64,000 nucleotides of DNA from Thermosynechococcus sp. CL-1 (lineage in GTDB: Bacteria; Cyanobacteriota; Cyanobacteriia; Thermosynechococcales; Thermosynechococcaceae), in assembly GCF_008386235.1 (NCBI RefSeq), contig NZ_CP040671.1, positions 744,001 to 808,000 on the forward strand, given 5' to 3'. Positions within the stretch are counted from its first letter, which is position 1, and every line of letters starts with the position of its first letter. Shown piece after piece: positions 1 to 64,000 of the stretch. A model generated the notes under the pieces. It was given only the letters and a program-made list of their open reading frames with translations, ran no database searches and was not told where the DNA came from. Both the position numbers and the translations under genes were made by a program.

Positions 1-1041
1 AAATGTGATCCCTTGGTTATCCATGGGCTGCTGCCACTCTTCAGCTAATTCCTTGATCAGCGCATGGGCATTAAACGATTGGCAATTGGCCAATTGACCT
101 TCATGGCGAGCCAAAAACAGCAGATCGCTGACTAAATTGGCCATTTGTTTTGCAATCTGGCAAATGTTGTTTAAATTTTGCTGCACAGTTGCAAATGATT
201 CACTGTCATCTTGCAGCTCTTCTTCTAGGATCATTAGAGCCAGCTGACTATTACTTAAAATTGCTGATAAAGGTGCCCTTAGCTCATGGGAAGCATTGGC
301 TGTAAATCGCTGAAGCTGATGACAAACAACAGATAGTTTTTCATTATTTTCCCTAAGGGAATTTTCGCGAAATTCTAGCTCCGCAACCAGCTGATAAAAC
401 AAGCGAACAGAGAGTAAGCTAGCAATACCACCAATCACGGCGGCAGCAATTATAATTGACCATGCCAATTCTCGATACTCAATTTGGTGCTGCCGGCGAT
501 CGCCCAACAGCACCTCCTCATTTTTATAAAATTCGTAAATGCTTTGCCGTGCTCTTTCCATTAAAATTCGACTTTTATTCCAATCAATATTCTGCTCTTG
601 GTTGGACTTACTGAATACATGAGTCGTAGATGCAAAATTTTCTGAATATACGTAACGATCAAAAATCTGAATGTTTTGATGAAGGGTTTCCTCGATGGAG
701 TCTAAAGCTTTAAGTTGCTCAGGATTATCCTGTACCAGCCCTCTAATTTTTTCCAATGATGGAACAATGCGAGATTTTGCTGTGATGTAAGGTTGCAGAA
801 AGCTGTGACTGCGTGTCAGGCTATAGCCACGCACACCTGTTTCCAAGTCCAGCAGTAAGTTAAGTAGTTTTTGCGTTTCTAGTCGTACTTTTTGCGTATG
901 CAACACCCATTCATCATCTTCAATTAGGTTTAGCTTCAACCATATAAATGACGCGACAATAATGAACAGACAGATAATCGGCATGGCAATAATTAAGCCA
1001 GCACGATAGCGAATTGATCCAACTACTTTCCTAAGAAACAT
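1..1041 (-). CDS. Sensor histidine kinase with CHASE3 domain (partial, C-terminus cut by window start)
   Basis: Reading the minus strand from the ATG at 1041 gives 347 residues before the window ends. A membrane segment lies at about residues 14-36, followed by a CHASE3-type extracytoplasmic domain (LLxLETGVRGYSLT around 62-76). A second membrane segment lies near 187-210 and a HisKA box ASHELRAPLS contains the phospho-acceptor His at about 252. The ATP-binding domain would lie outside the window. The start overlaps the stop of the response-regulator gene by 11 bases, so the two are surely co-transcribed and probably partners. CHASE3 domains are sensory, but their ligands are mostly unknown, so no signal can be assigned. 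Confidence 0.88.
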   Translation of the reverse strand, partial: MFLRKVVGSIRYRAGLIIAMPIICLFIIVASFIWLKLNLIEDDEWVLHTQKVRLETQKLLNLLLDLETGVRGYSLTRSHSFLQPYITAKSRIVPSLEKIRGLVQDNPEQLKALDSIEETLHQNIQIFDRYVYSENFASTTHVFSKSNQEQNIDWNKSRILMERARQSIYEFYKNEEVLLGDRRQHQIEYRELAWSIIIAAAVIGGIASLLSVRLFYQLVAELEFRENSLRENNEKLSVVCHQLQRFTANASHELRAPLSAILSNSQLALMILEEELQDDSESFATVQQNLNNICQIAKQMANLVSDLLFLARHEGQLANCQSFNAHALIKELAEEWQQPMDNQGITF

Positions 1042-1714
1042 TTTGCTGGGGATTCAAGGAATAACCACTACCGTAGTGGGTTTTGAGCCAATGCTCTACC
1101 CCCAGTTGTTTCAATTGCTCCCGCAGCCGTTTCACTCGCACGGCAACCGCGTTACTCTCAGGGGATTTATCCCATTCCCAGAGTTGACTTTCAATTTGCT
1201 GGCAGCTGAGAACTTGGCGTGGATGGCGCATCAGGTAGCTGAGCAACTGAAAATCTCGACTTTTAAGCTGAATTTCCGCACCTTGATAGCTCAACTTCCG
1301 AGTCTCTAGGTGGAGAGTTAATCCCTCAAGGGTTAGTTCATCCCCCTGCCAGAGGGGCGATCGCCGCCGCAGGGCGCGGATGCGTGCCAATAATTCCAAT
1401 AGATCCACGGGCTTAATGAGATAATCATCGGCACCCACATCTAAGCCAGTGACTTTATCCGCCGTCGTGTCCTTTGCGGTAAGAAAGACAATTGGCGCGG
1501 TTTTTTGTTGCTGGCGGTAATAGCGACACAGCTGTGTGCCTTCACCATCGGGCAAAAGCCAATCTAAAATGAGCAATTCATAATCCACCTCATGGATTAA
1601 CCAGTAGGCTGTTTTCAAATCGGGTGCAGTATCAACGGTGTAGCCCTGCCGCTGCAGTGCTAGGCAAATGGGCTGTCGCTGCTGGGGGTCATCTTCGACA
1701 AAGAGAATGCGCAT
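1031..1714 (-). CDS. OmpR/PhoB-family response regulator
   Basis: A 227-residue DNA-binding response regulator. The receiver domain begins MRILFVEDD with the acidic pair at 8-9, the phospho-acceptor Asp at 51 (LILDW) and the conserved Lys in YLIKP near 100. The C-terminal half is a winged-helix trans_reg_C domain (KSRDFQLLSYLMRHP, then VRVKRLREQL). I chose the ATG at 1714 because the receiver domain starts there; an upstream in-frame extension has no homology. The gene leads into the CHASE3 kinase with an 11-base overlap. It resembles cyanobacterial RppA/NrsR-type regulators in general form, but the target genes are unknown. The divergent neighbour is the antiporter gene, 157 bases away. Confidence 0.9.
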   Translation of the reverse strand: MRILFVEDDPQQRQPICLALQRQGYTVDTAPDLKTAYWLIHEVDYELLILDWLLPDGEGTQLCRYYRQQQKTAPIVFLTAKDTTADKVTGLDVGADDYLIKPVDLLELLARIRALRRRSPLWQGDELTLEGLTLHLETRKLSYQGAEIQLKSRDFQLLSYLMRHPRQVLSCQQIESQLWEWDKSPESNAVAVRVKRLREQLKQLGVEHWLKTHYGSGYSLNPQQNVS

Positions 1715-1871
1715 GCTCGAGTGACCGCTGCTATAAAAAACGATGATAAACCTGCTGAAATCCAATTTGATTTAGACAGAAAGGAATAGGATTCGGTTCA
1801 GGCCAGAGGCAGGTTGAGCAAAAGGGGAAGGCATGCTTAACTGAGTTAAAGAGTTTTGAGCCTTTGCTCCT

Positions 1872-3275
1872 ATGCCTTTGATAACGCTACTGTTTGAACC
1901 CTTTTTTGCCAATGCGGCAGCAGAATCAGTGAACTTGGCGGAAGCAGCACCTTTAATTTTGGCCGCTGTTTTACTGAGTCTGGTGGTGATTTACTTGGCA
2001 AGCAAAATGGGCGGTGAAATTTGTGCCCGCATTAACTTTCCACCGGTGTTGGGCGAGCTGGTGGGCGGTGTGGTGGTTGGTATTTCGGTTTTGCACCTGT
2101 TGGTCTTTTCCGAAGGGGGAACCACTGAGCCCTCTGTGCTGACGACGTTTATTCAGCAGACCACCGGTATGGATGACCCGCTGGCTACGGTGGTTGCCAA
2201 TACTGCCAGTGAGGTAATTGCCGTCCTCTCAGAAATTGGCGTTATGATTTTGCTGTTTGAGATTGGCTTGGAATCCGATTTAGAGGGTTTGCTGAGGGTG
2301 GGGCCGCAGGCAGCTATCGTTGCTGTGGGCGGGGTGGTGGTTCCCTTTACAGCGGGAACCCTTGGCCTCGTGACGCTGTTTCATGTGGACTTGGTGCCGG
2401 CCATCTTTGCCGGTGCGGCTCTGACGGCAACCAGTATTGGCATCACAGCCAAAGTCCTTGCCGAAATTCAACGTCTTACTTCCCCGGAAGGTCAAATCAT
2501 CATTGGGGCAGCCGTTCTCGATGATATTCTCGGCATTATTGTGCTGGCAGTGGTGGCCAGTCTAGCCAAAACGGGCACGGTCGAGATTAGCAATGTGATC
2601 TACTTGATCATTAGCTCTGTGGTCTTTTTGGTGGGGTCTGTTGTCGTGGGGCGGCTGCTGAGTCCCTTCTTTTTGGGAATGGTCGATCGCCTGACAACGC
2701 GCGGTAACTTGCTGATTCCCTCTCTTATCTTTGCCTTTGTCCTTGGTTATGTGGCAGTGATCCTGCAATTGGAAGCGATTCTCGGTGCTTTTACCGCTGG
2801 CTTAGTCTTGGGAGAAACGGAAAAACGACGTGAGCTAGAGGAGCAGATTTTGCCCATTGCCGATATGCTAGTGCCAGTTTTCTTTGTCTGTGTTGGCGCG
2901 CGCACCGATATTAGCGTTCTCAATCCCCTAGAACCGGCCAATCGTGCGGGTCTGATCATTGCCTCCTTCCTTGTCGTTGTGGCCATTGTTGGTAAGGTAG
3001 TTACAGGGGCAACGGTCTTTGGTCAGCCGGGAATTAACCGTTGGGCCATTGGCATTGGTATGGTGCCTCGCGGTGAAGTGGGTTTGATTTTTGCGGCTGT
3101 GGGGTCGGCCAGCGGTGTGCTCTCGAAGGCTCTAGATGCCGGTATTATCGTCATGGTGATTGTGACCACGTTCGTTGCGCCACCCCTGTTGCGCTTGGTC
3201 TTTAAGCCAGAGGTAGAGGAGTCAGAGGCGTTACCCAGCTCAGAAGTTGCAGTGGAGTCTCCCCCAGAAGGATAG
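1872..3275 (+). CDS. nhaS3: Na+/H+ (or K+/H+) antiporter, CPA2 family, NhaS3-like
   Basis: A 467-residue integral membrane protein with about 12 hydrophobic segments and the CPA2 core motifs: [13 protein letters not shown] near residue 57, [17 protein letters not shown] near 120, and [15 protein letters not shown] near 217 carrying the Asp pair used in ion exchange. It matches the cyanobacterial NhaS3 type, which in Synechocystis exports Na+ or K+ from the cytoplasm or into the thylakoid lumen (established knowledge). The C-terminal tail is acidic and hydrophilic. trmFO follows after only 2 bases, so the two probably share a transcript. The exact ion preference cannot be read from sequence. 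Confidence 0.88.
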
Positions 3276-3277
3276 CA

Positions 3278-4651
3278 ATGGAACCGATTACGGTCGTTGG
3301 TGGTGGTCTAGCGGGTACAGAAGCAACTTGGCAAATTGTTCGAGCGGGTGTGCCGGTGGTGCTGTATGAAATGCGCCCCCATGTGCCTAGTCCAGCTCAC
3401 CATACGGCGGAGTTGGCAGAGTTGGTGTGCAGTAATTCCTTTGGTGCCAAGGCGAGCGATCGCGCCACGGGGTTATTGCACCATGAACTGCGTGCCCTCG
3501 GGTCGTTGATTATTGCCACTGCCGATCGCCATCAAGTGCCGGCAGGAGGCGCCCTTGCGGTGGATCGTGCCCAGTTTAGTCGTGAGTTGACTGAAACCCT
3601 CGAACGCCATCCCCTCGTTACACTGCGCCGTGAAGAACTCCGCCGCCTCCCGGAGGACGGAATTGTGGTGCTGGCTACAGGCCCACTGACCAGTGAGGCG
3701 CTGAGTGCGGATTTGCAACGTTTTACAGGCCTAGACTACCTGAGCTTTTTTGATGCTGCCAGCCCAATTGTGGTTGGGGAGTCCATTAACCGTGAGGTGG
3801 CCTTTTTGGCCTCCCGCTACGACCGCGGGGAAGCGGCCTATCTCAACTGTCCCTTCACTGCTGAAGAATATCAGCGCTTTTGGCAAGCTCTCTGTGAAGC
3901 TGAACAGGCCCCCTTGAAGGACTTTGAGCGTGAGAATGCTCAATTTTTTGAGGCTTGCTTACCCGTAGAGGAGTTGGCGCGGCGGGGGGTGGATACCCTG
4001 CGCTTTGGACCTTTGAAACCCGTGGGCTTGCGAGATCCGCGTACGGGAGAGCGTCCCTATGCGGTGGCACAACTGCGCCAAGAGGATCGCCACGGCCAAC
4101 TGTGGAACTTGGTGGGCTTTCAAACGAATCTACGCTGGGGGGAGCAACAGCGGGTGTTTCGGATGATCCCCGGTTTAGAGCAGGCGGAGTTTGTGCGCAT
4201 GGGGGTGATGCACCGCAATACCTTCTTAAATGCGCCGAAGTTGTTGAGTGCCAGTCTCCAGTTTCGCGATCGCCCCACCCTCTTGGCGGCGGGTCAAATT
4301 ACGGGTACCGAAGGGTATACAGCAGCGGCGGCGGGGGGGTGGTTAGCCGGCACGAATGCGGCTCGCTTGGCACAAGGACTCGCCCCCTTGGTATTACCCC
4401 CAACCACGATGGCTGGTGCCCTCTTCCACTACATCAGTACGGCGGAGAGCAAAACCTTCCAGCCCATGCCCCCCAACTTTGGTATTCTGCCACCCCTAGA
4501 GCAAAATGTTCGGCAAAAGGCCTTGCGCTATGCCGCCTATCGCGATCGCGCCCTCAAAGATTTAAGCACTTGGGCAACAGCGATGTCGCTGCCCCTACAG
4601 CCTCTAAGGTTAGATGGGTGCGATCCTGCTGTCGTTGAAGCTGGAGCCTAA
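3278..4651 (+). CDS. trmFO: Methylenetetrahydrofolate-tRNA-(uracil-5-)-methyltransferase TrmFO
   Basis: TrmFO makes the T (m5U) at position 54 of the tRNA TPsiC loop, using methylene-tetrahydrofolate and FADH2. The 457-residue protein has the N-terminal FAD dinucleotide motif GGGLAG (8-13), the family block [16 protein letters not shown] with Cys51 (equivalent to the conserved catalytic-region Cys), and the later GQITGTEGY block. Length is normal for the family. It directly follows the antiporter gene. Its last 98 bases overlap the 3' end of tsaE on the opposite strand, an unusually long convergent coding overlap. Confidence 0.95.
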
Positions 4652-5012
4652 GGTAGTCTGGGGGTAGCGTTGGCAGGCGATCGGGCCACTCTATGGCAAC
4701 AATTCCCAGATCAATTTCTTCCCCAAGCCAATAGCGTTCCGGTGCCAACTCCGCCACTTCAGCGGGGGTAAGGCGATAGAGATCAAAGTGATAGAGGGGC
4801 ACACGCCCTTCGGGGTATTCCTGAATCAGCGTGAAAGTGGGGCTTTGGATGACATCCGCAATGCCCAATCCCTCCCCCAAGGCTTGCACAAACGTGGTTT
4901 TCCCTGCCCCTAGATCCCCCGCTAACAAGAGCACTGTCCCCGGCGGCAGCCATGTCCCCCACTGGCGCCCCAAGGCTTGCAGATCCGCCAAGCTGAGGTT
5001 GAGGTTCGTCAT
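4554..5012 (-). CDS. tsaE: tRNA t6A biosynthesis ATPase TsaE
   Basis: TsaE is the ATPase that cycles the TsaB-TsaD complex in making N6-threonylcarbamoyl-adenosine at tRNA position 37. The 152-residue protein shows the Walker A motif GDLGAGKT (32-39), the SPTFTL block (about 58-63) and YHFDLYRL (about 73-80), all typical. The ATG at 5012 abuts the chlM stop codon at 5013 with no gap, placing tsaE last in the leftward wecG-ftsEX-chlM-tsaE run. Its 3' end runs 98 bases into trmFO on the opposite strand, lengthening the C-terminal tail. A TsaC/Sua5 protein for the same pathway lies at 37.4-37.9 kb. Confidence 0.93.
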
Positions 5013-5705
5013 CTAGGCGCGCACTGCTTCTAGGAGTCGCGAAAAGTAAAAGCGGGTTTTGATCATGGCATTGCGTTCAATCCGCCAACCCAAGTCTCGC
5101 AAAATCCCCACAATAAATTCCTCACTGTGGAGATAGGCACGGGTGGCCTTGCTGGAGCCGGGGAAGAATTCACCAATTTTTTTCAGCAGCGTATATTTTG
5201 GTGTTTTGGGGGCAAAGCTGAGGATCAGTCGCTCCATCGCCAAGGAACTCAAGTGGGCTAGCATCCCTGCCATTTGGCTGTCGGGATAGTGGATGAGGAC
5301 ATCGAGGCAGATGACGGTATGGTATTGTCCCCGCAGGGCTTCAAGATCACTGACACTGAGGATGAGTTCATGGTGGCCATTCAATTGAGCAGCGGCGCGA
5401 TCGCGGGCTTCGGCCACCATCTTCTCGGAAATATCACTGGCATAGACCCGTGCCCCCAATTCCGCTAGGGGAATGCTCAGACTACCAACACCACAGCCCG
5501 CATCACAAATGAGTTTACCCTTGAGGGAGCCATCAGCCTTGAGCCATGCCAGCACCGTATCAATGGTCTGTTGGTGTCCCATGCGGATATCCGCTTGCAC
5601 CTTGCTGACCTGATCCGTGCCATAGATGCGCCGCCAGCGATCGAAGCCGGTCGTGTTGAAATAATTTTGAACAATTGCTTTCTCGTCAGCCGTAAATTGT
5701 GTCAT
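5013..5705 (-). CDS. chlM: Magnesium-protoporphyrin IX methyltransferase
   Basis: ChlM methylates the ring C propionate of Mg-protoporphyrin IX with S-adenosylmethionine, an early committed step of chlorophyll synthesis. The 230-residue product has the SAM-binding block DAGCGVGSLSIPLA (68-81), YASDIS (88-93) and the diagnostic N-terminal NYFNTTGFDRWRRIYG (14-29) shared by BchM/ChlM enzymes. I chose the ATG at 5705; a start 15 bases upstream is possible but adds only MILRA. It lies 48 bases after ftsX and directly before tsaE, so chlorophyll synthesis is linked transcriptionally to unrelated genes. Confidence 0.95.
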   Translation of the reverse strand: MTQFTADEKAIVQNYFNTTGFDRWRRIYGTDQVSKVQADIRMGHQQTIDTVLAWLKADGSLKGKLICDAGCGVGSLSIPLAELGARVYASDISEKMVAEARDRAAAQLNGHHELILSVSDLEALRGQYHTVICLDVLIHYPDSQMAGMLAHLSSLAMERLILSFAPKTPKYTLLKKIGEFFPGSSKATRAYLHSEEFIVGILRDLGWRIERNAMIKTRFYFSRLLEAVRA

Positions 5706-5753
5706 AGCCCTTAGAATCAATCGTCATTGCCCCATTTATTGTGGCATAGCCGC

Positions 5754-6662
5754 CTACCGCTGAGAGGTGGTTGGCAGGGCTAATCGGGTACTCACCAGTC
5801 CCAAAATCACGCCGCTGAGAACCAAGAACACCCCCAAAGCGGGTGACCAGACAACAGAGGCATGGCTAGAAAGAGCGCGAAAGCTGGCCTGTTGGGCTAA
5901 CCACTGCTGCAGCTGTTGACTGCTACCCCAGCCAACCATCCACGCCAGTAAACCGCCGCCGCCCCCTAGACTAGCAGCTTGAATAAATAGGGGGGTATAA
6001 ATCCAAGTTTGGGTGGCGCCCACTAGAGTCATGATCTCAATTTCAGGTTGGCGCACAAGGATAATCAACCGTAAAATGGCGCTCACTAAGGCAACTACCG
6101 TTAAACTCAGGAGCAGCACCAAAATGAACGTGATTCCCCGCACTACTCGCTGCACACTTTGCAGACCTACTAGGGCGCGCTCAAGATACTGCACCGACTC
6201 AATGCCTTCCTTTTGGGCAATTTGGCTGGCTAGGGGGGCTACCTGATCGAGGCTTTGGGCGCGGATCTTGATTTCATCGCTGAGGGGATTGGTGTCAAAG
6301 AGGTCTAAGCCACCCTGTTCACTTTTGAGGCCTAAATCAGCTTGCAATTCTGCCCAAGCGCGATCGCGATCCATCCAAGTGAAGTCGGCTACCCCCGGTA
6401 ATGCCGCCAACTGCTCCTTAAGGCTGGCCACTTTGGCTGCGGGAAGTTCAGGCGACACATAGGCCGTAATTTCTAGGCGATTGCCCAAGGACTCAACACT
6501 AGCGCCAAGGAGGTGCGACACTTGCCAACCCCAACCAAAAATAAAGAGCGTCACGGCCACAGCAATGACGGCTGCGCTATTGAGCCAACCACCGCGCCAG
6601 AGACTGCGGCGCACTTCTGGAAGCAAAAAGTCAAGGGTGGGTAAGGGGCTCAAGTTTGCCAT
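5754..6662 (-). CDS. ftsX: Cell-division ABC-transporter-like permease FtsX
   Basis: A 302-residue protein with the FtsX layout: a cytoplasmic N-terminus, one membrane helix at about 29-49, a periplasmic domain (about 50-165) with the ITAYVSPELPAAKVASL segment, and three more membrane helices (about 172-198, 222-246 and 272-294). FtsX works with the ATPase FtsE at the division site and controls cell-wall hydrolases (known in other bacteria). The start lies 32 bases inside the end of ftsE, implying translational coupling. A glycine run (GGGGGLLAW) sits just before or within the third membrane helix. Confidence 0.93.
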   Translation of the reverse strand: MANLSPLPTLDFLLPEVRRSLWRGGWLNSAAVIAVAVTLFIFGWGWQVSHLLGASVESLGNRLEITAYVSPELPAAKVASLKEQLAALPGVADFTWMDRDRAWAELQADLGLKSEQGGLDLFDTNPLSDEIKIRAQSLDQVAPLASQIAQKEGIESVQYLERALVGLQSVQRVVRGITFILVLLLSLTVVALVSAILRLIILVRQPEIEIMTLVGATQTWIYTPLFIQAASLGGGGGLLAWMVGWGSSQQLQQWLAQQASFRALSSHASVVWSPALGVFLVLSGVILGLVSTRLALPTTSQR

Positions 6663-7353
6663 GGTGCAAATGGAGAATCCGATGGGGGACTAAGCGAGTC
6701 AAGGCTAAGTCATGGGTGGTAAAGAGAACCGTTAGCCCATGTTGATGGAGGCGATGGAGCAGGGCAAGAATTTGTTGGCTGGTTTGCGGATCCAGATTGC
6801 CCGTGGGTTCATCCGCCAGCAATAGCTCAGGCCCACCAACGATCGCCCGAGCAATGCTCACCCGCTGCTGCTCTCCCCCCGATAGAGATTGGGGATTGGC
6901 ATTGGCTTTGTGGCTCAGGCCCACCAGTTTGAGCGCCGTTTGTACCCGCTGCTGAATTTCTGCTTTGGGAATACCGCGCACCAGCAGCGCAAAGGCCACA
7001 TTCTCTGCCACGGAGCGATCGCCCAAGAGCTTAAAGTCCTGAAAAATCACCCCTAGGCGCCGCCGCAACTGTGCCATCCGCCGATCCTGCTGGGGATTGA
7101 CTTCCTCACCAAACAGGCGAACTATGCCCTGATCTGGGCGAACTTGGCCACAGAGAAGTTTTAAGAGGGTGGATTTACCCGACCCCGAAGCACCCGTGAG
7201 AAAATAAAACTCTCCCCGTCGCAGTTGTAAATTGACGCGATGTAAGCAGGGCAAAGTGCCACCAAAGGACTTCGTGACTTGCCACAGTTCTGCAACGATT
7301 ACCCCCTCAGAGGTGGGTTCGCAGGGGGGTACCACTGGGGTCACTGCTGTCAT
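6631..7353 (-). CDS. ftsE: Cell-division ATP-binding protein FtsE
   Basis: An ABC ATPase of 240 residues with Walker [10 protein letters not shown] (54-62), signature LSGGEQQR (157-164), Walker B LLLADEP (177-183) and the FtsE-like FQDFKLL at the Q-loop (about 104-110). The ATG at 7353 was chosen because it overlaps the wecG stop as ATGA; a longer frame upstream lies entirely inside wecG and has no ABC homology. About 18 non-conserved residues precede the ABC fold. FtsE partners FtsX, encoded next with a 32-base overlap. Confidence 0.92.
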
Positions 7354-8126
7354 CGGGACGAGAAACGCTGTCGCCCATACAAACGACTTAGGAGCGCCTT
7401 CCATGCAAATTGGGGCAAAGCCAACATCCGCCGCCAGCGCCACGGTTCCTGATACAGACGGTAGAGCCATTCTAGATGGAGTTTTTGCATTAGCTTGGGT
7501 GCTCGCTTTTTAACCCCTGCCCACACATCAAAACTACCGCCCACGCCAACCCAAATCGCCTCTGGGCAAATGTGACGATGGCGATCGATCCAGTATTCCT
7601 GCCGAGGCACCCCCAAAGCCACAAAAATAATGTGGGGTTGTGTCTCCTTCAGCGTTTCAATGAGAGCAACCTCTGTATCGGCATCGTGGTAGCCTGACTG
7701 CACACCAACAATGTTCAGGTTGGGCAACTCTCGATGCCAGCGCTCAGCCACTTTTTCTGCCACCCCCGGCGCTGCCCCATAGAAGAAGACCCGCTTGGGC
7801 TGGGGAGCTTCATTGGCAAGTCGCAGGAGGGCTTCGGCAAATTCAATCCCCGGCAGACGGCGCACCGAGAGGCCATGCAACTTGAGGTAGAGAATGACCC
7901 CCGATCCATCGGGAATCACCAAATCAGCACGGTGTAAAACATCGGCAAACTCTGGTGTGCGCTCCGCTAGGATCACCATCTCTGAATTGAGCGTGATTAC
8001 GTGCTGACCATGGCCATCCCGCTGCTGCATCAAGAGCCACTCTGGGGCATTATCCACCAAGTGCAGTGGAAAGCCAAGAACAGAGACCTTTACGGGAATG
8101 GCGGGAATTAGAACTGAGCGACCCAT
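7350..8126 (-). CDS. WecG/TagA/CpsF-family glycosyltransferase
   Basis: A 258-residue GT26-family enzyme with the conserved blocks VITLNSEM, ADLVIPDGSGV (holding the family's essential Asp), FFYGAAPG, and ALGVPRQEYWI near the C-terminal third. Members transfer N-acetylmannosamine(uronate) or similar sugars to a lipid-linked acceptor during surface polysaccharide assembly. The ATG at 8126 fits the family's N-terminus; the frame extends further upstream without homology. It is first in a leftward run and overlaps ftsE by 4 bases (ATGA). The WecA-like transferase at 45.6 kb could supply its lipid-linked substrate (inference). Confidence 0.88.
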   Translation of the reverse strand: MGRSVLIPAIPVKVSVLGFPLHLVDNAPEWLLMQQRDGHGQHVITLNSEMVILAERTPEFADVLHRADLVIPDGSGVILYLKLHGLSVRRLPGIEFAEALLRLANEAPQPKRVFFYGAAPGVAEKVAERWHRELPNLNIVGVQSGYHDADTEVALIETLKETQPHIIFVALGVPRQEYWIDRHRHICPEAIWVGVGGSFDVWAGVKKRAPKLMQKLHLEWLYRLYQEPWRWRRMLALPQFAWKALLSRLYGRQRFSSR

Positions 8127-8270
8127 AGGGCAAAATTCAGCGCAAGAAACACCGAGTATCTTACAGCCCTTTTCACAGTAATTGCACCCTCCCGGCAAAA
8201 ACAGCTTTTAACAGGGATGTTGAAGCAAGGGCCATAATAGCTACCGCCCTATCTTGGGATCTATGCGTTG

Positions 8271-8300
8271 TTGAAATCCACAAAACGCCTTTGCTAGATT
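8271..8300 (+). promoter_or_regulatory. Candidate promoter of psbD
   Basis: TTGAAA (8271-8276), an 18-base spacer and TAGATT (8295-8300) resemble a sigma-70 type promoter. The predicted start near 8307 would leave a leader of about 90 bases before the psbD ATG at 8396. This is pattern matching only; no transcript data are visible. Confidence 0.4.
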
Positions 8301-8395
8301 AGAGTCGTTATTAAGATTCGTAAACTTGGCTCTTATCGTCCCATTGAGCTACCTCACGAATCTGCCTTTATCACTTCCTTTTGGAGTTGAGTTTT

Positions 8396-9454
8396 ATGAC
8401 GATCGCAATTGGACGAGCGCCAGCAGAACGGGGATGGTTTGACATCCTCGACGACTGGCTCAAGCGTGACAGATTTGTCTTTGTCGGCTGGTCAGGCATC
8501 CTGCTGTTTCCCTGCGCCTACCTTGCCCTCGGGGGCTGGCTGACCGGTACCACCTTTGTGACCTCTTGGTACACCCACGGCCTCGCCTCCAGCTACCTCG
8601 AAGGCTGCAACTTCCTCACCGTTGCCGTTTCCACCCCCGCCAACAGCATGGGGCACTCCCTTCTTCTCCTTTGGGGTCCCGAAGCCCAAGGGGACTTCAC
8701 CCGCTGGTGCCAACTCGGTGGTCTGTGGACCTTTATCGCCCTCCACGGCGCCTTTGGCCTCATTGGCTTCATGCTGCGGCAATTTGAAATTGCTCGCTTG
8801 GTGGGCATCCGTCCCTACAACGCCATTGCCTTCAGTGCCCCCATTGCCGTCTTTGTCAGCGTCTTTTTGATCTACCCCTTGGGGCAATCCAGTTGGTTCT
8901 TTGCCCCCAGCTTTGGGGTGGCTGCCATCTTCCGCTTCCTGCTGTTCTTCCAAGGGTTCCACAACTGGACTTTGAACCCCTTCCACATGATGGGGGTGGC
9001 CGGTGTGCTCGGCGGTGCCCTGTTGTGTGCCATCCACGGTGCCACAGTGGAGAACACCCTCTTCCAAGATGGCGAAGGCGCCAGCACTTTCCGTGCCTTT
9101 AGCCCCACCCAATCGGAAGAGACCTACTCGATGGTGACGGCGAACCGGTTCTGGAGCCAAATTTTTGGGATTGCCTTCTCGAACAAGCGCTGGTTGCACT
9201 TTTTCATGTTGTTTGTGCCCGTAACGGGGCTGTGGATGAGTGCGATTGGCGTGGTGGGTCTGGCGTTGAACCTGCGGTCTTACGACTTTATTTCCCAGGA
9301 GATTCGGGCCGCGGAAGACCCTGAGTTTGAGACGTTCTACACGAAGAACCTGCTCTTGAACGAGGGCATCCGCGCTTGGATGGCGCCCCAAGACCAACCC
9401 CATGAAAACTTTGTCTTCCCAGAAGAGGTACTTCCCCGTGGTAACGCTCTGTAG
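8396..9454 (+). CDS. psbD: Photosystem II D2 reaction-centre protein (solo psbD copy)
   Basis: D2 binds the PSII primary donor chlorophylls, pheophytin, quinone QA and, with D1, the non-heme iron. The 352-residue sequence is full length and carries the expected ligands at standard numbering: His117, redox-active Tyr160 (TyrD), His197 (P680 ligand), His214 (QA/iron) and the five trans-membrane helices. The ATG at 8396 gives the usual MTIAIGRAP start. Normally psbD overlaps psbC; here it ends in a terminator and is followed by convergent rfbC, so this is a single-gene copy equivalent to psbD2 of cyanobacteria with two psbD genes. Those copies are often light-regulated (known elsewhere). Confidence 0.98.
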
Positions 9455-9481
9455 AGCCTAATCGTATCCTCGTCTGAGTGT

Positions 9482-9510
9482 CCCTCTCCAATTGGGGAGG
9501 GATTTTTTAT
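9482..9510 (+). terminator. Rho-independent terminator of psbD
   Basis: An 8-bp stem pairs 9482-9489 (CCCTCTCC) with 9494-9501 (GGGGAGGG) around an AATT loop and is followed by ATTTTTT. It sits 27 bases after the psbD stop and just before the end of convergent rfbC at 9512, so it separates the two units. Confidence 0.88.
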
Positions 9511-9511
9511 C

Positions 9512-10060
9512 TCAAGCAAATAGGGGAAGTTCGTTGAAAGACTTGCCCTGCTGATCCTTGACAGAAAGGAGGGGGTCGCTGTCGATCGGCCATTGAATGC
9601 CGACGGTTGGATCATTCCACAGCAGTGTATATTCATCCCCCGGATTGTAGTAGTCCGTTGTTTTGTAGAGCACTTGGGCAGTGGCTGATTGCACCCAGAA
9701 GCCGTGGGCAAAGCCAGGGGGAATCCACAGTTGCTGGAAGGTGTCTGCACTGAGCCAAGCCCCTACCCATTGGCCACAGGTGGGCGAGGAACGCCGCAAA
9801 TCGACTGCGACATCAAAAATTTTTCCTTCGATGACGCGAATGAGTTTGCCTTGGGGCTGTTGGTGCTGGTAGTGTAATCCCCGTAGCACACCCTGTTGTG
9901 AGGCAGAGTGATTGTCTTGGACAAAGGTCACCTCTAAGCCTGTAGCGGCCATAAAAGCCCGCTGATTAAAGCTTTCTAGGAAAAAGCCCCGCTGATCGCG
10001 AAAGACACGGGGTTCCAAAAGGAGAATGTCAGCGATCGCCAGCGGTTGTACCTTAAGCAT
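9512..10060 (-). CDS. rfbC: dTDP-4-dehydrorhamnose 3,5-epimerase
   Basis: RmlC/RfbC catalyses the third step of dTDP-L-rhamnose synthesis. The 182-residue cupin protein has the catalytic His63 in LRGLHYQ and Tyr132 in [10 protein letters not shown], plus the signature [12 protein letters not shown] (20-31). The ATG at 10060 is preferred over upstream in-frame starts because family homology begins at MLKVQPL; it overlaps the rfbA stop by 8 bases. It is last in the rfbB-rfbA-rfbC leftward operon. No rfbD (final reductase) is present in the cluster. Confidence 0.94.
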
Positions 10061-10940
10061 GAATGCCTCCAGTGACTTCTGCCCACACCTGCAAGAGATA
10101 TTGACCGTAGCTACTTTTGCGCAGGGGTTGGGCGAGTTCATAAAGTTGCTCTGGGGTAATGTAGCCCTGATGCAGAGCAATTTCCTCTAAGCAGGCAATT
10201 TTCACCCCCTGCCGTTCCTCCAGCGTGCGAATGAAGCTGCTGGCCTGTTGCAGCAGATCATGGGTACCCGTATCCAGCCACGCATAGCCGCGTCCCAGCA
10301 ATTCCACCCGCAGTTGTCCCTTTTCAAGGTAAAGGCGGTTGAGATCGGTGATTTCCAGTTCCCCCCGTGCCGATGGTTGAAGCTGGGCTGCCAGATCGCA
10401 CACTTGATGGTCATAGAAATAGATGCCGGGCACCGCATAGTTGGACTTGGGTACTGCTGGCTTTTCCTCAATGCCGAGGACGCGACCGCTGGCATCAAAC
10501 TCAATCACACCGTACTGCTGCGGATTGGCCACCCGATAGCCAAAAATCATTGCCCCTTCCGTCAATTGCGCCCCCTGTTGCAATTTTTGGGGTAAATCAT
10601 GGCCGTAGAGCAGATTATCCCCAAGGGTGAGGCAGACGGGTTCTCCTTGTAAAAACTCCCGCCCTAGGATAAAAGCTTCCGCGAGACCATTGGGCTGAGG
10701 CTGCACACAATAGCTGAGGGACAAGCCCCACTGATGACCATCCCCTAGAAGCTTTTCAAAAAGATAGAGGTGCTCTGGGGTAGAAATAATGAGGATCTCC
10801 CGAATCCCCGCCAACATCAGAATTGAGAGGGGATAGTAAATCATTGGCTTGTCGTAGATGGGCATCAGTTGTTTACTGACCACCTGCGTCAGGGGATAGA
10901 GGCGGGTTCCAGAGCCACCGGCCAAAATAATTCCCTTCAT
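10053..10940 (-). CDS. rfbA: Glucose-1-phosphate thymidylyltransferase
   Basis: RfbA/RmlA joins glucose-1-phosphate and dTTP to dTDP-glucose, the first step toward dTDP-rhamnose. The 295-residue protein opens [16 protein letters not shown] with the nucleotide-binding loop, and has [15 protein letters not shown] and the GIEEKP block. The ATG at 10940 overlaps the rfbB stop as ATGA; an in-frame TTG two codons upstream is less likely. Length and motifs match the tetrameric RmlA family. Confidence 0.95.
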
Positions 10941-12016
10941 GGGCAATGACTAAGAACGCTGCCATAGTGGGTTGCCAGCCAAGCACTGTAGTCGGCGGTG
11001 CGCGCTGCTTCCACCCAATCTTGATGGGCAAGATACCACTGCACCGTCTTTTCGAGGCCACTGCTGAAGGTTTCTTGGGGCTGCCACCCCAATTCTCGCT
11101 GAATTTTACGGGCGTCAATGGCGTAGCGGCGATCGTGGCCGGGGCGATCGCTCACAAAGGTAATCAAGCTGCGGTAATTCAAATCAGACCGGGGCACAAG
11201 GGTTTGCAGCAGATCACAGAGGGTTTGCACCACCTCAAGGTTCGGCTTTTCGCAGTTGCCACCAATGTTGTAGGTTTCCCCCACCTGACCCTTTTGCCAA
11301 ACGGTATAGACCGCGCGGCAGTGATCTTCAACGTAGAGCCAATCCCGTACATTTTGACCATCGCCATAAATGGGTAGCGGTTGCCCCGCTAGGGCTTGGC
11401 AGATCGTCAGGGGAATCAGTTTTTCGGGGAACTGGTAGGGGCCGTAGTTGTTGGAGCAATTGGTTGTCAGGGTGGGCAGACCGTAGGTGTGGTGGTAGGC
11501 ACGCACAAGGTGATCTGAGGCGGCCTTTGAGGCGGCATAGGGGCTGTTGGGGGCGTAGGGGGTGTCTTCGCGAAAGGGCGGATCCTCAGGGCCAAGGCTG
11601 CCATAGACTTCATCGGTGGAAATATGAATGAAGCGGAACTGCTCCTGTGCTCCAGTGGGTAACTGTTGCCAGTAGGTTTTGACCTCCTCTAGGAGATTGG
11701 CGGTGCCCACAACATTGGTTTGGATAAAGTCTTGGGGACTATTGATGGAGCGATCCACATGGCTTTCGGCAGCAAAGTGAATCACGGCATCGGGCTGAAA
11801 GGTTTGCAATAGCTCTTGGACAAGGGGGCGATCGCCCACATCCCCCTTGACAAACTGATAATTGGGCAGTTGCTCCAGCATGGCCAAGGTTCCAGGGTGG
11901 CAGGCATAGGTCACTTTATCGAGGTTGAGCACTGCACCCCAGCCTTCCGTAAGGGCTAAGCGCACAAAGTTGGCGCCAATAAAACCACCCCCACCCGTTA
12001 CCAAAAACTTGATCAT
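10937..12016 (-). CDS. rfbB: dTDP-glucose 4,6-dehydratase
   Basis: RfbB/RmlB converts dTDP-glucose to dTDP-4-keto-6-deoxyglucose. The 359-residue SDR protein has the NAD loop GGGGFIG (8-14), [18 protein letters not shown] and the catalytic YAASK. The ATG at 12016 is used rather than an in-frame GTG at 12028, which adds four residues. It heads the rfbBAC leftward operon and lies 103 bases from divergent codA-like gene. The rhamnose donor would feed surface polysaccharide. Confidence 0.95.
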
Positions 12017-12119
12017 GGACACTGACACCAGCAGATTCTGGCTTGCATCATACCAAGACTAGACACCTGTTCAGAAAAAGACGTTTACTAGGAATGAACA
12101 TTTGCTCAGGCGGACAATC

Positions 12120-12569
12120 ATGGATGAATTTATGGTGGCGGTGATCGCCGAGGCAGAGCAAGGACTCAAAGAGGGCGGCATTCCCATTGGCTCGGTCTTG
12201 GTGCGCAATGGCCAAATCATTGGTCGCGGCCACAACCAACGGGTGCAGCGGGGCAGTCCGATTCTGCATGCGGAGATTGACTGTCTGGCCAATGCGGGTC
12301 GCATCGGTCGCTACGATGATACAGTACTGTACTCAACCCTCATGCCCTGCTATCTCTGCGCCGGTGCGGTGGTGCAGTTTGGCATCAAAAAAGTGATTGC
12401 GGGTGAATCCCAGACCTTTCCGGGGGCGCGGGAGTTCATGGCAGCCCACGGCGTTGAGGTGATTGACCTGAACTTGGAGCGATGCCAGCAGTTAATGCGG
12501 GACTTTATTACGCAGCATCCCCAGCTTTGGTTTGAGGACATTGACAAACTCACCTCTGAAGGAGAGTAG
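12120..12569 (+). CDS. Cytosine/nucleoside deaminase, yeast Fcy1-like
   Basis: A 149-residue zinc deaminase of the CDA fold. Zinc ligands and catalytic Glu are visible: His50 and Glu52 in LHAEID, Cys77 and Cys80 in MPCYLC. The overall pattern (EGGIPIG near the N-terminus, RGHNQR, LHAEI, and a C-terminus ending with LWFEDID) follows yeast cytosine deaminase more closely than the tRNA-adenosine deaminase TadA, as I remember those sequences. The likely reaction is cytosine to uracil in pyrimidine salvage; TadA-like or guanine deaminase activity is an alternative. The ATG at 12120 is preferred over an in-frame TTG 18 bases upstream. The gene is monocistronic and convergent with alr. Confidence 0.78.
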   Translation: MDEFMVAVIAEAEQGLKEGGIPIGSVLVRNGQIIGRGHNQRVQRGSPILHAEIDCLANAGRIGRYDDTVLYSTLMPCYLCAGAVVQFGIKKVIAGESQTFPGAREFMAAHGVEVIDLNLERCQQLMRDFITQHPQLWFEDIDKLTSEGE

Positions 12570-12576
12570 CGAAATT

Positions 12577-13728
12577 TTAGGACACGGGAATACGCGGCAA
12601 GCGGTTCTTGAAGCCACAGAGAATTTCCCAAGTAATTGTGCCTAGGGTGTCCGCCCAAGTTTCTACGGTTAGGCAGTCCCCCCCATCTTCGCCAAGAAGG
12701 GTCACCACATCCCCCTCCTGAAGACCATCAATGTCACTGACATCAATCATCAGTTGATCCATCGTAATGGCCCCCACTTGGCGCACCCGTTTTCCCTGAA
12801 CCAAGACTTCGAGCTTGTTGGAAAGAAGGCGGGGCACCCCATCAGCGTAGCCAATGCCCACAACGGCAATTTTCATCGGCTTGGGGGCAATGAATTGGTG
12901 GCCATAGCTAATGCCCGTATGGGCGGGAATCTCCTTCAACAGGGTAATGCGCGATCGCACTTGCATGACTGGTCGCAGCGGCACCACTTCCCGTAAATGG
13001 GGGGCAGGATACACACCGTAGAGACTCAAACCAATCCGCACCATGTCATAGTGGCTACTGCGATTGGCCAAGGTGGCGGCTGAATTCGCCATGTGACGCC
13101 GCACCGATCCCAACCCAAGGGGAGCAAGTTCTTGACACACCTGCTCAAAATAGGCCTGCTGCTGGTGCATCAAACTGGGGTCAGGGTCATCGGCACTGGC
13201 AAAGTGGGAATAAATCCCTTGGATGCGGAGGTTGGGTAACCGCTGCACAAACTGCACAAAACCCACGGCATCTTGCCACGGACAGCCCAAGCGAGACATG
13301 CCCGTATCAATCATCAAATGGACATCAAGGGGTTCCCGCAGATGATCGGCGTAGTCGGAGAAAATTAGGGCTTGCTTGGGTGTAGAGAGGGTGGGCTGAA
13401 GCTGCCACTCGGCCATCATCTGCACCTGCACGGGCAAATTGACGGATCCCAAGACCAAAATTGGCGCTGTAATCCCCGCCTGCCGTAGGGCAATCCCTTC
13501 GGGAATTGTTGCCACCCCTAGCCAAGTTGCACCGTGGGCTAAAACCGTCTGTGCCACCGTGAGGGCACCATGACCATAGGCATCTGCTTTCACCACGGCT
13601 AAAAGTTCCGTTGTTGGTGCCAGCCATTGGCGAAGATGTTGGGTATTGGCTGCCAAGGCCGCTAAATCAATTTCAATCCACGCGCGCTCACACTCATGGG
13701 AACTGGTGAGCTGTTCCTGACTGAGCAT
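12577..13728 (-). CDS. alr: Alanine racemase
   Basis: Alr interconverts L- and D-alanine to supply peptidoglycan. The 383-residue PLP enzyme has the cofactor Lys47 in VVKADAYGHG, the catalytic Tyr275 in GISYGHQF, and the MIDTGMSRLG block (139-148). The ATG at 13728 fits the family; an in-frame extension upstream is unsupported. It lies head to head with murI (glutamate racemase) across a 308-base gap, so the two D-amino-acid genes are divergent neighbours. Confidence 0.95.
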   Translation of the reverse strand: MLSQEQLTSSHECERAWIEIDLAALAANTQHLRQWLAPTTELLAVVKADAYGHGALTVAQTVLAHGATWLGVATIPEGIALRQAGITAPILVLGSVNLPVQVQMMAEWQLQPTLSTPKQALIFSDYADHLREPLDVHLMIDTGMSRLGCPWQDAVGFVQFVQRLPNLRIQGIYSHFASADDPDPSLMHQQQAYFEQVCQELAPLGLGSVRRHMANSAATLANRSSHYDMVRIGLSLYGVYPAPHLREVVPLRPVMQVRSRITLLKEIPAHTGISYGHQFIAPKPMKIAVVGIGYADGVPRLLSNKLEVLVQGKRVRQVGAITMDQLMIDVSDIDGLQEGDVVTLLGEDGGDCLTVETWADTLGTITWEILCGFKNRLPRIPVS

Positions 13729-13922
13729 TGTTTTTCCTATCCTCACACCATAATTCCCCAGTAGGGGGTGACGAAACTTACAGCCACAGGTGCTCTGTGA
13801 TTCAATGTATAGCACCCTATGTTCGGTCTTGGCGTCAATTATTCGGTTCTTGGCAAAACCTGCTAGAGTGGCACTACAGCCCTTTTCTCAGACCTAGCGT
13901 CCATAGAGGGGATGTATTGTGG

Positions 13923-13974
13923 CTCTCACGGTTTGGAGCGTGTTTCATCCCGGTGAAAAGGGCGGTAGATTGGC
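13923..13974 (+). ncRNA. Candidate structured leader or small RNA, copy A
   Basis: In the 308-base alr-murI gap, this stretch matches 32708-32760 at roughly three positions in four. The shared core contains a small hairpin (TTCA...TGAA) that can alternatively pair CCC with GGG around the GGTGAAAA loop. It lies about 60 bases upstream of the murI GTG on the same strand. It could be a 5' leader element or a free small RNA of the Yfr2/Cyano type; no family can be assigned from sequence alone. The rest of the gap shows only a possible -10 (TAGAGT at 13864). Confidence 0.35.
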
Positions 13975-14036
13975 TGTGGTTGCTCTCTTGCTGAACGGGG
14001 CAATGTCATTTTTGTTGGTGTGAGGTCGAGGTTCGA

Positions 14037-14930
14037 GTGGACAACTGGCACAAGACATCCCTAGGGCTAAATCCTCTGGGAGCGATTGGCGTGTTTGACA
14101 GTGGGGTGGGGGGCCTAACGGTTTTACAGGCACTCCAACGCCTTTTACCCCAAGAATCGTTTCTCTACTTTGGGGATACAGCACGGTTGCCCTATGGAAC
14201 TCGCCGCCGCAGTGAAATCCTGCAATATGTGCGGGAGATTTTGACGTGGATGCATTCCCAAGGCGTCAAGATGGCGGTAATGGCCTGCAATACTAGTTCA
14301 GCCCTTGCCTTGGCACAGGTTCGCAGTGAGTTTCCCTTTCCGATCCTTGGCTTGATTGTCCCCGCTGCCAAGATGGCAGTCACGCTGGGAAAGCGCATTG
14401 GTGTCATTGCTACCCCCGCAACGGTTAAAAGCGGTGCCTATGCACGGGCACTTCAGGAACTCTCACCCACAGTGGCGATCGCTCAAGTGGCTTGCCCTGA
14501 GTTTGTCCCCCTTGTGGAAAGCAATTGCCTAGAGGGCGATCGCGTCCACCGCATTGTTTGTCAGACCCTAAACCCCCTAGTTCAATTTGACCCCGATACC
14601 CTCATTTATGGTTGCACCCATTACCCCCACCTGCGCCCTGTGATTGAGCAGTATTTGCCCGCAACGGTTCATCACCTTGATCCTGCCCATGCCGTTGCCC
14701 GTGCAACAGTGCGCAAACTAGAAGCCATGAATTTAGCGACTCCTTGCCCCCAAGGCCAAGTGCACTTTTATGTCAGTGGGATACCCGAACAATTTGCCCA
14801 GTTAGCCAGTCAATGGCTGGGATACTACCCAACGGTGGAGCATCTATCCTTGAGTGTCTTGACCCAATTCTATCCGCCATTAGAGATAACCGCCCCGCCA
14901 CCAGAGGTCTCCGTGGTTGTTGCCAGCTAG
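14037..14930 (+). CDS. murI: Glutamate racemase
   Basis: MurI makes D-glutamate for peptidoglycan. The 297-residue protein has both catalytic cysteines: Cys84 in MACNTSSA and Cys193 in YGCTHYPHL, and the DSGVGGL block from Asp21. The start is a GTG at 14037; no ATG lies nearby and the protein needs this start to include the conserved IGVFDSG strand. It is transcribed away from alr, and a BI-1 family gene follows after 77 bases. Confidence 0.93.
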   Translation: MDNWHKTSLGLNPLGAIGVFDSGVGGLTVLQALQRLLPQESFLYFGDTARLPYGTRRRSEILQYVREILTWMHSQGVKMAVMACNTSSALALAQVRSEFPFPILGLIVPAAKMAVTLGKRIGVIATPATVKSGAYARALQELSPTVAIAQVACPEFVPLVESNCLEGDRVHRIVCQTLNPLVQFDPDTLIYGCTHYPHLRPVIEQYLPATVHHLDPAHAVARATVRKLEAMNLATPCPQGQVHFYVSGIPEQFAQLASQWLGYYPTVEHLSLSVLTQFYPPLEITAPPPEVSVVVAS

Positions 14931-15007
14931 GTGCCCTTGGGAATTTTGGCACAATAGAACTATGCCATCTGGCTGTGTTGTCTATTCACCACCCTTGGAG
15001 GATTCCC

Positions 15008-15730
15008 GTGAGTAGTACCAGTAACTTTCAAGAGGCGATTCGCGAGGCGCGTAGTAGCGCGATCGTCGGTCCCAATGTGATTCGCAATGCCCTGCCCTTT
15101 GTCGGTGGTGGCCTCGTCCTGACGGCGGTGGGTAGCTGGGGTGGTCTGGGCGTGCTTGCTGCTGCGCCCCAACTCTTCATGCCCACGTTTATTGTGGCCA
15201 TTATTGCTGAACTTGTCCTCTTTTTTGTGGCGCAGGGAGCCGCTCGCAAAGGGAACAATGGGCTAGCCCTACCCCTGTTGGCCACCTACAGTTTGCTGTC
15301 GGGTTATACGCTCTCTGGATTGATTGCCCTTGCCCTCAGCACCGTGGGCATTATGGGGATCATCATTGCCGCTGGCGGCTGTGGCATCACGTTTATGGCC
15401 GCTAGTCCCATTGGTTCCAATCTGTCGGAACGCGATGGCTTTGCCCTTGCCAAAACGGTACAACTGGGGATTATTGCCCTGCTGGTGGTGCTCGTTCTCC
15501 AGTTAGTCTTCAGCTTCTTTGGTGTCTTTACACCCACGTTTCTGGAAATTGCGATTTCTGGCATTGGTGTCGTGCTCTTTGTGGGGGCTGCGGTGGTGGA
15601 CTTCTTTGTGCTGCCCCGTACCTACCGCGATGATCAGTACCTCTCTGCTGCCCTTTCGATGTACCTGACCTACATCAACCTGTTTATCTTTATCCTGCGG
15701 TTACTGATTGCCCTCAATCGCAGTCGCTAA
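15008..15730 (+). CDS. Bax inhibitor-1 (BI-1/YbhL) family membrane protein
   Basis: A 240-residue protein with about seven hydrophobic segments, the layout of the BI-1/TMBIM family, whose bacterial members are pH-sensitive calcium-leak channels (BsYetJ). The C-terminal part contains a [15 protein letters not shown] segment typical of the family's last helices. The start is a GTG at 15008 with GGAGG at 14997-15001, six bases upstream. A longer open frame into murI has no support. The 3' end overlaps aroC on the other strand by 17 bases. Function in cyanobacteria is not known. Confidence 0.8.
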
Positions 15731-16817
15731 ACAGCAGATGACACTGGGCATGATCCCGGAGCAGATGGTCACAGAGAACGAGAGCTACCATTGCCTCGAC
15801 CATCGGCACCGCTCGCGGTAACACACAGGGATCATGCCGCCCTTTTGCCGCTAGAATTGTCTCCTCGCCTGCTTGGTTCACGGTTTTCTGGGCTTGGCCA
15901 ATGGTGGCGGTGGGCTTAAAAGCTACCCGCAAAATAATGTTTTCGCCATTGGAGATGCCCCCCTGAACCCCCCCAGAACGATTGGTGCGGGTGCGAATGC
16001 GCCCCTGTTCATCGGTATAGAACTCGTCATTGTGCTCTTGACCCGTGAGCAGGGTACCGGCAAAGCCAGAACCAATTTCAAAGCCCTTACTGGCGGGCAG
16101 CGACATCACCCCCTTGGCAAGATCTGCTTCTAGTTTGTCAAAGACGGGGGAGCCTAGGCCAACAGGCACATTGCGAACCACACACTCAATGACACCGCCA
16201 ATGGAGTTGGCTTGCCGCCGCACCTCATCCACAAGGGCAATCATCTTTTCTGCGGTGGTGGCATCGGGACAGCGCATGATATTCGCCTCAACGGCAGCCG
16301 CTGCCACGGTATTAGGATCAACAATGGCTTCAATGTCCTTGACCCGCTTGACGTAGGCAATGATTTCGGTACCCGCGACTTGAGCCAGAATTTTGCGGGC
16401 GATCGCCCCCGCTGCAACCCGCCCAATGGTTTCCCGTGCCGAGGAACGCCCACCCCCTTGCCAGTTGCGAATCCCGTATTTGCCGTCATAGGTAGCATCT
16501 GCATGGGAGGGACGATAGACCTGTGCCATTTCGGCATAATCTTCGGGGCGAGTGTCCTTGTTGCGCACCAGAATCGCAATGGGCGTGCCGAGGGTTTTGC
16601 CCTCAAAGACCCCGGAGAGAATTTCACAGCGATCGCTCTCTTGGCGAGGGGTCGTGAGACGACTTTGGCCGGGGCGGCGGCGATCCAGTTCCTTTTGAAT
16701 ATCCGCTTCTGACAGTTCCAATCGGGGAGGGCAGCCATCCACAACCACCCCCACACCGCCCCCGTGGGATTCACCAAAGGTGGTGACGCGAAAGAGATGC
16801 CCAAACGTATTGCCCAT
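15714..16817 (-). CDS. aroC: Chorismate synthase
   Basis: AroC makes chorismate from EPSP using reduced FMN, the last shikimate step. The 367-residue protein shows the signatures [14 protein letters not shown] (16-29), [22 protein letters not shown] (about 120-130) and the [12 protein letters not shown] block. It is last in a leftward set (ChuX-like, SDR, iscA, aroC with gaps of 6-15 bases). pheA, which uses chorismate-derived prephenate, lies at 22.7 kb. Confidence 0.95.
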
Positions 16818-16832
16818 AGTGATTTCTGAAAC

Positions 16833-17171
16833 CTACGATCCGCTCACCCGAAAGGCCATGCCACAGCCACAGGTTTGACTGGCATTGGGATTGTGGAAGC
16901 GAAAAGCGCCCCCCATTAAGTCTTCGATGTAATCCACCCGCAAGCCCCGCAACATCTCAGCCGCTTCCGCCGCGATCGCGATCGTCCAGCCTTGGGACTG
17001 GGTGAGCACATCCGTCGGCTCGGGTTCGGCCACAAGGGCAAGATCGTAGCGCCAGTCACTGCACTCACTGGGTTGCACCTGAATCCGTAGAATCGCGGCC
17101 CGACCTCGACTGACGCCATGGGCTTGGAGACGTTCCAACTCTTGAATGGCTGCGGGGGTCAATTCCACCAT
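16833..17171 (-). CDS. IscA/SufA/HesB-family iron-sulfur carrier
   Basis: A 112-residue A-type Fe-S scaffold/carrier. The three conserved cysteines are present: Cys37 in PSECSDWRY and the C-terminal Cys101 and Cys103 (CGCG). The first motif is ECSDW rather than the more common GCSGF, so it is a divergent member. It sits between the SDR gene and aroC with gaps of 11 and 15 bases. A-type proteins hand clusters to target enzymes; the target here is unknown. Confidence 0.85.
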   Translation of the reverse strand: MVELTPAAIQELERLQAHGVSRGRAAILRIQVQPSECSDWRYDLALVAEPEPTDVLTQSQGWTIAIAAEAAEMLRGLRVDYIEDLMGGAFRFHNPNASQTCGCGMAFRVSGS

Positions 17172-17182
17172 CTTGCACCAAA

Positions 17183-18121
17183 CTAGCGGGAACCATCAGT
17201 ATATCGTGGTTTGAGGAGGATGGTGAGAGCTGCCTTGGCGTTGGGGTAGTCAAATTGAAATCCCGTAGCCAGCGTTCGCTCCGGCAAGACCCGCTGCCCC
17301 TTGAGCACCACATCAGCTCCTTCCCCAAGCAGCAATTGGAGAACTGGGGCAGGCACAGGCAACCAAGAGGGGCGCTGCATCACCTCTCCTAATACACGGC
17401 AAAAGTCCGCCATCGTCAGTGGCTCTGGGGCGGTGGCATTGTAAACCCCCTGCATTCCCGCTTGATCCACTGCGGCTAGAATCAGGCGCACTAAGTCCTG
17501 CTGATGGATCCACGAAAACCACTGCTGACCCGAGCCAAGGGGCCCCCCTAGATATAACTGAAAGGGCAATAGGAGCTTGGCCAGTGCCCCCTGCTCGCCG
17601 AGGACAATGCCAAAACGGAGAATCACTAACCGCACCCCTAAATCCGTTACCCCTTGGGCAGCCGCTTCCCAGTCCACACAGACCTTGGCCAGAAAATCAT
17701 TTCCCGCTGCATGGGTTTCGACAAACATTTCTGTATCGCTAGTGCCGTAGTAGCCAATGGCAGAGGTGGAGACCAATACCTGCGGGCGCTGTTGACATTG
17801 GGCGATCGCCCGCACCAACTGCTGTGTGCCGACAACCCGGCTATCGTAGATCTCCTGTTTGCGCTGCGCTGTCCAGCGACCATTGGCAAGGGGTTCTCCT
17901 GCCAAGTTAATTACTGCATCCGCCCCCTCAAGAGCAGCAAACCAGTCCCCAGCGGCTTTGGGGGTATAGCCCACCCATTCAACATGGGTCATGCCAGCGA
18001 ATTGTTTGGCGGCTTTCGCCGGGGAGCGTACTAAGGCAACCACGTGATCGCCGCGATCGCTCAGGGCGCTGACGACCTGCTGCCCGACAAATCCAGTAGC
18101 ACCGGTTACAACGACTCTCAT
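17183..18121 (-). CDS. NAD-dependent epimerase-like SDR (TIGR01777, SulA/GC1 type)
   Basis: A 312-residue atypical SDR. The N-terminus MRVVVTGATGFVGQQVV holds the dinucleotide loop, followed by NLAGEPLANGRWT, STSAIGYYG (the YxxxK active site is altered) and SWIHQQDLVRL, all marks of the TIGR01777 family. Cyanobacterial and plastid members (SulA, Giant Chloroplast 1) influence cell or plastid division, though the chemistry is unknown. It is in a tight leftward run with the ChuX-like gene (6-base gap) and iscA. Confidence 0.85.
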   Translation of the reverse strand: MRVVVTGATGFVGQQVVSALSDRGDHVVALVRSPAKAAKQFAGMTHVEWVGYTPKAAGDWFAALEGADAVINLAGEPLANGRWTAQRKQEIYDSRVVGTQQLVRAIAQCQQRPQVLVSTSAIGYYGTSDTEMFVETHAAGNDFLAKVCVDWEAAAQGVTDLGVRLVILRFGIVLGEQGALAKLLLPFQLYLGGPLGSGQQWFSWIHQQDLVRLILAAVDQAGMQGVYNATAPEPLTMADFCRVLGEVMQRPSWLPVPAPVLQLLLGEGADVVLKGQRVLPERTLATGFQFDYPNAKAALTILLKPRYTDGSR

Positions 18122-18127
18122 AGATGC

Positions 18128-18589
18128 CTATCCATGGGTTGCGCTGGACGCTTTTGCCTCAAGGGCTGCCACCACGGGTTGCCACTCTGTACCGTAGCGT
18201 TCCCGCAGGGCGTGCCAAGCTGCCACTTGACCTGCGGCGTATTCACCGGGCTTACCCCACTGCAAAAAGGCACTGAGGACGGATTTCTCATTGGCATCGA
18301 GAAAGCGAATGGCGTAGGTAGGAAAGTTGCCCCGCTTGGCTTGCCCTTCCTCAAAGCGAATTTTGGCCACCTGATCCATATTCAAGTGAAACTCAAAGTC
18401 CTCCGTGTGCATATTGGCATAGCGCCCCTTGGGCAGTTCAGCATAGAAAACCTTGGTGAGGGGCGATCGCACCTCCAGAACGGCAGTTTCGTTTGTAACC
18501 ACAAGGCGCAGTAGCCCCAATTGCTCACAATCCCTGAGGAATTGCTGAAAGGAGGGAGAAATATCAGACATCGTTGGTGCATCAGCCAT
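18128..18589 (-). CDS. Conserved protein resembling HutX/ChuX heme-binding fold
   Basis: A 153-residue soluble protein. The segment FLRDCEQLGLLRLVVTNETAVLEV... and the later NMHTEDFEFHLNMDQVAKIRFEEGQ resemble the HutX/ChuX/HemS repeat fold, which binds heme, but I cannot show the heme ligand. The ATG at 18589 is used; one at 18571 is also possible. It heads the run leading to aroC and follows tal by 62 bases. Similar proteins are widespread in cyanobacteria without assigned function. Confidence 0.65.
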   Translation of the reverse strand: MADAPTMSDISPSFQQFLRDCEQLGLLRLVVTNETAVLEVRSPLTKVFYAELPKGRYANMHTEDFEFHLNMDQVAKIRFEEGQAKRGNFPTYAIRFLDANEKSVLSAFLQWGKPGEYAAGQVAAWHALRERYGTEWQPVVAALEAKASSATHG

Positions 18590-18651
18590 GAACACTTCTT
18601 CCACTGTGACGCACAGGGGATGCTGATGCAAGACTGCCAAGTTGGTCTTTG

Positions 18652-19827
18652 TTATTTGGCCTTGGCCAAGTGCAGCACCACCCCCAAGCCTGCTCCCATG
18701 TCCTCCGGGGTCACCTTACCATCGTGGTTGGCATCGAGGGCATCAAACACTGCATCCGTTCCCAGCCACTCTTCGCGGGTAATAATGCCATCGCCATCGA
18801 GGTCATAGACATGGAAGAGTTCTTCTGCTGCATGGGTGAGGGTTTCCGCCCCTTCAAGGCGGGCCAGTCGCTGCGTCAAGAGATCCTCAAGGGTCTCCAG
18901 TGCCTTGGTGAAGCCCTTAATGCCCTCATCCAGTTTTTCACTGGCCATCTCATCAGCCGCGTGCATCCTGCGGAAGGTGGCTTCATCCATAGCGACTTTT
19001 TCAATGTCAAGGGTGGCAGCGATCGCCGGATCCAACTTGCGTTTTAGCTCGCCACTGGTATTTTGTAGCTCTTGGAGCAAGGCCGGGGAAATGGTGAGCA
19101 AATCGCAGCCGGCCAGTTCAATAATTTCGCCAATGTTGCGGAAGCTGGCGCCCATCACTTCGGTAGGATAGCCGAATTTCTTGTAGTAGTTGTAGATTTT
19201 GGTGACGGAAATCACCCCTGGATCCTCAGGCCCCGGATACTCGGCACGACCTGTTTTTTTCTTGTACCAGTCGAGAATGCGCCCAACAAAGGGGGAAATC
19301 AATGTCACACCCGCCTCAGCGCAGGCGATCGCCTGATGGAAGCCAAACAGCAGGGTTAAATTGCAGTGAATGCCCTCTTTTTCGAGAATTTCGGCTGCAC
19401 GAATGCCTTCCCAAGTCGAGGCAATTTTAATCAGCACGCGATCGCGCCCCACGCCTGCGGCTTCGTATTGGCCAATCAACTCCCGCGCCTTTTGCACTGT
19501 AGCTTCTGTATCGTAGGAGAGCCGCGCATCTACTTCCGTTGAGACCCGACCGGGGATAATTTGCAAAATTTTCAAGCCAAAGGCCACCGCCAAGCGATCC
19601 ACAGCAAGGGAGACAATCTCACGGGGAGTAGCACCAGACCCCAAATCAGCTTTGGCTTTGCGCAGGGTTTCATCGACAATGGGCTGGTACTCCTTCATTT
19701 GGGCAGCAGCTGTAATCAACGAGGGATTCGTGGTGGCATCGCGGGGGGTGAATTTTTCAATGGCGAGGATGTCTCCCGTATCAGCGACCACAACTGTCAT
19801 TTGTCGCAACTGTTCCAGCAAGTTCAT
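18652..19827 (-). CDS. tal: Transaldolase with C-terminal EF-hand pair
   Basis: Transaldolase moves a dihydroxyacetone unit between sugar phosphates in the pentose phosphate pathway. The 391-residue protein has the Schiff-base Lys134 in [11 protein letters not shown] and the DATTNPSL block (30-37). After the normal barrel end near residue 325, it carries two canonical EF-hand loops: Asp342-x-Asp344-x-Asp346-G...Glu353 and Asp365-x-Asn367-x-Asp369-G...Asp376. Related cyanobacterial enzymes share this tail. The EF-hands suggest calcium binding; regulation of activity is inference. Confidence 0.95.
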
Positions 19828-19917
19828 GAGACAGGTCTCCCAAAGGTGTCCCTTTCATTATCGTTCGCCAGCCCCAGGGTCGGGGAAAGCACCGTAACAA
19901 AGCGCAATATGTCAGCC

Positions 19918-20469
19918 CTAGGTTCTCTCAGTGCGATCGCTGAGCAACCAACCTTGCGCCTCAACCCGCGATCGCCAGTGCTGCCAGTGCTGCTCAAGTT
20001 CCTGCCCCATTTCGGGAGTATTGAGGTGATTGCGCCAAAGAATCAGGGCATCCTCTGGGGGGTTCTCGTAGTAGTGGGGACGCCGTCCGACCAGTTCAAA
20101 GCCAAAGTGCTGATAGAGTCGTTGGGCGGCTGCATTGCTGGCGCGTACTTCCAACGTTGCCCACTGGCGATCGCCCCCTTGATGCCCCAGTTGCAAGAGC
20201 CGACACAGCAGTAACCCCGCTAACCCCTGCCGCCGGTACTGCGGATGCACCATCAGCAACACAAGGTGCAATTCATCGGCAATCCCCCAGCTCACGCCAC
20301 AGCCCCACACTTGATCAAGGGTGGCCACCACCAGCAGCGTATGTTGCGGATTCTCCAACTCACGGGCATAGCCCTGGTGCGACCAAAAGCCCTTCAGACA
20401 CACCTGATCCAGTTGAACGATGCTATCTAAATCCTTGATCGTTGGGCGTCGTAATTCTAATTGCCCCAT
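19918..20469 (-). CDS. rimI: Ribosomal-protein-alanine N-acetyltransferase-like (RimI, GNAT)
   Basis: A 183-residue GNAT acetyltransferase with the acetyl-CoA loop VHPQYRRQGLAGLLL and the C-terminal LEVRASNAAAQRLYQHFGF block that is diagnostic of RimI. RimI acetylates N-terminal alanine of S18. The ATG at 20469 is used because it gives the normal start; a longer frame exists. It lies 90 bases before tal on the same strand and is divergent from the DUF2996 gene with only 61 bases between starts. Confidence 0.82.
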   Translation of the reverse strand: MGQLELRRPTIKDLDSIVQLDQVCLKGFWSHQGYARELENPQHTLLVVATLDQVWGCGVSWGIADELHLVLLMVHPQYRRQGLAGLLLCRLLQLGHQGGDRQWATLEVRASNAAAQRLYQHFGFELVGRRPHYYENPPEDALILWRNHLNTPEMGQELEQHWQHWRSRVEAQGWLLSDRTERT

Positions 20470-20530
20470 GGCCGTTGCCTGCAAGGGAGAGTGCTATCAT
20501 GCAGAGGAAATGGTACCGTGTAGCAGCGCT

Positions 20531-20908
20531 ATGGCAGAAGAGACGCCCACCCAAGCCCCCAAAAAAGAAAAGCCCCCCGCCATTGAGGATAAACCCTTTG
20601 CTGAGTTTATTAATGAGGCTTTTTTGCCTGCTCTCCAGAACGCCCTCAGCGCCAAAGTGGGGGATGTGAGTCTGCGCCTAGAGGAGAATACCGTGATGGG
20701 TGAGTGGGGCAAGGGAATGTATCAGTTTCGCCTCTACTTCCTAGAGGGGGATATCCAAGGGCCGAAGGCTTTTGTCTGTAGCAGCGGTGGCATTACCCCC
20801 AGCACCATTGAGCCATTTTTGGGGGATGAGCGTAAAGTAACGCTTGATCTCCTAGTCTTTGGGGTGATGCAGCGCCTGAATGGCCAAAAGTGGTTGGGAG
20901 GCAATTAG
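20531..20908 (+). CDS. DUF2996 family protein
   Basis: A 125-residue acidic protein with a charged, Pro-rich N-terminus (KKEKPPAIEDKP) and a conserved C-terminal domain including MGEWGKGMYQFRLYFLEGD and FVCSSGG. This matches the DUF2996 family of cyanobacteria and plastids, whose function is not established. The ATG at 20531 is chosen over an upstream in-frame start inside the divergent rimI leader. prxQ follows after 7 bases, so the two are co-transcribed. Confidence 0.8.
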   Translation: MAEETPTQAPKKEKPPAIEDKPFAEFINEAFLPALQNALSAKVGDVSLRLEENTVMGEWGKGMYQFRLYFLEGDIQGPKAFVCSSGGITPSTIEPFLGDERKVTLDLLVFGVMQRLNGQKWLGGN

Positions 20909-20915
20909 CGAGAGT

Positions 20916-21389
20916 ATGGCCACAGCAATTCAAGTGGGCGATCGCGCCCCTGACTTTGAACTCACGGCTGCCGATGGCCGCAAGGTGAAGCTCTCCGACT
21001 TTCGTGGCAAAAAGAACGTTGTCCTCTACTTTTACCCCGCCTCAGAAACCCCCGGCTGCACGATTCAAGCCTGTGCCTTTCGCGATGCCTACAGTGTTTT
21101 CCAAGAACTGGGTGCTGAAGTGATTGGCATTAGTGGCGACCCCGTGGAGCGGCAGCAGGGCTTCCAGAAAAATCACCAACTCCCCTTTCTCGTCCTCAGT
21201 GATCCCGGCAACAAGGTTCGCCAGCAGTATGGTGCCTCTTCGCTCTTTGGTCTCTTTCCGGGGCGGGTCACCTATGTCATTGATCAAAAGGGTGTGGTGC
21301 GCTACGTTTTTGACTCTATGCTCAACTTCAAAGCCCATGTAGATGAGGCGCTCAAGATTTTGCGTCAGTTGGCCAGTGCCACTGCCTAA
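20916..21389 (+). CDS. prxQ: Peroxiredoxin Q / bacterioferritin comigratory protein
   Basis: A thioredoxin-dependent peroxidase of 157 residues. Peroxidatic Cys48 lies in TPGCT and the resolving Cys53 five residues later (QACAFRD), the atypical two-Cys PrxQ arrangement. APDFELTAADG (11-21) is also typical. The ATG at 20916 follows the DUF2996 stop by 7 bases. The enzyme protects against hydrogen peroxide and alkyl peroxides. Confidence 0.92.
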   Translation: MATAIQVGDRAPDFELTAADGRKVKLSDFRGKKNVVLYFYPASETPGCTIQACAFRDAYSVFQELGAEVIGISGDPVERQQGFQKNHQLPFLVLSDPGNKVRQQYGASSLFGLFPGRVTYVIDQKGVVRYVFDSMLNFKAHVDEALKILRQLASATA

Positions 21390-21487
21390 AACCAGCGATC
21401 GCAATCACACCCCAACGGTAAGCGAGTTCACTGCCAAGGCCGACTCCTTAGGGCTAGGGTAGAGCCATTCTTCTTAGGAGTTTGGCC

Positions 21488-22210
21488 ATGCGTTCCTACC
21501 TTGCCCTTGTACCTGCGGTGACCCTCTTTCTGTTGCCCCTTGGTTCTCTCAGCCTTGCGCAGGGAACGACCCCTGTGGTGAGTCAGCCTTCCAGTCTTGT
21601 GGCGCGGCTGCGGGCGAATCTGCCGAACCGTGGTGTTCCCGGTAGTCGCTTTGGGGGGGCAACCCGTGGAGCCTGTGTTAGCGGCAGTGAACGTTTAACC
21701 GCCTTACTCCCTGATACCCACCTTGGCCAAACGGCTGTGGCGACACCAACCCTCTTTGTTTTTGTGCCCAAGAGCAAAGCCACGCAGGGGGAAGTGGTGA
21801 TTGCTGATGCTGAGCATCGTCCCCTAGCAACAATGGTGGTGGATCTACCCGCTGAACCGGGGATTCTGGCACTGAAGCCCAATGTGCAACTCCAACCCGG
21901 CCAAGACTACCGCTGGACCTTTACCCTACTGTGTGGTGCTGATGCCGATGATCCCTCCGCCTTTATCTCTGTCAGTGGCGTGATTTCGCGGGTGCAGCCG
22001 GCCACGGATTTGGCAAAGCAACTTCAGGGCAAGAGTGGGGGCGATCGCCTTGGGGCAGCAGTTGATGCGGGTCTTTGGTACGAAACCTTGGCGATTTTGG
22101 CCGAGCTGCAAGGGAATGAAGCCACACGGAACCTAGCCCGCAGTGAATGGGTCGCCGTATTATCTGCCGTTGGTCTAGGGAGTATTGCCCAAGCACCCCT
22201 AGTACAATAA
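21488..22210 (+). CDS. DUF928 family secreted protein
   Basis: A 240-residue protein with a signal peptide (about residues 1-25, hydrophobic, ending SLAQG) and a DUF928 domain: PNRGVPGSRFGGATRGAC near residue 50, TPTLFVFVPKS, and a C-terminal LWYETLAILAEL helix. DUF928 is common next to cyanobacterial CHASE2/WD genes and has no known function. The ATG at 21488 has AGGAG upstream (21475-21480 area). The stop codon overlaps the -10 region of rnpB. Confidence 0.82.
   Translation: MRSYLALVPAVTLFLLPLGSLSLAQGTTPVVSQPSSLVARLRANLPNRGVPGSRFGGATRGACVSGSERLTALLPDTHLGQTAVATPTLFVFVPKSKATQGEVVIADAEHRPLATMVVDLPAEPGILALKPNVQLQPGQDYRWTFTLLCGADADDPSAFISVSGVISRVQPATDLAKQLQGKSGGDRLGAAVDAGLWYETLAILAELQGNEATRNLARSEWVAVLSAVGLGSIAQAPLVQ
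22203..22208 (+). promoter_or_regulatory. Candidate -10 box of rnpB
   Basis: TACAAT lies 5 bases before the first paired base of RNase P RNA (22214), the right spacing for a start site there. It overlaps the stop codon of the DUF928 gene. No good -35 is visible 17 bases upstream, so the promoter is only partly supported. Confidence 0.45.
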
Positions 22211-22213
22211 AAC

Positions 22214-22582
22214 TGAATGAGTTAGCGCGGTGGTTGCGGGAGTCTCTCACTCCTGAGGAAAGTCCGGGCTTCCAAAAGACCAAGCTTGCTGGGTAACGCC
22301 CAGTGCGGGTGACCGCGAGGATAGTGCCACAGAAATATACCGCCGATGGAGGGAAACCTCACAGGCAAGGGTGCAACGGTGCGGTAAGAGCGCACCAGCA
22401 ACATCGAGAGGTGTTGGCTCGGTAAACCCCGGCTGGAAGCAAGGTGTGCTAGCGCTAAGGAACCAGGGTTGGTCTTTTCCCCAGTTCTTTGCTAGCCAGA
22501 GCCGCTAGAGGCACTTGGTAACAAGTGTCCCAGATAGATAACCACCCTTTGAACAGAACCCGGCTTACGTCTAACTCATTCA
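22214..22582 (+). ncRNA. rnpB: RNase P RNA (M1-type)
   Basis: The catalytic RNA of ribonuclease P, which cuts tRNA 5' leaders. Its universally conserved blocks are present: GAGGAAAGTCCGGGC (22255-22269) and ACAGAACCCGGCTTA (22553-22567), with AGATAGATAACC near 22532. The terminal P1 helix is perfect over 12 bp, pairing 22214-22225 with 22571-22582. The length of about 369 bases is normal for cyanobacterial type A RNA. A T-run (22590-22597) may end transcription. Confidence 0.97.
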
Positions 22583-22665
22583 TTAATCATTTTTTTATGA
22601 TCTTGAGAAATGCCCCCTGGGGACGTGCCCTTGACTCTTTTCTGCCTCTGTATTGAAGTCCGTCT

Positions 22666-23520
22666 ATGGTGAAGCTGGGTTACCTTGGCCCAGTGGGCAC
22701 CTACAGCGAAGAAGCTGCCCAAAGCTATGCCCAATGGCAGCAACAACAGGGAGTATGCCTTTGCCTTGTGCCGATGATCACGATCGCCGGCTGTCTGGAG
22801 GCATTAGCGGTAGGAGAATTAGATTTAGCGCTGGTGCCCAGTGAAAACTCGGTTGAGGGCAGTGTCAACATTACCCTTGATTCGCTGTGGCGACTGGATA
22901 CGCTGCACATTCAGTACGCCTTTATCCGCCCCATTGTCCATGCCTTCATTGCCCAAACCACAGATTTCGCCCAAATTCAAGCGGTCTATTCCCATCCCCA
23001 AGCTCTCGGGCAGTGCCAGCGCTGGTTACAAGCCCATCTTCCCCATGCGCGCCAATGTCCGGTGACCTCCACCGCCGAAGGGCTGCAATACGTGGCTCAA
23101 TCCGATCGGGTGGGGGCGATCGCCTCCGTACGAGCCGCCCAACTCCATCAACTACCCATTGTCGCCACCGAAATTCAGGATATTCCCGACAATTGCACGC
23201 GGTTTTGGGTGGTGAGTCGCCAACAGGGGGATGGCTGGCCCCAGCCGGGGGATACCCACACTTCCATTGCCTTTAGCCTGAAGGCCAATGCCCCCGGTGC
23301 CCTGCTCAAGGTGCTGCAACTCTTTAGCGATCGCCAGATTAACCTCAGCCGCATTGAATCGCGCCCCAGCAAACGTGCTTTGGGGGATTATCTCTTCTTT
23401 GTTGACTTAGAGGTGAATGGTCGCCCTGATGTGGTGGCTGATTGTCTGCTGGCGCTTAAGGACGCTACAGATGTGTTGAAAGTCTTTGGTAGTTATCAAT
23501 TTCTAGACCTCGGAGAATAG
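22666..23520 (+). CDS. pheA: Prephenate dehydratase
   Basis: PheA converts prephenate to phenylpyruvate for phenylalanine. The 284-residue monofunctional enzyme has YLGPVGTYSEEAA (6-18), VPSENSVEGSV, the catalytic-region NCTRFWVV (Thr of TRF) and a C-terminal ACT regulatory domain (from about 200) with the ESRPSK motif of Phe-feedback sites. No chorismate-mutase domain is fused. ald follows after 7 bases. Confidence 0.94.
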   Translation: MVKLGYLGPVGTYSEEAAQSYAQWQQQQGVCLCLVPMITIAGCLEALAVGELDLALVPSENSVEGSVNITLDSLWRLDTLHIQYAFIRPIVHAFIAQTTDFAQIQAVYSHPQALGQCQRWLQAHLPHARQCPVTSTAEGLQYVAQSDRVGAIASVRAAQLHQLPIVATEIQDIPDNCTRFWVVSRQQGDGWPQPGDTHTSIAFSLKANAPGALLKVLQLFSDRQINLSRIESRPSKRALGDYLFFVDLEVNGRPDVVADCLLALKDATDVLKVFGSYQFLDLGE

Positions 23521-23527
23521 ATTGGCC

Positions 23528-24616
23528 ATGCGTATCGGTGTCCCCAAAGAAATGAAGGATCAAGAATTCCGCGTCGGTCTGACGCCAGCGGGGGTACAAA
23601 GTCTGCGGGAGCGCGGCCATGAGGTTCTCATTGAAAGTGGCGCGGGGGTGGGTTCAGGCTTTCTCGATGAGGCCTATGTTGCCGCAGGTGCCCAAATTGT
23701 GTCCACGGCCCAAGCCGCGTGGGATGCCCAACTGGTGGTCAAAGTCAAGGAACCCTTGCCCTCGGAGTATCGCTATTTGCGTTCTGGCCAACTGCTCTTT
23801 ACCTACTTGCACCTTGCCGCTAGTCGGGAGCTAACGGTGGCTCTGTTGGAATCGGGGATTACCGCGATCGCCTACGAAAGTGTTGAAGAAACGCATCACC
23901 AACGCAGCTTCCCGCTGCTAACCCCCATGAGCATGATTGCCGGTCGCTTGGCAGTGCAGTTTGGTGCCCGCTTCCTAGAGCGTACCCAAGGGGGGCGGGG
24001 AGTGCTCCTCAGTGGCATTCCGGGGGTGCGGCCGGGGCGGGTTGTCATTTTAGGGGGCGGTGTCGTCGGCACAGAAGCGGCGCGGATGGCTGTGGGTTTG
24101 GGGGCACAGGTGAGCATTCTCGATATTAATGTCGAGCGTCTCAAGTACCTAGAAACCCTCTTTGGCGCCCGGGTGGAGTACCTCTACAGCAGTTCTCACC
24201 TCATTGCTGAGCTATTGCCCCAAGCGGACTTAGTGATTGGTGCTGTCCTTGTGCCGGGTCAGCGTCCTCCCTGTTTGGTGCCCAAGTCCCTTGTGCAAAC
24301 GATGCGCCCCGGAGCAGTGATCATTGATGTGGCCGTGGATCAAGGGGGCTGTGTGGAAACGCTGCGACCCACTACCCATTCCAACCCCACCTATACCGCC
24401 TTTGGTGTGGTTCACTATGGCGTGCCGAATATGCCGGGAGCCGTGCCTTGGACAGCCACCCAAGCCCTGACGAATAGCACCTTGCCCTATATTCTTTGCC
24501 TCGCCGATCATGGCGATCGCGCCCTCGAACTCTCCCCTGCCCTTGCCAAGGGTCTAGTGGTCAAGCAGCACCATTTAGTCCATCCCGATGTGCGGGTTGT
24601 CTTTCCTGATCTTTAG
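23528..24616 (+). CDS. ald: Alanine dehydrogenase
   Basis: Ald catalyses reversible NAD-dependent deamination of alanine to pyruvate and ammonia. The 362-residue protein has the N-terminal MRIGVPKE with EFRVGLTPAG (substrate Arg15), the substrate Lys in VVKVKEPL, the catalytic His in TYLHLAA and the NAD loop GGGVVGTEAA. The ATG at 23528 is used; an in-frame TTG two codons before is unlikely. It lies 7 bases after pheA, so amino-acid genes share a transcript. The decayed TnpB element begins just downstream. Confidence 0.95.
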   Translation: MRIGVPKEMKDQEFRVGLTPAGVQSLRERGHEVLIESGAGVGSGFLDEAYVAAGAQIVSTAQAAWDAQLVVKVKEPLPSEYRYLRSGQLLFTYLHLAASRELTVALLESGITAIAYESVEETHHQRSFPLLTPMSMIAGRLAVQFGARFLERTQGGRGVLLSGIPGVRPGRVVILGGGVVGTEAARMAVGLGAQVSILDINVERLKYLETLFGARVEYLYSSSHLIAELLPQADLVIGAVLVPGQRPPCLVPKSLVQTMRPGAVIIDVAVDQGGCVETLRPTTHSNPTYTAFGVVHYGVPNMPGAVPWTATQALTNSTLPYILCLADHGDRALELSPALAKGLVVKQHHLVHPDVRVVFPDL

Positions 24617-24644
24617 GCGGACGATCAAGTACCTCTGGACAGGC

Positions 24645-25148
24645 TGAGCCCCGTTCTCATTGACGCTCATCCCGCTAACGCTAGGCGTATAGCAGGAGAT
24701 TCCCCGTTCACAGCATCTCTACGAAAAACTTGGGTCGTGCTAGTTGAAGTCCGTCCGAGGTGGAGAGAAAGTATTCCAGACCAACATCGACGCCAACCAC
24801 CCGCTTCAAGACTTGCTGCAATGCTTGGGTGTTAACCGACGCTAAATCAGGGTTGGTCTGCTTTGCTTGAGTCAATCGTTGGCACTGCACGTTGAAGCTG
24901 GGGTAAGGGGCATCCGCTGGGATGATGTACTCGCTACGCACAGAGCAGGCATTGACTGGACATTTGCGCGAAGCAATCCAGTCTTTGCGCTCCCTCAGCG
25001 CATCATTCCAAACTTGGCGACACACTTCTAGATCTCTAGATCGTAGTCGATCTGCTTAGCCTGCTGCTGGGTTAGTTTTAGCCTGTACTCGTACGTCAGG
25101 GTGAGCATGAGTGGATTATAGCTATCAGTCGCACCCGATGTTCGGTGC
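24645..25148 (-). mobile_element. Remnant of an IS200/IS605-type (TnpB-only) element, boundaries approximate
   Basis: The 669-base gap between ald and cdsA holds a decayed TnpB gene (separate entry). A small imperfect hairpin pairing GCACC (25131-25135) with GGTGC (25144-25148) lies just upstream of the TnpB start, where such elements have their left-end structure. The opposite end carries GGGGAATCTCC-like sequence and an imperfect inverted repeat near 24663-24690. No tnpA is visible. The exact ends cannot be set from one copy. Bases 25149-25285 show nothing recognisable. Confidence 0.55.
24667..25108 (-). pseudogene. TnpB (IS605 OrfB family) pseudogene with frameshift and internal deletions
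   Basis: From the ATG at 25108 the minus strand reads MLTLTYEYRLKLTQQQAKQ, a typical TnpB start. A tandem 8-base duplication (25027-25034 and 25035-25042, TCTAGATC twice) then shifts the frame; dropping one copy restores YDLEVCRQVWN. The following part (WIASRKCPVNACS) runs to LQQVLKR, then jumps straight to GVDVGLEYFLSTSDG, the RuvC start that normally lies about a hundred residues later. After FFVE it jumps again, in another frame, to a short TnpB-like tail ending at 24667. The gene is dead. Confidence 0.85.
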
Positions 25149-25285
25149 TAGCTCAATATATCCAGCAACAAGCTGAGATTGAGTGACTGCTCCCTATGGT
25201 CGCCCGCCGCCTCACCACTACCTAACCGCTTTGCGGTATAGACGGAGCACTGCGGCGAATTTTGGTAGATTGAATGGCAAGAAAC

Positions 25286-26143
25286 TCATTGACACAGGGG
25301 CAATAGTAACGTCACAAAGTAAAACACAAGGGGTGCCGTAAAAACATAGCTATCGGCGCGATCCAAAATGCCGCCATGCCCGGGAATCAACTGGCCAGAA
25401 TCTTTGACGCCGGCATCCCGTTTCATCATTGACTCCGTTAAGTCCCCCAATAGACTGGCAATGCCAATCATGAGGCCAAACATTGCACCCAAAAGCCAAG
25501 GGAGTGGCCAGCCGAGGGAATGTGCTCCCCAAAGGGCGACGCCTAAACTCCCTAAAACGCCAAACACTGCCCCTTCTACGGTTTTCTTGGGACTGATGTG
25601 GGAAAGCCGTGTCCGGCCAAAGAGCTTACCAACAGCATAGGCACCAATATCTGCCGCCCAAATACAGACAAAGGCCAAGAGGGTTACCTGCAACCCCAAG
25701 GGCAAAGCGGTGAGTTGAAACTGCTCTGGCCAAAATCCTCCCAAAGGTAATGTTGCCTGTTGCTCCAATCCCCGCAAGCGCACCCAATAGCTTGGCAAAT
25801 AGCCGCCGTAAAACAGCCCCATGATTGAAGTGGAAATGTCGGCGATCGAGGCCAGCTTGGGTTGAAATAGCAAGTAGAAGCAAATGAAGGTACCTGCGAC
25901 AGGAAAGACAGCATCCGCAAGGTCTGGACGCAGCAGTGAGGTGATGAGGAGCACTTGACTCACCACGAGGGTGGTTTTAGCCGCCGGCGCACTCCCTTTG
26001 GCACGGGCTAATTCAAAGTATTCCAGTTGACCCAGATAAATCAGTGCCCCAATGCCCAGACAAAAATACCAACCGCCTAGAAAGGTCATCAGCAGCGCGA
26101 GAGCGATCGCGACAAGTCCACTGGCAATGCGGATCCAGAGCAT
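25286..26143 (-). CDS. cdsA: Phosphatidate cytidylyltransferase
   Basis: CdsA makes CDP-diacylglycerol, the precursor of phosphatidylglycerol, the only phospholipid of cyanobacterial thylakoids. The 285-residue protein has about eight membrane segments and the C-terminal signature GDLTESMMKRDAGVKDSG...PGHGGILDRADS (roughly residues 233-266). The ATG at 26143 is preferred over an in-frame TTG at 26164. It is divergent from the sigma factor gene across 247 bases and reads toward the TnpB remnant. Confidence 0.93.
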   Translation of the reverse strand: MLWIRIASGLVAIALALLMTFLGGWYFCLGIGALIYLGQLEYFELARAKGSAPAAKTTLVVSQVLLITSLLRPDLADAVFPVAGTFICFYLLFQPKLASIADISTSIMGLFYGGYLPSYWVRLRGLEQQATLPLGGFWPEQFQLTALPLGLQVTLLAFVCIWAADIGAYAVGKLFGRTRLSHISPKKTVEGAVFGVLGSLGVALWGAHSLGWPLPWLLGAMFGLMIGIASLLGDLTESMMKRDAGVKDSGQLIPGHGGILDRADSYVFTAPLVFYFVTLLLPLCQ

Positions 26144-26390
26144 GGTGGTGAGGGGCGGTGACAAGGGGTTACATTGAGCCGCGCGTTGAGTGTTTGCGTA
26201 GCGCGTCCAAAGAACGATCGCCGCTACAATAAAAAGTTTAATCTAAATTCACCAACGTTAAGGGAACATTAACAGACTCGCAGCCAAGACAGGATGCATG
26301 GCAATGTCCTTGCCAAGCTATAACGGATTATGGAACATCATGGGGGCAAGGGCGTCATGAAAAGCGATTGGTCTGAGGTCGATTGTATCC

Positions 26391-27056
26391 ATGACATCCA
26401 GTCTTCCCCTTGCTTGGACGCGTGTTGAGGAGACCAGTGCTCGGGTGACGCTGCCGCTGACAAAACTTACACCCCAAGAGTTGGTTGTCCGCTGTCAAGC
26501 CGGCAGAACCCCAGATCGCGCTGCCTTTACTGAATTGTTGCGGCGATACCAATCCCATGTGGAGCGAATTATCTATCACCTCGCGCCCGACTGGGACGAT
26601 CGCGCCGACCTTGTGCAAGAAGTCTGGATTCGGGTCTATCGCAACATTCACAAACTGCAAGACGCCAGCAAATTTCGGGGTTGGCTCAGCCGCATTGCCA
26701 CCAACTTGTTTTACGATGAGTTGCGCAAACGCAAACGCCATCAACCGCCCCTGTCGCTGGATGCACCCCTGAAAACCCAAGAGGGTGAAATGAGCTGGGA
26801 ACTTGCCGCCAGTGATGCCAGTCCCGATGACCGGTTGCGTACGGATGAATTCTATGATCAATTACGGCGGGCGATCGCCAACCTACCGGAAACCTTTCGG
26901 ACAACGATTGTTCTGCGGGAAATTGAAGGCCTCTCCTACGAAGAAATTGCCCAAATCACTGGGGTTTCCCTCGGAACCGTGAAATCGCGAATCGCCCGTG
27001 CCCGACAGCGACTCCAACTAGAACTCCAACCCCACCTCGATCTCCCTTCAACCTGA
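26391..27056 (+). CDS. sigG: ECF sigma factor, SigG-like
   Basis: A 221-residue group 4 sigma factor. Sigma region 2 includes LLRRYQSHVERIIYHL and DLVQEVWIRVYRNI (about 48-92), with FRGWLSRIATNLFYDELRK; region 4 includes LPETFRTTIVLREIEGLSYEEIAQITGVSLGTVKSR (about 168-203). This matches the cyanobacterial SigG type. The stop overlaps a possible ATG of the next gene, an anti-sigma factor, the usual ECF arrangement. The 247-base upstream gap shared with cdsA shows no clear promoter by eye. Confidence 0.9.
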   Translation: MTSSLPLAWTRVEETSARVTLPLTKLTPQELVVRCQAGRTPDRAAFTELLRRYQSHVERIIYHLAPDWDDRADLVQEVWIRVYRNIHKLQDASKFRGWLSRIATNLFYDELRKRKRHQPPLSLDAPLKTQEGEMSWELAASDASPDDRLRTDEFYDQLRRAIANLPETFRTTIVLREIEGLSYEEIAQITGVSLGTVKSRIARARQRLQLELQPHLDLPST

Positions 27057-27097
27057 TGCGAATCACCCCTACCCTTTTCCTGCAAGGACAGACCCCT

Positions 27098-27628
27098 ATG
27101 ATGGACGAACTTGATCACTGCAAACGCGATACCTTTGAACTCCTGAGCGCCTACCTCGATGGTGAAGTGACGGCTGCAGAACGGCAACAGGTGGAAGCAT
27201 GGCTGGCCACTGACCCCGAAGGCCAACGCCTCTATCAGCGACTCCTGACCCTCAAGCAGCAGATGCAAGAACTGCCCGTACCCTTGACCCCCTGTCCAGC
27301 GGATCGTTTGGCCGCTCAAGTGATTGCTAAGGCCCATCGCCCCCGTCGTATTTGGGTCTTAGGGAGTGCGGGAGCAACCCTAGCGGCATCCTTCGTGGCA
27401 ATCCTGACGGGTCTAATTCCCAATCCCTTCCCCAGTCTGCCTGTAGCTATCACCAGTCCTGCTGGCATTGAGCCAGAGGTATCTCCCCTACCGATTGAGC
27501 CAACGGCAGTCGGCTTGATGCTCAGTCTTGACCGTCCCCCTGTGGCCATTCCCGTCAGTGAAACGGCTCCTGCGGCGCTGCCGGCACCCCGGGCAAGTTC
27601 ACAGCCAAGGACTGAAGCTACTGACTAG
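27098..27628 (+). CDS. Anti-sigma factor (SigG partner)
   Basis: A 176-residue protein with an N-terminal anti-sigma domain (RDTFELLSAYLDGEVTAAERQQVEAWLATDP), one membrane helix (about 85-107, VLGSAGATLAASFVAIL) and a Pro/Ala-rich outer segment. It fits RsgA-type anti-sigma proteins paired with SigG. I chose the ATG at 27098, which has AAGGA nine bases upstream; an alternative ATG at 27056 overlaps the sigG stop and adds 14 residues. The 3' end overlaps gpsA on the opposite strand by 11 bases. The signal sensed is unknown. Confidence 0.82.
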   Translation: MMDELDHCKRDTFELLSAYLDGEVTAAERQQVEAWLATDPEGQRLYQRLLTLKQQMQELPVPLTPCPADRLAAQVIAKAHRPRRIWVLGSAGATLAASFVAILTGLIPNPFPSLPVAITSPAGIEPEVSPLPIEPTAVGLMLSLDRPPVAIPVSETAPAALPAPRASSQPRTEATD

Positions 27629-28544
27629 GAATAATCTCCGGCTTGAAGGGACGCTCCAAAAGACAGTTGAGGGCAGCTTGGGGAGTGAGATGGCCACTAA
27701 GAACGGCATTCACCATCGCCGTAATCGGGATATCTAACTGGTGCTGCTGGGCATAGGTGCAGAGCGCGCGAGCAGTGTTCACCCCTTCAGCCGTCCCCTT
27801 GGTCAGCGCTAGGGCTTGGGAGAGGGACTTACCGTGGGCAAGATGCCACCCCACTTGATAGTTGCGACTCAGGGCGCTGGTACAGGTGGCGAGGAGATCT
27901 CCTAACCCTGAAAGGCCGTAGAAGGTTTCCACTTGTCCGCCCCAGTGGGTACCCACCCGCACCATTTCCACCAGTCCTCGGGTAATCAGGGCAGAGCGGG
28001 CATTGACGCCCAGACCCAGACCATCATTGACGCCACAGGCGATCGCAATCACATTTTTGAAGATGCCCCCCATTTCCACACCCCGCCGATCCTCATTGCT
28101 ATAGAGGCGAAAGGTGGTACTGCCCAAACAGTCCTGCACTTGCTTGGTTGCTGCTAGGTTGCCCCCCACCACTGCCGCTGCCGGTAGTCCCTGCTGAATT
28201 TCACTGGCTAGGTTGGGTCCTGAAAGCACCACAAGATCGTGATGCGGGCAGTAGGTTTGCCAAATATCCGCCGCTGTGGCAAAGGTTTCTGCTTCTAAAC
28301 CCTTGGTGGCACTGACAAGGATCATTTCTAAGGGGGGTTGAAGGGCGGCGACTTGGGCAGCCACTTCCCGTACAGCTTTGATGGGGAGAGCCGAAACCAG
28401 TAAATGAATGTCTTGAAAAAGAACAGCCGAGAGTGCCCCCTGCGATCGCCCCCAGCAGGAGACCGTGCAGCCCTGTTGCTCAAATAGGTATGCCAGTGTT
28501 TGTCCCCAATGACCTAAGCCCAAAATCAATACCCTTGGGGACAT
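27618..28544 (-). CDS. gpsA: NAD(P)-dependent glycerol-3-phosphate dehydrogenase
   Basis: GpsA reduces dihydroxyacetone phosphate to sn-glycerol-3-phosphate for membrane lipids. The 308-residue protein shows the nucleotide loop GLGHWG (9-14), SATKGLE, GGIFKNVIAIACG (catalytic Lys), and NARSALITRG. It is 12 bases downstream of a small secreted-protein gene on the same strand. cdsA, in the same lipid pathway, is nearby but on a separate unit. Confidence 0.94.
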   Translation of the reverse strand: MSPRVLILGLGHWGQTLAYLFEQQGCTVSCWGRSQGALSAVLFQDIHLLVSALPIKAVREVAAQVAALQPPLEMILVSATKGLEAETFATAADIWQTYCPHHDLVVLSGPNLASEIQQGLPAAAVVGGNLAATKQVQDCLGSTTFRLYSNEDRRGVEMGGIFKNVIAIACGVNDGLGLGVNARSALITRGLVEMVRVGTHWGGQVETFYGLSGLGDLLATCTSALSRNYQVGWHLAHGKSLSQALALTKGTAEGVNTARALCTYAQQHQLDIPITAMVNAVLSGHLTPQAALNCLLERPFKPEIIPSQ

Positions 28545-28556
28545 ACCATCCCCGTC

Positions 28557-28877
28557 CTAGGGCGTAACCGTTAGATTTTGAAATTGTTGCTGCTGTCGTT
28601 TGCGAAAGGCCTCTGCTTCAGCATTAAGATTTTCCATTTGATCCGCCACTACTTCGTTGGGATCGCGACCATCCATCAAACGCAGGCGATTCATCAGTCC
28701 GGGCACGGAAAAGTTGCCATTCTGGGGATTAAGAATGCTTCCCAAATCATTGGCATTGCCGTTTTGTTGCCAGCCTTCCATTGGGTTATTCGTGTTTGCA
28801 GTCTGGGCAAGCGCCATACTCCCGAGATTGAGAGTGAGTGCAGCAAGGGCAAGACTGGTTAGATAGCGAGGTGTCAT
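28557..28877 (-). CDS. Small secreted protein of unknown function
   Basis: A 106-residue protein with a clear signal peptide (about 1-25, ending MALAQT) and a mature part rich in Asn, Gln and Glu (PQNGNFSVPGLMNRLRLMDG, then a coiled stretch EAEAFRKRQQQQFQN). I do not recognise a family. It lies 12 bases before gpsA and about 100 bases after the DUF6671 gene. The signal peptide and acceptable codon use support it as real. Confidence 0.65.
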   Translation of the reverse strand: MTPRYLTSLALAALTLNLGSMALAQTANTNNPMEGWQQNGNANDLGSILNPQNGNFSVPGLMNRLRLMDGRDPNEVVADQMENLNAEAEAFRKRQQQQFQNLTVTP

Positions 28878-28976
28878 GGGTCACTCCTCAAAACATGCGC
28901 TAGGAATGCAGACGATAGGATGGCTCAATCGGTGCCGAGGGCTGTACAAGGGATTATACCAAGTCTTTGTCGTTGC

Positions 28977-29831
28977 CTAGGGGTTGCAGAAGTAGCATTG
29001 ACTGGGATCGGCAACGGTTTCAGGAACCGGTACTGTGAGTTGGTGCAAACAGCGTTGACAGCGGTAACGGCTGGCTTTGATGGCGCTGGTGGGTGCGCCA
29101 CACCGTTCACAGGGTAGCCCCGGCAGTTTCTCACGAGCCACAAACCCCGGCCAACCACACTGAGGACAGCCCTGAGCCATTGCTTGAACGAGGTCAGCAG
29201 CCGCTTGAGCAATCACCTGCATGCGCGTCGGGTTCATGTGGGCCCGCATATCGGTTTCAAGGTGAATGGTGGGGCGATCGGTTTGCAGGGTGGCGATCGC
29301 CCTTTGCAACTGTTCCTCGCTTTGAATTCCTTTGAAAATTGGCGTATTGGGTAGAGGATCCGCCTGCGCCATCGCAATCAAACCATGTTCTGGAAAGCCC
29401 ACCCGCTCGGCAAAGGCCAAGGCCTCTTCAAGATTGCTCACGGTGGCATGGTTAAAGTTCGTTTCTAGGGAGAGCACTTCCCCCCGCAAGACAAGGTCAT
29501 GGCGGCGATCCACAAGCAGGATGAGTTCGCGATCGCTCGGAAGCATCGGAAATTGCGGATGGGGGCCAAAGCTGCCTTCACTGGCAACCACTAAGTCTGC
29601 GTCCGTTTGTGCCAGCACTGCTTCTGCCTTGGCGAGAGCCGCCTCTTCTTGGGTGCCACAGCGGGGAATTTCACGGCTAAACGTGCCAAAGCGATCGCTA
29701 TCAAAATCTGAGGCCACAACTACCGTTACCCCTAAGCGAGCCAGCACCGGAGCGATCGCCTGCTCTTTGCCATGCTTGGTGGCAAGAATTGCCGTGCGTC
29801 CTTGGAAGTAGCGATCTGTAGCTCTAAACAT
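28977..29831 (-). CDS. DUF6671 family protein with C-terminal zinc ribbons
   Basis: A 284-residue soluble protein. The N-terminal two thirds hold a conserved domain (GRTAILATKHGKEQAIAP, VASEGSFGPHP, LIVLVDRRHDLVLRGE-like) and the C-terminal part four Cys pairs: CPQC, CERC, CQRC and CYFC, which look like two zinc ribbons. This pattern fits DUF6671; no function is known. The ATG at 29831 overlaps the end of the ABC ATPase gene by 8 bases, so it is last or near last in that leftward run. Confidence 0.72.
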   Translation of the reverse strand: MFRATDRYFQGRTAILATKHGKEQAIAPVLARLGVTVVVASDFDSDRFGTFSREIPRCGTQEEAALAKAEAVLAQTDADLVVASEGSFGPHPQFPMLPSDRELILLVDRRHDLVLRGEVLSLETNFNHATVSNLEEALAFAERVGFPEHGLIAMAQADPLPNTPIFKGIQSEEQLQRAIATLQTDRPTIHLETDMRAHMNPTRMQVIAQAAADLVQAMAQGCPQCGWPGFVAREKLPGLPCERCGAPTSAIKASRYRCQRCLHQLTVPVPETVADPSQCYFCNP

Positions 29832-30594
29832 CACCGCCAAGATAGGCCTCAATCACCTTGGGATCATTTTTAACCGTCAGGGGATCGCCCAGAGCAATGA
29901 GTTGACCAAAGTCCAATACTGCCAAGCGATCGCACAAACTCATCACCAAGGGCACATGGTGCTCAATGAGAATCACCGTCAGGTCAAAGGTCTCCTTGAG
30001 GCGACGAATTAACTCACAGAGGTCTTGCTTTTCCTTGGGGTTCATACCCGCAGCCGGTTCATCTAACAAGAGCAGGCGGGGTTGCAGTGCCAAGGCACGC
30101 GCCAGTTCAAGGCGGCGTTGTTCACCATAGGGTAAGTTGCCTGCCCGCTCGTGGCGCCGCTCATAGAGATTCACCCAGTAGAGAAGCTCCTTGGCGCGGT
30201 TTTCCAAGCGCTCCTGAGCATACCGTACAGGGGCTGCTCCCCAGAGGTTTGCCCAAAAACTGGCAGGGGCATGGAGATGCTGTCCCATGCGCACATTCTC
30301 CCAAACACTCATCTCTGGAAAGAGGCGAATATTTTGAAAGGTGCGAGCAATGCCCAACCCAGCAATCTGGTGGGGCTTAAGCAGGTGCAGGGGCTGCTGC
30401 TGAAACTGAACTTCTCCTGAGGTGAGAGGAATTAACCCCGTCAGCAGGTTAAAAAGGGTGGTTTTACCAGCGCCATTGGGGCCAATAATGCCAAAAATCT
30501 CCCCCGTTGCCACGCTAAAGGACACGCGATCAACCGCCTTGAGGCCGCCAAAGTAGCGGCACACATTCTCTAAGGTCAGGAGTGGCTGCGACAT
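29824..30594 (-). CDS. Branched-chain/neutral amino-acid ABC transporter ATPase (LivG/NatA-like)
   Basis: A 256-residue ABC ATPase with Walker A GPNGAGKTT (38-46), the LivG-type RTFQNIRLFPEMSVWENV, signature LPYGEQRRLE and Walker B LLLLDEPAAGMNP. In cyanobacteria, NatA-type subunits belong to the N-I neutral amino acid permease, whose other subunits are encoded elsewhere, and none is here. The ATG at 30594 abuts the stop of the serine-hydrolase gene at 30595, so the genes are co-transcribed. The substrate cannot be told from sequence. Confidence 0.88.
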   Translation of the reverse strand: MSQPLLTLENVCRYFGGLKAVDRVSFSVATGEIFGIIGPNGAGKTTLFNLLTGLIPLTSGEVQFQQQPLHLLKPHQIAGLGIARTFQNIRLFPEMSVWENVRMGQHLHAPASFWANLWGAAPVRYAQERLENRAKELLYWVNLYERRHERAGNLPYGEQRRLELARALALQPRLLLLDEPAAGMNPKEKQDLCELIRRLKETFDLTVILIEHHVPLVMSLCDRLAVLDFGQLIALGDPLTVKNDPKVIEAYLGGDV

Positions 30595-31647
30595 CTAGGG
30601 CTGAGGAGGGGGAAGTTTCTCGAAGGCTTGGTAGGCCATGCGCGAGACTTGGCGAATGAGTTCACTACCTCGGGGATCATTGTAGGGGCGTTTCACCATC
30701 ATTGCTGCCACATAGCGTTGGCCATTGGGCATATCCACCATGCCCACATCTCCCACCACAATACCAATATCGCCAGTTTTGTGGGCAATGGTGGCCCCTT
30801 TGCCAAGACCAGCGGGCAAGAGGGTATTAGTGACCGTGCGCCGCATAATGTCCAGCAGGCGATCGCGACTACGGGGGGAGACAATTTCCCCCTGACCAAT
30901 TTTCAGCATCAGCGTTGCCAAGTCGCGGGGGCTAGTGGTGTTGGTGCCCTTCATATCCGGTAGCAGATTGTTGATCACCGTATTTTCTAAGCCCCATTCC
31001 TGAAACTGTTGGTTGAGCACGGCGGCGCCCCCAAGGCGATCAATAATCATATTCGTTGCCGTGTTGTCGCTAATGGTAATCATTAAATCGGCCACCTCAA
31101 GGGCGGGGTACTGGGAATTCGGCTTTTGGTATTGCAATGTGCCCGCCTCAGAAGCAATCAGATCGGGGCGCATCGTCAGGCGTTCATGGAGCGTGACTCG
31201 TCCCTCATCCACCGCCTTGAAAAAGGCAACAAGGATGGGAAATTTAATCGTAGAGGCTGCTGGAAAGACCGCATCGCCGCCTACATTCAGAGATGCCCCG
31301 GAGTCGAGGTTAAAAAAGTACAGCCCCGCGGCCAGATTGGGTTGACGGCTCACTAATTGCTGAATTTGCTGTTGCAGGTTTGTCAGGGGACGTTCTGGGG
31401 GCAAGTTGGGGATTGGTGCTTCGGGGGCGATCGCCTGACTGGCCGTGGTCTCTAGGGACAGTTTTTCAGGCTGCAACACCGACAGCAGTGTGCCTACTAT
31501 GGTGGCAAGGGCAACCACACTGACGCCAAAGCGAAAAGTCATTAAGAACAAATTGGGACGGGGAGGCGTTGGGCTAGGAAGCGGTGCTGGACGAGACAGT
31601 GAGGAAAGAGTAGAGGACGGAACCATTGAACGAGACTGAGCAACCAT
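30595..31647 (-). CDS. Class A beta-lactamase-like serine hydrolase, membrane anchored
   Basis: A 350-residue protein with a cytoplasmic Pro-rich N-terminus, one membrane helix (about 36-57) and a periplasmic beta-lactamase/D-ala-peptidase fold. Active-site motifs are Ser132-Thr-Ile-Lys135, Ser193-Asp194-Asn195 and Lys290-Thr-Gly292. The omega-loop region (WGLENTVINNLLPDMKGTNTTSP) lacks the canonical ExxLN of true class A enzymes, so it may act on peptidoglycan rather than antibiotics. The ATG at 31647 lies 5 bases after the methyltransferase stop. Confidence 0.82.
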   Translation of the reverse strand: MVAQSRSMVPSSTLSSLSRPAPLPSPTPPRPNLFLMTFRFGVSVVALATIVGTLLSVLQPEKLSLETTASQAIAPEAPIPNLPPERPLTNLQQQIQQLVSRQPNLAAGLYFFNLDSGASLNVGGDAVFPAASTIKFPILVAFFKAVDEGRVTLHERLTMRPDLIASEAGTLQYQKPNSQYPALEVADLMITISDNTATNMIIDRLGGAAVLNQQFQEWGLENTVINNLLPDMKGTNTTSPRDLATLMLKIGQGEIVSPRSRDRLLDIMRRTVTNTLLPAGLGKGATIAHKTGDIGIVVGDVGMVDMPNGQRYVAAMMVKRPYNDPRGSELIRQVSRMAYQAFEKLPPPQP

Positions 31648-31652
31648 GCCAT

Positions 31653-32423
31653 TTACTGTAGAGGGAAGGTGTCCGAAGCAATCGTGGCTGCGTGCTGAAT
31701 CGCCCACTCCACCTGACGCAGTATGCCCCGCAACAGCGCTACTTCAGCAGCCGTGGGGTAGGCGCGCCCGAGGAGCGATCGCACCTTGGCCATACGACTA
31801 GCAGCGGTATGGGGATACAAAAAACCAATCTGGAGCAGCACCTGCTCTAAATGGTCATAAAACCCCTGCAACTGCTCAAAGGGGACGGCAGACCCTTGGG
31901 AAAAAGTTCCCCCGCTGTCGCAGACCGTCAACCACAACTCATAGCAGCATACGGCAACAGCTTGCGCCAGATTCAAAGATGGATAAGCATTAGCCGTAGG
32001 AATCTGCACCAAACCATGGGCACACTCCAATTCTGCATTCGTGAGTCCCCGATCCTCGCGACCAAAGACCAGTGCCGACTGCGGGACAGCCAACAGTTGC
32101 GGTGCCGCCTGACGCGGTGTCCACAGAGGTAACGCCAAATCCGCCACATCTCGCCCCACCGTGGCAAAGACCCGCTGACAATCCGCCAGTGCCGTTGCGA
32201 GGGAGTCCGTCATTCTGGCTTGCTGGAGCACATCCTCTGCATGAACCGCCCAGCGACGGGCCAGCTCTCCCTTGGGATCACAGCGGGGACTGACAATCCA
32301 CAACTGCTGTAACCCCATATTTTTCATCACCCGGGCAATGCTGCCGACATTGATCTCCCCTTGGGGTTCAACGAGCACAATGCGTACCGAAGGCAGGGTA
32401 TCCACGCTTGCTGGCTGAGCCAA
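31653..32423 (-). CDS. tRNA/rRNA methyltransferase, SpoU (TrmJ-like)
   Basis: A 256-residue SPOUT methyltransferase with VRIVLVEPQGEINVGSIARVMKNMG (13-37), FGREDRGLTNAEL and IPTANAYPSLNLAQAVAVCCYEL, the three SpoU motifs; the C-terminal extension resembles TrmJ, which 2'-O-methylates tRNA position 32. No ATG lies near the homology start. The TTG at 32423 is the most likely start; a GTG at 32405 is the alternative. It heads a leftward run with the serine hydrolase, the LivG-like ATPase and the DUF6671 gene. Confidence 0.85.
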   Translation of the reverse strand: MAQPASVDTLPSVRIVLVEPQGEINVGSIARVMKNMGLQQLWIVSPRCDPKGELARRWAVHAEDVLQQARMTDSLATALADCQRVFATVGRDVADLALPLWTPRQAAPQLLAVPQSALVFGREDRGLTNAELECAHGLVQIPTANAYPSLNLAQAVAVCCYELWLTVCDSGGTFSQGSAVPFEQLQGFYDHLEQVLLQIGFLYPHTAASRMAKVRSLLGRAYPTAAEVALLRGILRQVEWAIQHAATIASDTFPLQ

Positions 32424-32707
32424 AATAAAAAAATAATTAACATTTTCTAGATGATTTTAGAAGACTTCTTTAATCTTTCTCAAGTCCTTACAAATTCAGG
32501 ACTTTGCTGCATATTTCATAAAATTTAATAACTGTAACACGCTTAGTACGGTTCTTAGCGCAATCAGTAGAATTGGAAATAACTTTTTAGGTGTGACCCC
32601 TACTCGCAAACCGCGTTCCCTTGCTTAGGAAGTTCTCCAGAGATTTCCTAGGTACAGTCCTGTTCTAAAACATGGGGGACACAAAGGGGGCTTCTCTCCT
32701 ATAGAGA

Positions 32708-32760
32708 CTTTCACCGTTTTAACTGTGTTCCATCCCTGTGAAGAGGGCTGGGTTTTGGGC
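32708..32760 (+). ncRNA. Candidate structured leader or small RNA, copy B
   Basis: This lies in the 392-base gap between the trmJ-like gene and a small membrane-protein gene. It resembles 13923-13974 over about 50 bases, sharing CTTTCACCGTTT/CTCTCACGGTTT-like starts, GTGTT(T/C)CATCCC and GTGAA(A/G)AGGGC. It sits 56 bases upstream of the small gene's ATG, a similar distance to that between copy A and murI. The remainder of the gap is AT-rich (32430-32600) with no clear gene. Confidence 0.35.
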
Positions 32761-32815
32761 TGGCAGCAGGGGTCTTGATTTATGTGGTGTGGTTCTGTCA
32801 ACGAGGAGTCAACTC

Positions 32816-32995
32816 ATGTGGCGTTTTATGAGCTTGCATTGGCCAAAACTCAGTGCCGTCGGCCTCCTGTACTGTGGTCTAGCCGCTGGCTTAGGTTATC
32901 TTACGAACCTACAACTGGATGCAATGCACAATCAAGCAAAAAACCAGGCAATCACCGTGCAATTGTCCCATAGCCTGAATGATCTCAATCCCTGA
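32816..32995 (+). CDS. Small membrane protein, unknown
   Basis: A 59-residue protein beginning MWRFMSLHWPK, with one membrane helix (about 13-33, SAVGLLYCGLAAGLGYL) and a polar C-terminus. The ATG at 32816 follows GAGGAG (32802-32807) at good spacing; an in-frame start further upstream lacks a site. It ends one base before the convergent GntR gene. I do not recognise a family. Confidence 0.55.
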   Translation: MWRFMSLHWPKLSAVGLLYCGLAAGLGYLTNLQLDAMHNQAKNQAITVQLSHSLNDLNP

Positions 32996-32996
32996 G

Positions 32997-34004
32997 TCAA
33001 GAGGCTTTAGCTTCGAGGGGGAGATCTTCCGTCAGACCAATTTCCCGTTTCAGCAGTTCGACCGACTGCGGATCAATGTAGCTTTCGCAGCAAATGAGAC
33101 GGGGGATGCGAATCAACTCATGACGAGCCGCCGCAATGGCTGCTTTGACCCGTTCCCCACTGGCGCGATCGCTAATGATCGTATGGGCACGGTGCACCAA
33201 GGCATTGAGCTTATAGCTATCGTTGGCTTGAGCCGTCACCAAGAGTAGCTCATCCCCCCGCAAACTGTGGATCATCACCTCTGCGACACCAAGGGTACCG
33301 GAACTGAGGCTGACCAACCCCAAGCAGGAGCCTTTCGGCAATTGCCGTACCACTTCCAGTTCCCGCTGGTAGTTGTAGATGTCGATGAAAAATACTCGCA
33401 CGTCCTTATCGCGGGTGATGGCTTCCGTCATGCTGGCAAAATAGCGCACGGTAACGACAGTTGCAGAGGTATCGCCATCAAGGACGGTTTCTAAGTCTTC
33501 AAGAAAAATCAGCTCGACGGGAATCGGCAGCAGTTGTTGCAGTTCCTGAACAATCAGTTCGCCAGCCCCTTGATCGTGGCGGGGCACCGTCACCAAAACC
33601 CTCACCCCGGCTTTTTGGCGGGCATCAATCTCCGCAAGGAATAACTCGCGAATTTGACTTAGGGAATAGCCCATTTCGAGGAGGGTATCAACGCTTTCCT
33701 GAACAATGCGGTGCACAGGCACAACAGCGGGTCGGCGTTGGCGAGGACGGGTTTCCTCTTGGCCGAGGGCACGCACATAGATGCCCGACCCCACTTGGGG
33801 CACGACTAAACCAGCAGCTTCAAGGCGTTCGTAAACTTTGCTGATCGTGTTGCGGTGCAATCCAGTTTGCATGGCCAGCTGCCGCGTACTGGGCAAGCGA
33901 TACCCCGGCGGAAATTGCCGTGCAGCGATCGCAAAACTAATTTGGTTAAAGAGCTGAGTTGAAGCAGGAATTTCGCTATCTGGTTGGATGTGGAATTGAA
34001 CCAT
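32997..34004 (-). CDS. GntR-family transcriptional regulator
   Basis: A 335-residue regulator with an N-terminal winged helix (IPASTQLFNQISFAIAARQFPPGYRLPSTRQLAMQTGLHRNTISKVYERLEAAGLV, about 12-67). The C-terminal 250 residues do not look like FadR, UTRA or aminotransferase domains; instead they show two alpha/beta halves (VRVLVTVPRHDQ, VFFIDIYNYQRELE). This general form recalls Synechocystis Sll1961, implicated in photosystem stoichiometry, but that link is a guess. The ATG at 34004 has AAAGGA upstream. Confidence 0.85.
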   Translation of the reverse strand: MVQFHIQPDSEIPASTQLFNQISFAIAARQFPPGYRLPSTRQLAMQTGLHRNTISKVYERLEAAGLVVPQVGSGIYVRALGQEETRPRQRRPAVVPVHRIVQESVDTLLEMGYSLSQIRELFLAEIDARQKAGVRVLVTVPRHDQGAGELIVQELQQLLPIPVELIFLEDLETVLDGDTSATVVTVRYFASMTEAITRDKDVRVFFIDIYNYQRELEVVRQLPKGSCLGLVSLSSGTLGVAEVMIHSLRGDELLLVTAQANDSYKLNALVHRAHTIISDRASGERVKAAIAAARHELIRIPRLICCESYIDPQSVELLKREIGLTEDLPLEAKAS

Positions 34005-34170
34005 ACGTGTCCTTTCGCCCATCAGGTACTGTCCTAGAGGGATACGCCCTCCTTGGTGTGGCTATGCCAGATGCAAAACCTACCCCCAATCGCTGCATAA
34101 ACCGTCACAGTTAGTGAGTAATTTTACCGCACTTGCTACCGATCGTTCTTTTTGGGGCGATAAAGCACGG

Positions 34171-35280
34171 TTACAGGGTCACCACCAAGTTGTCGCGGTG
34201 GACAATTGTATCGGCAGCGGCATAGCCGAGGATCTTGGCTAGTTCGCTGGACTGTTGCCCCTGCACACGCCGGATTTCTTCACTGTTGTAGTTGACAAGG
34301 CCACGGGCAATTTCAGTGCCTGTGGGGTCACAGAGCTTCACGGCATCTTGGGCTTGAAACTCCCCTGCAACACGGGTGATGCCTGCTGCCAAAAGAGACT
34401 TGCCACCCACAGTAATGGCCTTAACGGCACCCTCATCGAGCCACAACTCGCCTTTGGGAATGAGGGCACGAGCAATCCAGCGTTTGCGGGCATTGATGGT
34501 TTTGGGACGAGGTTCAAAGTGGGTGCCCAAGGGCTCACCCGCAAGGATTTTTAGCAGGTTGGTGGGCGATCGCCCATCGGTAATGACAGTGCGTACGCCG
34601 GCTTCGGTGGCAATCTCGGCAGCCCGAATTTTGGTGGCCATGCCCCCCGTGCCCCAAGGGGAGCCAGCAGCACCAATTTGAATCGTTTGGGCTAACTCGG
34701 CTAAGGAGACCACCCGCTCAATGGGAACGGCTGTTTTATCAATGCGCGGATCTGCTGAGTAGAGGCGATCGACATCCGTGAGCAAAAATAACCAATCGGC
34801 TTCCACTAAGCTTGCCACAAGGGCTGAGAGGGTATCATTGTCGCCAAACTTGAGTTCATCCACTGCTACCGTGTCGTTTTCATTGACAATGGGGATGACG
34901 CCCAGTTCAAACAGCGCCTGGAACGTGTTGTAGATATTCAGGTAGCTCTGGCGATCCACAAAATTTTGCCGCGTCACGAGGATTTGGGCAATCGGCTGGC
35001 GCAGGACTGAAAAAAGATCATCGTACATGCGCATTAGGTGTCCCTGCCCCACTGCTGCCACCGCCTGTTTTTGGGCTAATTGTTGGGGACGCTCTGTTAA
35101 GCCCAAGCGCACAGCACCCACACCCACCGCCCCAGAGGAGACGAGTACCACGCGATCGCCCCGCCGTTGACAGTGACACAGCACCTCCACTAATTGGGCA
35201 ATGGTGGCCAAGGCCAGATTTCCTTCTTTACCCCCCGTTAAGCTCGATGTGCCAATTTTGACGACCAGTGTTTGTGCCAT
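34171..35280 (-). CDS. proB: Glutamate 5-kinase
   Basis: ProB phosphorylates glutamate at the first step of proline synthesis. The 369-residue protein has the kinase core ([73 protein letters not shown]) and a C-terminal PUA domain (about 280-369). I chose the ATG at 35280, matching homologs; an ATG at 35331 would add 17 residues. It is divergent from the inositol-phosphatase-like gene with 74 bases between starts. Confidence 0.94.
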
Positions 35281-35354
35281 GGGGAGTCGGGACGGATATT
35301 GACCAGTGGGTATAGGATCAGACGTGCTCATTGTATCGCGGTGGGAGACAGCCA

Positions 35355-36158
35355 ATGAACTCAGGGTTTTGGTCTGAGGTGCTGGAAACCTGTCAACAGA
35401 TTCAACAGGTGGTTGCCCCCCGTTTGCTGGAGTGGACAGGGCAATCCCCCAGCGATCGTAAAGCCGATGGCAGCCTTGTTACCCGCGCCGACCTTTGGGC
35501 CGATCAGAAAATCACCGAAATGCTGCAACAACGCTTTCCCCACCACGGCTGTCTGAGTGAAGAGGGCAACCATACCTACGGTGGTGAACAGTGGTGTTGG
35601 ATCATTGATCCCATTGATGGCACGACTAACTACAGTCATGGTTTGCCCATTTGGTGTATTGCCCTCAGTCTGCTCTACCAAGGCACACCCGTATTTGGCT
35701 ATGTGCACGTTCCCGGCTTTCAGCAGACGTTTCATGGCTTCTATCAAGCCCCTGACCATGCCAACGGTGCCTATTTGAATGAGAAACCCATTCGCGTTAA
35801 GGTCAGTGAGCCAACGTTGCAGACGTTTTTTAGTCTTTGTGCCCGCAGTACCGATGTGCTCAAGCGCTCCTTCCCCTGCAAAATTCGCATGTTAGGAGCC
35901 GCCAGTTACAACTTGCTGACCGTTGCTGCGGGTTATACCCTCGGTGCTGTGGAGCGCACACCTCGCATTTGGGATGTTGCCCCCGCTTGGCCGATTGTCC
36001 ATGCTGCTGGTGCCCACTGGCAATGGTTAGACCCGCCAGAACCTTGGCAAAGAATGTTTCCCATTCAGCCGGGGCAGGAAGCCGGCAGTCGCATCTTCCA
36101 TACACTGGTGAGTGCTAGTCCTAGCTTGGGGCAATTTTTTGCGGCGTACATTATCTAA
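35355..36158 (+). CDS. Inositol monophosphatase family protein
   Basis: A 267-residue Mg-dependent phosphatase. Metal-binding residues are visible: Glu69/Glu70 in LSEEGNH, Asp85 and Asp88 in [10 protein letters not shown], and the late Asp in RIWDVAPAW. These define the IMPase/HisN/CysQ superfamily; the exact substrate (inositol phosphate, histidinol phosphate or other) is uncertain. The ATG at 35355 is used. The DUF29 pair follows after 34 bases. Confidence 0.88.
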
Positions 36159-36192
36159 AATGCAGCTGGAGGGGATCTGCTCATCAAAAATC

Positions 36193-36642
36193 ATGCAAAG
36201 CAATCTTTATGAAAGCGACTTTTATGCTTGGACCCTAGAGCAGGCAAAGTTACTCAAGACAGGCGACTTTGGCCATCTTGATATTGCCCACCTAGTAGAG
36301 GAAATCGAAGCCTTGGGACGGCAGGAGCGGCAAGAACTAAAAAACCGCCTCGGTGTTTTGATTGGGCATTTGCTGAAGTGGGAGTATCAGCCAGAAAGAC
36401 GCAGTAAAAGTTGGCGAGTCACGATTCAGATGCAACGACGCGAGATTAAGGATTTATTGGAGGAAAATCCTAGCCTTCAGTCTTATCTAACGAAGGCGAT
36501 CGCCAAAGCCTATTTGGCAGGACTCGACTTAGTGTGCTTGGAAACGCCCCTAGACTATCCAGATTTACCCCCAACCTGTCCCTATACCCTAGAACAATTG
36601 CTTGACCCAGACTTCCCGCGAGATTTGTATCCCACGGAATAG
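36193..36642 (+). CDS. DUF29 family protein, copy 1
   Basis: A 149-residue DUF29 protein (DFYAWTLEQAKLLKTGDFGHLDIAHLVEEIEALGRQERQEL, then LIGHLLKWEYQPERRSKSW). DUF29 genes are abundant, often multicopy and of unknown function in cyanobacteria. The ATG at 36193 fits the family. Bases 36217-36329 match 36683-36795 in the next gene at 110 of 113 positions, far more than the flanks, so recent conversion or duplication is likely. It is followed by copy 2 after 16 bases. Confidence 0.85.
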   Translation: MQSNLYESDFYAWTLEQAKLLKTGDFGHLDIAHLVEEIEALGRQERQELKNRLGVLIGHLLKWEYQPERRSKSWRVTIQMQRREIKDLLEENPSLQSYLTKAIAKAYLAGLDLVCLETPLDYPDLPPTCPYTLEQLLDPDFPRDLYPTE

Positions 36643-36658
36643 TTCACCATCAAAGGCC

Positions 36659-37096
36659 ATGACCTCTCCTCTGTATGACACGGACTTTTATGCTTGGACC
36701 CTAGAGCAGGCGAAGTTGCTCAAGGCAGGCGACTTTGGCCATCTTGATATTGCCCACCTAGTAGAGGAAATCGAAGCCTTGGGACGGCAGGAGCGTCGGG
36801 AGCTAGAAAATCGCCTCGGGATTCTCATTGGACATCTCCTGAAGTGGGACTATCAGCCGCAAAAACGCAGTAAAAGCTGGCGAGCAACCATTCGCGAACA
36901 ACGGCGAGCTGTGCAGAAACTGATCCATCAAAACCCCAGCCTGCAACCCTACTTACCCCAGGCGATCGCTGAGGCCTATGAATCTGGCAAAGATTTAGTG
37001 GTGCGTGAAACCCCCTTGGACTACTCAGATCTCCCTGAAACCTGCCCCTATACACTGGGGCAACTCTTTGATCCCGACTTTCCTGCCACGAAGTAA
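36659..37096 (+). CDS. DUF29 family protein, copy 2
   Basis: A 145-residue paralog of the preceding gene with the same layout (LYDTDFYAWTLEQAKLLKAG, LLKWDYQPQKRSKSW, and TCPYTLGQLFDPDFP at the end). Outside the near-identical 113-bp block the two genes differ at roughly one position in four to five. The ATG at 36659 is used; the frame is open earlier inside copy 1. The function is unknown. Confidence 0.85.
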   Translation: MTSPLYDTDFYAWTLEQAKLLKAGDFGHLDIAHLVEEIEALGRQERRELENRLGILIGHLLKWDYQPQKRSKSWRATIREQRRAVQKLIHQNPSLQPYLPQAIAEAYESGKDLVVRETPLDYSDLPETCPYTLGQLFDPDFPATK

Positions 37097-37167
37097 AAAA
37101 CTTCAGCGTTCTGAAGCATACTCATGGCATCAAGGCTATACTGGCAGTGACGACGTGGAGTCGCAGT

Positions 37168-37353
37168 ATGGATACAGCCCAAATTAAAGCTCTAGTGGAA
37201 AAAGCCCTAGAAGATAAAATTCTTACCCTCGAAGAGCATGGCCAAATTATTGACGCAGTGCTTTCCGATGGCCAAATTTCCGAAGAAGAGGAAAAAATTT
37301 TACAGGAACTCCTCGAACGGGTCGCCTCTGGGGAAGTTGATTCCCAGTATTAG
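37168..37353 (+). CDS. Small conserved acidic protein
   Basis: A 61-residue acidic, helix-rich protein (DTAQIKALVEKALEDKILTLEEHGQIIDAVLSDGQISEEEEKILQELL). Its two helix-loop-helix halves with D-x-x-ILT/ DGQISEEE recall degenerate EF-hand or tellurite-resistance-like repeats, but calcium ligands are not clear. I cannot name a family. It ends 4 bases into the 3' end of convergent tsaC. Confidence 0.65.
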   Translation: MDTAQIKALVEKALEDKILTLEEHGQIIDAVLSDGQISEEEEKILQELLERVASGEVDSQY

Positions 37354-37934
37354 GGTGTTTTAATCTGCACTCGCCCTTGGCGCAGGACGTGCCATTCCCC
37401 CGATTGCCATTGCACGACGGTTGAAGGTTCTGGGGGGGTAGGGGGTAACTGCCACGGGTGGAGCGTCAGCACTTGGGGAAACTCACAGGCGATCGCCCCC
37501 CATTCAATGAGTGGCGGCTGACCTGAACGGTTAATACTGGTGGTGGCCAATGGTCCTGTTTGCTCGAGGAGGGCTTGGGCAGGCGGCCAATCGGGAACCC
37601 GCAAGCCAATCGTGCCTGTACCTAGGGGGTTCAAACCCGCAGGAAGTTCAGCAGCGGGCAACACCAAGGTCACGGCTCCCGGCCAATAACGCCCCGCCAT
37701 GGCAGACCACTGCTCCCATTCAGCCGCACTACCGCGCACAAAGGGCCAGAGTTGCTCAGGATTGGCACCCATGAGGATCAAGGGTTTAGACGGTTGGCGC
37801 TCCTTGGCAGCATAGATCAATTCCCCGCGATCGCACCGACTGGCCAAGGCGGGCACCGTATCGGTGGGAAAACTAATCAACCAATGGCCCGCTCGCACTG
37901 CGGCGACTAAGGCGGCCATACTCACCTGTGCCAT
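37350..37934 (-). CDS. tsaC: L-threonylcarbamoyladenylate synthase (TsaC/Sua5/YrdC)
   Basis: TsaC makes threonylcarbamoyl-AMP for the t6A modification of tRNA. The 194-residue YrdC-domain protein has SFPTDTVPALASRCD (21-35), KERQPSKPLILMG (about 44-56), WPGAVTLVL, GLRVPDWP and TTSINRSGQPP. It is the short form without the Sua5 tail. The ATG at 37934 lies 9 bases after ggt. tsaE in this window serves the same pathway. Confidence 0.9.
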   Translation of the reverse strand: MAQVSMAALVAAVRAGHWLISFPTDTVPALASRCDRGELIYAAKERQPSKPLILMGANPEQLWPFVRGSAAEWEQWSAMAGRYWPGAVTLVLPAAELPAGLNPLGTGTIGLRVPDWPPAQALLEQTGPLATTSINRSGQPPLIEWGAIACEFPQVLTLHPWQLPPTPPEPSTVVQWQSGEWHVLRQGRVQIKTP

Positions 37935-37943
37935 ATTTCTCCT

Positions 37944-39671
37944 CTACCAACCCATGGCAGCTCCTTCCCCCCGAGGATCCGCTGCCCCTTCCAATTGTCC
38001 CTGATCCAAAACGCGAATTAAGCTGGCATTCCCCCAAGGGCGGCTTTGTTCTACCCGATAGCCCCACTGCTGCCACGTTTGAATCCAAGAACTTGGAATC
38101 GTTGGCTCGACAAAGAGGGTATCCGGCGCCCACTGCTGATGAATGCGGGGACGGGCAACGGCGGTGGCGGCATCCTGCCCTAAATCAACGACGTTCAGAA
38201 ACAGTTGCAGCACAGTTGTAATAATGCGACTGCCGCCGGGGGAGCCTAAAACCATATTGAGGCGATGATCCTTTAGCACAATTGTTGGACTCATGCTCGA
38301 AAGGGGACGCTTGCCCGGTTCGATGCCATTGGCTAGGGGGGCGTTTTCTGATTGAATACCAACCACACCAAAGAGGTTGGGTTGATTGGGGGCAATGGCA
38401 AAATCATCCATTTCATTGTTGAGGAGAATCCCCGTTTGCGGCACCACCACACCCGCCCCAAAGGGACCATTGATCGTAAAGGTTAGGCTAACGACATTTC
38501 TTTGGGCATCGACAACATTCAGGTGACTGGTGTTGTCTGACTCTGCAAGTTGGATTGGGGTGGCGGCACTCACAGCACGTTGGGGACGGGCACGACGGGG
38601 AAGAATTTCGCTAACCCGCTGTTGGGCATAGCGAGGATGGGTGAGGGCCGTGACCGGCACCGGCACAAAGTCACTATCCCCGAGGTAACGGGCGCGATCG
38701 GCGTAGGCAATTTGCATGACGCTGGCTAGGTAGTGACCGCGATCGCTGGGGGTAGAAGCAGGGGGCAACAGTTGCCAGAGGTTGAGCATTTGCACAAGGG
38801 CCACACCACCAGCAGAGGGGGGTGGCATCGAACAGACCTGAAACGCACGATAGGTGCCACAAATTGGCTCTCGCCAAACGGGGGTATAGGTTCGTAAATC
38901 CTCTAGGGTGATCTTGCCCCCTTGCTGCGCCATAAACTCGGCAATCGCTCTGGCAATCCAACCCTCATAAAAGCTGCGCGGCTCGCGGGCGATCGCCCCC
39001 AAGGTTTTTGCTAACTCTAGCTGTTGAATCACCGTGCCCAAGGGGGGAACTTGGCCATCCCTGAGGAAAATGCGCGCGGCGGTAGCATCGTGCTGCAGAA
39101 CGGCTTGGCGCATCGTTGCCCACTGCTGATAACGTGGGGTAACCGCAAACCCCTGTTGGGCAGCCTGAATGGCGGGTGCCACCACCTGCGACCAAGGCAG
39201 TTGACCATAGCGCTGGTGCAAAGCGGCTAAGCCAGCAACGGTGCCGGGGGTGCCTGCGGCCAAGACTCCATCCAAACTGGCGCGGGGAATCACCTCTCCC
39301 TTCGCGTTGAGATACATCGTTGGTGTCGCTTGCAGGGGGGCACGCTCCCGAAAATCAAGGGCACGCAGGGTTTGAGATTGGGCGTGATACACAAGGGCAA
39401 AGCCACCGCCACCAATCCCAGCGGCATAGGGTTCAACGACGGCGATCATGAATGCGGTTGCCACGGCTGCATCCACGGCATTGCCCCCTGCCTTGAGGAT
39501 GTCTCTTCCTATTTTTGCTGCTGCGGGTTGAGCTGCTGTCACCATTCCCCGCTGGCTAATCGTTTGAGCTGGGGCGGGTGGGGCGGCAAAAAATGTTACC
39601 GCTAGGACAATAGCGAGGAAGGGCGATCGCCCCCATTGCTCAACCTTTCCTAGAGTGAATCCTTGCCCCAT
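37944..39671 (-). CDS. ggt: Gamma-glutamyltransferase
   Basis: Ggt cleaves the gamma-glutamyl bond of glutathione in the periplasm and is an autoprocessing Ntn hydrolase. The 575-residue precursor has a signal peptide (about 16-35, ending PAPAQ), the N-terminal GGNAVDAAVAT block, and the self-cleavage Thr381 in ESDNTSHLNVVD that begins the small subunit. PLSSMSPTIV and GSPGGSRIITTV, which form the active site, follow. tsaC is 9 bases downstream on the same strand. Confidence 0.94.
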   Translation of the reverse strand: MGQGFTLGKVEQWGRSPFLAIVLAVTFFAAPPAPAQTISQRGMVTAAQPAAAKIGRDILKAGGNAVDAAVATAFMIAVVEPYAAGIGGGGFALVYHAQSQTLRALDFRERAPLQATPTMYLNAKGEVIPRASLDGVLAAGTPGTVAGLAALHQRYGQLPWSQVVAPAIQAAQQGFAVTPRYQQWATMRQAVLQHDATAARIFLRDGQVPPLGTVIQQLELAKTLGAIAREPRSFYEGWIARAIAEFMAQQGGKITLEDLRTYTPVWREPICGTYRAFQVCSMPPPSAGGVALVQMLNLWQLLPPASTPSDRGHYLASVMQIAYADRARYLGDSDFVPVPVTALTHPRYAQQRVSEILPRRARPQRAVSAATPIQLAESDNTSHLNVVDAQRNVVSLTFTINGPFGAGVVVPQTGILLNNEMDDFAIAPNQPNLFGVVGIQSENAPLANGIEPGKRPLSSMSPTIVLKDHRLNMVLGSPGGSRIITTVLQLFLNVVDLGQDAATAVARPRIHQQWAPDTLFVEPTIPSSWIQTWQQWGYRVEQSRPWGNASLIRVLDQGQLEGAADPRGEGAAMGW

Positions 39672-39770
39672 GATTGATTTGGCTCAAAACTGCTGCGGAA
39701 CCCCAGCCTGTAAAATACACGAAGAGAGCAGTATTGCAAACGTCCTCAACCGCCAAGGTTCATTTTTGCC

Positions 39771-41600
39771 ATGCCAAATTCACTGTTAGAAACCAGTTGG
39801 TGGGTGCCCTGTTATGGCTTAGTGGGTGCAGCCCTGACGTTGCCTTGGGCCACCGGTGTTGTGCGGCGCACCGGGCCTCGACCCGCAGCCTATTTCAATC
39901 TGCTGATGACGGTTGTTGCTTTTGTGCATGGCTTTTTCCTATTGCAACAAACTCGCAGTGGCGCCACCGCAACGATTGTTTGGCATTGGCTACAGGCACC
40001 GGGACTCGATCTCTCGTTTTCATTGCTCATCAACAGTGTCACCACGGGGGCTATGGAGTTGGTGACGGGCCTGAGTATCCTCGCCCAGATTTTTGCCCTG
40101 GGTTATCTCGAAAAGGACTGGGGTATGGCCCGCTTCTTTGCCTTAATGGGCTTTTTTGAGGCGGCCCTCAGTGGCATTGCGATCAGTAACTCGTTGCTCC
40201 TGAGCTATGGCCTGTTGGAGATGCTGACCCTCTCGACCTATTTGCTGATTGGCTTCTGGTATGCTCAGCCCCTTGTGGTCAAAGCAGCACGGGATGCCTT
40301 TCTCACCAAACGGGTGGGGGATATCTTACTCCTCATGGGGGTAGTCGCTGTCGGCAGCCTTGCGGGGAGTTATGATTTTCCCAATCTCTACCAATGGGCA
40401 GAAGACGCCAATTTACCAGACGGTTGGGGCTTTTTACTGGGCTTAGCCTTGATTGCAGGTCCCACGGGTAAATGTGCTCAAGTGCCTTTGCACCTGTGGC
40501 TCGATGAAGCGATGGAAGGGCCCAACCCCGCTTCGATTATGCGCAACTCAGTGGTGGTGGCGGCGGGTGCCTATATTCTCATTAAGCTACAGCCGATTCT
40601 GGTGGCCTGCCCGGGGGCAAACATTGCGCTGATCCTGATTGGGGCAGTCACAGCCATCAGTGAATCCCTTGTTTCCATTGCCCAAATTGACATTAAACGG
40701 GCACTGTCCCACTCGACGAGCGCCTATCTGGGGTTGGTGTTTATTGGCGTCGGCACCAACTGGACAGATTTTGCCCTGTTTGTATTGCTCACCCACGCGA
40801 TCGCCAAGGCACTGCTGTTTATGAGTATTGGCAGTGTGATTATGACCACCAACTGTCAGGATTTGACGGAATTGGGGGGCTTAGGCGGACGGATGCCAGC
40901 CACAAGTTCAGCCTTTGTGATTGGCGGTCTCTCCCTAATTGGCTGTCTGCCCTTGGGTGCCTTTTGGTCGTTTTATCGCGGCATTGACTACTACTGGCAA
41001 ACCCAGCTTGGCTTGGTGGGTCTGATTTTGCTGGTTAATACCCTAACGGCGGTCAACCTCACCCGTGTCTTTCGCTTGGTCTTCTTAGGGCCTGCTCAAC
41101 CCAAAACCCGCCGTGCCCCTGAAGTGCCTTGGCCGCTGGCAGTGCCAATGGTCACCCTGAGTATTTTGAATGTGCTGGTGCCCTTTATCTTGCAGCGGGT
41201 GCAGTTGTTACCGACAACGATTGATTGGTGGATTGTGGTTCTGCTTGTGGTGTCAGGATGCACTGGAATTCTCCTTGGGGGTTTTGTCACCCTCAAGCGC
41301 CAGTGGACACGTCCGATCAAGGTGCCCTTGCGCTTTGTGCAGGATCTGTTAGCCTACGATCTTTACATTGAGGAACTCTATCGCTATACCGTGGTTTGGG
41401 CAGTGCGATCGCTCTCGCAGTTCAGCGCTTGGGTGGATCGCCATGTTGTTGATCGCATTGTGAATACAACGGGTGTGGCATCCCTTGTGGGGGGTGAGTT
41501 GCTCAAGTACAGTGCCAGTGGTCAATCCCAAGCCTATTTGCTGCTGGTGTTTATTGGTGTGGCAATTCTTGGGGGGGCGATCGCATGGCTACTACTGTAA
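39771..41600 (+). CDS. ndhF4: NDH-1 CO2-uptake subunit NdhF (NdhF4-like)
   Basis: NdhF is the distal antiporter-like proton pump of NDH-1MS' complexes. The 609-residue protein has about 16 membrane helices and typical blocks (NSLLLSYGLLEMLTLSTYLLIGFWY, PTGKCAQVPLHLWLDEAMEGPNP, KRALSHSTSAYLG). It starts the ndhF-ndhD-cup operon. The downstream Cup protein at 381 residues fits CupB better than CupA, so I assign F4/D4/CupB (the constitutive low-affinity system); F3/D3/CupA is the alternative. No cupS and no LysR gene lie nearby, which agrees. ndhD begins 16 bases before its end. Confidence 0.82.
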   Translation: MPNSLLETSWWVPCYGLVGAALTLPWATGVVRRTGPRPAAYFNLLMTVVAFVHGFFLLQQTRSGATATIVWHWLQAPGLDLSFSLLINSVTTGAMELVTGLSILAQIFALGYLEKDWGMARFFALMGFFEAALSGIAISNSLLLSYGLLEMLTLSTYLLIGFWYAQPLVVKAARDAFLTKRVGDILLLMGVVAVGSLAGSYDFPNLYQWAEDANLPDGWGFLLGLALIAGPTGKCAQVPLHLWLDEAMEGPNPASIMRNSVVVAAGAYILIKLQPILVACPGANIALILIGAVTAISESLVSIAQIDIKRALSHSTSAYLGLVFIGVGTNWTDFALFVLLTHAIAKALLFMSIGSVIMTTNCQDLTELGGLGGRMPATSSAFVIGGLSLIGCLPLGAFWSFYRGIDYYWQTQLGLVGLILLVNTLTAVNLTRVFRLVFLGPAQPKTRRAPEVPWPLAVPMVTLSILNVLVPFILQRVQLLPTTIDWWIVVLLVVSGCTGILLGGFVTLKRQWTRPIKVPLRFVQDLLAYDLYIEELYRYTVVWAVRSLSQFSAWVDRHVVDRIVNTTGVASLVGGELLKYSASGQSQAYLLLVFIGVAILGGAIAWLLL

Positions 41601-43081
41601 TGCCGCTGTTAAGTTTCCTTCTCTGGGTGCCCTTACTCGGTGCCCTTGCCCTCAGCCTGTTACCCGCTGAAAGTCTGGGACGCACCTACCGCAGTTTAGC
41701 CGCTGTCGTGATGGCGATCGCCCTTGTCGTCAGTCTCGCGATCGCCCGTCTATTTGACCCCGCCAATGCAGCACCGCAATTAACCGAGGTGATTCCTTGG
41801 TTGGAGCCACTGGGCTTGAGCTATCGCCTGAGCGTGGATGGCCTGTCGCTGCCGCTATTGGTCTTAAATAACTTCCTGACGCTGATTGCCCTCTTGGCCA
41901 CTTCTGTCAATCTGCCCCGTCCGCGGTTGTATTACCCGCTGGTACTGCTGTTGAATGCGGGTGTCAGTGGCGCTTTTTTGGCCGATAATTTGCTGCTCTT
42001 TTTCCTCTTCTATGAATTGGAGTTGATTCCCCTCTACCTTCTGATTGCGATTTGGGGTGGGGCACGGCGCAGTTATGCGGCCACCAAGTTTTTAATTTAC
42101 ACGGCCATTTCTGGGGTGCTGCTTCTAGCCGGATTCCTAGGACTGGTGTGGCTTGCCCATACCCCCTCCTTTGACTTTGACCCCCAGTTATCCACCCCCT
42201 TGCCCCTCAGTTCACAGCTGGTTTTGCTAGGGCTGATTTTGGTGGGCTTTGGCATCAAGATTCCCCTCGTGCCCTTCCATACGTGGTTACCCGATGCCCA
42301 CGTTGAAGCTTCCACGCCGATTTCTGTGCTGCTGGCGGGGGTACTCCTGAAATTGGGTACCTATGGGCTAGTGCGCTTTGGCGTGCAGTTATTCCCGCAG
42401 GCATGGCAAGTTTTGGCGCCGGGGTTGGCCACTTGGGCGGTGGTCAGTGTCCTCTACGGTTCCCTAATGGCGATCGCCCAAACGGATATGAAAAAAATGG
42501 TGGCCTACAGTTCCATTGGGCACATGGGGTTTGTTCTCTTGGCCACTGCCACTGCCACTCCCTTGAGTATTTTGGCGGCTATTGCCCAAATGATGAGCCA
42601 CGGCTTAATTTCCGCCCTCCTCTTTTTGCTGGTGGGGGTTGTCTATGAAAAAACTGGCAGCCGCAACATTGAGGTACTGCGGGGATTGCTGAACCCTGAG
42701 CGGGGGTTGCCCCTGATTGGTAGCCTGATGATTGTCGGTGTCATGGCCAGTGGCGGTATCCCCGGCATGGTGGGCTTTGTGGCGGAGTTCCTGATCTTCC
42801 GCAGTAGTTTCCTCACCTTCCCAGTGCAAACACTCCTGTGTATGGTGGGGACGGGCTTAACGGCAGTGTATTTTCTCTTGCTGGTGAACCGCGTCTTTTT
42901 TGGTCGTTTGCCCAATGAATTGACGGATTTGCCGCCCGTGGCGTGGGGCGATCGCCTGCCGAGCCTCCTATTAGCCACGCTAATCTTGATCTTAGGGATT
43001 GTTCCTAACTGGCTGATCCATTGGAGTGAAACCACCGTTAGCCTTCTCACCACTGCTGTTGCTACGCTGCCCGTACCATGA
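41585..43081 (+). CDS. ndhD4: NDH-1 CO2-uptake subunit NdhD (NdhD4-like)
   Basis: NdhD is the second antiporter-like subunit of the CO2-hydrating NDH-1 complexes. The 498-residue protein has about 14 membrane helices and the family blocks LLLFFLFYELELIPLYLLIAIWGG, KIPLVPFHTWLPDAHVEA (with the conserved Lys and His of the proton channel) and TDMKKMVAYSSIGHMG. It overlaps ndhF by 16 bases and cupB by 4 bases (ATGA), so expression is tightly coupled. The D4 assignment follows the Cup type. Confidence 0.84.
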   Translation: MATTVMPLLSFLLWVPLLGALALSLLPAESLGRTYRSLAAVVMAIALVVSLAIARLFDPANAAPQLTEVIPWLEPLGLSYRLSVDGLSLPLLVLNNFLTLIALLATSVNLPRPRLYYPLVLLLNAGVSGAFLADNLLLFFLFYELELIPLYLLIAIWGGARRSYAATKFLIYTAISGVLLLAGFLGLVWLAHTPSFDFDPQLSTPLPLSSQLVLLGLILVGFGIKIPLVPFHTWLPDAHVEASTPISVLLAGVLLKLGTYGLVRFGVQLFPQAWQVLAPGLATWAVVSVLYGSLMAIAQTDMKKMVAYSSIGHMGFVLLATATATPLSILAAIAQMMSHGLISALLFLLVGVVYEKTGSRNIEVLRGLLNPERGLPLIGSLMIVGVMASGGIPGMVGFVAEFLIFRSSFLTFPVQTLLCMVGTGLTAVYFLLLVNRVFFGRLPNELTDLPPVAWGDRLPSLLLATLILILGIVPNWLIHWSETTVSLLTTAVATLPVP

Positions 43082-44223
43082 CCCTGATTACTGCTGCTCC
43101 AACCTCCCTGCATCAAGAACTGCGTACCGCCATCCTAGAGCGGTTGCTGAATGGTCAAGCCCTGTTACCGGATACGCCAACCCATGTGATGGAAGTGGTG
43201 GGCATCCTCAAAAGCTATGGGGTGGTGCTCAAGGCCTATGCCGAAAATCTCTGCGACATTAGTCAGCGGCAGTTTCTGGTGCTCTTTCCCTTTTTCAAAT
43301 ACTTCAACGGTGAGATTACCATTCCCAAGCTGCTGCGCCACTGGTGGCACGACCGCATTAACTACGAATACGCCGAATACTGTATGCGTGCCATGATGTG
43401 GCATGGGGGCGGCGGTCTTGATGCCTTCCTTGATTCGGCAGAATTTCGGCAATTGGCGGCCAAGGCGATCGCCGCTAAACTGCGGGGCAATCCCCTGATG
43501 CAATTCGTGAACCAGCTTTTTCCAGAGTTTTTGCTGGAAACAGTGCGGATGCTTTGCTACTACAGTGGCTTGGGGCAGTTTTGGACGGTGATGTATCCCA
43601 TCTTTCTCACCTTGAGCGATTGCTACGATGCGGGTGAGATTCGCAGCATTCCCGATGTCGTAGATCATATTCGCGCGGGACTGATTGCGGCTGCCGATCG
43701 CCCCATTACCTACAGCGTTACCATTCACGGCCAAACTTACGATATTCTGCCGGCTAGCGCTGGTCTTACCTTTTTAGCTGACACCGCCATTCCCTATGTC
43801 GAAGCGGTGTTCCTGCGGGGTACCCCCTTCTTTGGCCTCATTTCCTTCAATGCCCAAGCGCAACAAATTTCCCGCGATCAAGCCGAATTTGGCTATGGCG
43901 CCCTGTTTGCGGATCCCATTCCCACGGGTGCGGCTGGTATTCCTCCCACACTGCTCATGCAGGATATGCGCCACTATCTCCCTCCCTATCTTTTAGAGTT
44001 CTATCGTCGCCAAGGCCGAGGGGAAGACGATCTGCGCGTGAAAATTTGCCAAACCTTCCAAAAATCAATGTTTTGCGTCACCACAGCGGCAATCACCGCC
44101 CTTGCCCCCTATCCTTGGACGACCACTGACCCCCAAGAGCAAGCCGCCAATCGGGCATTCTACGAAACGTGGCTAGATCGCCTCGAAACCTCCCGACTCT
44201 GGAACGTGCAACTGAGCAACTAA
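43078..44223 (+). CDS. cupB: CO2 hydration protein CupB/ChpX-like
   Basis: Cup proteins sit on the cytoplasmic side of NdhF/NdhD and convert CO2 to bicarbonate. The 381-residue sequence has KLLRHWWHDRINYEYAEYCM (84-103) with His88 and Arg93, a spacing matching the reported zinc-ligand pair of CupA (His130/Arg135), as I remember it. At 381 residues it is nearer CupB (about 380) than CupA (about 440). It ends the operon; glyA follows after 66 bases with its own leader. Confidence 0.82.
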   Translation: MTLITAAPTSLHQELRTAILERLLNGQALLPDTPTHVMEVVGILKSYGVVLKAYAENLCDISQRQFLVLFPFFKYFNGEITIPKLLRHWWHDRINYEYAEYCMRAMMWHGGGGLDAFLDSAEFRQLAAKAIAAKLRGNPLMQFVNQLFPEFLLETVRMLCYYSGLGQFWTVMYPIFLTLSDCYDAGEIRSIPDVVDHIRAGLIAAADRPITYSVTIHGQTYDILPASAGLTFLADTAIPYVEAVFLRGTPFFGLISFNAQAQQISRDQAEFGYGALFADPIPTGAAGIPPTLLMQDMRHYLPPYLLEFYRRQGRGEDDLRVKICQTFQKSMFCVTTAAITALAPYPWTTTDPQEQAANRAFYETWLDRLETSRLWNVQLSN

Positions 44224-44289
44224 CCAAGGCTCAGGCAGCGATCCGCGATAAGATAGTAAGGCAGTTCATCTCCCTCCATCGACAATAAA

Positions 44290-45567
44290 ATGACCCATAT
44301 TGATTGGCTTGCGCAAACGGATCCCTTGGTCGCTGAAATGGTACAGCGGGAAATCCAGCGGCAGCAGCAACACCTTGAACTGATTGCCAGCGAAAACTTT
44401 ACTTCTCCTGCGGTGATGGCCGCTCAAGGCACAGTTCTCACCAACAAATATGCCGAGGGATTGCCCGGTAAACGCTACTACGGTGGCTGCGAATTTGTGG
44501 ATGAAGTAGAGCAACTGGCCATCGATCGCGCCAAGGAACTCTTTGCCGCCGCCCACGCCAATGTGCAACCCCACTCCGGTGCCCAAGCCAATTTTGCCGT
44601 CTTTTTGGCACTGCTCAATCCCGGCGATACGATTATGGGGATGGATTTGTCCCACGGTGGCCATCTCACCCACGGTTCCCCCGTCAACGTTTCTGGTAAA
44701 TGGTTTAACGTCGTTCACTACGGTGTCCATCCTGAAACAGAACGCCTCGATATGGACCAGGTGCGGGATTTAGCGCGGCAGCACCGTCCTAAGCTGATCA
44801 TCTGCGGCTATTCCGCCTATCCACGCGTCATTCCCTTTGCCGAGTTTCGCCAAATTGCCGATGAAGTGGGGGCCTACCTCATGGCCGATATTGCCCACAT
44901 TGCCGGTTTGGTTGCCACAGGTCACCATCCCAATCCGGTGCCCCTTTGCGATGTGGTCACCACCACCACCCATAAAACCCTGCGCGGCCCTCGCGGCGGC
45001 CTGATTCTTACCCGTGATGAAGAGTTGGGCAAAAAGTTCGATAAAGCCGTCTTTCCCGGTACCCAAGGGGGGCCATTGGAGCACGTTATTGCCGCTAAGG
45101 CGGTGGCCTTTGGTGAAGCCCTTAAGCCCGAGTTTAAAGCCTATTCTGGCCAAGTGATCCGCAATGCCCAAGCCCTCGCTGCGGGGCTGCAAGCGCGACA
45201 ACTGCGCCTTGTCTCTGGGGGCACCGATAACCACTTGATGCTGATTGACCTGCGATCGGTAAATCTAACGGGCAAAGAGGCCGATCGCCTGATGGGGGAA
45301 ATCAATATCACCACCAATAAAAATACGATTCCCTTTGACCCTGCCTCTCCCTTTGTCACCAGTGGTCTGCGGTTAGGAACCCCAGCGTTGACAACCCGTG
45401 GCTTCACTGAGGCTGAGTTTACGGAAATCGCCGAAATTATTAGCGATCGCCTGCATGCCCCCGAGGATGAGGTGATTAAAAACCGCTGCCGCGAGCGGGT
45501 GGCTGCCCTCTGTGCTCAATTTCCCCTCTATCCCCACTTGCAATTGCCGCAACCAGTGCTAGCCTGA
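44290..45567 (+). CDS. glyA: Serine hydroxymethyltransferase
   Basis: GlyA interconverts serine and glycine with tetrahydrofolate and feeds one-carbon metabolism and photorespiration. The 425-residue PLP enzyme has ENFTSP (35-40), [25 protein letters not shown] (95-101), SHGGHLTHG and the cofactor Lys229 in [14 protein letters not shown]. It is full length. The WecA-like gene starts 28 bases downstream on the same strand. Confidence 0.96.
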
Positions 45568-45595
45568 GGGGGAATCCTGCCAATGGTCTAATCAG

Positions 45596-46642
45596 ATGCT
45601 GTACCACCTGATTGCCTTCCTTGCTGCCATTGCCGTTGTTCTGTTGGTCACTCCCATTGTCAATGACTTTGGCCAGAAGGCAGGGTTTGTGGATAGACCT
45701 AATGAACGCAAAATTCACACCCGCCCAATGGTGCGCCTCGGTGGCGTCTCCATTTTTCTTGGTAATCTGGTGGCACTGCTGATTGTCTGGAATGCCGGCG
45801 GATTTGGTGTTTTACCCCAGCCAGCGGAGTATGAAATTTGGGGGGTCACTCTTGGCGGGGTGGCCTTTTTCCTCATTGGCCTAGCGGATGATCTGCTGAC
45901 TTTACCAGCGCTTCTACGCCTTGTCCTGCAATTTCTGGTGGCGGGTATTGTCTGGGCGGTGGGGGTCAAAATTCGCATTATCACAGTGCCTTTGGTGGGA
46001 ACTGTTGACCTCGGCTGGCTCAGTTTGCCCTTGACCACAGTGTGGCTAGTGGGCATTGCCAATGCCATTAACTTCATTGATGGGGTAGATGGGCTAGCAG
46101 CAGGGGTGTCGGGGATTGCTGCCTCAGCAATGCTGTTTGTCTGTATGCTGATGGGGGAGCCGGAGGCAGGACTATTGGCAGCTGCCTTGGCAGGAGGTGC
46201 CTTGGGGTTTCTACGCTATAACTTCAATCCGGCACAAATTTTTATGGGCGATGGCGGCGCCTACTTCATGGGTTTTACCCTTGCAGGTTTGGGCGTGATT
46301 GGACTCGTCAAGGCCTATACGGCGGTGGCCATTCTACTGCCCCTACTGATTTTGGCCGTGCCCATTGTGGACACCTCAACCGTTGTTTTTAACCGCCTCC
46401 TGAAAGGGCAGTCTCCCTTTGCCCCCGATAAGGGACATCTACACCATCGCTTGCTCAAGGCTGGTCTTTCTCAGCGGATGACGGTGCTGTTTATCTATTG
46501 CCTAACGCTATGGGTGGGGAGTCTGGCCTTGGCCTTGGCTGGTTTGCCGGGGGGATGGGGCTATGCCGTGGCTGCCTCCCTTTTGATGGGCTTTGCCGCT
46601 TGGTATGTATGGGAACGGGTGCGCAACAACGAAGATGACTGA
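45596..46642 (+). CDS. Undecaprenyl-phosphate sugar-1-phosphate transferase, WecA/TagO-like
   Basis: A 348-residue polytopic enzyme (about 10-11 helices) of the MraY/WecA family. The GGVSIFLGNLVALL opening, the catalytic LADDLLTLP region, NAINFIDGVDGLAAG (about 155-169), the FMGDGGAYFMGF block and PDKGHLHHRL (about 279-288) are all present. HLHHRL is a WecA/TagO mark distinguishing it from MraY. It would begin a lipid-linked polysaccharide; wecG at 7.4 kb is a plausible later enzyme. cinA follows at once. Confidence 0.85.
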   Translation: MLYHLIAFLAAIAVVLLVTPIVNDFGQKAGFVDRPNERKIHTRPMVRLGGVSIFLGNLVALLIVWNAGGFGVLPQPAEYEIWGVTLGGVAFFLIGLADDLLTLPALLRLVLQFLVAGIVWAVGVKIRIITVPLVGTVDLGWLSLPLTTVWLVGIANAINFIDGVDGLAAGVSGIAASAMLFVCMLMGEPEAGLLAAALAGGALGFLRYNFNPAQIFMGDGGAYFMGFTLAGLGVIGLVKAYTAVAILLPLLILAVPIVDTSTVVFNRLLKGQSPFAPDKGHLHHRLLKAGLSQRMTVLFIYCLTLWVGSLALALAGLPGGWGYAVAASLLMGFAAWYVWERVRNNEDD

Positions 46643-46646
46643 AACA

Positions 46647-47897
46647 ATGAGCGCAGAGATTATTTGCGTGGGCACAGAATTGCTGCTGGGGGAAATTCTC
46701 AACAGCAATGCCCAGTTTTTAGCGCAACAACTGGCGAGCTTGGGTATTCCCCACTATTACCAAACTGTCGTTGGCGACAATCCCACGCGGATTAAGAAAG
46801 TCGTCGCTATTGCCTGCGATCGCGCCCGCCTATTGATTTTCACGGGTGGCCTTGGCCCCACGCCCGATGACCTGACAACGGAAACCCTAGCGGATTTCTT
46901 TCAAGCCCCCCTTGAAGAACGCCCGGAAATTATTACTGACCTAGAACGCAAGTATGCCCATCGCGGCGGCTTTAGTCCCAGTAACCGTAAACAGGCGCTC
47001 CTGCCTGCGGGCGCCCAGATTTTGCCCAACCCGATTGGCAGTGCCCCCGGTATGATTTGGCAGCCGCGCACGGGTCTGACAATTCTCACCTTTCCCGGTG
47101 TTCCCGCCGAAATGAAGCAGATGTGGCAAGAAACTGCGGTGCCCTTTTTGCGCTCCCAGGGCTGGGGAAAAGAGGTGATTTACAGCCGTGTGCTGCGTTT
47201 CTGGGGCATCCCTGAATCGGTACTTGCGGAAAAAGTGGCTGCCCAAATTGCCCGTGAGCATCCCACGGTGGCGCCCTATGCCAGCAATGGGGAAACCCGC
47301 CTCCGCATTACCGTCCGTGCCAAGGACGAAGCAGAAGCCCAGCAATTGATTCAACCCGTTGAAGCAGAAATCCGCCAAATTGTCGGCCTAGATTGCTACG
47401 GTGCGGATGAGGATACCCTTGCCAGTGCGGTAGCGCGGCTGCTTCAGGAACGACAGCAAACAGTGGCAGTGGCAGAGTCCTGCACCGGCGGTGGCCTTGG
47501 GGAGATGCTAACCCGTTTGCCGGGGAGTTCCCTCTCGTTTAAGGGGGGCGTAATTGCCTACGCCAATGATGTCAAGGTAACTCTACTGGGGGTCAATCCT
47601 GAGGACTTAGAGCAAGAAGGTGCCGTGAGTGCCGTGGTGGCTGCCCAGATGGCCCTAGGCGTGAAAACGCGTTTAGGCAGTGACTGGGGCGTCAGTATTA
47701 CCGGGATTGCTGGCCCCGGCGGCGCGACGCTCAGTAAGCCAGTGGGATTGGTGTATATTGGCGTGGCACTGCCCAATGGCGAGGTCATGACCCGTGAATT
47801 TCGCTTTAGTGGTCAACGGGGACGGGATTGGGTGCGGCATCTCAGTGCTATGAATGCCCTCGATGTCTTGCGGCGGCAGTTATTGGTGAATCGATGA
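46647..47897 (+). CDS. cinA: CinA-like protein (nicotinamide-nucleotide amidase / ADP-ribose pyrophosphatase)
   Basis: CinA proteins join an N-terminal molybdopterin-binding-like COG1058 domain (SAEIICVGTELLLGEILNSN, FTGGLGPTPDDLTTE) to a C-terminal PncC amidase domain (VAVAESCTGGGLGEMLT..., SVSITGIAGPGG). The 416-residue form here has both. I use the ATG at 46647; one at 46635 overlaps the WecA-like stop and adds four residues. They recycle NMN and are tied to competence in some species. The next gene overlaps it by 4 bases. Confidence 0.92.
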   Translation: MSAEIICVGTELLLGEILNSNAQFLAQQLASLGIPHYYQTVVGDNPTRIKKVVAIACDRARLLIFTGGLGPTPDDLTTETLADFFQAPLEERPEIITDLERKYAHRGGFSPSNRKQALLPAGAQILPNPIGSAPGMIWQPRTGLTILTFPGVPAEMKQMWQETAVPFLRSQGWGKEVIYSRVLRFWGIPESVLAEKVAAQIAREHPTVAPYASNGETRLRITVRAKDEAEAQQLIQPVEAEIRQIVGLDCYGADEDTLASAVARLLQERQQTVAVAESCTGGGLGEMLTRLPGSSLSFKGGVIAYANDVKVTLLGVNPEDLEQEGAVSAVVAAQMALGVKTRLGSDWGVSITGIAGPGGATLSKPVGLVYIGVALPNGEVMTREFRFSGQRGRDWVRHLSAMNALDVLRRQLLVNR

Positions 47898-48301
47898 GTC
47901 ACGGTCTGCTCTGGTTACCCCTATTGGCTATTTTTATCGTGCTGGCACGGTTGGGCTGGGTCGAGTACCGGAAGGTGGAACACTATCGCCAGTGGGCAAA
48001 AAATTTTGAAACCAGTAAATATGACATTGCCGCTGTCCTCGGTCAACAGGGCGATCGCTTGACATGGGGACGCCCTACCCAACAGGGCATTATTCATTTG
48101 CAAACTTGTGAATTATCGACTATTCAAAACATTTGGATTGAGTGTAACGGTCAACGAATTGACACACAAACTACTCATTCTAAAGGAGCAATTCAACTGG
48201 TGCTAGAAACCTTTACAGGAGACTGTTATCGCATTCCTTTTACAGAATTCACCCTTGCCTTGGCATGGCGCGATCGCCTGCAACGGGCGATCGGGAACTG
48301 A
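47894..48301 (+). CDS. Small membrane-anchored protein, unknown
   Basis: A 135-residue protein with one N-terminal membrane helix (about 4-22, HGLLWLPLLAIFIVLARLGW) and a soluble domain rich in beta strands (KYDIAAVLGQQGDRLTWGRPTQQG, IWIECNGQRIDTQTTHSKG). The ATG overlaps the cinA stop as ATGA. I do not recognise a family. Confidence 0.65.
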   Translation: MSHGLLWLPLLAIFIVLARLGWVEYRKVEHYRQWAKNFETSKYDIAAVLGQQGDRLTWGRPTQQGIIHLQTCELSTIQNIWIECNGQRIDTQTTHSKGAIQLVLETFTGDCYRIPFTEFTLALAWRDRLQRAIGN

Positions 48302-48348
48302 TGGGGTCGATTAAAAACTAAAAAAATCTAAATTGTGCTTGACTAAGC

Positions 48349-48377
48349 TTGAAAATTAAGCGAAGTCTGACTAGAGT
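48349..48377 (+). promoter_or_regulatory. Candidate promoter of the adhesin gene
   Basis: TTGAAA (48349-48354), a 17-base spacer and TAGAGT (48372-48377) match a sigma-70 type promoter. It would leave a leader of about 170 bases. The leader includes a TCGCT-AGCGA hairpin near 48427-48445 around a T-run, possibly a structure with regulatory use. This is pattern matching only. The gap before the adhesin gene (48302-48556) is otherwise AT-rich and unexplained. Confidence 0.4.
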
Positions 48378-48556
48378 TACTTAAATAGTGAGCTAACGGG
48401 GGATACCAAAAAGGCAGGGTTTTCTTTCGCTTTTTTAGCGACTGTAGGACTTGTGTCTTTTTGAGTTTAAGGAAAGAGTAGCCCATAGGAAAGTGCAAAA
48501 TTCTACAAAGCACTTGACTGTTGTATTTACACCTTAACCTTGGGAGGCCTATCCTC

Positions 48557-51061
48557 ATGTGCAAAAGACTACACCCCGTTTTGGCTTGTGTTGTTAGCAC
48601 AACAGTGCGCATTATTCTAGTCACCACACCTGCATTGTCTCAAACTCGAGACTGTGGGAATCCTATTCCTCCTTTTCCTTTTTTGTTCAATTCTGCCACT
48701 GGTACAGGGAACGAAAACCTAATTTGTGGCGCAAATAACAATTTACTCCCTGCCTTGCAACGGTCTATTGCTGTTGGTATTAGCAACACAGTAAATGGTG
48801 GCACTGTCGCCAATCATGCGATCGGTAGCAACAATAACCTTGGGCCAAACATAAATACCGAAAACACTGCTGTTGGTCATAATAACCAAATTAACAGAGT
48901 TAATGCTCAGAATCATGCCTTTGGCTCTAACAACACAATCGGCATTGGAGCGCCTATTCCAGATGAAGACAAAGGCAACAATAACACTGCCCTAGGAGCA
49001 CAAAATCAAGTCGGCACAACTGGAACACCCAGTGGATCAGGTTCTTTTCCCAACGCAGCTCGCAATAACAATACCGCAGTCGGTTATCAAAACGTTGCTG
49101 ATGGCATTGCGAATGCGAATACAACTGGCAGTAACAACACCGCCATTGGCATGCAGAACCGAGCCGAGGGTGATAACAACACTGCTGTGGGGATGCAGAA
49201 CCGAGCCACCCAAGCAAACGCCACCGCTGTGGGGATGCAGAACCGAGCCACCCAAGCAAACGCCACCGCTGTGGGGATGCAGAACCGAGCCACCCAAGCA
49301 AACGCCACCGCTGTGGGGATGCAGAACCGAGCCACCCAAGCAAACGCCACCGCTGTGGGGATGCAGAACCGAGCCACCCAAGCAAACGCCACCGCTGTGG
49401 GGATGCAGAACCGAGCCACCCAAGCAAACGCCACCGCTGTGGGGATGCAGAACCGAGCCCAAGGAGCTAATAGCACCGCGATGGGGATGCAGAATTCAGC
49501 GAATGCAGCAAATGCCACCGCCGTGGGGATGCAGAATAATTATGATGGCACCTACCTGACCCCTGGCGAAAACAGTACCGCTGTGGGGATGCAGAACCGA
49601 GCCCAAGGAGATAGAAGCACCGCAATGGGGTTTGTGAACCAAGCTCTGGGAAATGACAGCAGTGCGGTTGGCTTTGCAAACACTGCACAAGGAGTTCAGA
49701 GCAGCGCGGTTGGCTTTGCAAACACTGCACAAGGAGCTAATAGCACCGCAATGGGGTTTGTGAACCAAGCCAACGCAGACAACACTACAGCTGTGGGGTT
49801 TGTGAACCAAGCCAATGCAGTAAATGCCACCGCGATGGGGATGCAGAATTCAGCGAATGCAGCAAATGCCACCGCCGTGGGTAGACAGAACTTTGCCACT
49901 CAACAGGACGCCACCGCCGTAGGCTCTGGTAACCAAGCCCAAGGAGTTCGGAGCAGCGCGGTTGGCTTTGCAAACACCGCCCAAGGGCTTGACAGCACCG
50001 CAATGGGTTCGGGCAACCAAGCCACCCAAAACAATGCCACCGCTGTGGGGAGGCAGAACCTAGCCCAAGGAGCTGACAGCACCGCAATGGGGTTTTTGAA
50101 CCAAGCAAATGCAGCAAACGCCACCGCTGTAGGCTCTGGCAACCAAGCGCTGGGGGCTCGTAGTATTGCCATTGGCCACCAAAGTACTGCAAATCCCGCT
50201 GATAGTATTGCAATTGGTCAGACTGCCCAAGTCGTGGGTGGTGCTACTGATGGTGTGGCCATTGGTAGAGGTGCCACAGTTCAACATGCCAACAGTGTGG
50301 CCATTGGGGCAAACTCTGTAACAACACAGGCCAATGTTGTGTCTGTTGGTGCCCCCGGTGCTGAACGCAAGGTTGTCAATGTTGCGCCTGGCATCATTGC
50401 ACCAACGAGTACGGATGCAATCAATGGCAGTCAGCTCTCTGCCCTCATCAACCAACTGTTTGCTACTGGAATTTGTTCAATCACTAACGCAACAGTAACG
50501 TGCGGTAACATTGCTTTGGGAAATGCTGCTAACCCTGGGGGTGCTAATAGTATTGCCATTGGCAACAATTCAACGACGGGTGCCAATAATGCCATTGCCT
50601 TTGGCCCATCGGCACAGGCCATCCATCCCAACAGTGTGGCCATTGGCGCTGGCTCTGTAACAACAGCTCCCAACACGGTTTCTGTGGGCGCCCCAGGAGC
50701 AGAACGCCGCATTACCAATGTCGCCACCCCCATCAATCCAACGGATGCTGTCAATAAAGCCTATGTTGACGGCATGGGAGCAGTGGCCTTGGGAGCAGCG
50801 AATGCCTACACCGATGCTCAAATCAATCAATTACGGGGAGAGGCTTTTGCGGGCATTGCCTCGGCAGCAGCACTCATGCCGATTGTGCCGGCACGTTCTG
50901 GTCAAACCACATTTAATGTGGGATTTGCAACCTACGGTGGATACAGTGCAGCCGGGATGGCTATAGCCCACCAAATCGGACCGGTGATTATTGATGCAGG
51001 GGCAAGTTTTTCTAGTGCAGGCTATCCCTTAGCACGCATTGGTATCGGCGCCCGTTTTTAG
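48557..51061 (+). CDS. YadA-like trimeric autotransporter adhesin
   Basis: An 834-residue surface protein. It has a signal peptide (about 1-28), then a long head of 14-residue left-handed-helix repeats of YadA/Hia type (pattern xTAVGxQNxAxxxN, Gly-Asn-Ala rich), including six identical copies at residues 215-298. Two neck motifs follow (GAERKVVNVAPG...TDAINGSQLSAL and GAERRITNVATPINPTDAVNKAYV). A short stalk leads to a C-terminal anchor of about 75 residues that ends in an aromatic (GIGARF), as in outer-membrane trimeric barrels. This is the type V(c) secretion layout. It lacks a long coiled-coil stalk. Trimeric adhesins are poorly described in cyanobacteria. The ATG at 48557 starts the signal peptide. 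Confidence 0.85.
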   Translation: MCKRLHPVLACVVSTTVRIILVTTPALSQTRDCGNPIPPFPFLFNSATGTGNENLICGANNNLLPALQRSIAVGISNTVNGGTVANHAIGSNNNLGPNINTENTAVGHNNQINRVNAQNHAFGSNNTIGIGAPIPDEDKGNNNTALGAQNQVGTTGTPSGSGSFPNAARNNNTAVGYQNVADGIANANTTGSNNTAIGMQNRAEGDNNTAVGMQNRATQANATAVGMQNRATQANATAVGMQNRATQANATAVGMQNRATQANATAVGMQNRATQANATAVGMQNRATQANATAVGMQNRAQGANSTAMGMQNSANAANATAVGMQNNYDGTYLTPGENSTAVGMQNRAQGDRSTAMGFVNQALGNDSSAVGFANTAQGVQSSAVGFANTAQGANSTAMGFVNQANADNTTAVGFVNQANAVNATAMGMQNSANAANATAVGRQNFATQQDATAVGSGNQAQGVRSSAVGFANTAQGLDSTAMGSGNQATQNNATAVGRQNLAQGADSTAMGFLNQANAANATAVGSGNQALGARSIAIGHQSTANPADSIAIGQTAQVVGGATDGVAIGRGATVQHANSVAIGANSVTTQANVVSVGAPGAERKVVNVAPGIIAPTSTDAINGSQLSALINQLFATGICSITNATVTCGNIALGNAANPGGANSIAIGNNSTTGANNAIAFGPSAQAIHPNSVAIGAGSVTTAPNTVSVGAPGAERRITNVATPINPTDAVNKAYVDGMGAVALGAANAYTDAQINQLRGEAFAGIASAAALMPIVPARSGQTTFNVGFATYGGYSAAGMAIAHQIGPVIIDAGASFSSAGYPLARIGIGARF
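49199..49450 (+). repeat. Six perfect 42-bp tandem repeats in the adhesin head
   Basis: A 42-base unit encoding NRATQANATAVGMQ occurs six times back to back (starts 49199, 49241, 49283, 49325, 49367, 49409) with no mismatch that I can see. Flanking units at 49157 and 49451 are diverged. Perfect identity means recent expansion by slippage or recombination and predicts length variation between strains. The unit length is 14 codons, so changes keep the frame. Confidence 0.95.
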
Positions 51062-51166
51062 AACAACAGGGAACTAGGGGGGCTTTGATGTCCACATTTG
51101 GGAAAAGACGCTAGCCTTTAAAATTGAAGCTAAGCCTCCTCAATACTGCCCAAGGAATCTAGCCCT

Positions 51167-51325
51167 ATGGATGTGTCTGTGGTCAACCAGAATCCACCAT
51201 TTATGCTGAATCAGCCAGCAATGGCTCAGTCTTGGATCAAGCCCTGCAAAGTGGTCTTCTTCTGGAAACGCAGTGGCTTTTATGGGGCTTTGGATTCAAG
51301 GCTTTTTGCTGTTGGAGGTCGCTGA
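51167..51325 (+). CDS. Small 52-residue protein ahead of the GT9 gene
   Basis: Translation from the ATG at 51167 gives MDVSVVNQNPPFMLNQPAM..., with a basic/aromatic core (KPCKVVFFWKRSGFYGALDSRL). AAGGA (51153-51157) precedes it. Its stop TGA shares bases with the ATG of the glycosyltransferase gene (TGATG at 51323-51327), which suggests translational coupling. I do not recognise the family and it is too short for strong evidence. Confidence 0.5.
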   Translation: MDVSVVNQNPPFMLNQPAMAQSWIKPCKVVFFWKRSGFYGALDSRLFAVGGR

Positions 51326-52287
51326 TGAAAAATATTGTGGCGCTGGTGCCAGGGGGTATTGGGGATCAAATTTTGTTTTTTCCTACCCTCGACGACCTCA
51401 AAACCCACTTTCCGAATAGTCAAATTGATGTGGTTGTTGAACCCCGTGCGGTTGCTGCCTACCAACTGAGTTCTACAGTCCACCAAGTGATTCCCTTTGA
51501 CTTCAAAGACCGCAATGCCTTGGCTGACTGGGTAAACCTGATTGGTATGTTGCGGGATGGGGAGTACGACGCCATTCTCTCCTTGGGGCGCAGTAAGGCG
51601 GTGCGCTTTTTGCTGTGGCTGACGGGGATTCCCAAGCGCGTGGGCTTTGCGAAGCTCAATCCCTTGGGGTTTCTCACCGATGCGGTACCTGTCAACCTTG
51701 ATCAATACAGCGCCGCCACCTACCACGATTTGCTCAAGGCCTTTGGCATTACTACCCCTTGTCCCCTACCCAAGGCAGTGATTGCCGAAGAAGATAGGCA
51801 ATGGGCAACTGCAGAGCGGCAACGCCTAGGCATTTCTGGTGCTTATCGCCTTTTGCACGGCGGCTCTAGTCAAATGGCCCTCACAAAGGGGATTAACAAA
51901 ATTTACCCCCCCACTGCTTGGGCTGAAGTCATCCAGGCGCTGCAACAGCAGGAGCCGCACCTGCCCTTCATTGTGGTCTGTGGCCCTGAGGATCAGGCAT
52001 GGGTGGGTGCCCTGACACAAACTCTCACCAACCTTGCAATTAGCCATCCCCCTGATCTGCGTAAACTTGCGGCTTTAATGCAACAGGCACAACAGATTCT
52101 CTGTACCGACAGTGGCCCGATGCACATTGGCGTGGCGGTGGGGACTCCCCTTGTGGCGCTTTTTGGCCCTACGGATCCTGCCAAACTCCTGCCCAACGAT
52201 CCGCGCTTTCGAGCCGTCAAATCCCCTACTGGCAACATGGCCGATATTCCTGTCTCAGCCGTGATTGAGGCAGCTCGCCATGGCTAG
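51325..52287 (+). CDS. Family 9 glycosyltransferase (heptosyltransferase-like)
   Basis: A 320-residue GT9 enzyme. The N-terminus NIVALVPGGIGDQILFFPTL matches the ADP-heptose transferase start, and the C-terminal half has LCTDSGPMHIGVAVGTPLVALFGPTDP, the donor-binding signature. The ATG at 51325 has a perfect GGAGG at 51314-51318. The donor sugar in cyanobacteria is uncertain, as they often lack classical heptose LPS cores. It overlaps the HAD phosphatase gene by 8 bases and lies 263 bases after the adhesin. Confidence 0.87.
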   Translation: MKNIVALVPGGIGDQILFFPTLDDLKTHFPNSQIDVVVEPRAVAAYQLSSTVHQVIPFDFKDRNALADWVNLIGMLRDGEYDAILSLGRSKAVRFLLWLTGIPKRVGFAKLNPLGFLTDAVPVNLDQYSAATYHDLLKAFGITTPCPLPKAVIAEEDRQWATAERQRLGISGAYRLLHGGSSQMALTKGINKIYPPTAWAEVIQALQQQEPHLPFIVVCGPEDQAWVGALTQTLTNLAISHPPDLRKLAALMQQAQQILCTDSGPMHIGVAVGTPLVALFGPTDPAKLLPNDPRFRAVKSPTGNMADIPVSAVIEAARHG

Positions 52288-52870
52288 ACCGGCTGTCTTT
52301 CTCGATCGCGATGGCGTACTGAACCAAGAGGTGGGCTATATTCACCGCCTTGAGGACTTACAGCTCATCCCCGGTGTGGCTCAGGCAGTGCGACGGCTCA
52401 ATGATGCGGGGTGGTTTTGCTGTTTAGCTTCCAATCAGTCGGGTCCGGCGCGGGATTATTACAGCATTAAGCATGTCTGTGCCCTGCACCACAGACTTCA
52501 GGAGTTGCTAGCCGCCAGTGCTGGTGCGGTGTTGGATGCGGTTTATTTCTGTCCTGATCTCAGCCGTCCTGAAGGGGGAGTGGTTGCCGACTATGCGGGT
52601 TGGACAACATGGCGCAAACCCAATACAGGAATGCTCGTAGCGGCCGCTTGGGATCATGATTTAGATCTCAGCCGCAGTGTCATGGTGGGGGACAAAGCCA
52701 CCGATATTGATCTGGCGCGGAATGCCGGCTGCTATGGGATTTTAGTACAAACCGGCTTTGGCGATCGCGTTCTTGAGGGGAGTTACCAGCACGCCAGTCG
52801 ACCCGATTACATTGCAGCAGATTTAGCCGCTGCCGTAGAGTGGATTTGTACGCACCTTGCACCCCGTTAG
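52280..52870 (+). CDS. HAD-superfamily phosphatase, GmhB-like (histidinol-phosphatase family)
   Basis: A 196-residue HAD-IIIA phosphatase with FLDRDGVLNQEVGYI (7-21, Asp9 and Asp11 catalytic), SNQSGPARDYYS and VMVGDKATDIDLARNAGC. This resembles D-glycero-D-manno-heptose 1,7-bisphosphate phosphatase GmhB. The zinc-binding loop (CxH...CxC) of classical GmhB appears only partly: CPDLSRPEGGVV lacks the His and the later CxC pair. It overlaps the GT9 gene by 8 bases, consistent with one sugar pathway. Confidence 0.8.
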   Translation: MARPAVFLDRDGVLNQEVGYIHRLEDLQLIPGVAQAVRRLNDAGWFCCLASNQSGPARDYYSIKHVCALHHRLQELLAASAGAVLDAVYFCPDLSRPEGGVVADYAGWTTWRKPNTGMLVAAAWDHDLDLSRSVMVGDKATDIDLARNAGCYGILVQTGFGDRVLEGSYQHASRPDYIAADLAAAVEWICTHLAPR

Positions 52871-52872
52871 CG

Positions 52873-53376
52873 ATGAGCGCATCGCCAGACTATACCAAGT
52901 TTCCCCTTGCTCTACTGTTGCTGGTGGTTCTGGGCTACGTCCTCGTGGGCTGGTATTTGTCTGCCTATCCTTGGATGTGGTCAGCCTATGCCTCTTTTTT
53001 GGCAGCAATTCTGACAGTGTTTGTCGTGGGGGGCACCTCTAGCCTGTTGCGATCGCGCCAGAGCAACCCTAAAAGTATCTTTAGTGGCTTAATTATGCGC
53101 GTGGGCACCCCCAGTCTCTTTACAGTACTGGTGCTGAGTACCGCTGTCACCCTTGCCATTATTGCCTTTCACGTCTTTAGTGTGATTGCCATTCTCATTG
53201 GCACCGAAATTCTTGTGCGCATTGAAATGAAAGCCGCCGGCTACCAGAACTGGCAAATTATGCTAGTGCTGATTCAAATGGCGATTTTAGGAGTGTTCAT
53301 TGGCTGGAGCATTGGGCATTACTTGCTGCCATCCTCTTCAGGGCAATCATTATTGTTCTTAGTCCTAAAGGAGTAA
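52873..53376 (+). CDS. Membrane protein, unknown
   Basis: A 167-residue protein with about four membrane helices (near 14-36, 41-60, 80-110 and 128-153). It contains TSSLLRSRQSNPKSIFSGLIMRVGTPSLF in the middle loop. The ATG at 52873 lies 2 bases after the GmhB-like stop. The 3' end overlaps the CRP-type gene on the opposite strand by 12 bases. I do not recognise a family. Confidence 0.7.
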   Translation: MSASPDYTKFPLALLLLVVLGYVLVGWYLSAYPWMWSAYASFLAAILTVFVVGGTSSLLRSRQSNPKSIFSGLIMRVGTPSLFTVLVLSTAVTLAIIAFHVFSVIAILIGTEILVRIEMKAAGYQNWQIMLVLIQMAILGVFIGWSIGHYLLPSSSGQSLLFLVLKE

Positions 53377-54060
53377 ACTTTCTAAGGCACGTAGATTCGT
53401 AATGCACAAGCTCTCTTGATTGCGGCGAATAATGCCCTTGCGCTCCAGTTTCCCAAGCACCCGTGTCACCGTTTCCCGCGCCATGCCACTGAGACTACTT
53501 AATTCACGGTGGGGTAGATTGGGAATTTCTAGGCCATCGGCTCCCTGTCGCCCTTGACCATCCGCCAAAAACAGCAGAATATCGGCCACCCTTGACGTAC
53601 TATCCGATTCCCGCAGCCGCAGCCGCCGATTCAGTTGCCGAAGCCGTCGTGCCATCAACTTGGCGAGGCGTATGCCCGCTTGAGGTTCAGTATTGACAAG
53701 ATTGACAAAATCCGTCGCGGGCATATTGGCCACAACTGTCGGTGTTAGGGTAATCACATCCGTTGAGCGGGGCACTTCCTCTAGGGGGGCCATTTCGCCA
53801 AAGAGTTCGCCGGGCCCGAGGATATTCAGGGTGACTTCTTTGCCATCAATGTTGTAGGTGCGAATTTTGACCCAGCCACTGAGGATAAAGTAAACCGATG
53901 TGCCCCAATCATTCTCCAGCAAGATGACTCGGTTGGCGGGATGCTGACGTGTCACTACATGGGCTAGGGCTTTCTCCACCACTGCCTGCGGTAAATCCCG
54001 AAAAAAGGGTGTATTTTGTAAAGATAATTCAGGTGCAGGAGAACTACGCCGTTCTTGCAT
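53365..54060 (-). CDS. CRP/FNR-family transcriptional regulator
   Basis: A 231-residue regulator with an N-terminal cyclic-nucleotide-binding domain (about 17-130) and a C-terminal winged helix (LPHRELSSLSGMARETVTRVLGKLERKGIIRR, near 184-215). The phosphate cassette GELFGEMAPLEEVPRSTDV keeps the Glu and Arg-Ser that contact cAMP, so cyclic-nucleotide binding is plausible. It is not NtcA, which lacks this cassette. The ATG at 54060 is preferred. The regulon is unknown. Confidence 0.87.
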   Translation of the reverse strand: MQERRSSPAPELSLQNTPFFRDLPQAVVEKALAHVVTRQHPANRVILLENDWGTSVYFILSGWVKIRTYNIDGKEVTLNILGPGELFGEMAPLEEVPRSTDVITLTPTVVANMPATDFVNLVNTEPQAGIRLAKLMARRLRQLNRRLRLRESDSTSRVADILLFLADGQGRQGADGLEIPNLPHRELSSLSGMARETVTRVLGKLERKGIIRRNQESLCITNLRALESLLL

Positions 54061-54065
54061 AAAGG

Positions 54066-54331
54066 TCAAGGCCGAGAGGGCGAGGACAGAGGCTGAGCAG
54101 ATAGGTCGTCAGGCGTTGCAGGGAAATCAACACCTGTGATCTTACCATTGCTATCCATGATCACAATCAATGTATCTGTAACGTTAGAAAACGCTAGCTT
54201 GATACTGACAATATTGCCGTTGATCTGACTCCCAAGACGCTCTTTGTACACGCCTACCTGTCTCAGAATAACTGTTTTATCGTTTTTTATGGTTTTCTGA
54301 GGGTTTAAGGCGAAACGAATTTCTGAATATC
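54066..54331 (-). pseudogene. Possible C-terminal remnant of a DUF3887-like protein
   Basis: Minus-strand frame with no good start reads TVILRQVGVYKERLGSQINGN...NVTDTLIVIMDSNGKITGVDFPA, which resembles the C-terminal part of DUF3887-type domains. It stays open upstream to about 54331, then meets a stop before an N-terminus. A short 61-residue frame begins with GTG at 54251. This looks like a truncated gene upstream of the CRP gene. An overlapping frame at 54277-54477 has no support. The interval 54332-54500 holds nothing I recognise. Confidence 0.45.
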
Positions 54332-54518
54332 ATACCGCCTTTTCCAGAGGGATTGAGTGAGGTCGCGATCGCCCTGAGGCCGCCGTCCCGTCCAAGAAAA
54401 GCAATCCACATATCTCTTATCAATTCTCGACGCAGACTTGGCTCTATAGATGACTGATTCTTCAGGTCTTCAGGCATCCGGGGGAAACTGCTGCGGAGTG
54501 TAAAGTTTATTAAAGCCC

Positions 54519-54548
54519 TTGACTCCTTTGGTTAGCCTTCGTCACAAT
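54519..54548 (+). promoter_or_regulatory. Candidate promoter of the DUF2997-Ycf35-ferredoxin set
   Basis: TTGACT (54519-54524), an 18-base spacer and CACAAT (54543-54548) form a reasonable sigma-70 type promoter about 75 bases before the first ATG at 54624. Confidence 0.42.
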
Positions 54549-54623
54549 GAGTTCCATGGGTTAGGACTTGAATTTTATCCTCGTGAGCGGTTTGTCATAA
54601 CTGCGAGTGAGTAGGTTGTGCCA

Positions 54624-54833
54624 ATGCTAGAAACCCTTGAATTTGTGATTTATCCCGATGGCCGTGTCGTTGAAACGGTGACGGGTATTTCTGGGGCATC
54701 CTGTGCTGAGGTGACTGCTGCCATTGAAGCGCAGCTGGGGTGTGTCATTAGCCAACAGCCCACCGCAGAATACTACGCTCCCCAAGAGGAAGAAAATCAA
54801 TTGGTTGTTCAATCTGTCCCCTCCCAGTGGTAA
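54624..54833 (+). CDS. DUF2997 family small protein
   Basis: A 69-residue protein (LETLEFVIYPDGRVVETVTGISGASCAEVTAAIEAQLG) matching DUF2997. These genes stand just ahead of Ycf35/DUF1257 genes across cyanobacteria and algae; the function is unknown but the context suggests a shared process. The ATG at 54624 follows an in-frame GTG by two codons. The next gene is 20 bases downstream. Confidence 0.82.
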   Translation: MLETLEFVIYPDGRVVETVTGISGASCAEVTAAIEAQLGCVISQQPTAEYYAPQEEENQLVVQSVPSQW

Positions 54834-54853
54834 TCGTTGAGGATTGGTGATCC

Positions 54854-55240
54854 ATGTCGCACTTCAGCCAAATCAAAACCCAAATTCGCAGTTTACCCGC
54901 CCTACAGGCTGCCCTAACGGACTTGGGCCTACCATGGCAATCTGGCTGCCAAGAAGTGCGCGGCTTTCGCGGTCAAACCCAAACGGCCCAAGTCGTTGTT
55001 CCCCAAGATAATGGCTATGACATTGGCTTTCGCTGGAATGGCACTGAGTATGAGCTAGTGGCGGATTTGGAGTTTTGGCAGCAGGCATGGTCAGTGGATC
55101 GCTTCTTGAATAAAGTCACTCAGCGCTATGCCTACCATGCGGTGTTGCAATCCGCTACTGAACAGGGCTTCCAAGTGCAGGCCACAGAACAGCAGGCCGA
55201 TGGGAGTGTCAAGCTCGTATTGCAACGCTGGCGTTCCTAG
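54854..55240 (+). CDS. ycf35: Ycf35 / DUF1257 family protein
   Basis: A 128-residue protein with SHFSQIKTQIRSLPALQAALTDLGL, VVPQDNGYDIGFRWNGTEYELVADLEFW and RYAYHAVLQSATEQGFQV, the Ycf35/DUF1257 pattern found in cyanobacteria and algal plastids. The function is not established. It lies between DUF2997 and the ferredoxin gene, an arrangement conserved in cyanobacteria. Confidence 0.85.
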   Translation: MSHFSQIKTQIRSLPALQAALTDLGLPWQSGCQEVRGFRGQTQTAQVVVPQDNGYDIGFRWNGTEYELVADLEFWQQAWSVDRFLNKVTQRYAYHAVLQSATEQGFQVQATEQQADGSVKLVLQRWRS

Positions 55241-55252
55241 CCGGTCAAAATA

Positions 55253-55675
55253 ATGGATAGGCAGATGGGTCAGCCCCTTGGTTTAGAACCAGAGCTTGGG
55301 GGTCAACTGCGCCAAAGTGAACCTCGCAGTGGCTACGAACCTGAACTTGGGGGAACCCATCGCCAACGCGGTGTCTATGTCGATGAAATTACCTGTATTG
55401 GCTGCAAACACTGTGCCCATGTGGCTCGTAATACTTTCTACATTGAGCCGAACTACGGGCGATCGCGGGTGGTACGACAAGATGGTGACCCCCTCGAACT
55501 GATTCAAGAAGCCATTGATACCTGTCCCGTTGACTGTATCCACTGGGTAGATTACACGGAATTAAAACGGCTTGAGAAAGAACGCCTTGAGCAGGTGGTT
55601 CCCCTTGCCGGTTTTCCCATTGATCCAGCCACCACGCACCGCAAGAAACGGCGATCGCCCCCTAGGACTGAATAG
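55253..55675 (+). CDS. Ferredoxin, single [4Fe-4S] type
   Basis: A 140-residue protein with an N-terminal extension (Pro/Gly rich), the cluster motif C48-I-G-C51-K-H-C54 and a distant C91-P-V-D-C95. That fits one [4Fe-4S] cluster, with Cys91 as the fourth ligand and Cys95 extra. The extended C-terminus is basic. The DUF2997-Ycf35-ferredoxin order parallels a Synechocystis set containing a ferredoxin linked to redox and metal stress (recalled). The 3' end overlaps nfeD by 14 bases. Confidence 0.85.
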   Translation: MDRQMGQPLGLEPELGGQLRQSEPRSGYEPELGGTHRQRGVYVDEITCIGCKHCAHVARNTFYIEPNYGRSRVVRQDGDPLELIQEAIDTCPVDCIHWVDYTELKRLEKERLEQVVPLAGFPIDPATTHRKKRRSPPRTE

Positions 55676-56093
55676 CATCCTCGGGCATCACAATCAGCGT
55701 CGTTCCCTGACGGCCAATGATAATCACCCGCTGATGCTCGGGAATGGCCAAGCGGGGATCATCACAGCGAGCTTGCCAAGAGATCCCTTCGTACAGCACT
55801 CGCCCCGTCTCGCCAGCGGGGATTTTCGTAAGTGTTTCCGCCTCGGCGGCTTCCTTGAGTACGGGGGGAACTCGCTTTGGTTGATACCGCCGCAGGAGAA
55901 AGACCACCACAACAGAGAGCACCATCCAGAGGAGAATCTGTATTGAAAAGCTGGGAATCAGAAACGAGAGAAAGGCAACAATCAGGGCGCTGAGGCCGAG
56001 AGTGGCTTCCATAAAAGCCGTCGGCAAAACAAGCTCCATCACAAAAAGAATGATGGCAACAATTAACCAAATCCAAAAGGGAGACAGGGGCAT
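55662..56093 (-). CDS. NfeD family membrane protein
   Basis: A 143-residue NfeD-type protein with three hydrophobic segments (about 6-24, 27-46 and 50-66) and a C-terminal OB-fold (TKIPAGETGRVLYEGISWQARCDD...IIGRQGTTLIV). NfeD proteins partner with SPFH/stomatin-like membrane proteins. None is adjacent here. The ATG at 56093 is chosen; a longer frame adds MKWLPWVIRA. Confidence 0.82.
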   Translation of the reverse strand: MPLSPFWIWLIVAIILFVMELVLPTAFMEATLGLSALIVAFLSFLIPSFSIQILLWMVLSVVVVFLLRRYQPKRVPPVLKEAAEAETLTKIPAGETGRVLYEGISWQARCDDPRLAIPEHQRVIIIGRQGTTLIVMPEDAIQS

Positions 56094-56297
56094 TGCTCTT
56101 ATCACCCAAGGCAGCCACTTCAACGATAGCTCAAACTCTGCGGCTACAGCGAGCAGGTTTAACCGTTTTGAGTGTGTTCAATTCTTGCGAAAGAGTTGCA
56201 CTGGAACTTACAAGAGTCCCACTGCGTCAAGAGAGCCAGCACTCAAGAGAGATTCCTCCGATTCTGTACAATAATGACTTCAATGAGGCGAACAACG

Positions 56298-56474
56298 ATG
56301 ACGGATCTATTCATTCCCCTCCTAGTGGGACTTCTCACCCTTGGACTGTTGACCAGTTGGCTATGGCGACCGACAGCAACGCCAGTTTCCCGTGCTGAAC
56401 AGGTCAATACCCCTGATTTTGTTGCCGATGCGCCGCCGCCGGATGATGAAGGAACACCGCCCCGCCGTGGATAG
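56298..56474 (+). CDS. Small single-helix membrane protein
   Basis: A 58-residue protein MTDLFIPLLVGLLTLGLLTSW... with one membrane helix (about 4-21) and an acidic, Pro-rich tail (DAPPPDDEGTPPRRG). GAGG precedes the ATG at 56298 by nine bases; in-frame ATGs also lie at 56274 and 56283. I do not recognise the family. It precedes the EI24 gene. Confidence 0.55.
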   Translation: MTDLFIPLLVGLLTLGLLTSWLWRPTATPVSRAEQVNTPDFVADAPPPDDEGTPPRRG

Positions 56475-56512
56475 GCTAGGATTTTCCTAGGGGCTTCTAG
56501 AAGAACGATTGA

Positions 56513-57277
56513 GTGATCAAGCAGCTTTGGTCAGCAGGACAGCGGTTTCAGGCGGGTTTCTTTGCCTTTGGTCGTAGTCTTTTTTTTATCGCCCGTTATC
56601 GTCTTTGGGGCTATCTATTGTTACCTGCCTGCTTGAGCCTCGTTCTGGGGGTAACGCTTATCATTGCTGCTTTCTGGGCTGTTCAAGTCATTGGTGATGA
56701 TTGGTTTGTGGGTGGGGAATGGCAGTGGCTCTACCAAGGGTTCATTGATATTTTGGCAACCCTCATTGCTGTCTTTTTGGCCCTAATTGGCTATCAAACG
56801 CTGATTCCCCTTGTGGTGATTCCTTTCCTTGGTCCACTGCTCAACCGTGTTGAAAAAATTACCACGGGACAAACGATTGAGGTGGGGTGGCGGCGCGATC
56901 TATTGAACGCCATTATCGGTGGTTGGTTTGCGCTGCGGGATGCAGTGTTGCAGGTGATCTTCCTGCTGCTTTCATTTCTAACGGGGCCGCTGCAACCTAT
57001 CGTGATGGCGATCGTCAACAGTTTCTTCCTAGGGCGAGGCAGCTTTGATTACCTCCTTGAAAAACACAGCACCTCTTTGAGAGAGCGCAAGCTCTTGACC
57101 CGTGCCTATACGCCCCAAATCTATGGCCTTGGTTTGGCGCAGTTTTTGGGGCTGCTGATCCCCTTCGTCGGTTTGGTGCTCGTACCACCCGTGGGAGTTG
57201 TGGCTGCTGCTTTACTGATTCAAGATCATCCACCGCAACAACAGTTGATGGCAGCGAATGCGGTTTCTCGGCGTTGA
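56513..57277 (+). CDS. EI24/CysZ-like membrane protein
   Basis: A 254-residue protein with about six membrane segments. The N-terminal FAFGRSLFFIARYRLWGYLLLPACLS and the C-terminal FLGLLIPFVGLVLVPPVGVVAAALL match the EI24/etoposide-induced domain family, related to sulfate transporter CysZ. The start is GTG at 56513. The 3' end overlaps the DUF429 gene by 20 bases. The function is unknown. Confidence 0.78.
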   Translation: MIKQLWSAGQRFQAGFFAFGRSLFFIARYRLWGYLLLPACLSLVLGVTLIIAAFWAVQVIGDDWFVGGEWQWLYQGFIDILATLIAVFLALIGYQTLIPLVVIPFLGPLLNRVEKITTGQTIEVGWRRDLLNAIIGGWFALRDAVLQVIFLLLSFLTGPLQPIVMAIVNSFFLGRGSFDYLLEKHSTSLRERKLLTRAYTPQIYGLGLAQFLGLLIPFVGLVLVPPVGVVAAALLIQDHPPQQQLMAANAVSRR

Positions 57278-58013
57278 TCTGGCTTGGAAAGGGGGGGCAT
57301 CAGGGTACTGCTGTTTGCAGTGGCAGGGGCAAGATTTGGCGGTGGTCGCTCGCGATCGCTCCCGTGATACGGATGAACTTTTGGCATGGATTGATCGCGA
57401 TGCACCCTCTGCGCAAGCAGCCATGGTGGCGGTGGATGCCCCCCTAATTATTCCCAATTCGCGGGGAATGCGTACCTGCGATCGCCAAGCCCATCAAGTC
57501 CTTGGGCGGTATCATGCCGGCTGCTATCCTGCGAATCAGCAGTCCCCCTTTGCGCAGCACACCACGGGTTTTAGTCAAGCCCTTAGCCAACGGGGGTTTC
57601 GCCATGCGCCTACGATCGCCCCCCAAGCACACGGGCGATTTCAAATTGAAGTCTTCCCCCATGCCACGGCGATCGCCCTCTTTCAGCTTGACCAAATCAT
57701 TAAATACAAAAAAGGCCGCCTTGCAGAACGAGCCAAAGGGTTAGCCAAGCTTAGGGATTTAATGGCCACCCAGCTTCCCCACTGTGAGCCACCCTTAGCA
57801 CTAGAACTCACTATCGAAATCCCCAGCAACGGGCGAGACCTCAAGGCTCTTGAAGATCAACTCGATGCCGTTCTCTGTGCCTACACGGCAGCCTATTGGT
57901 GGTATTGGGGGCGCGATCGCCACTGGGTTTTGGGTGGTGAGTCTTTTTCCCCAGAGCCAGCATCAACCGATGCCTACTTAAAAACTGGCTATATTGTTGT
58001 TCCCCGTCGCTAG
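57258..58013 (+). CDS. DUF429 family protein (predicted RNase H-like nuclease)
   Basis: A 251-residue protein with FLGVDLAWKG (3-12, first acidic residue Asp7), VAVDAPLIIPN, RGMRTCDRQAHQ, FPHATAIALF and a late AYTAAYWWYWG. This DUF429 pattern is a predicted RNase H-like fold. Substrates are unknown. The ATG lies inside the EI24 gene, giving a 20-base overlap. Its stop overlaps the next minus-strand gene by 4 bases. Confidence 0.8.
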   Translation: MRFLGVDLAWKGGASGYCCLQWQGQDLAVVARDRSRDTDELLAWIDRDAPSAQAAMVAVDAPLIIPNSRGMRTCDRQAHQVLGRYHAGCYPANQQSPFAQHTTGFSQALSQRGFRHAPTIAPQAHGRFQIEVFPHATAIALFQLDQIIKYKKGRLAERAKGLAKLRDLMATQLPHCEPPLALELTIEIPSNGRDLKALEDQLDAVLCAYTAAYWWYWGRDRHWVLGGESFSPEPASTDAYLKTGYIVVPRR

Positions 58014-58303
58014 CTTTCGCGATTGCGGTAGCGTTGCAGTTCCGTGCGTAGAGCAGCAATTTCCGCCCGCAAATCATCAATGAGGGCTTGCCAATCCACC
58101 CCACTCCGAGGCACCACCATTTCTGCCTCTTGACGGGCACGAGCTTGCACCTCTTCCATGAATTGATGGAGCCGCTGCTGCTGTTCGGCATCAAATCGCC
58201 CCAGTTGACTCAGGAATTCTACAAATAGATGCTGCGCCTGATCACGCAGGAGCGTTGCGGTTGCCCGACCAAGGAAGAAGGCATCCAGCGGCGATTGACT
58301 CAT
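58010..58303 (-). CDS. DUF6825-like small coiled protein
   Basis: A 97-residue helical protein (SPLDAFFLGRATATLLRDQAQHLFVEFLSQLGRFDAEQQQRLHQFMEEVQARARQEAE). The FFLGRAT...LGxFDAEQ pattern is shared by a cyanobacterial/plant family (I recall DUF6825); no function is known. The C-terminal half is a likely coiled coil. The ATG at 58303 is used. It is divergent from bicA across 293 bases. Confidence 0.7.
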   Translation of the reverse strand: MSQSPLDAFFLGRATATLLRDQAQHLFVEFLSQLGRFDAEQQQRLHQFMEEVQARARQEAEMVVPRSGVDWQALIDDLRAEIAALRTELQRYRNRES

Positions 58304-58345
58304 AGGAGCTGTATTCCTCATCAGTTGTGTCTCTCAATCCACGAG

Positions 58346-58362
58346 TGTAACAAAGTTTTACA
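58346..58362. promoter_or_regulatory. Inverted repeat TGTAA-N7-TTACA upstream of bicA
   Basis: A perfect 5-base inverted repeat with a 7-base spacer lies in the divergent DUF6825-like/bicA gap. Its form suits a dimeric regulator such as a LysR-type protein; carbon-responsive LysR regulators act on such genes in other cyanobacteria. It is only a candidate. The rest of the gap (58363-58596) shows no further clear element. Confidence 0.35.
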
Positions 58363-58596
58363 GTAAACAGATCTCGCTCTCTCCCCCTTCTCCAGCTTTT
58401 TCCTATAGAACAGATAAGAAAATCTTTGCCGTTCTACTCGCCAAGTTGTTCCCGGCAAAGCATAGAATTATCTCAATTAAATTCTTTCTTATCATAGCCA
58501 TAAGCAAGGTATAGGGATACTCCCTCAGGGCTAGGGGTTCCTCTCGATAACGCTCTCGCTATGAAATCCTCTCTAAATTCGCCAAAAGGGGCAGAA

Positions 58597-60288
58597 ATGC
58601 TAACAAATTTAGTTAATCGAGTTCACTTTCGCGATTGGCGCGGCGATCTCTTTGGTGGGCTGACTGCCGCCATTGTCGCCTTGCCGATGGCCTTGGCCTT
58701 TGGGGTCACCTCTGGGGCTGGTGCAACGGCGGGACTCTACTGCGTCGTCTTTCTTGGCTTTTTTGCGGCTCTCTTTGGGGGCACACCAACACTCATTTCC
58801 AATCCGACAGGGCCGATGACCGTCGTGATGACGGCAGTGATCACCCGCCTGACCAGTGAATATCCCGAACAGGGGTTATACATGGCTTTTACGGTGGTAA
58901 TGCTGGCGGGCGGTTTTCAAATCCTCTTTGGTCTGTTGCGGTTGGGTAAATACATCACCCTCATGCCCTACACCGTGATTTCTGGCTTTATGTCGGGGAT
59001 TGGCCTGATCATGATCCTGCTGCAAATTGGTCCCCTGTTGGGGCACAGCAGTAAAGGGGGGGTCTTGGGGGCAGTGCAACACTTGCCAGAGTGGATTCAA
59101 ACCCTGAACTCGGCTGCCCTTACTTTGGGCTTGTTCACCCTCGGACTCATTTATTTCACGCCCCAGAAAATTCGGCGAATTGTGCCGCCACAGCTTCTCG
59201 CCTTGGTTTTAGGCACGATTTTGTCAATGGTGTTTTTTGGGGATGCCGGTTTGACCCGCATTGGCACGATTCCCACGGGGCTGCCAGCGTTTGTGCCGCC
59301 GACGTTTACACTGCCTGCGCTGAAAACGATGATTGTGGACGGGGCAATGCTGGGGATGCTCGGCTGTATTGATTCGCTCCTGACCTCGGTGATTGCCGAT
59401 AGCATTACCCGCACCCAGCACGATTCCGATAAGGAACTGATTGGCCAAGGTATTGGTAACCTACTGTCCGGCTTATTTGGTGGTCTGCCCGGTGCCGGTG
59501 CCACGATGGGCACAGTGGTAAATATTCAAGCGGGGGGACGCACCTGCTTATCGGGCATGATCCACGCTGTCATTCTACTGATGGTGGTGCTGTGGGCGGC
59601 GCCTTTGACGGAACCGATTCCCAATGCAGTGTTGGCGGGGATTCTGATCAAGGTGGGGATTGACATCATTGACTGGAATTTTCTCAAACGTGCCCACCTC
59701 TTGTCCCTGCGGGCGGCCTTCATTATGTATGGCGTGATGCTGCTGACGGTCTTTGTGGATTTGATTGTGGCGGTGGGTGTGGGTGTCTTTATTGCCAATA
59801 TGCTGACGATCAAGCGCTTGGCGGATCTGCAATCGGAGGATGTGAAGGCGATTACCCACGCCGATGATCAAACGCCCCTCACCCCCGAGGAAAAAGAACT
59901 CTTCCGCGAAGCCAAGGGTCAACTGTTGCTCCTCCACCTTGGGGGTCCGATGAGTTTTGGCTCCGCTTGGGCAATTTCCCAGCGGCAGGCGATCATGTCG
60001 GACTATAAGGTGCTGATTCTGGATGTCAGCAGTGTGCCCCTGTTGGGGGTAACGGCAACCTTGGCCATTGAGTCACTCATCCAGGAGGCACAAAAGCATC
60101 GTTTAGCAATTTTTCTCGTGAATGGTTCGGCGGATAAGGTGCAACAGCGGCTGCAACGCTTCCGTATTTTGGATCGGTTGCCGGCAGACCATGTGGTGAG
60201 CGATCGCCGAGACGCCCTCGAAAAGGCCATTCAGTTTCTCCACCAACCGGAGGAATTGCTGGAGGTGACAACGGGCAGCTACGAATAA
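58597..60288 (+). CDS. bicA: SulP-family bicarbonate transporter BicA
   Basis: BicA is a low-affinity, high-flux Na-dependent bicarbonate importer of the plasma membrane. The 563-residue protein has the SulP core ([53 protein letters not shown], about 14 helices) and a C-terminal STAS domain (about 435-555). The GPMTVV and [10 protein letters not shown] stretches match BicA rather than sulfate permeases. I chose the ATG at 58597, preceded by AAGGGG; an upstream ATG at 58561 adds 12 residues. Confidence 0.88.
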
Positions 60289-60857
60289 CGCGAGACCGCC
60301 GGGTTGCCCTGCACATACCAGCGCCACGGAATCTCCTGACCTTGGGAAATACCAATGCGAGTGGTTTGTACCACAGGGGCTGTCAGGGGTTGGGGCGGCT
60401 TTTCTAACCAGAGGCCGCTCTCTTTCCCTAGCATCAAGCCCGAAAGCTGGCGATCGATCCCCAAGACTTGGCACAGTTTCCCCGGACCAGCGGCACTGCG
60501 GGGGGGCAAGGGTGGACTGAGCATCTCAAGGGCACGGATGAGAACAGCACTGGCAAAATTGGGGCGATCGCTGGCGATATTCAGGCAGTGGTGAATGCCA
60601 TAGATTTGATAGACATAGATTGTCCCTGGTGCTGCAAACATCGGGGCGTTGCGAGCCGTTTGGCGACGGTAGCCATGACACGCGGGGTCGCCGGCCATAT
60701 AGGCTTCAGTTTCAACAATACGGCCGCGGTAGAGTTGACCATTGGCCTGCTGTCGCACGAGAAGACACCCCAGTAATTCTTGGGCAACCACTGGGGCAGG
60801 GCGAGCCAACCACTCAAGGGGCAGACACTGATCTCGCTCAATGGGAACCCTTTTCAA
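60279..60857 (-). CDS. 3-methyladenine DNA glycosylase (MPG/AAG family)
   Basis: A 192-residue AAG-type glycosylase excising alkylated purines. It has [35 protein letters not shown] (catalytic Glu), [21 protein letters not shown] and LIRALEML. No ATG lies near the homology start; the best choice is the TTG at 60857, which lies 20 bases inside the previous gene. It ends the leftward dnaK-dnaJ run and overlaps the bicA 3' end by 10 bases. Confidence 0.87.
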
Positions 60858-61923
60858 GCAACAAATCCTCCATCAAGGCATGGCGCACGGGGGCATTCAA
60901 GCCAGAGACGGTGTAGAGCATGGCTTCGCGATAGAGACGCTGCACCGTGTGACTGAGCATCAAGGCACTGCCACCCGTCGTCATCAGGGCAGCCTGAGCC
61001 GCTTGGACGGCAAGGTGAATGGCTGCGGCGCGCAGTTGTGCATGGTGGGGGGGATTCAGGTTCTCTAGCTCTTCTTGAATTTGGTCGTAAAGGCGGTGCC
61101 AGCGATCGCGAAAGTGGTGATAGAGGTCTTTGGCGTCGGTACTCTCGGCGAGAATCTGCAAACTGGCACGGGCACAACCCATGGGGGCGGCACTGCCCCG
61201 CAGCAATTGCTGGCGATCGCGGAGGGCCATCCAATCCGCCTCACTGATACCCACCACATCTTCCGGCGGGACTAACCAATCCACCACTTCTGCTTGCACC
61301 GTTTGAGTTGAGGGCACAGCCGCTAGAGGTAAGGGCAATGAGAGGTGCAAAATGCCACCGCCAGCCTGTTGGGCATTGATAAAGGGCATGAGGGCAAAGA
61401 GAATACGCTGATCCGGTAGGGGAGCTGCGGCGATAAACATCGTCATGTGCTGAAAGCCACTGAGCCAAGGCAGCGTGCCCTGCAGGAGGTAGCCCCCACT
61501 GGTGGGTTGAGCTTGTAGATCCACTGGGTTGTGGCGTAAGTGGGAAAAGCTGACACCAATCAACATCTGCCCCTTCATTAAGTCCGCTAGGTAGGTTTGG
61601 GCAACGTTCCCTTCAGGATGTTCGAGAATCATCCCCAAGGCGGATTGATGTTGTGCCACCAAAAAGGCAAGGGCACCGGAGGTTTGCGCTAGTTGTAAGC
61701 TCAAATGCCACAGCGTGCGGCGATCGCACCCCAATCCCCCCATTGCCTTGGGTACCGCCAAACGAAAAATGCCCAAATTTCCTAGGGCTTGCAGACTTTC
61801 CGATAAAAGGGACTTTTGCTGATCAATGCGGTTGGCAATTGGCGCAACAACGGTACTGAGGTAGGTCTGAATGTCCTCTAGAAGAGGCTGCGCTGCGGGG
61901 TCAGCAAAGACCAAGGCATCCAT
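60838..61923 (-). CDS. Acyl-CoA dehydrogenase-like flavoprotein
   Basis: A 361-residue protein with an acyl-CoA dehydrogenase fold: [16 protein letters not shown] (helical N-domain), [13 protein letters not shown], then a helical C-domain with [15 protein letters not shown]-type ending. The catalytic-Glu EGT motif of true dehydrogenases is not seen, so it could instead be a class D flavin monooxygenase or a divergent family member. Cyanobacteria generally lack beta-oxidation. It lies 3 bases after dnaJ. Confidence 0.75.
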
Positions 61924-61926
61924 AGT

Positions 61927-62907
61927 TTAGGAGTACGCCAGATGGGCACGGGGGTTGTAGGACTCAATGGCCTGAAGTTGCCGGTAGAGATCGCGTTCAG
62001 CATCACTCAGTTGGGGCGGCAGTGTAATGACAATCTCCACCAGTTGGTCACCGCGATCGCCATCGGGGCGAGGATAGCCCTTACCCGCCAGTCGCAAACG
62101 TTGGCCTGTGCGTACGCCTGCTGGCACCATCATTTTCACCCAACCATCGAGGGTCGGGGCTTCAATTTGGCCGCCGAGGGCAGCCTCACTGGGGGTCACG
62201 GGGAGTTCACAGACAATGTCGTAGTCCTCAAGGCGAAAGAGGGGATGGGGCGTCACTTGAATTTTCAGATAGAGATCACCTCCACCCGTACCTTGACCCC
62301 GCAGCCGAATCCGCTGACCCGTAACCATCCCCGCTGGCAGCGTCACTTCTAAGGAGCGCCCATCCCCAAGGCGAATCCGCTCCCGTCCCCCTTCGTAGGC
62401 CTTCTCGAGGGGGATTTCTAGGGTGGCTTCAGCGTCGCGACGACTCACAGCGGTATAGGCGGTTTTGACGGTGCCGGGGCGAAAGTAGTCTGTCTCTATC
62501 GTAGGCGAGCGACGGGGGGGATCCGCAGCAACCGTAGAGGTGCGGGGCGATCGCCGACCCAACAGTTGATCCAAAAACTCTTGAAAATTATCTTCACTGA
62601 GGTCGGGTTCTTCCCTGACACTGGTGCCATTGCGCCGAGCCATAGTGGTACGTTGGGAAGGGCGAGTGCGAAAGCCGGGCTGTGACCAATATTCACCGTA
62701 GCGATCGTATTGCTCACGGCGAGCCGGATCACTTAGGACTTGGTAAGCTTCACTAATGTCTTTGAACTTCTCTTCAGCAGCGCGATCGCCCGGATTCATA
62801 TCGGGATGATACCGCCGCGCCAGCCGCCGATAGGCACGTTTAATTTCCTCAGTGCTCGCACCTCGATCCACGCCCAAAAGCTGGTAGTAATCTCGAAAAT
62901 TACGCAT
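61927..62907 (-). CDS. dnaJ: DnaJ-family co-chaperone without zinc finger (CbpA-like)
   Basis: A 326-residue type II J-protein. The J domain (about 4-70) has the HPD motif at 34-36 ([10 protein letters not shown]). It then has a linker and two C-terminal beta domains ([17 protein letters not shown]..., [15 protein letters not shown]) without the Cys-rich zinc domain. It directly follows dnaK (49-base gap), as in the dnaK3-dnaJ pair of Synechocystis, so it is likely the partner of that DnaK. Confidence 0.9.
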
Positions 62908-62956
62908 CGACAGTCCTATCTACACTCACAGTTGCGGCAAACAATGCAAACAAGCT

Positions 62957-64000
<1,044 letters not shown>

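What the first reader, a model, noticed from the sequence alone, without database searches (positions are those of the whole stretch)
48557..51061. YadA-like trimeric autotransporter in a cyanobacterium
Signal peptide, 14-residue head repeats, two neck motifs and a C-terminal anchor ending in Phe give a type Vc secreted adhesin layout. Such proteins are well known in proteobacteria but rarely discussed in cyanobacteria. The stalk is nearly absent: the second neck leads quickly to the anchor. It could mediate aggregation or biofilm attachment in hot-spring mats.
Basis: partly seen in the sequence, partly recalled or inferred. Interest (0 to 1): 0.8.

Follow-up and report, generated by a model that had tools for sequence, protein, structure and literature searches.

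The report
Trimeric surface adhesin in a thermophilic cyanobacterium
A hot-spring cyanobacterium carries a complete gene for a YadA-type sticky surface fibre of the kind known from disease bacteria; related copies sit at different chromosome sites in its sister species and several of them are broken, so it is a real but known kind of protein in an unusual host.

Summary
The 834-codon gene at 48557-51061 (+) encodes a canonical trimeric autotransporter adhesin (type Vc): signal-peptide-like start, 18 YadA_head stretches, two necks (YadA_stalk), and a C-terminal YadA_anchor above Pfam's cut-off. The predicted C-terminal fold matches the solved Hia and YadA anchors. The 'nearly absent stalk' is also right.

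Comparison across the genus added four things. (1) Copies or remnants occur in 8 of 11 Thermosynechococcus genomes, in none of the other members of its family searched, and in other cyanobacteria only as distant relatives. (2) The copies sit at four chromosomal sites; the window's site is empty in most other species. Synonymous divergence shows that copies at different sites are older than the species: paralogues or transferred genes. (3) The anchor is under strong purifying selection (dN/dS about 0.04-0.1). (4) Of the copies covered end to end, only the window's has one open frame; others carry a stop, a fresh IS insertion or an internal deletion, although two further breaks may be sequencing errors.

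Its function, an adhesin exported through Omp85/BAM, is inferred; trimerisation, secretion and adhesion were not tested. Verdict: new member of a known kind, of moderate interest.

The parts
48557..51061 (+). trimeric autotransporter adhesin gene, 834 aa, stop included
   Evidence: intact frame
48542..48547 (+). Shine-Dalgarno-like GGGAGG, 9 nt before the ATG
   Evidence: sequence
48557..48643 (+). signal-peptide-like N terminus (MCKRLHPVLACVVSTTVRIILVTTPALS/Q)
   Evidence: sequence; same layout in four relatives; no signal predictor available
48644..48769 (+). N-terminal region with cysteines C33 and C57, both invariant in five relatives (possible disulphide)
   Evidence: structure not predicted with confidence
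48770..50340 (+). long YadA-type head: 14-residue beta-roll repeats, regular from about residue 196 on
49180..49536 (+). nearly perfect 42-nt tandem array (8.5 copies, 92% match) coding TAVGMQNRATQANA units
50339..50431 (+). neck 1 (ERKVVNVAPG...TSTDAINGSQL), YadA_stalk
50474..50503 (+). insert with cysteines C640 and C649 between neck 1 and head 2, invariant in five aligned genus sequences
50507..50680 (+). second, short YadA-type head
50678..50761 (+). neck 2 (ERRITNVATPINPTDAVNKAYVDG)
   Evidence: sequence
50759..50872 (+). very short stalk plus anchor helix (model helix 173-192 = residues 753-772)
50888..51058 (+). YadA_anchor: four transmembrane strands, C-terminal Phe
48285..51324 (.). 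segment inserted between two conserved genes; most other species of the genus have only a spacer of about 45-50 bp here

Best explanation
The gene encodes a canonical type Vc secreted protein of Thermosynechococcus sp. CL-1. Inferred path: Sec export; trimerisation in the periplasm; Omp85/BAM-assisted assembly of a 12-stranded barrel made of four strands from each of three chains; passage of the heads through that barrel; display of a head-dominated fibre with almost no stalk. The long beta-roll head then binds other cells, matrix or surfaces in hot-spring mats. The family behaves as accessory surface equipment: long-lived and selected in the genus, but held at different chromosome sites, with highly variable head length, and repeatedly lost or broken. 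Shown here: domain order, predicted anchor fold, selection on the anchor, scattered sites, broken copies. Inferred: trimer, secretion, adhesion, ligand.
For: Pfam head, neck and anchor. Solved-structure sequence hits BpaC 1.9e-26, CbpF 2.4e-23, BoaA, UspA1, SadA, YadA. Anchor model matches Hia and YadA, head model matches SadA, BoaA, BpaC. The genome has an Omp85/BamA frame of 678 aa, E=1.4e-72. Anchor dN/dS is 0.02-0.11 for all measurable pairs but one. The site-A copies of the window and G010 have TAA dS 0.66 against 0.64 for the neighbouring gene, so they descended together. Empty and alternative sites were seen directly.
Against: No expression, secretion or adhesion data exist. Published Thermosynechococcus strains are reported not to aggregate in axenic culture, and induced aggregation is attributed to c-di-GMP signalling and pili (PMC11434263, PMC5871770). 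Frequent breakage shows that the protein is dispensable, at least in culture.
Confidence: 0.85

Rival explanations
1. A genuine type Vc protein whose main role is not adhesion but a surface coat, for example shielding against phage or protease, or spacing of cells.
For: The head is long and repetitive with no recognisable ligand module, and head length varies strongly between species.
Against: Nearest solved relatives with YadA heads are adhesins.
Confidence: 0.25
2. A gene that is decaying or no longer expressed and happens to be intact in this strain only.
For: G010 has a stop, G006 an IS insertion, G009 an internal deletion.
Against: The window frame is intact over 834 codons, and the anchor shows strong purifying selection in nearly all comparisons. 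This constraint is averaged over the whole history and does not exclude very recent loss of expression.
Confidence: 0.15
3. A phage tail-fibre or other structural protein with YadA-like head repeats.
For: A cyanophage paper mentions YadA repeatedly (PMC9146016, seen only as a search result).
Against: Signal-peptide-like start and a C-terminal YadA_anchor with a matching fold; the neighbours are ordinary chromosomal genes.
Confidence: 0.02

Closest known systems
YadA of Yersinia and the trimeric autotransporter adhesins with YadA-type heads (BpaC, BoaA, UspA1, SadA)
   Same: Head of 14-residue beta-roll repeats, neck, C-terminal anchor of one helix and four strands; sequence and fold matches.
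   Different: Almost no coiled-coil stalk; two Cys pairs conserved in the genus; thermophilic cyanobacterial host; best full-length matches outside the genus only about 38% identical.
Hia of Haemophilus (anchor domain 2gr7, 2gr8)
   Same: Anchor fold: Z 11.3, 1.5 A over 75 residues.
   Different: 24% identity in that alignment; different passenger (from general knowledge).
CbpF of Fusobacterium (9gh4, 9u93)
   Same: Long YadA-type head outside Proteobacteria, second-best sequence match.
   Different: CbpF structures are complexes with human CEACAM proteins; no host of that kind is expected here.
YadA_anchor proteins of other cyanobacteria (small-genome family f19, family f14)
   Same: Hit PF03895 above the cut-off; some share the head profile.
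   Different: In five loci of the small-genome group (L034, L037, L042, L047, L050) the anchor has cysteines and is followed by about 70-160 further residues. The Thermosynechococcus anchor profile does not find such anchors significantly, while it finds a Paraburkholderia anchor at 1e-5.

Membership tests
Trimeric autotransporter adhesin (type Vc) | C-terminal YadA_anchor domain (PF03895) at the end of the protein | tested here: met
   32.0 bits vs cut-off 22.7, residues 778-833 of 834
Trimeric autotransporter adhesin (type Vc) | Anchor protomer of one helix and four membrane strands | tested here: met
   AlphaFold2 model, strands 204-213, 216-227, 230-239, 244-252; matches 2gr8 and 2lme. Monomer prediction only.
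Trimeric autotransporter adhesin (type Vc) | Neck motif / YadA_stalk (PF05662) | tested here: met
   37.9 bits vs 28.4 on the C-terminal part; not reported in the whole-protein scan
Trimeric autotransporter adhesin (type Vc) | YadA-type head repeats (PF05658) | tested here: met
   E 5.8e-47, 18 stretches; 14-residue spacing far beyond shuffles
Trimeric autotransporter adhesin (type Vc) | Sec signal peptide | tested here: inconclusive
   By eye: KR, hydrophobic stretch, ALS/Q; conserved layout in relatives; no predictor run
Trimeric autotransporter adhesin (type Vc) | Long coiled-coil stalk (usual, not obligatory) | tested here: not met
   Only about 20-35 residues between neck 2 and the anchor helix
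Trimeric autotransporter adhesin (type Vc) | Omp85/BamA in the genome (needed for assembly) | tested here: met
   PF01103 E 1.4e-72
Trimeric autotransporter adhesin (type Vc) | Homotrimer, surface display, adhesion | not testable with these tools
   needs experiment or a multimer prediction

The most novel reading that the evidence does not exclude
A free-living thermophilic cyanobacterial genus keeps a family of trimeric adhesins that behaves as a mobile, high-turnover surface locus: ancient paralogous lineages at different sites, extreme head-length variation, and repeated independent inactivation in isolates. It would be exported by a cyanobacterial BAM that has three POTRA domains and mostly lacks the accessory lipoproteins, and it would mediate mat aggregation that is lost on domestication.
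Probability: 0.3. Interest if true: 0.65.

Novelty: new member of a known kind. Interest (0 to 1): 0.45.

Why it matters
Type Vc adhesins are studied almost only in pathogens. An intact one in a cultured cyanobacterium would make two questions testable: whether the minimal cyanobacterial BAM (three POTRA domains, mostly no accessory lipoproteins; PMC6604945) can export trimeric adhesins, and whether protein adhesins, not only polysaccharide and pili, hold hot-spring mats together. A thermostable adhesin may also be a useful structural model.

Tried and rejected
Phage tail fibre: rejected because of the anchor and the chromosomal context. Orthology of all genus copies: rejected, because dS between copies at different sites (1.1 to saturation) exceeds dS of the flanking gene (0.25-1.03), while the two site-A copies match it. 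A phase-variable homopolymer tract as the cause of the breaks: not found; the G003 break is one extra A in ACCTAACC. Counting G007's many frame breaks as decay: rejected, because the neighbouring CobW-like gene is broken too. Counting the G003 (NK55a) break as real: left open, because that genome was sequenced by 454 and its authors report an unclosed gap in a repeat-rich 'hemagglutinin-like gene', possibly this one (PMC3907722); the fetched stretch holds no N. A transposon carrying the gene at site A: no transposase frame or terminal repeats seen in the insert by eye. AlphaFold2 of residues 29-328 alone: the N-terminal part has low confidence, so no fold is claimed there. Donor: the scan outside the genus gave mostly Burkholderiales and other proteobacterial hits, about 38% identical at best over the full query; it was seeded by neck peptides and is biased, so a donor is only suggested. 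A deep tree of anchors was not built, because the domain is about 60 residues.

Full report
WHAT IS THERE. The finding's coordinates hold one open reading frame, 48557-51061 (+), 834 aa, with GGGAGG nine bases before the ATG. Pfam finds YadA_head (5.8e-47, 18 stretches) and YadA_anchor (1.3e-7, above cut-off, residues 778-833). YadA_stalk/neck appears above cut-off when the C-terminal part is scanned alone. The head motif recurs at exactly 14 residues 27 times; shuffles reach 2. A 42-nt array at 49180-49536 is nearly perfect, which suggests recent unit duplication. The nearest solved relatives by sequence include BpaC, CbpF, BoaA, UspA1, SadA and YadA.

STRUCTURE. AlphaFold2 of residues 581-834 in an alignment of ten sequences gives a confident second head (pLDDT about 86-93), a helix and four strands; the necks and the first part are low-confidence. 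VIA-align 2: Hia anchor 2gr8, Z 11.3, 1.5 A over 75 residues; YadA anchor 2lme, Z 10.1, 4.3 A over 93; heads of SadA, BoaA and BpaC, Z 11-12.6. Foldseek agrees. These are monomer models; the trimer is inferred from the family. Residues 29-328 alone gave 14-residue beta-roll strands from about residue 195 on at moderate confidence and no fold for the N-terminal region. That region has Cys33 and Cys57, invariant in five relatives. A second pair, Cys640 and Cys649, follows neck 1 and is invariant in five aligned relatives.

HOST. The genome is one contig of 2,647,823 bp, the published size of Thermosynechococcus sp. CL-1. By the same table (PMC7005997), G010 has the size of BP-1, G003 of NK55 and G001 of PCC 6715. 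These identifications rest on length plus genus-level hits. The CL-1 paper's account of acquired genes does not mention this gene.

DISTRIBUTION. In the genus, 8 of 11 genomes hold a copy or remnant; two of these, G004 and G005, are cut by contig ends (its ninth hit, G002, is a weak match at 1.5e-4 to the repeats and is not counted). None of the other family members searched has one. In the phylum sample, 16 of 386 genomes (8 of 142 genera) carry PF03895 at E<=1e-4. In five loci of the small-genome group (L034, L037, L042, L047, L050) the anchor carries cysteines and is not at the C terminus; the Thermosynechococcus anchor profile does not reach such anchors significantly.

SITES. In the window and in G010 the gene sits between the small gene after a CinA-like gene and a heptosyltransferase-like gene (names by eye). 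In G001-G007 and G009 these two genes are nearly adjacent; where I read the junction in G002-G007 and G009, the spacer is about 45-50 bp. For G008 only part of the left flank aligned. In G003 and G007 the gene lies next to a CobW-like gene, where other species have other genes. In G006 it lies in the stretch equivalent to window 36663-37168. In G004, G005 and G009 it lies by a GGDEF-EAL gene. The site-A copies diverged in step with their neighbour (dS 0.66 vs 0.64), but copies at different sites differ by dS of 1.1 to saturation against 0.25-1.03 for the neighbour. G010 (BP-1) is closer to G003 (NK55) in flanking genes (91%), yet its adhesin is closest to the window's (84% vs 74%). So the sites hold older paralogues with differential loss, or transferred copies. 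The G004/G005 pair (TAA dS 0.22, neighbour 0.70) looks like exchange between species.

STATE OF THE COPIES. Window: intact. G010: one in-frame TGA. G006: a 1.1-kb IS (transposase frame of 344 aa; ends CCAGAAGTGTTGAA; 8-bp target duplication CTGCAAAC), 100% identical to a second copy just upstream; joining the flanks to show the empty site gives one frame. G009: internal deletion leaving the signal-peptide region and the last 23 codons. G003: one extra base, possibly a sequencing error. G007: many breaks, probably assembly errors. G004 and G005: undecidable. The anchor's dN/dS is 0.02-0.11 for all measurable pairs but one (0.22 for G004-G005), so the family has been under constraint for most of its history.

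FUNCTION. The domain order and the presence of Omp85 support export by type Vc secretion, as far as sequence can. Adhesion or autoaggregation is the family's usual role and is my best guess for mats. Known aggregation here runs through c-di-GMP signalling and pili (PMC5871770; PMC11434263). Strain NK55a, whose copy is broken in the deposited sequence, is reported not to aggregate alone; that is consistent but not evidence of cause.

NOVELTY. It is a normal member of a known protein kind in an unusual host. I found no paper describing it; the NK55a genome note mentions only 'a hemagglutinin-like gene' (PMC3907722). The turnover across the genus is the new part.

Noticed in passing
L034, L037, L042, L047, L050: YadA_anchor proteins of other (small-genome) cyanobacteria have cysteines in the anchor and about 70-160 residues after the last strand, where canonical members end; open frames of the group reach 3602 aa. 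Possibly a distinct anchor subtype.
   Followed up: partly
L055:2272-7299: In G006 the head is expanded by many copies of a 174-nt (58-aa) unit, giving a 1675-aa frame before the IS insertion.
   Followed up: partly
L055:994-2085 and 7249-8340: Two 100% identical inverted copies of an IS lie just upstream of and inside the adhesin gene: very recent transposition.
   Followed up: yes
window 36500-37100: A small repeated gene family stands where G006 carries its adhesin; two related copies align to one G006 gene at 93% and 75%.
   Followed up: no
L054:774-1892: The CobW-like gene is frame-broken in G007 but intact in G003, which suggests a poor G007 assembly.
   Followed up: no
L191 (G000:C1:733703-734164): A second, partial Omp85-family match (E 2.3e-11) in the genome, about 10 kb before the window start.
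   Followed up: no
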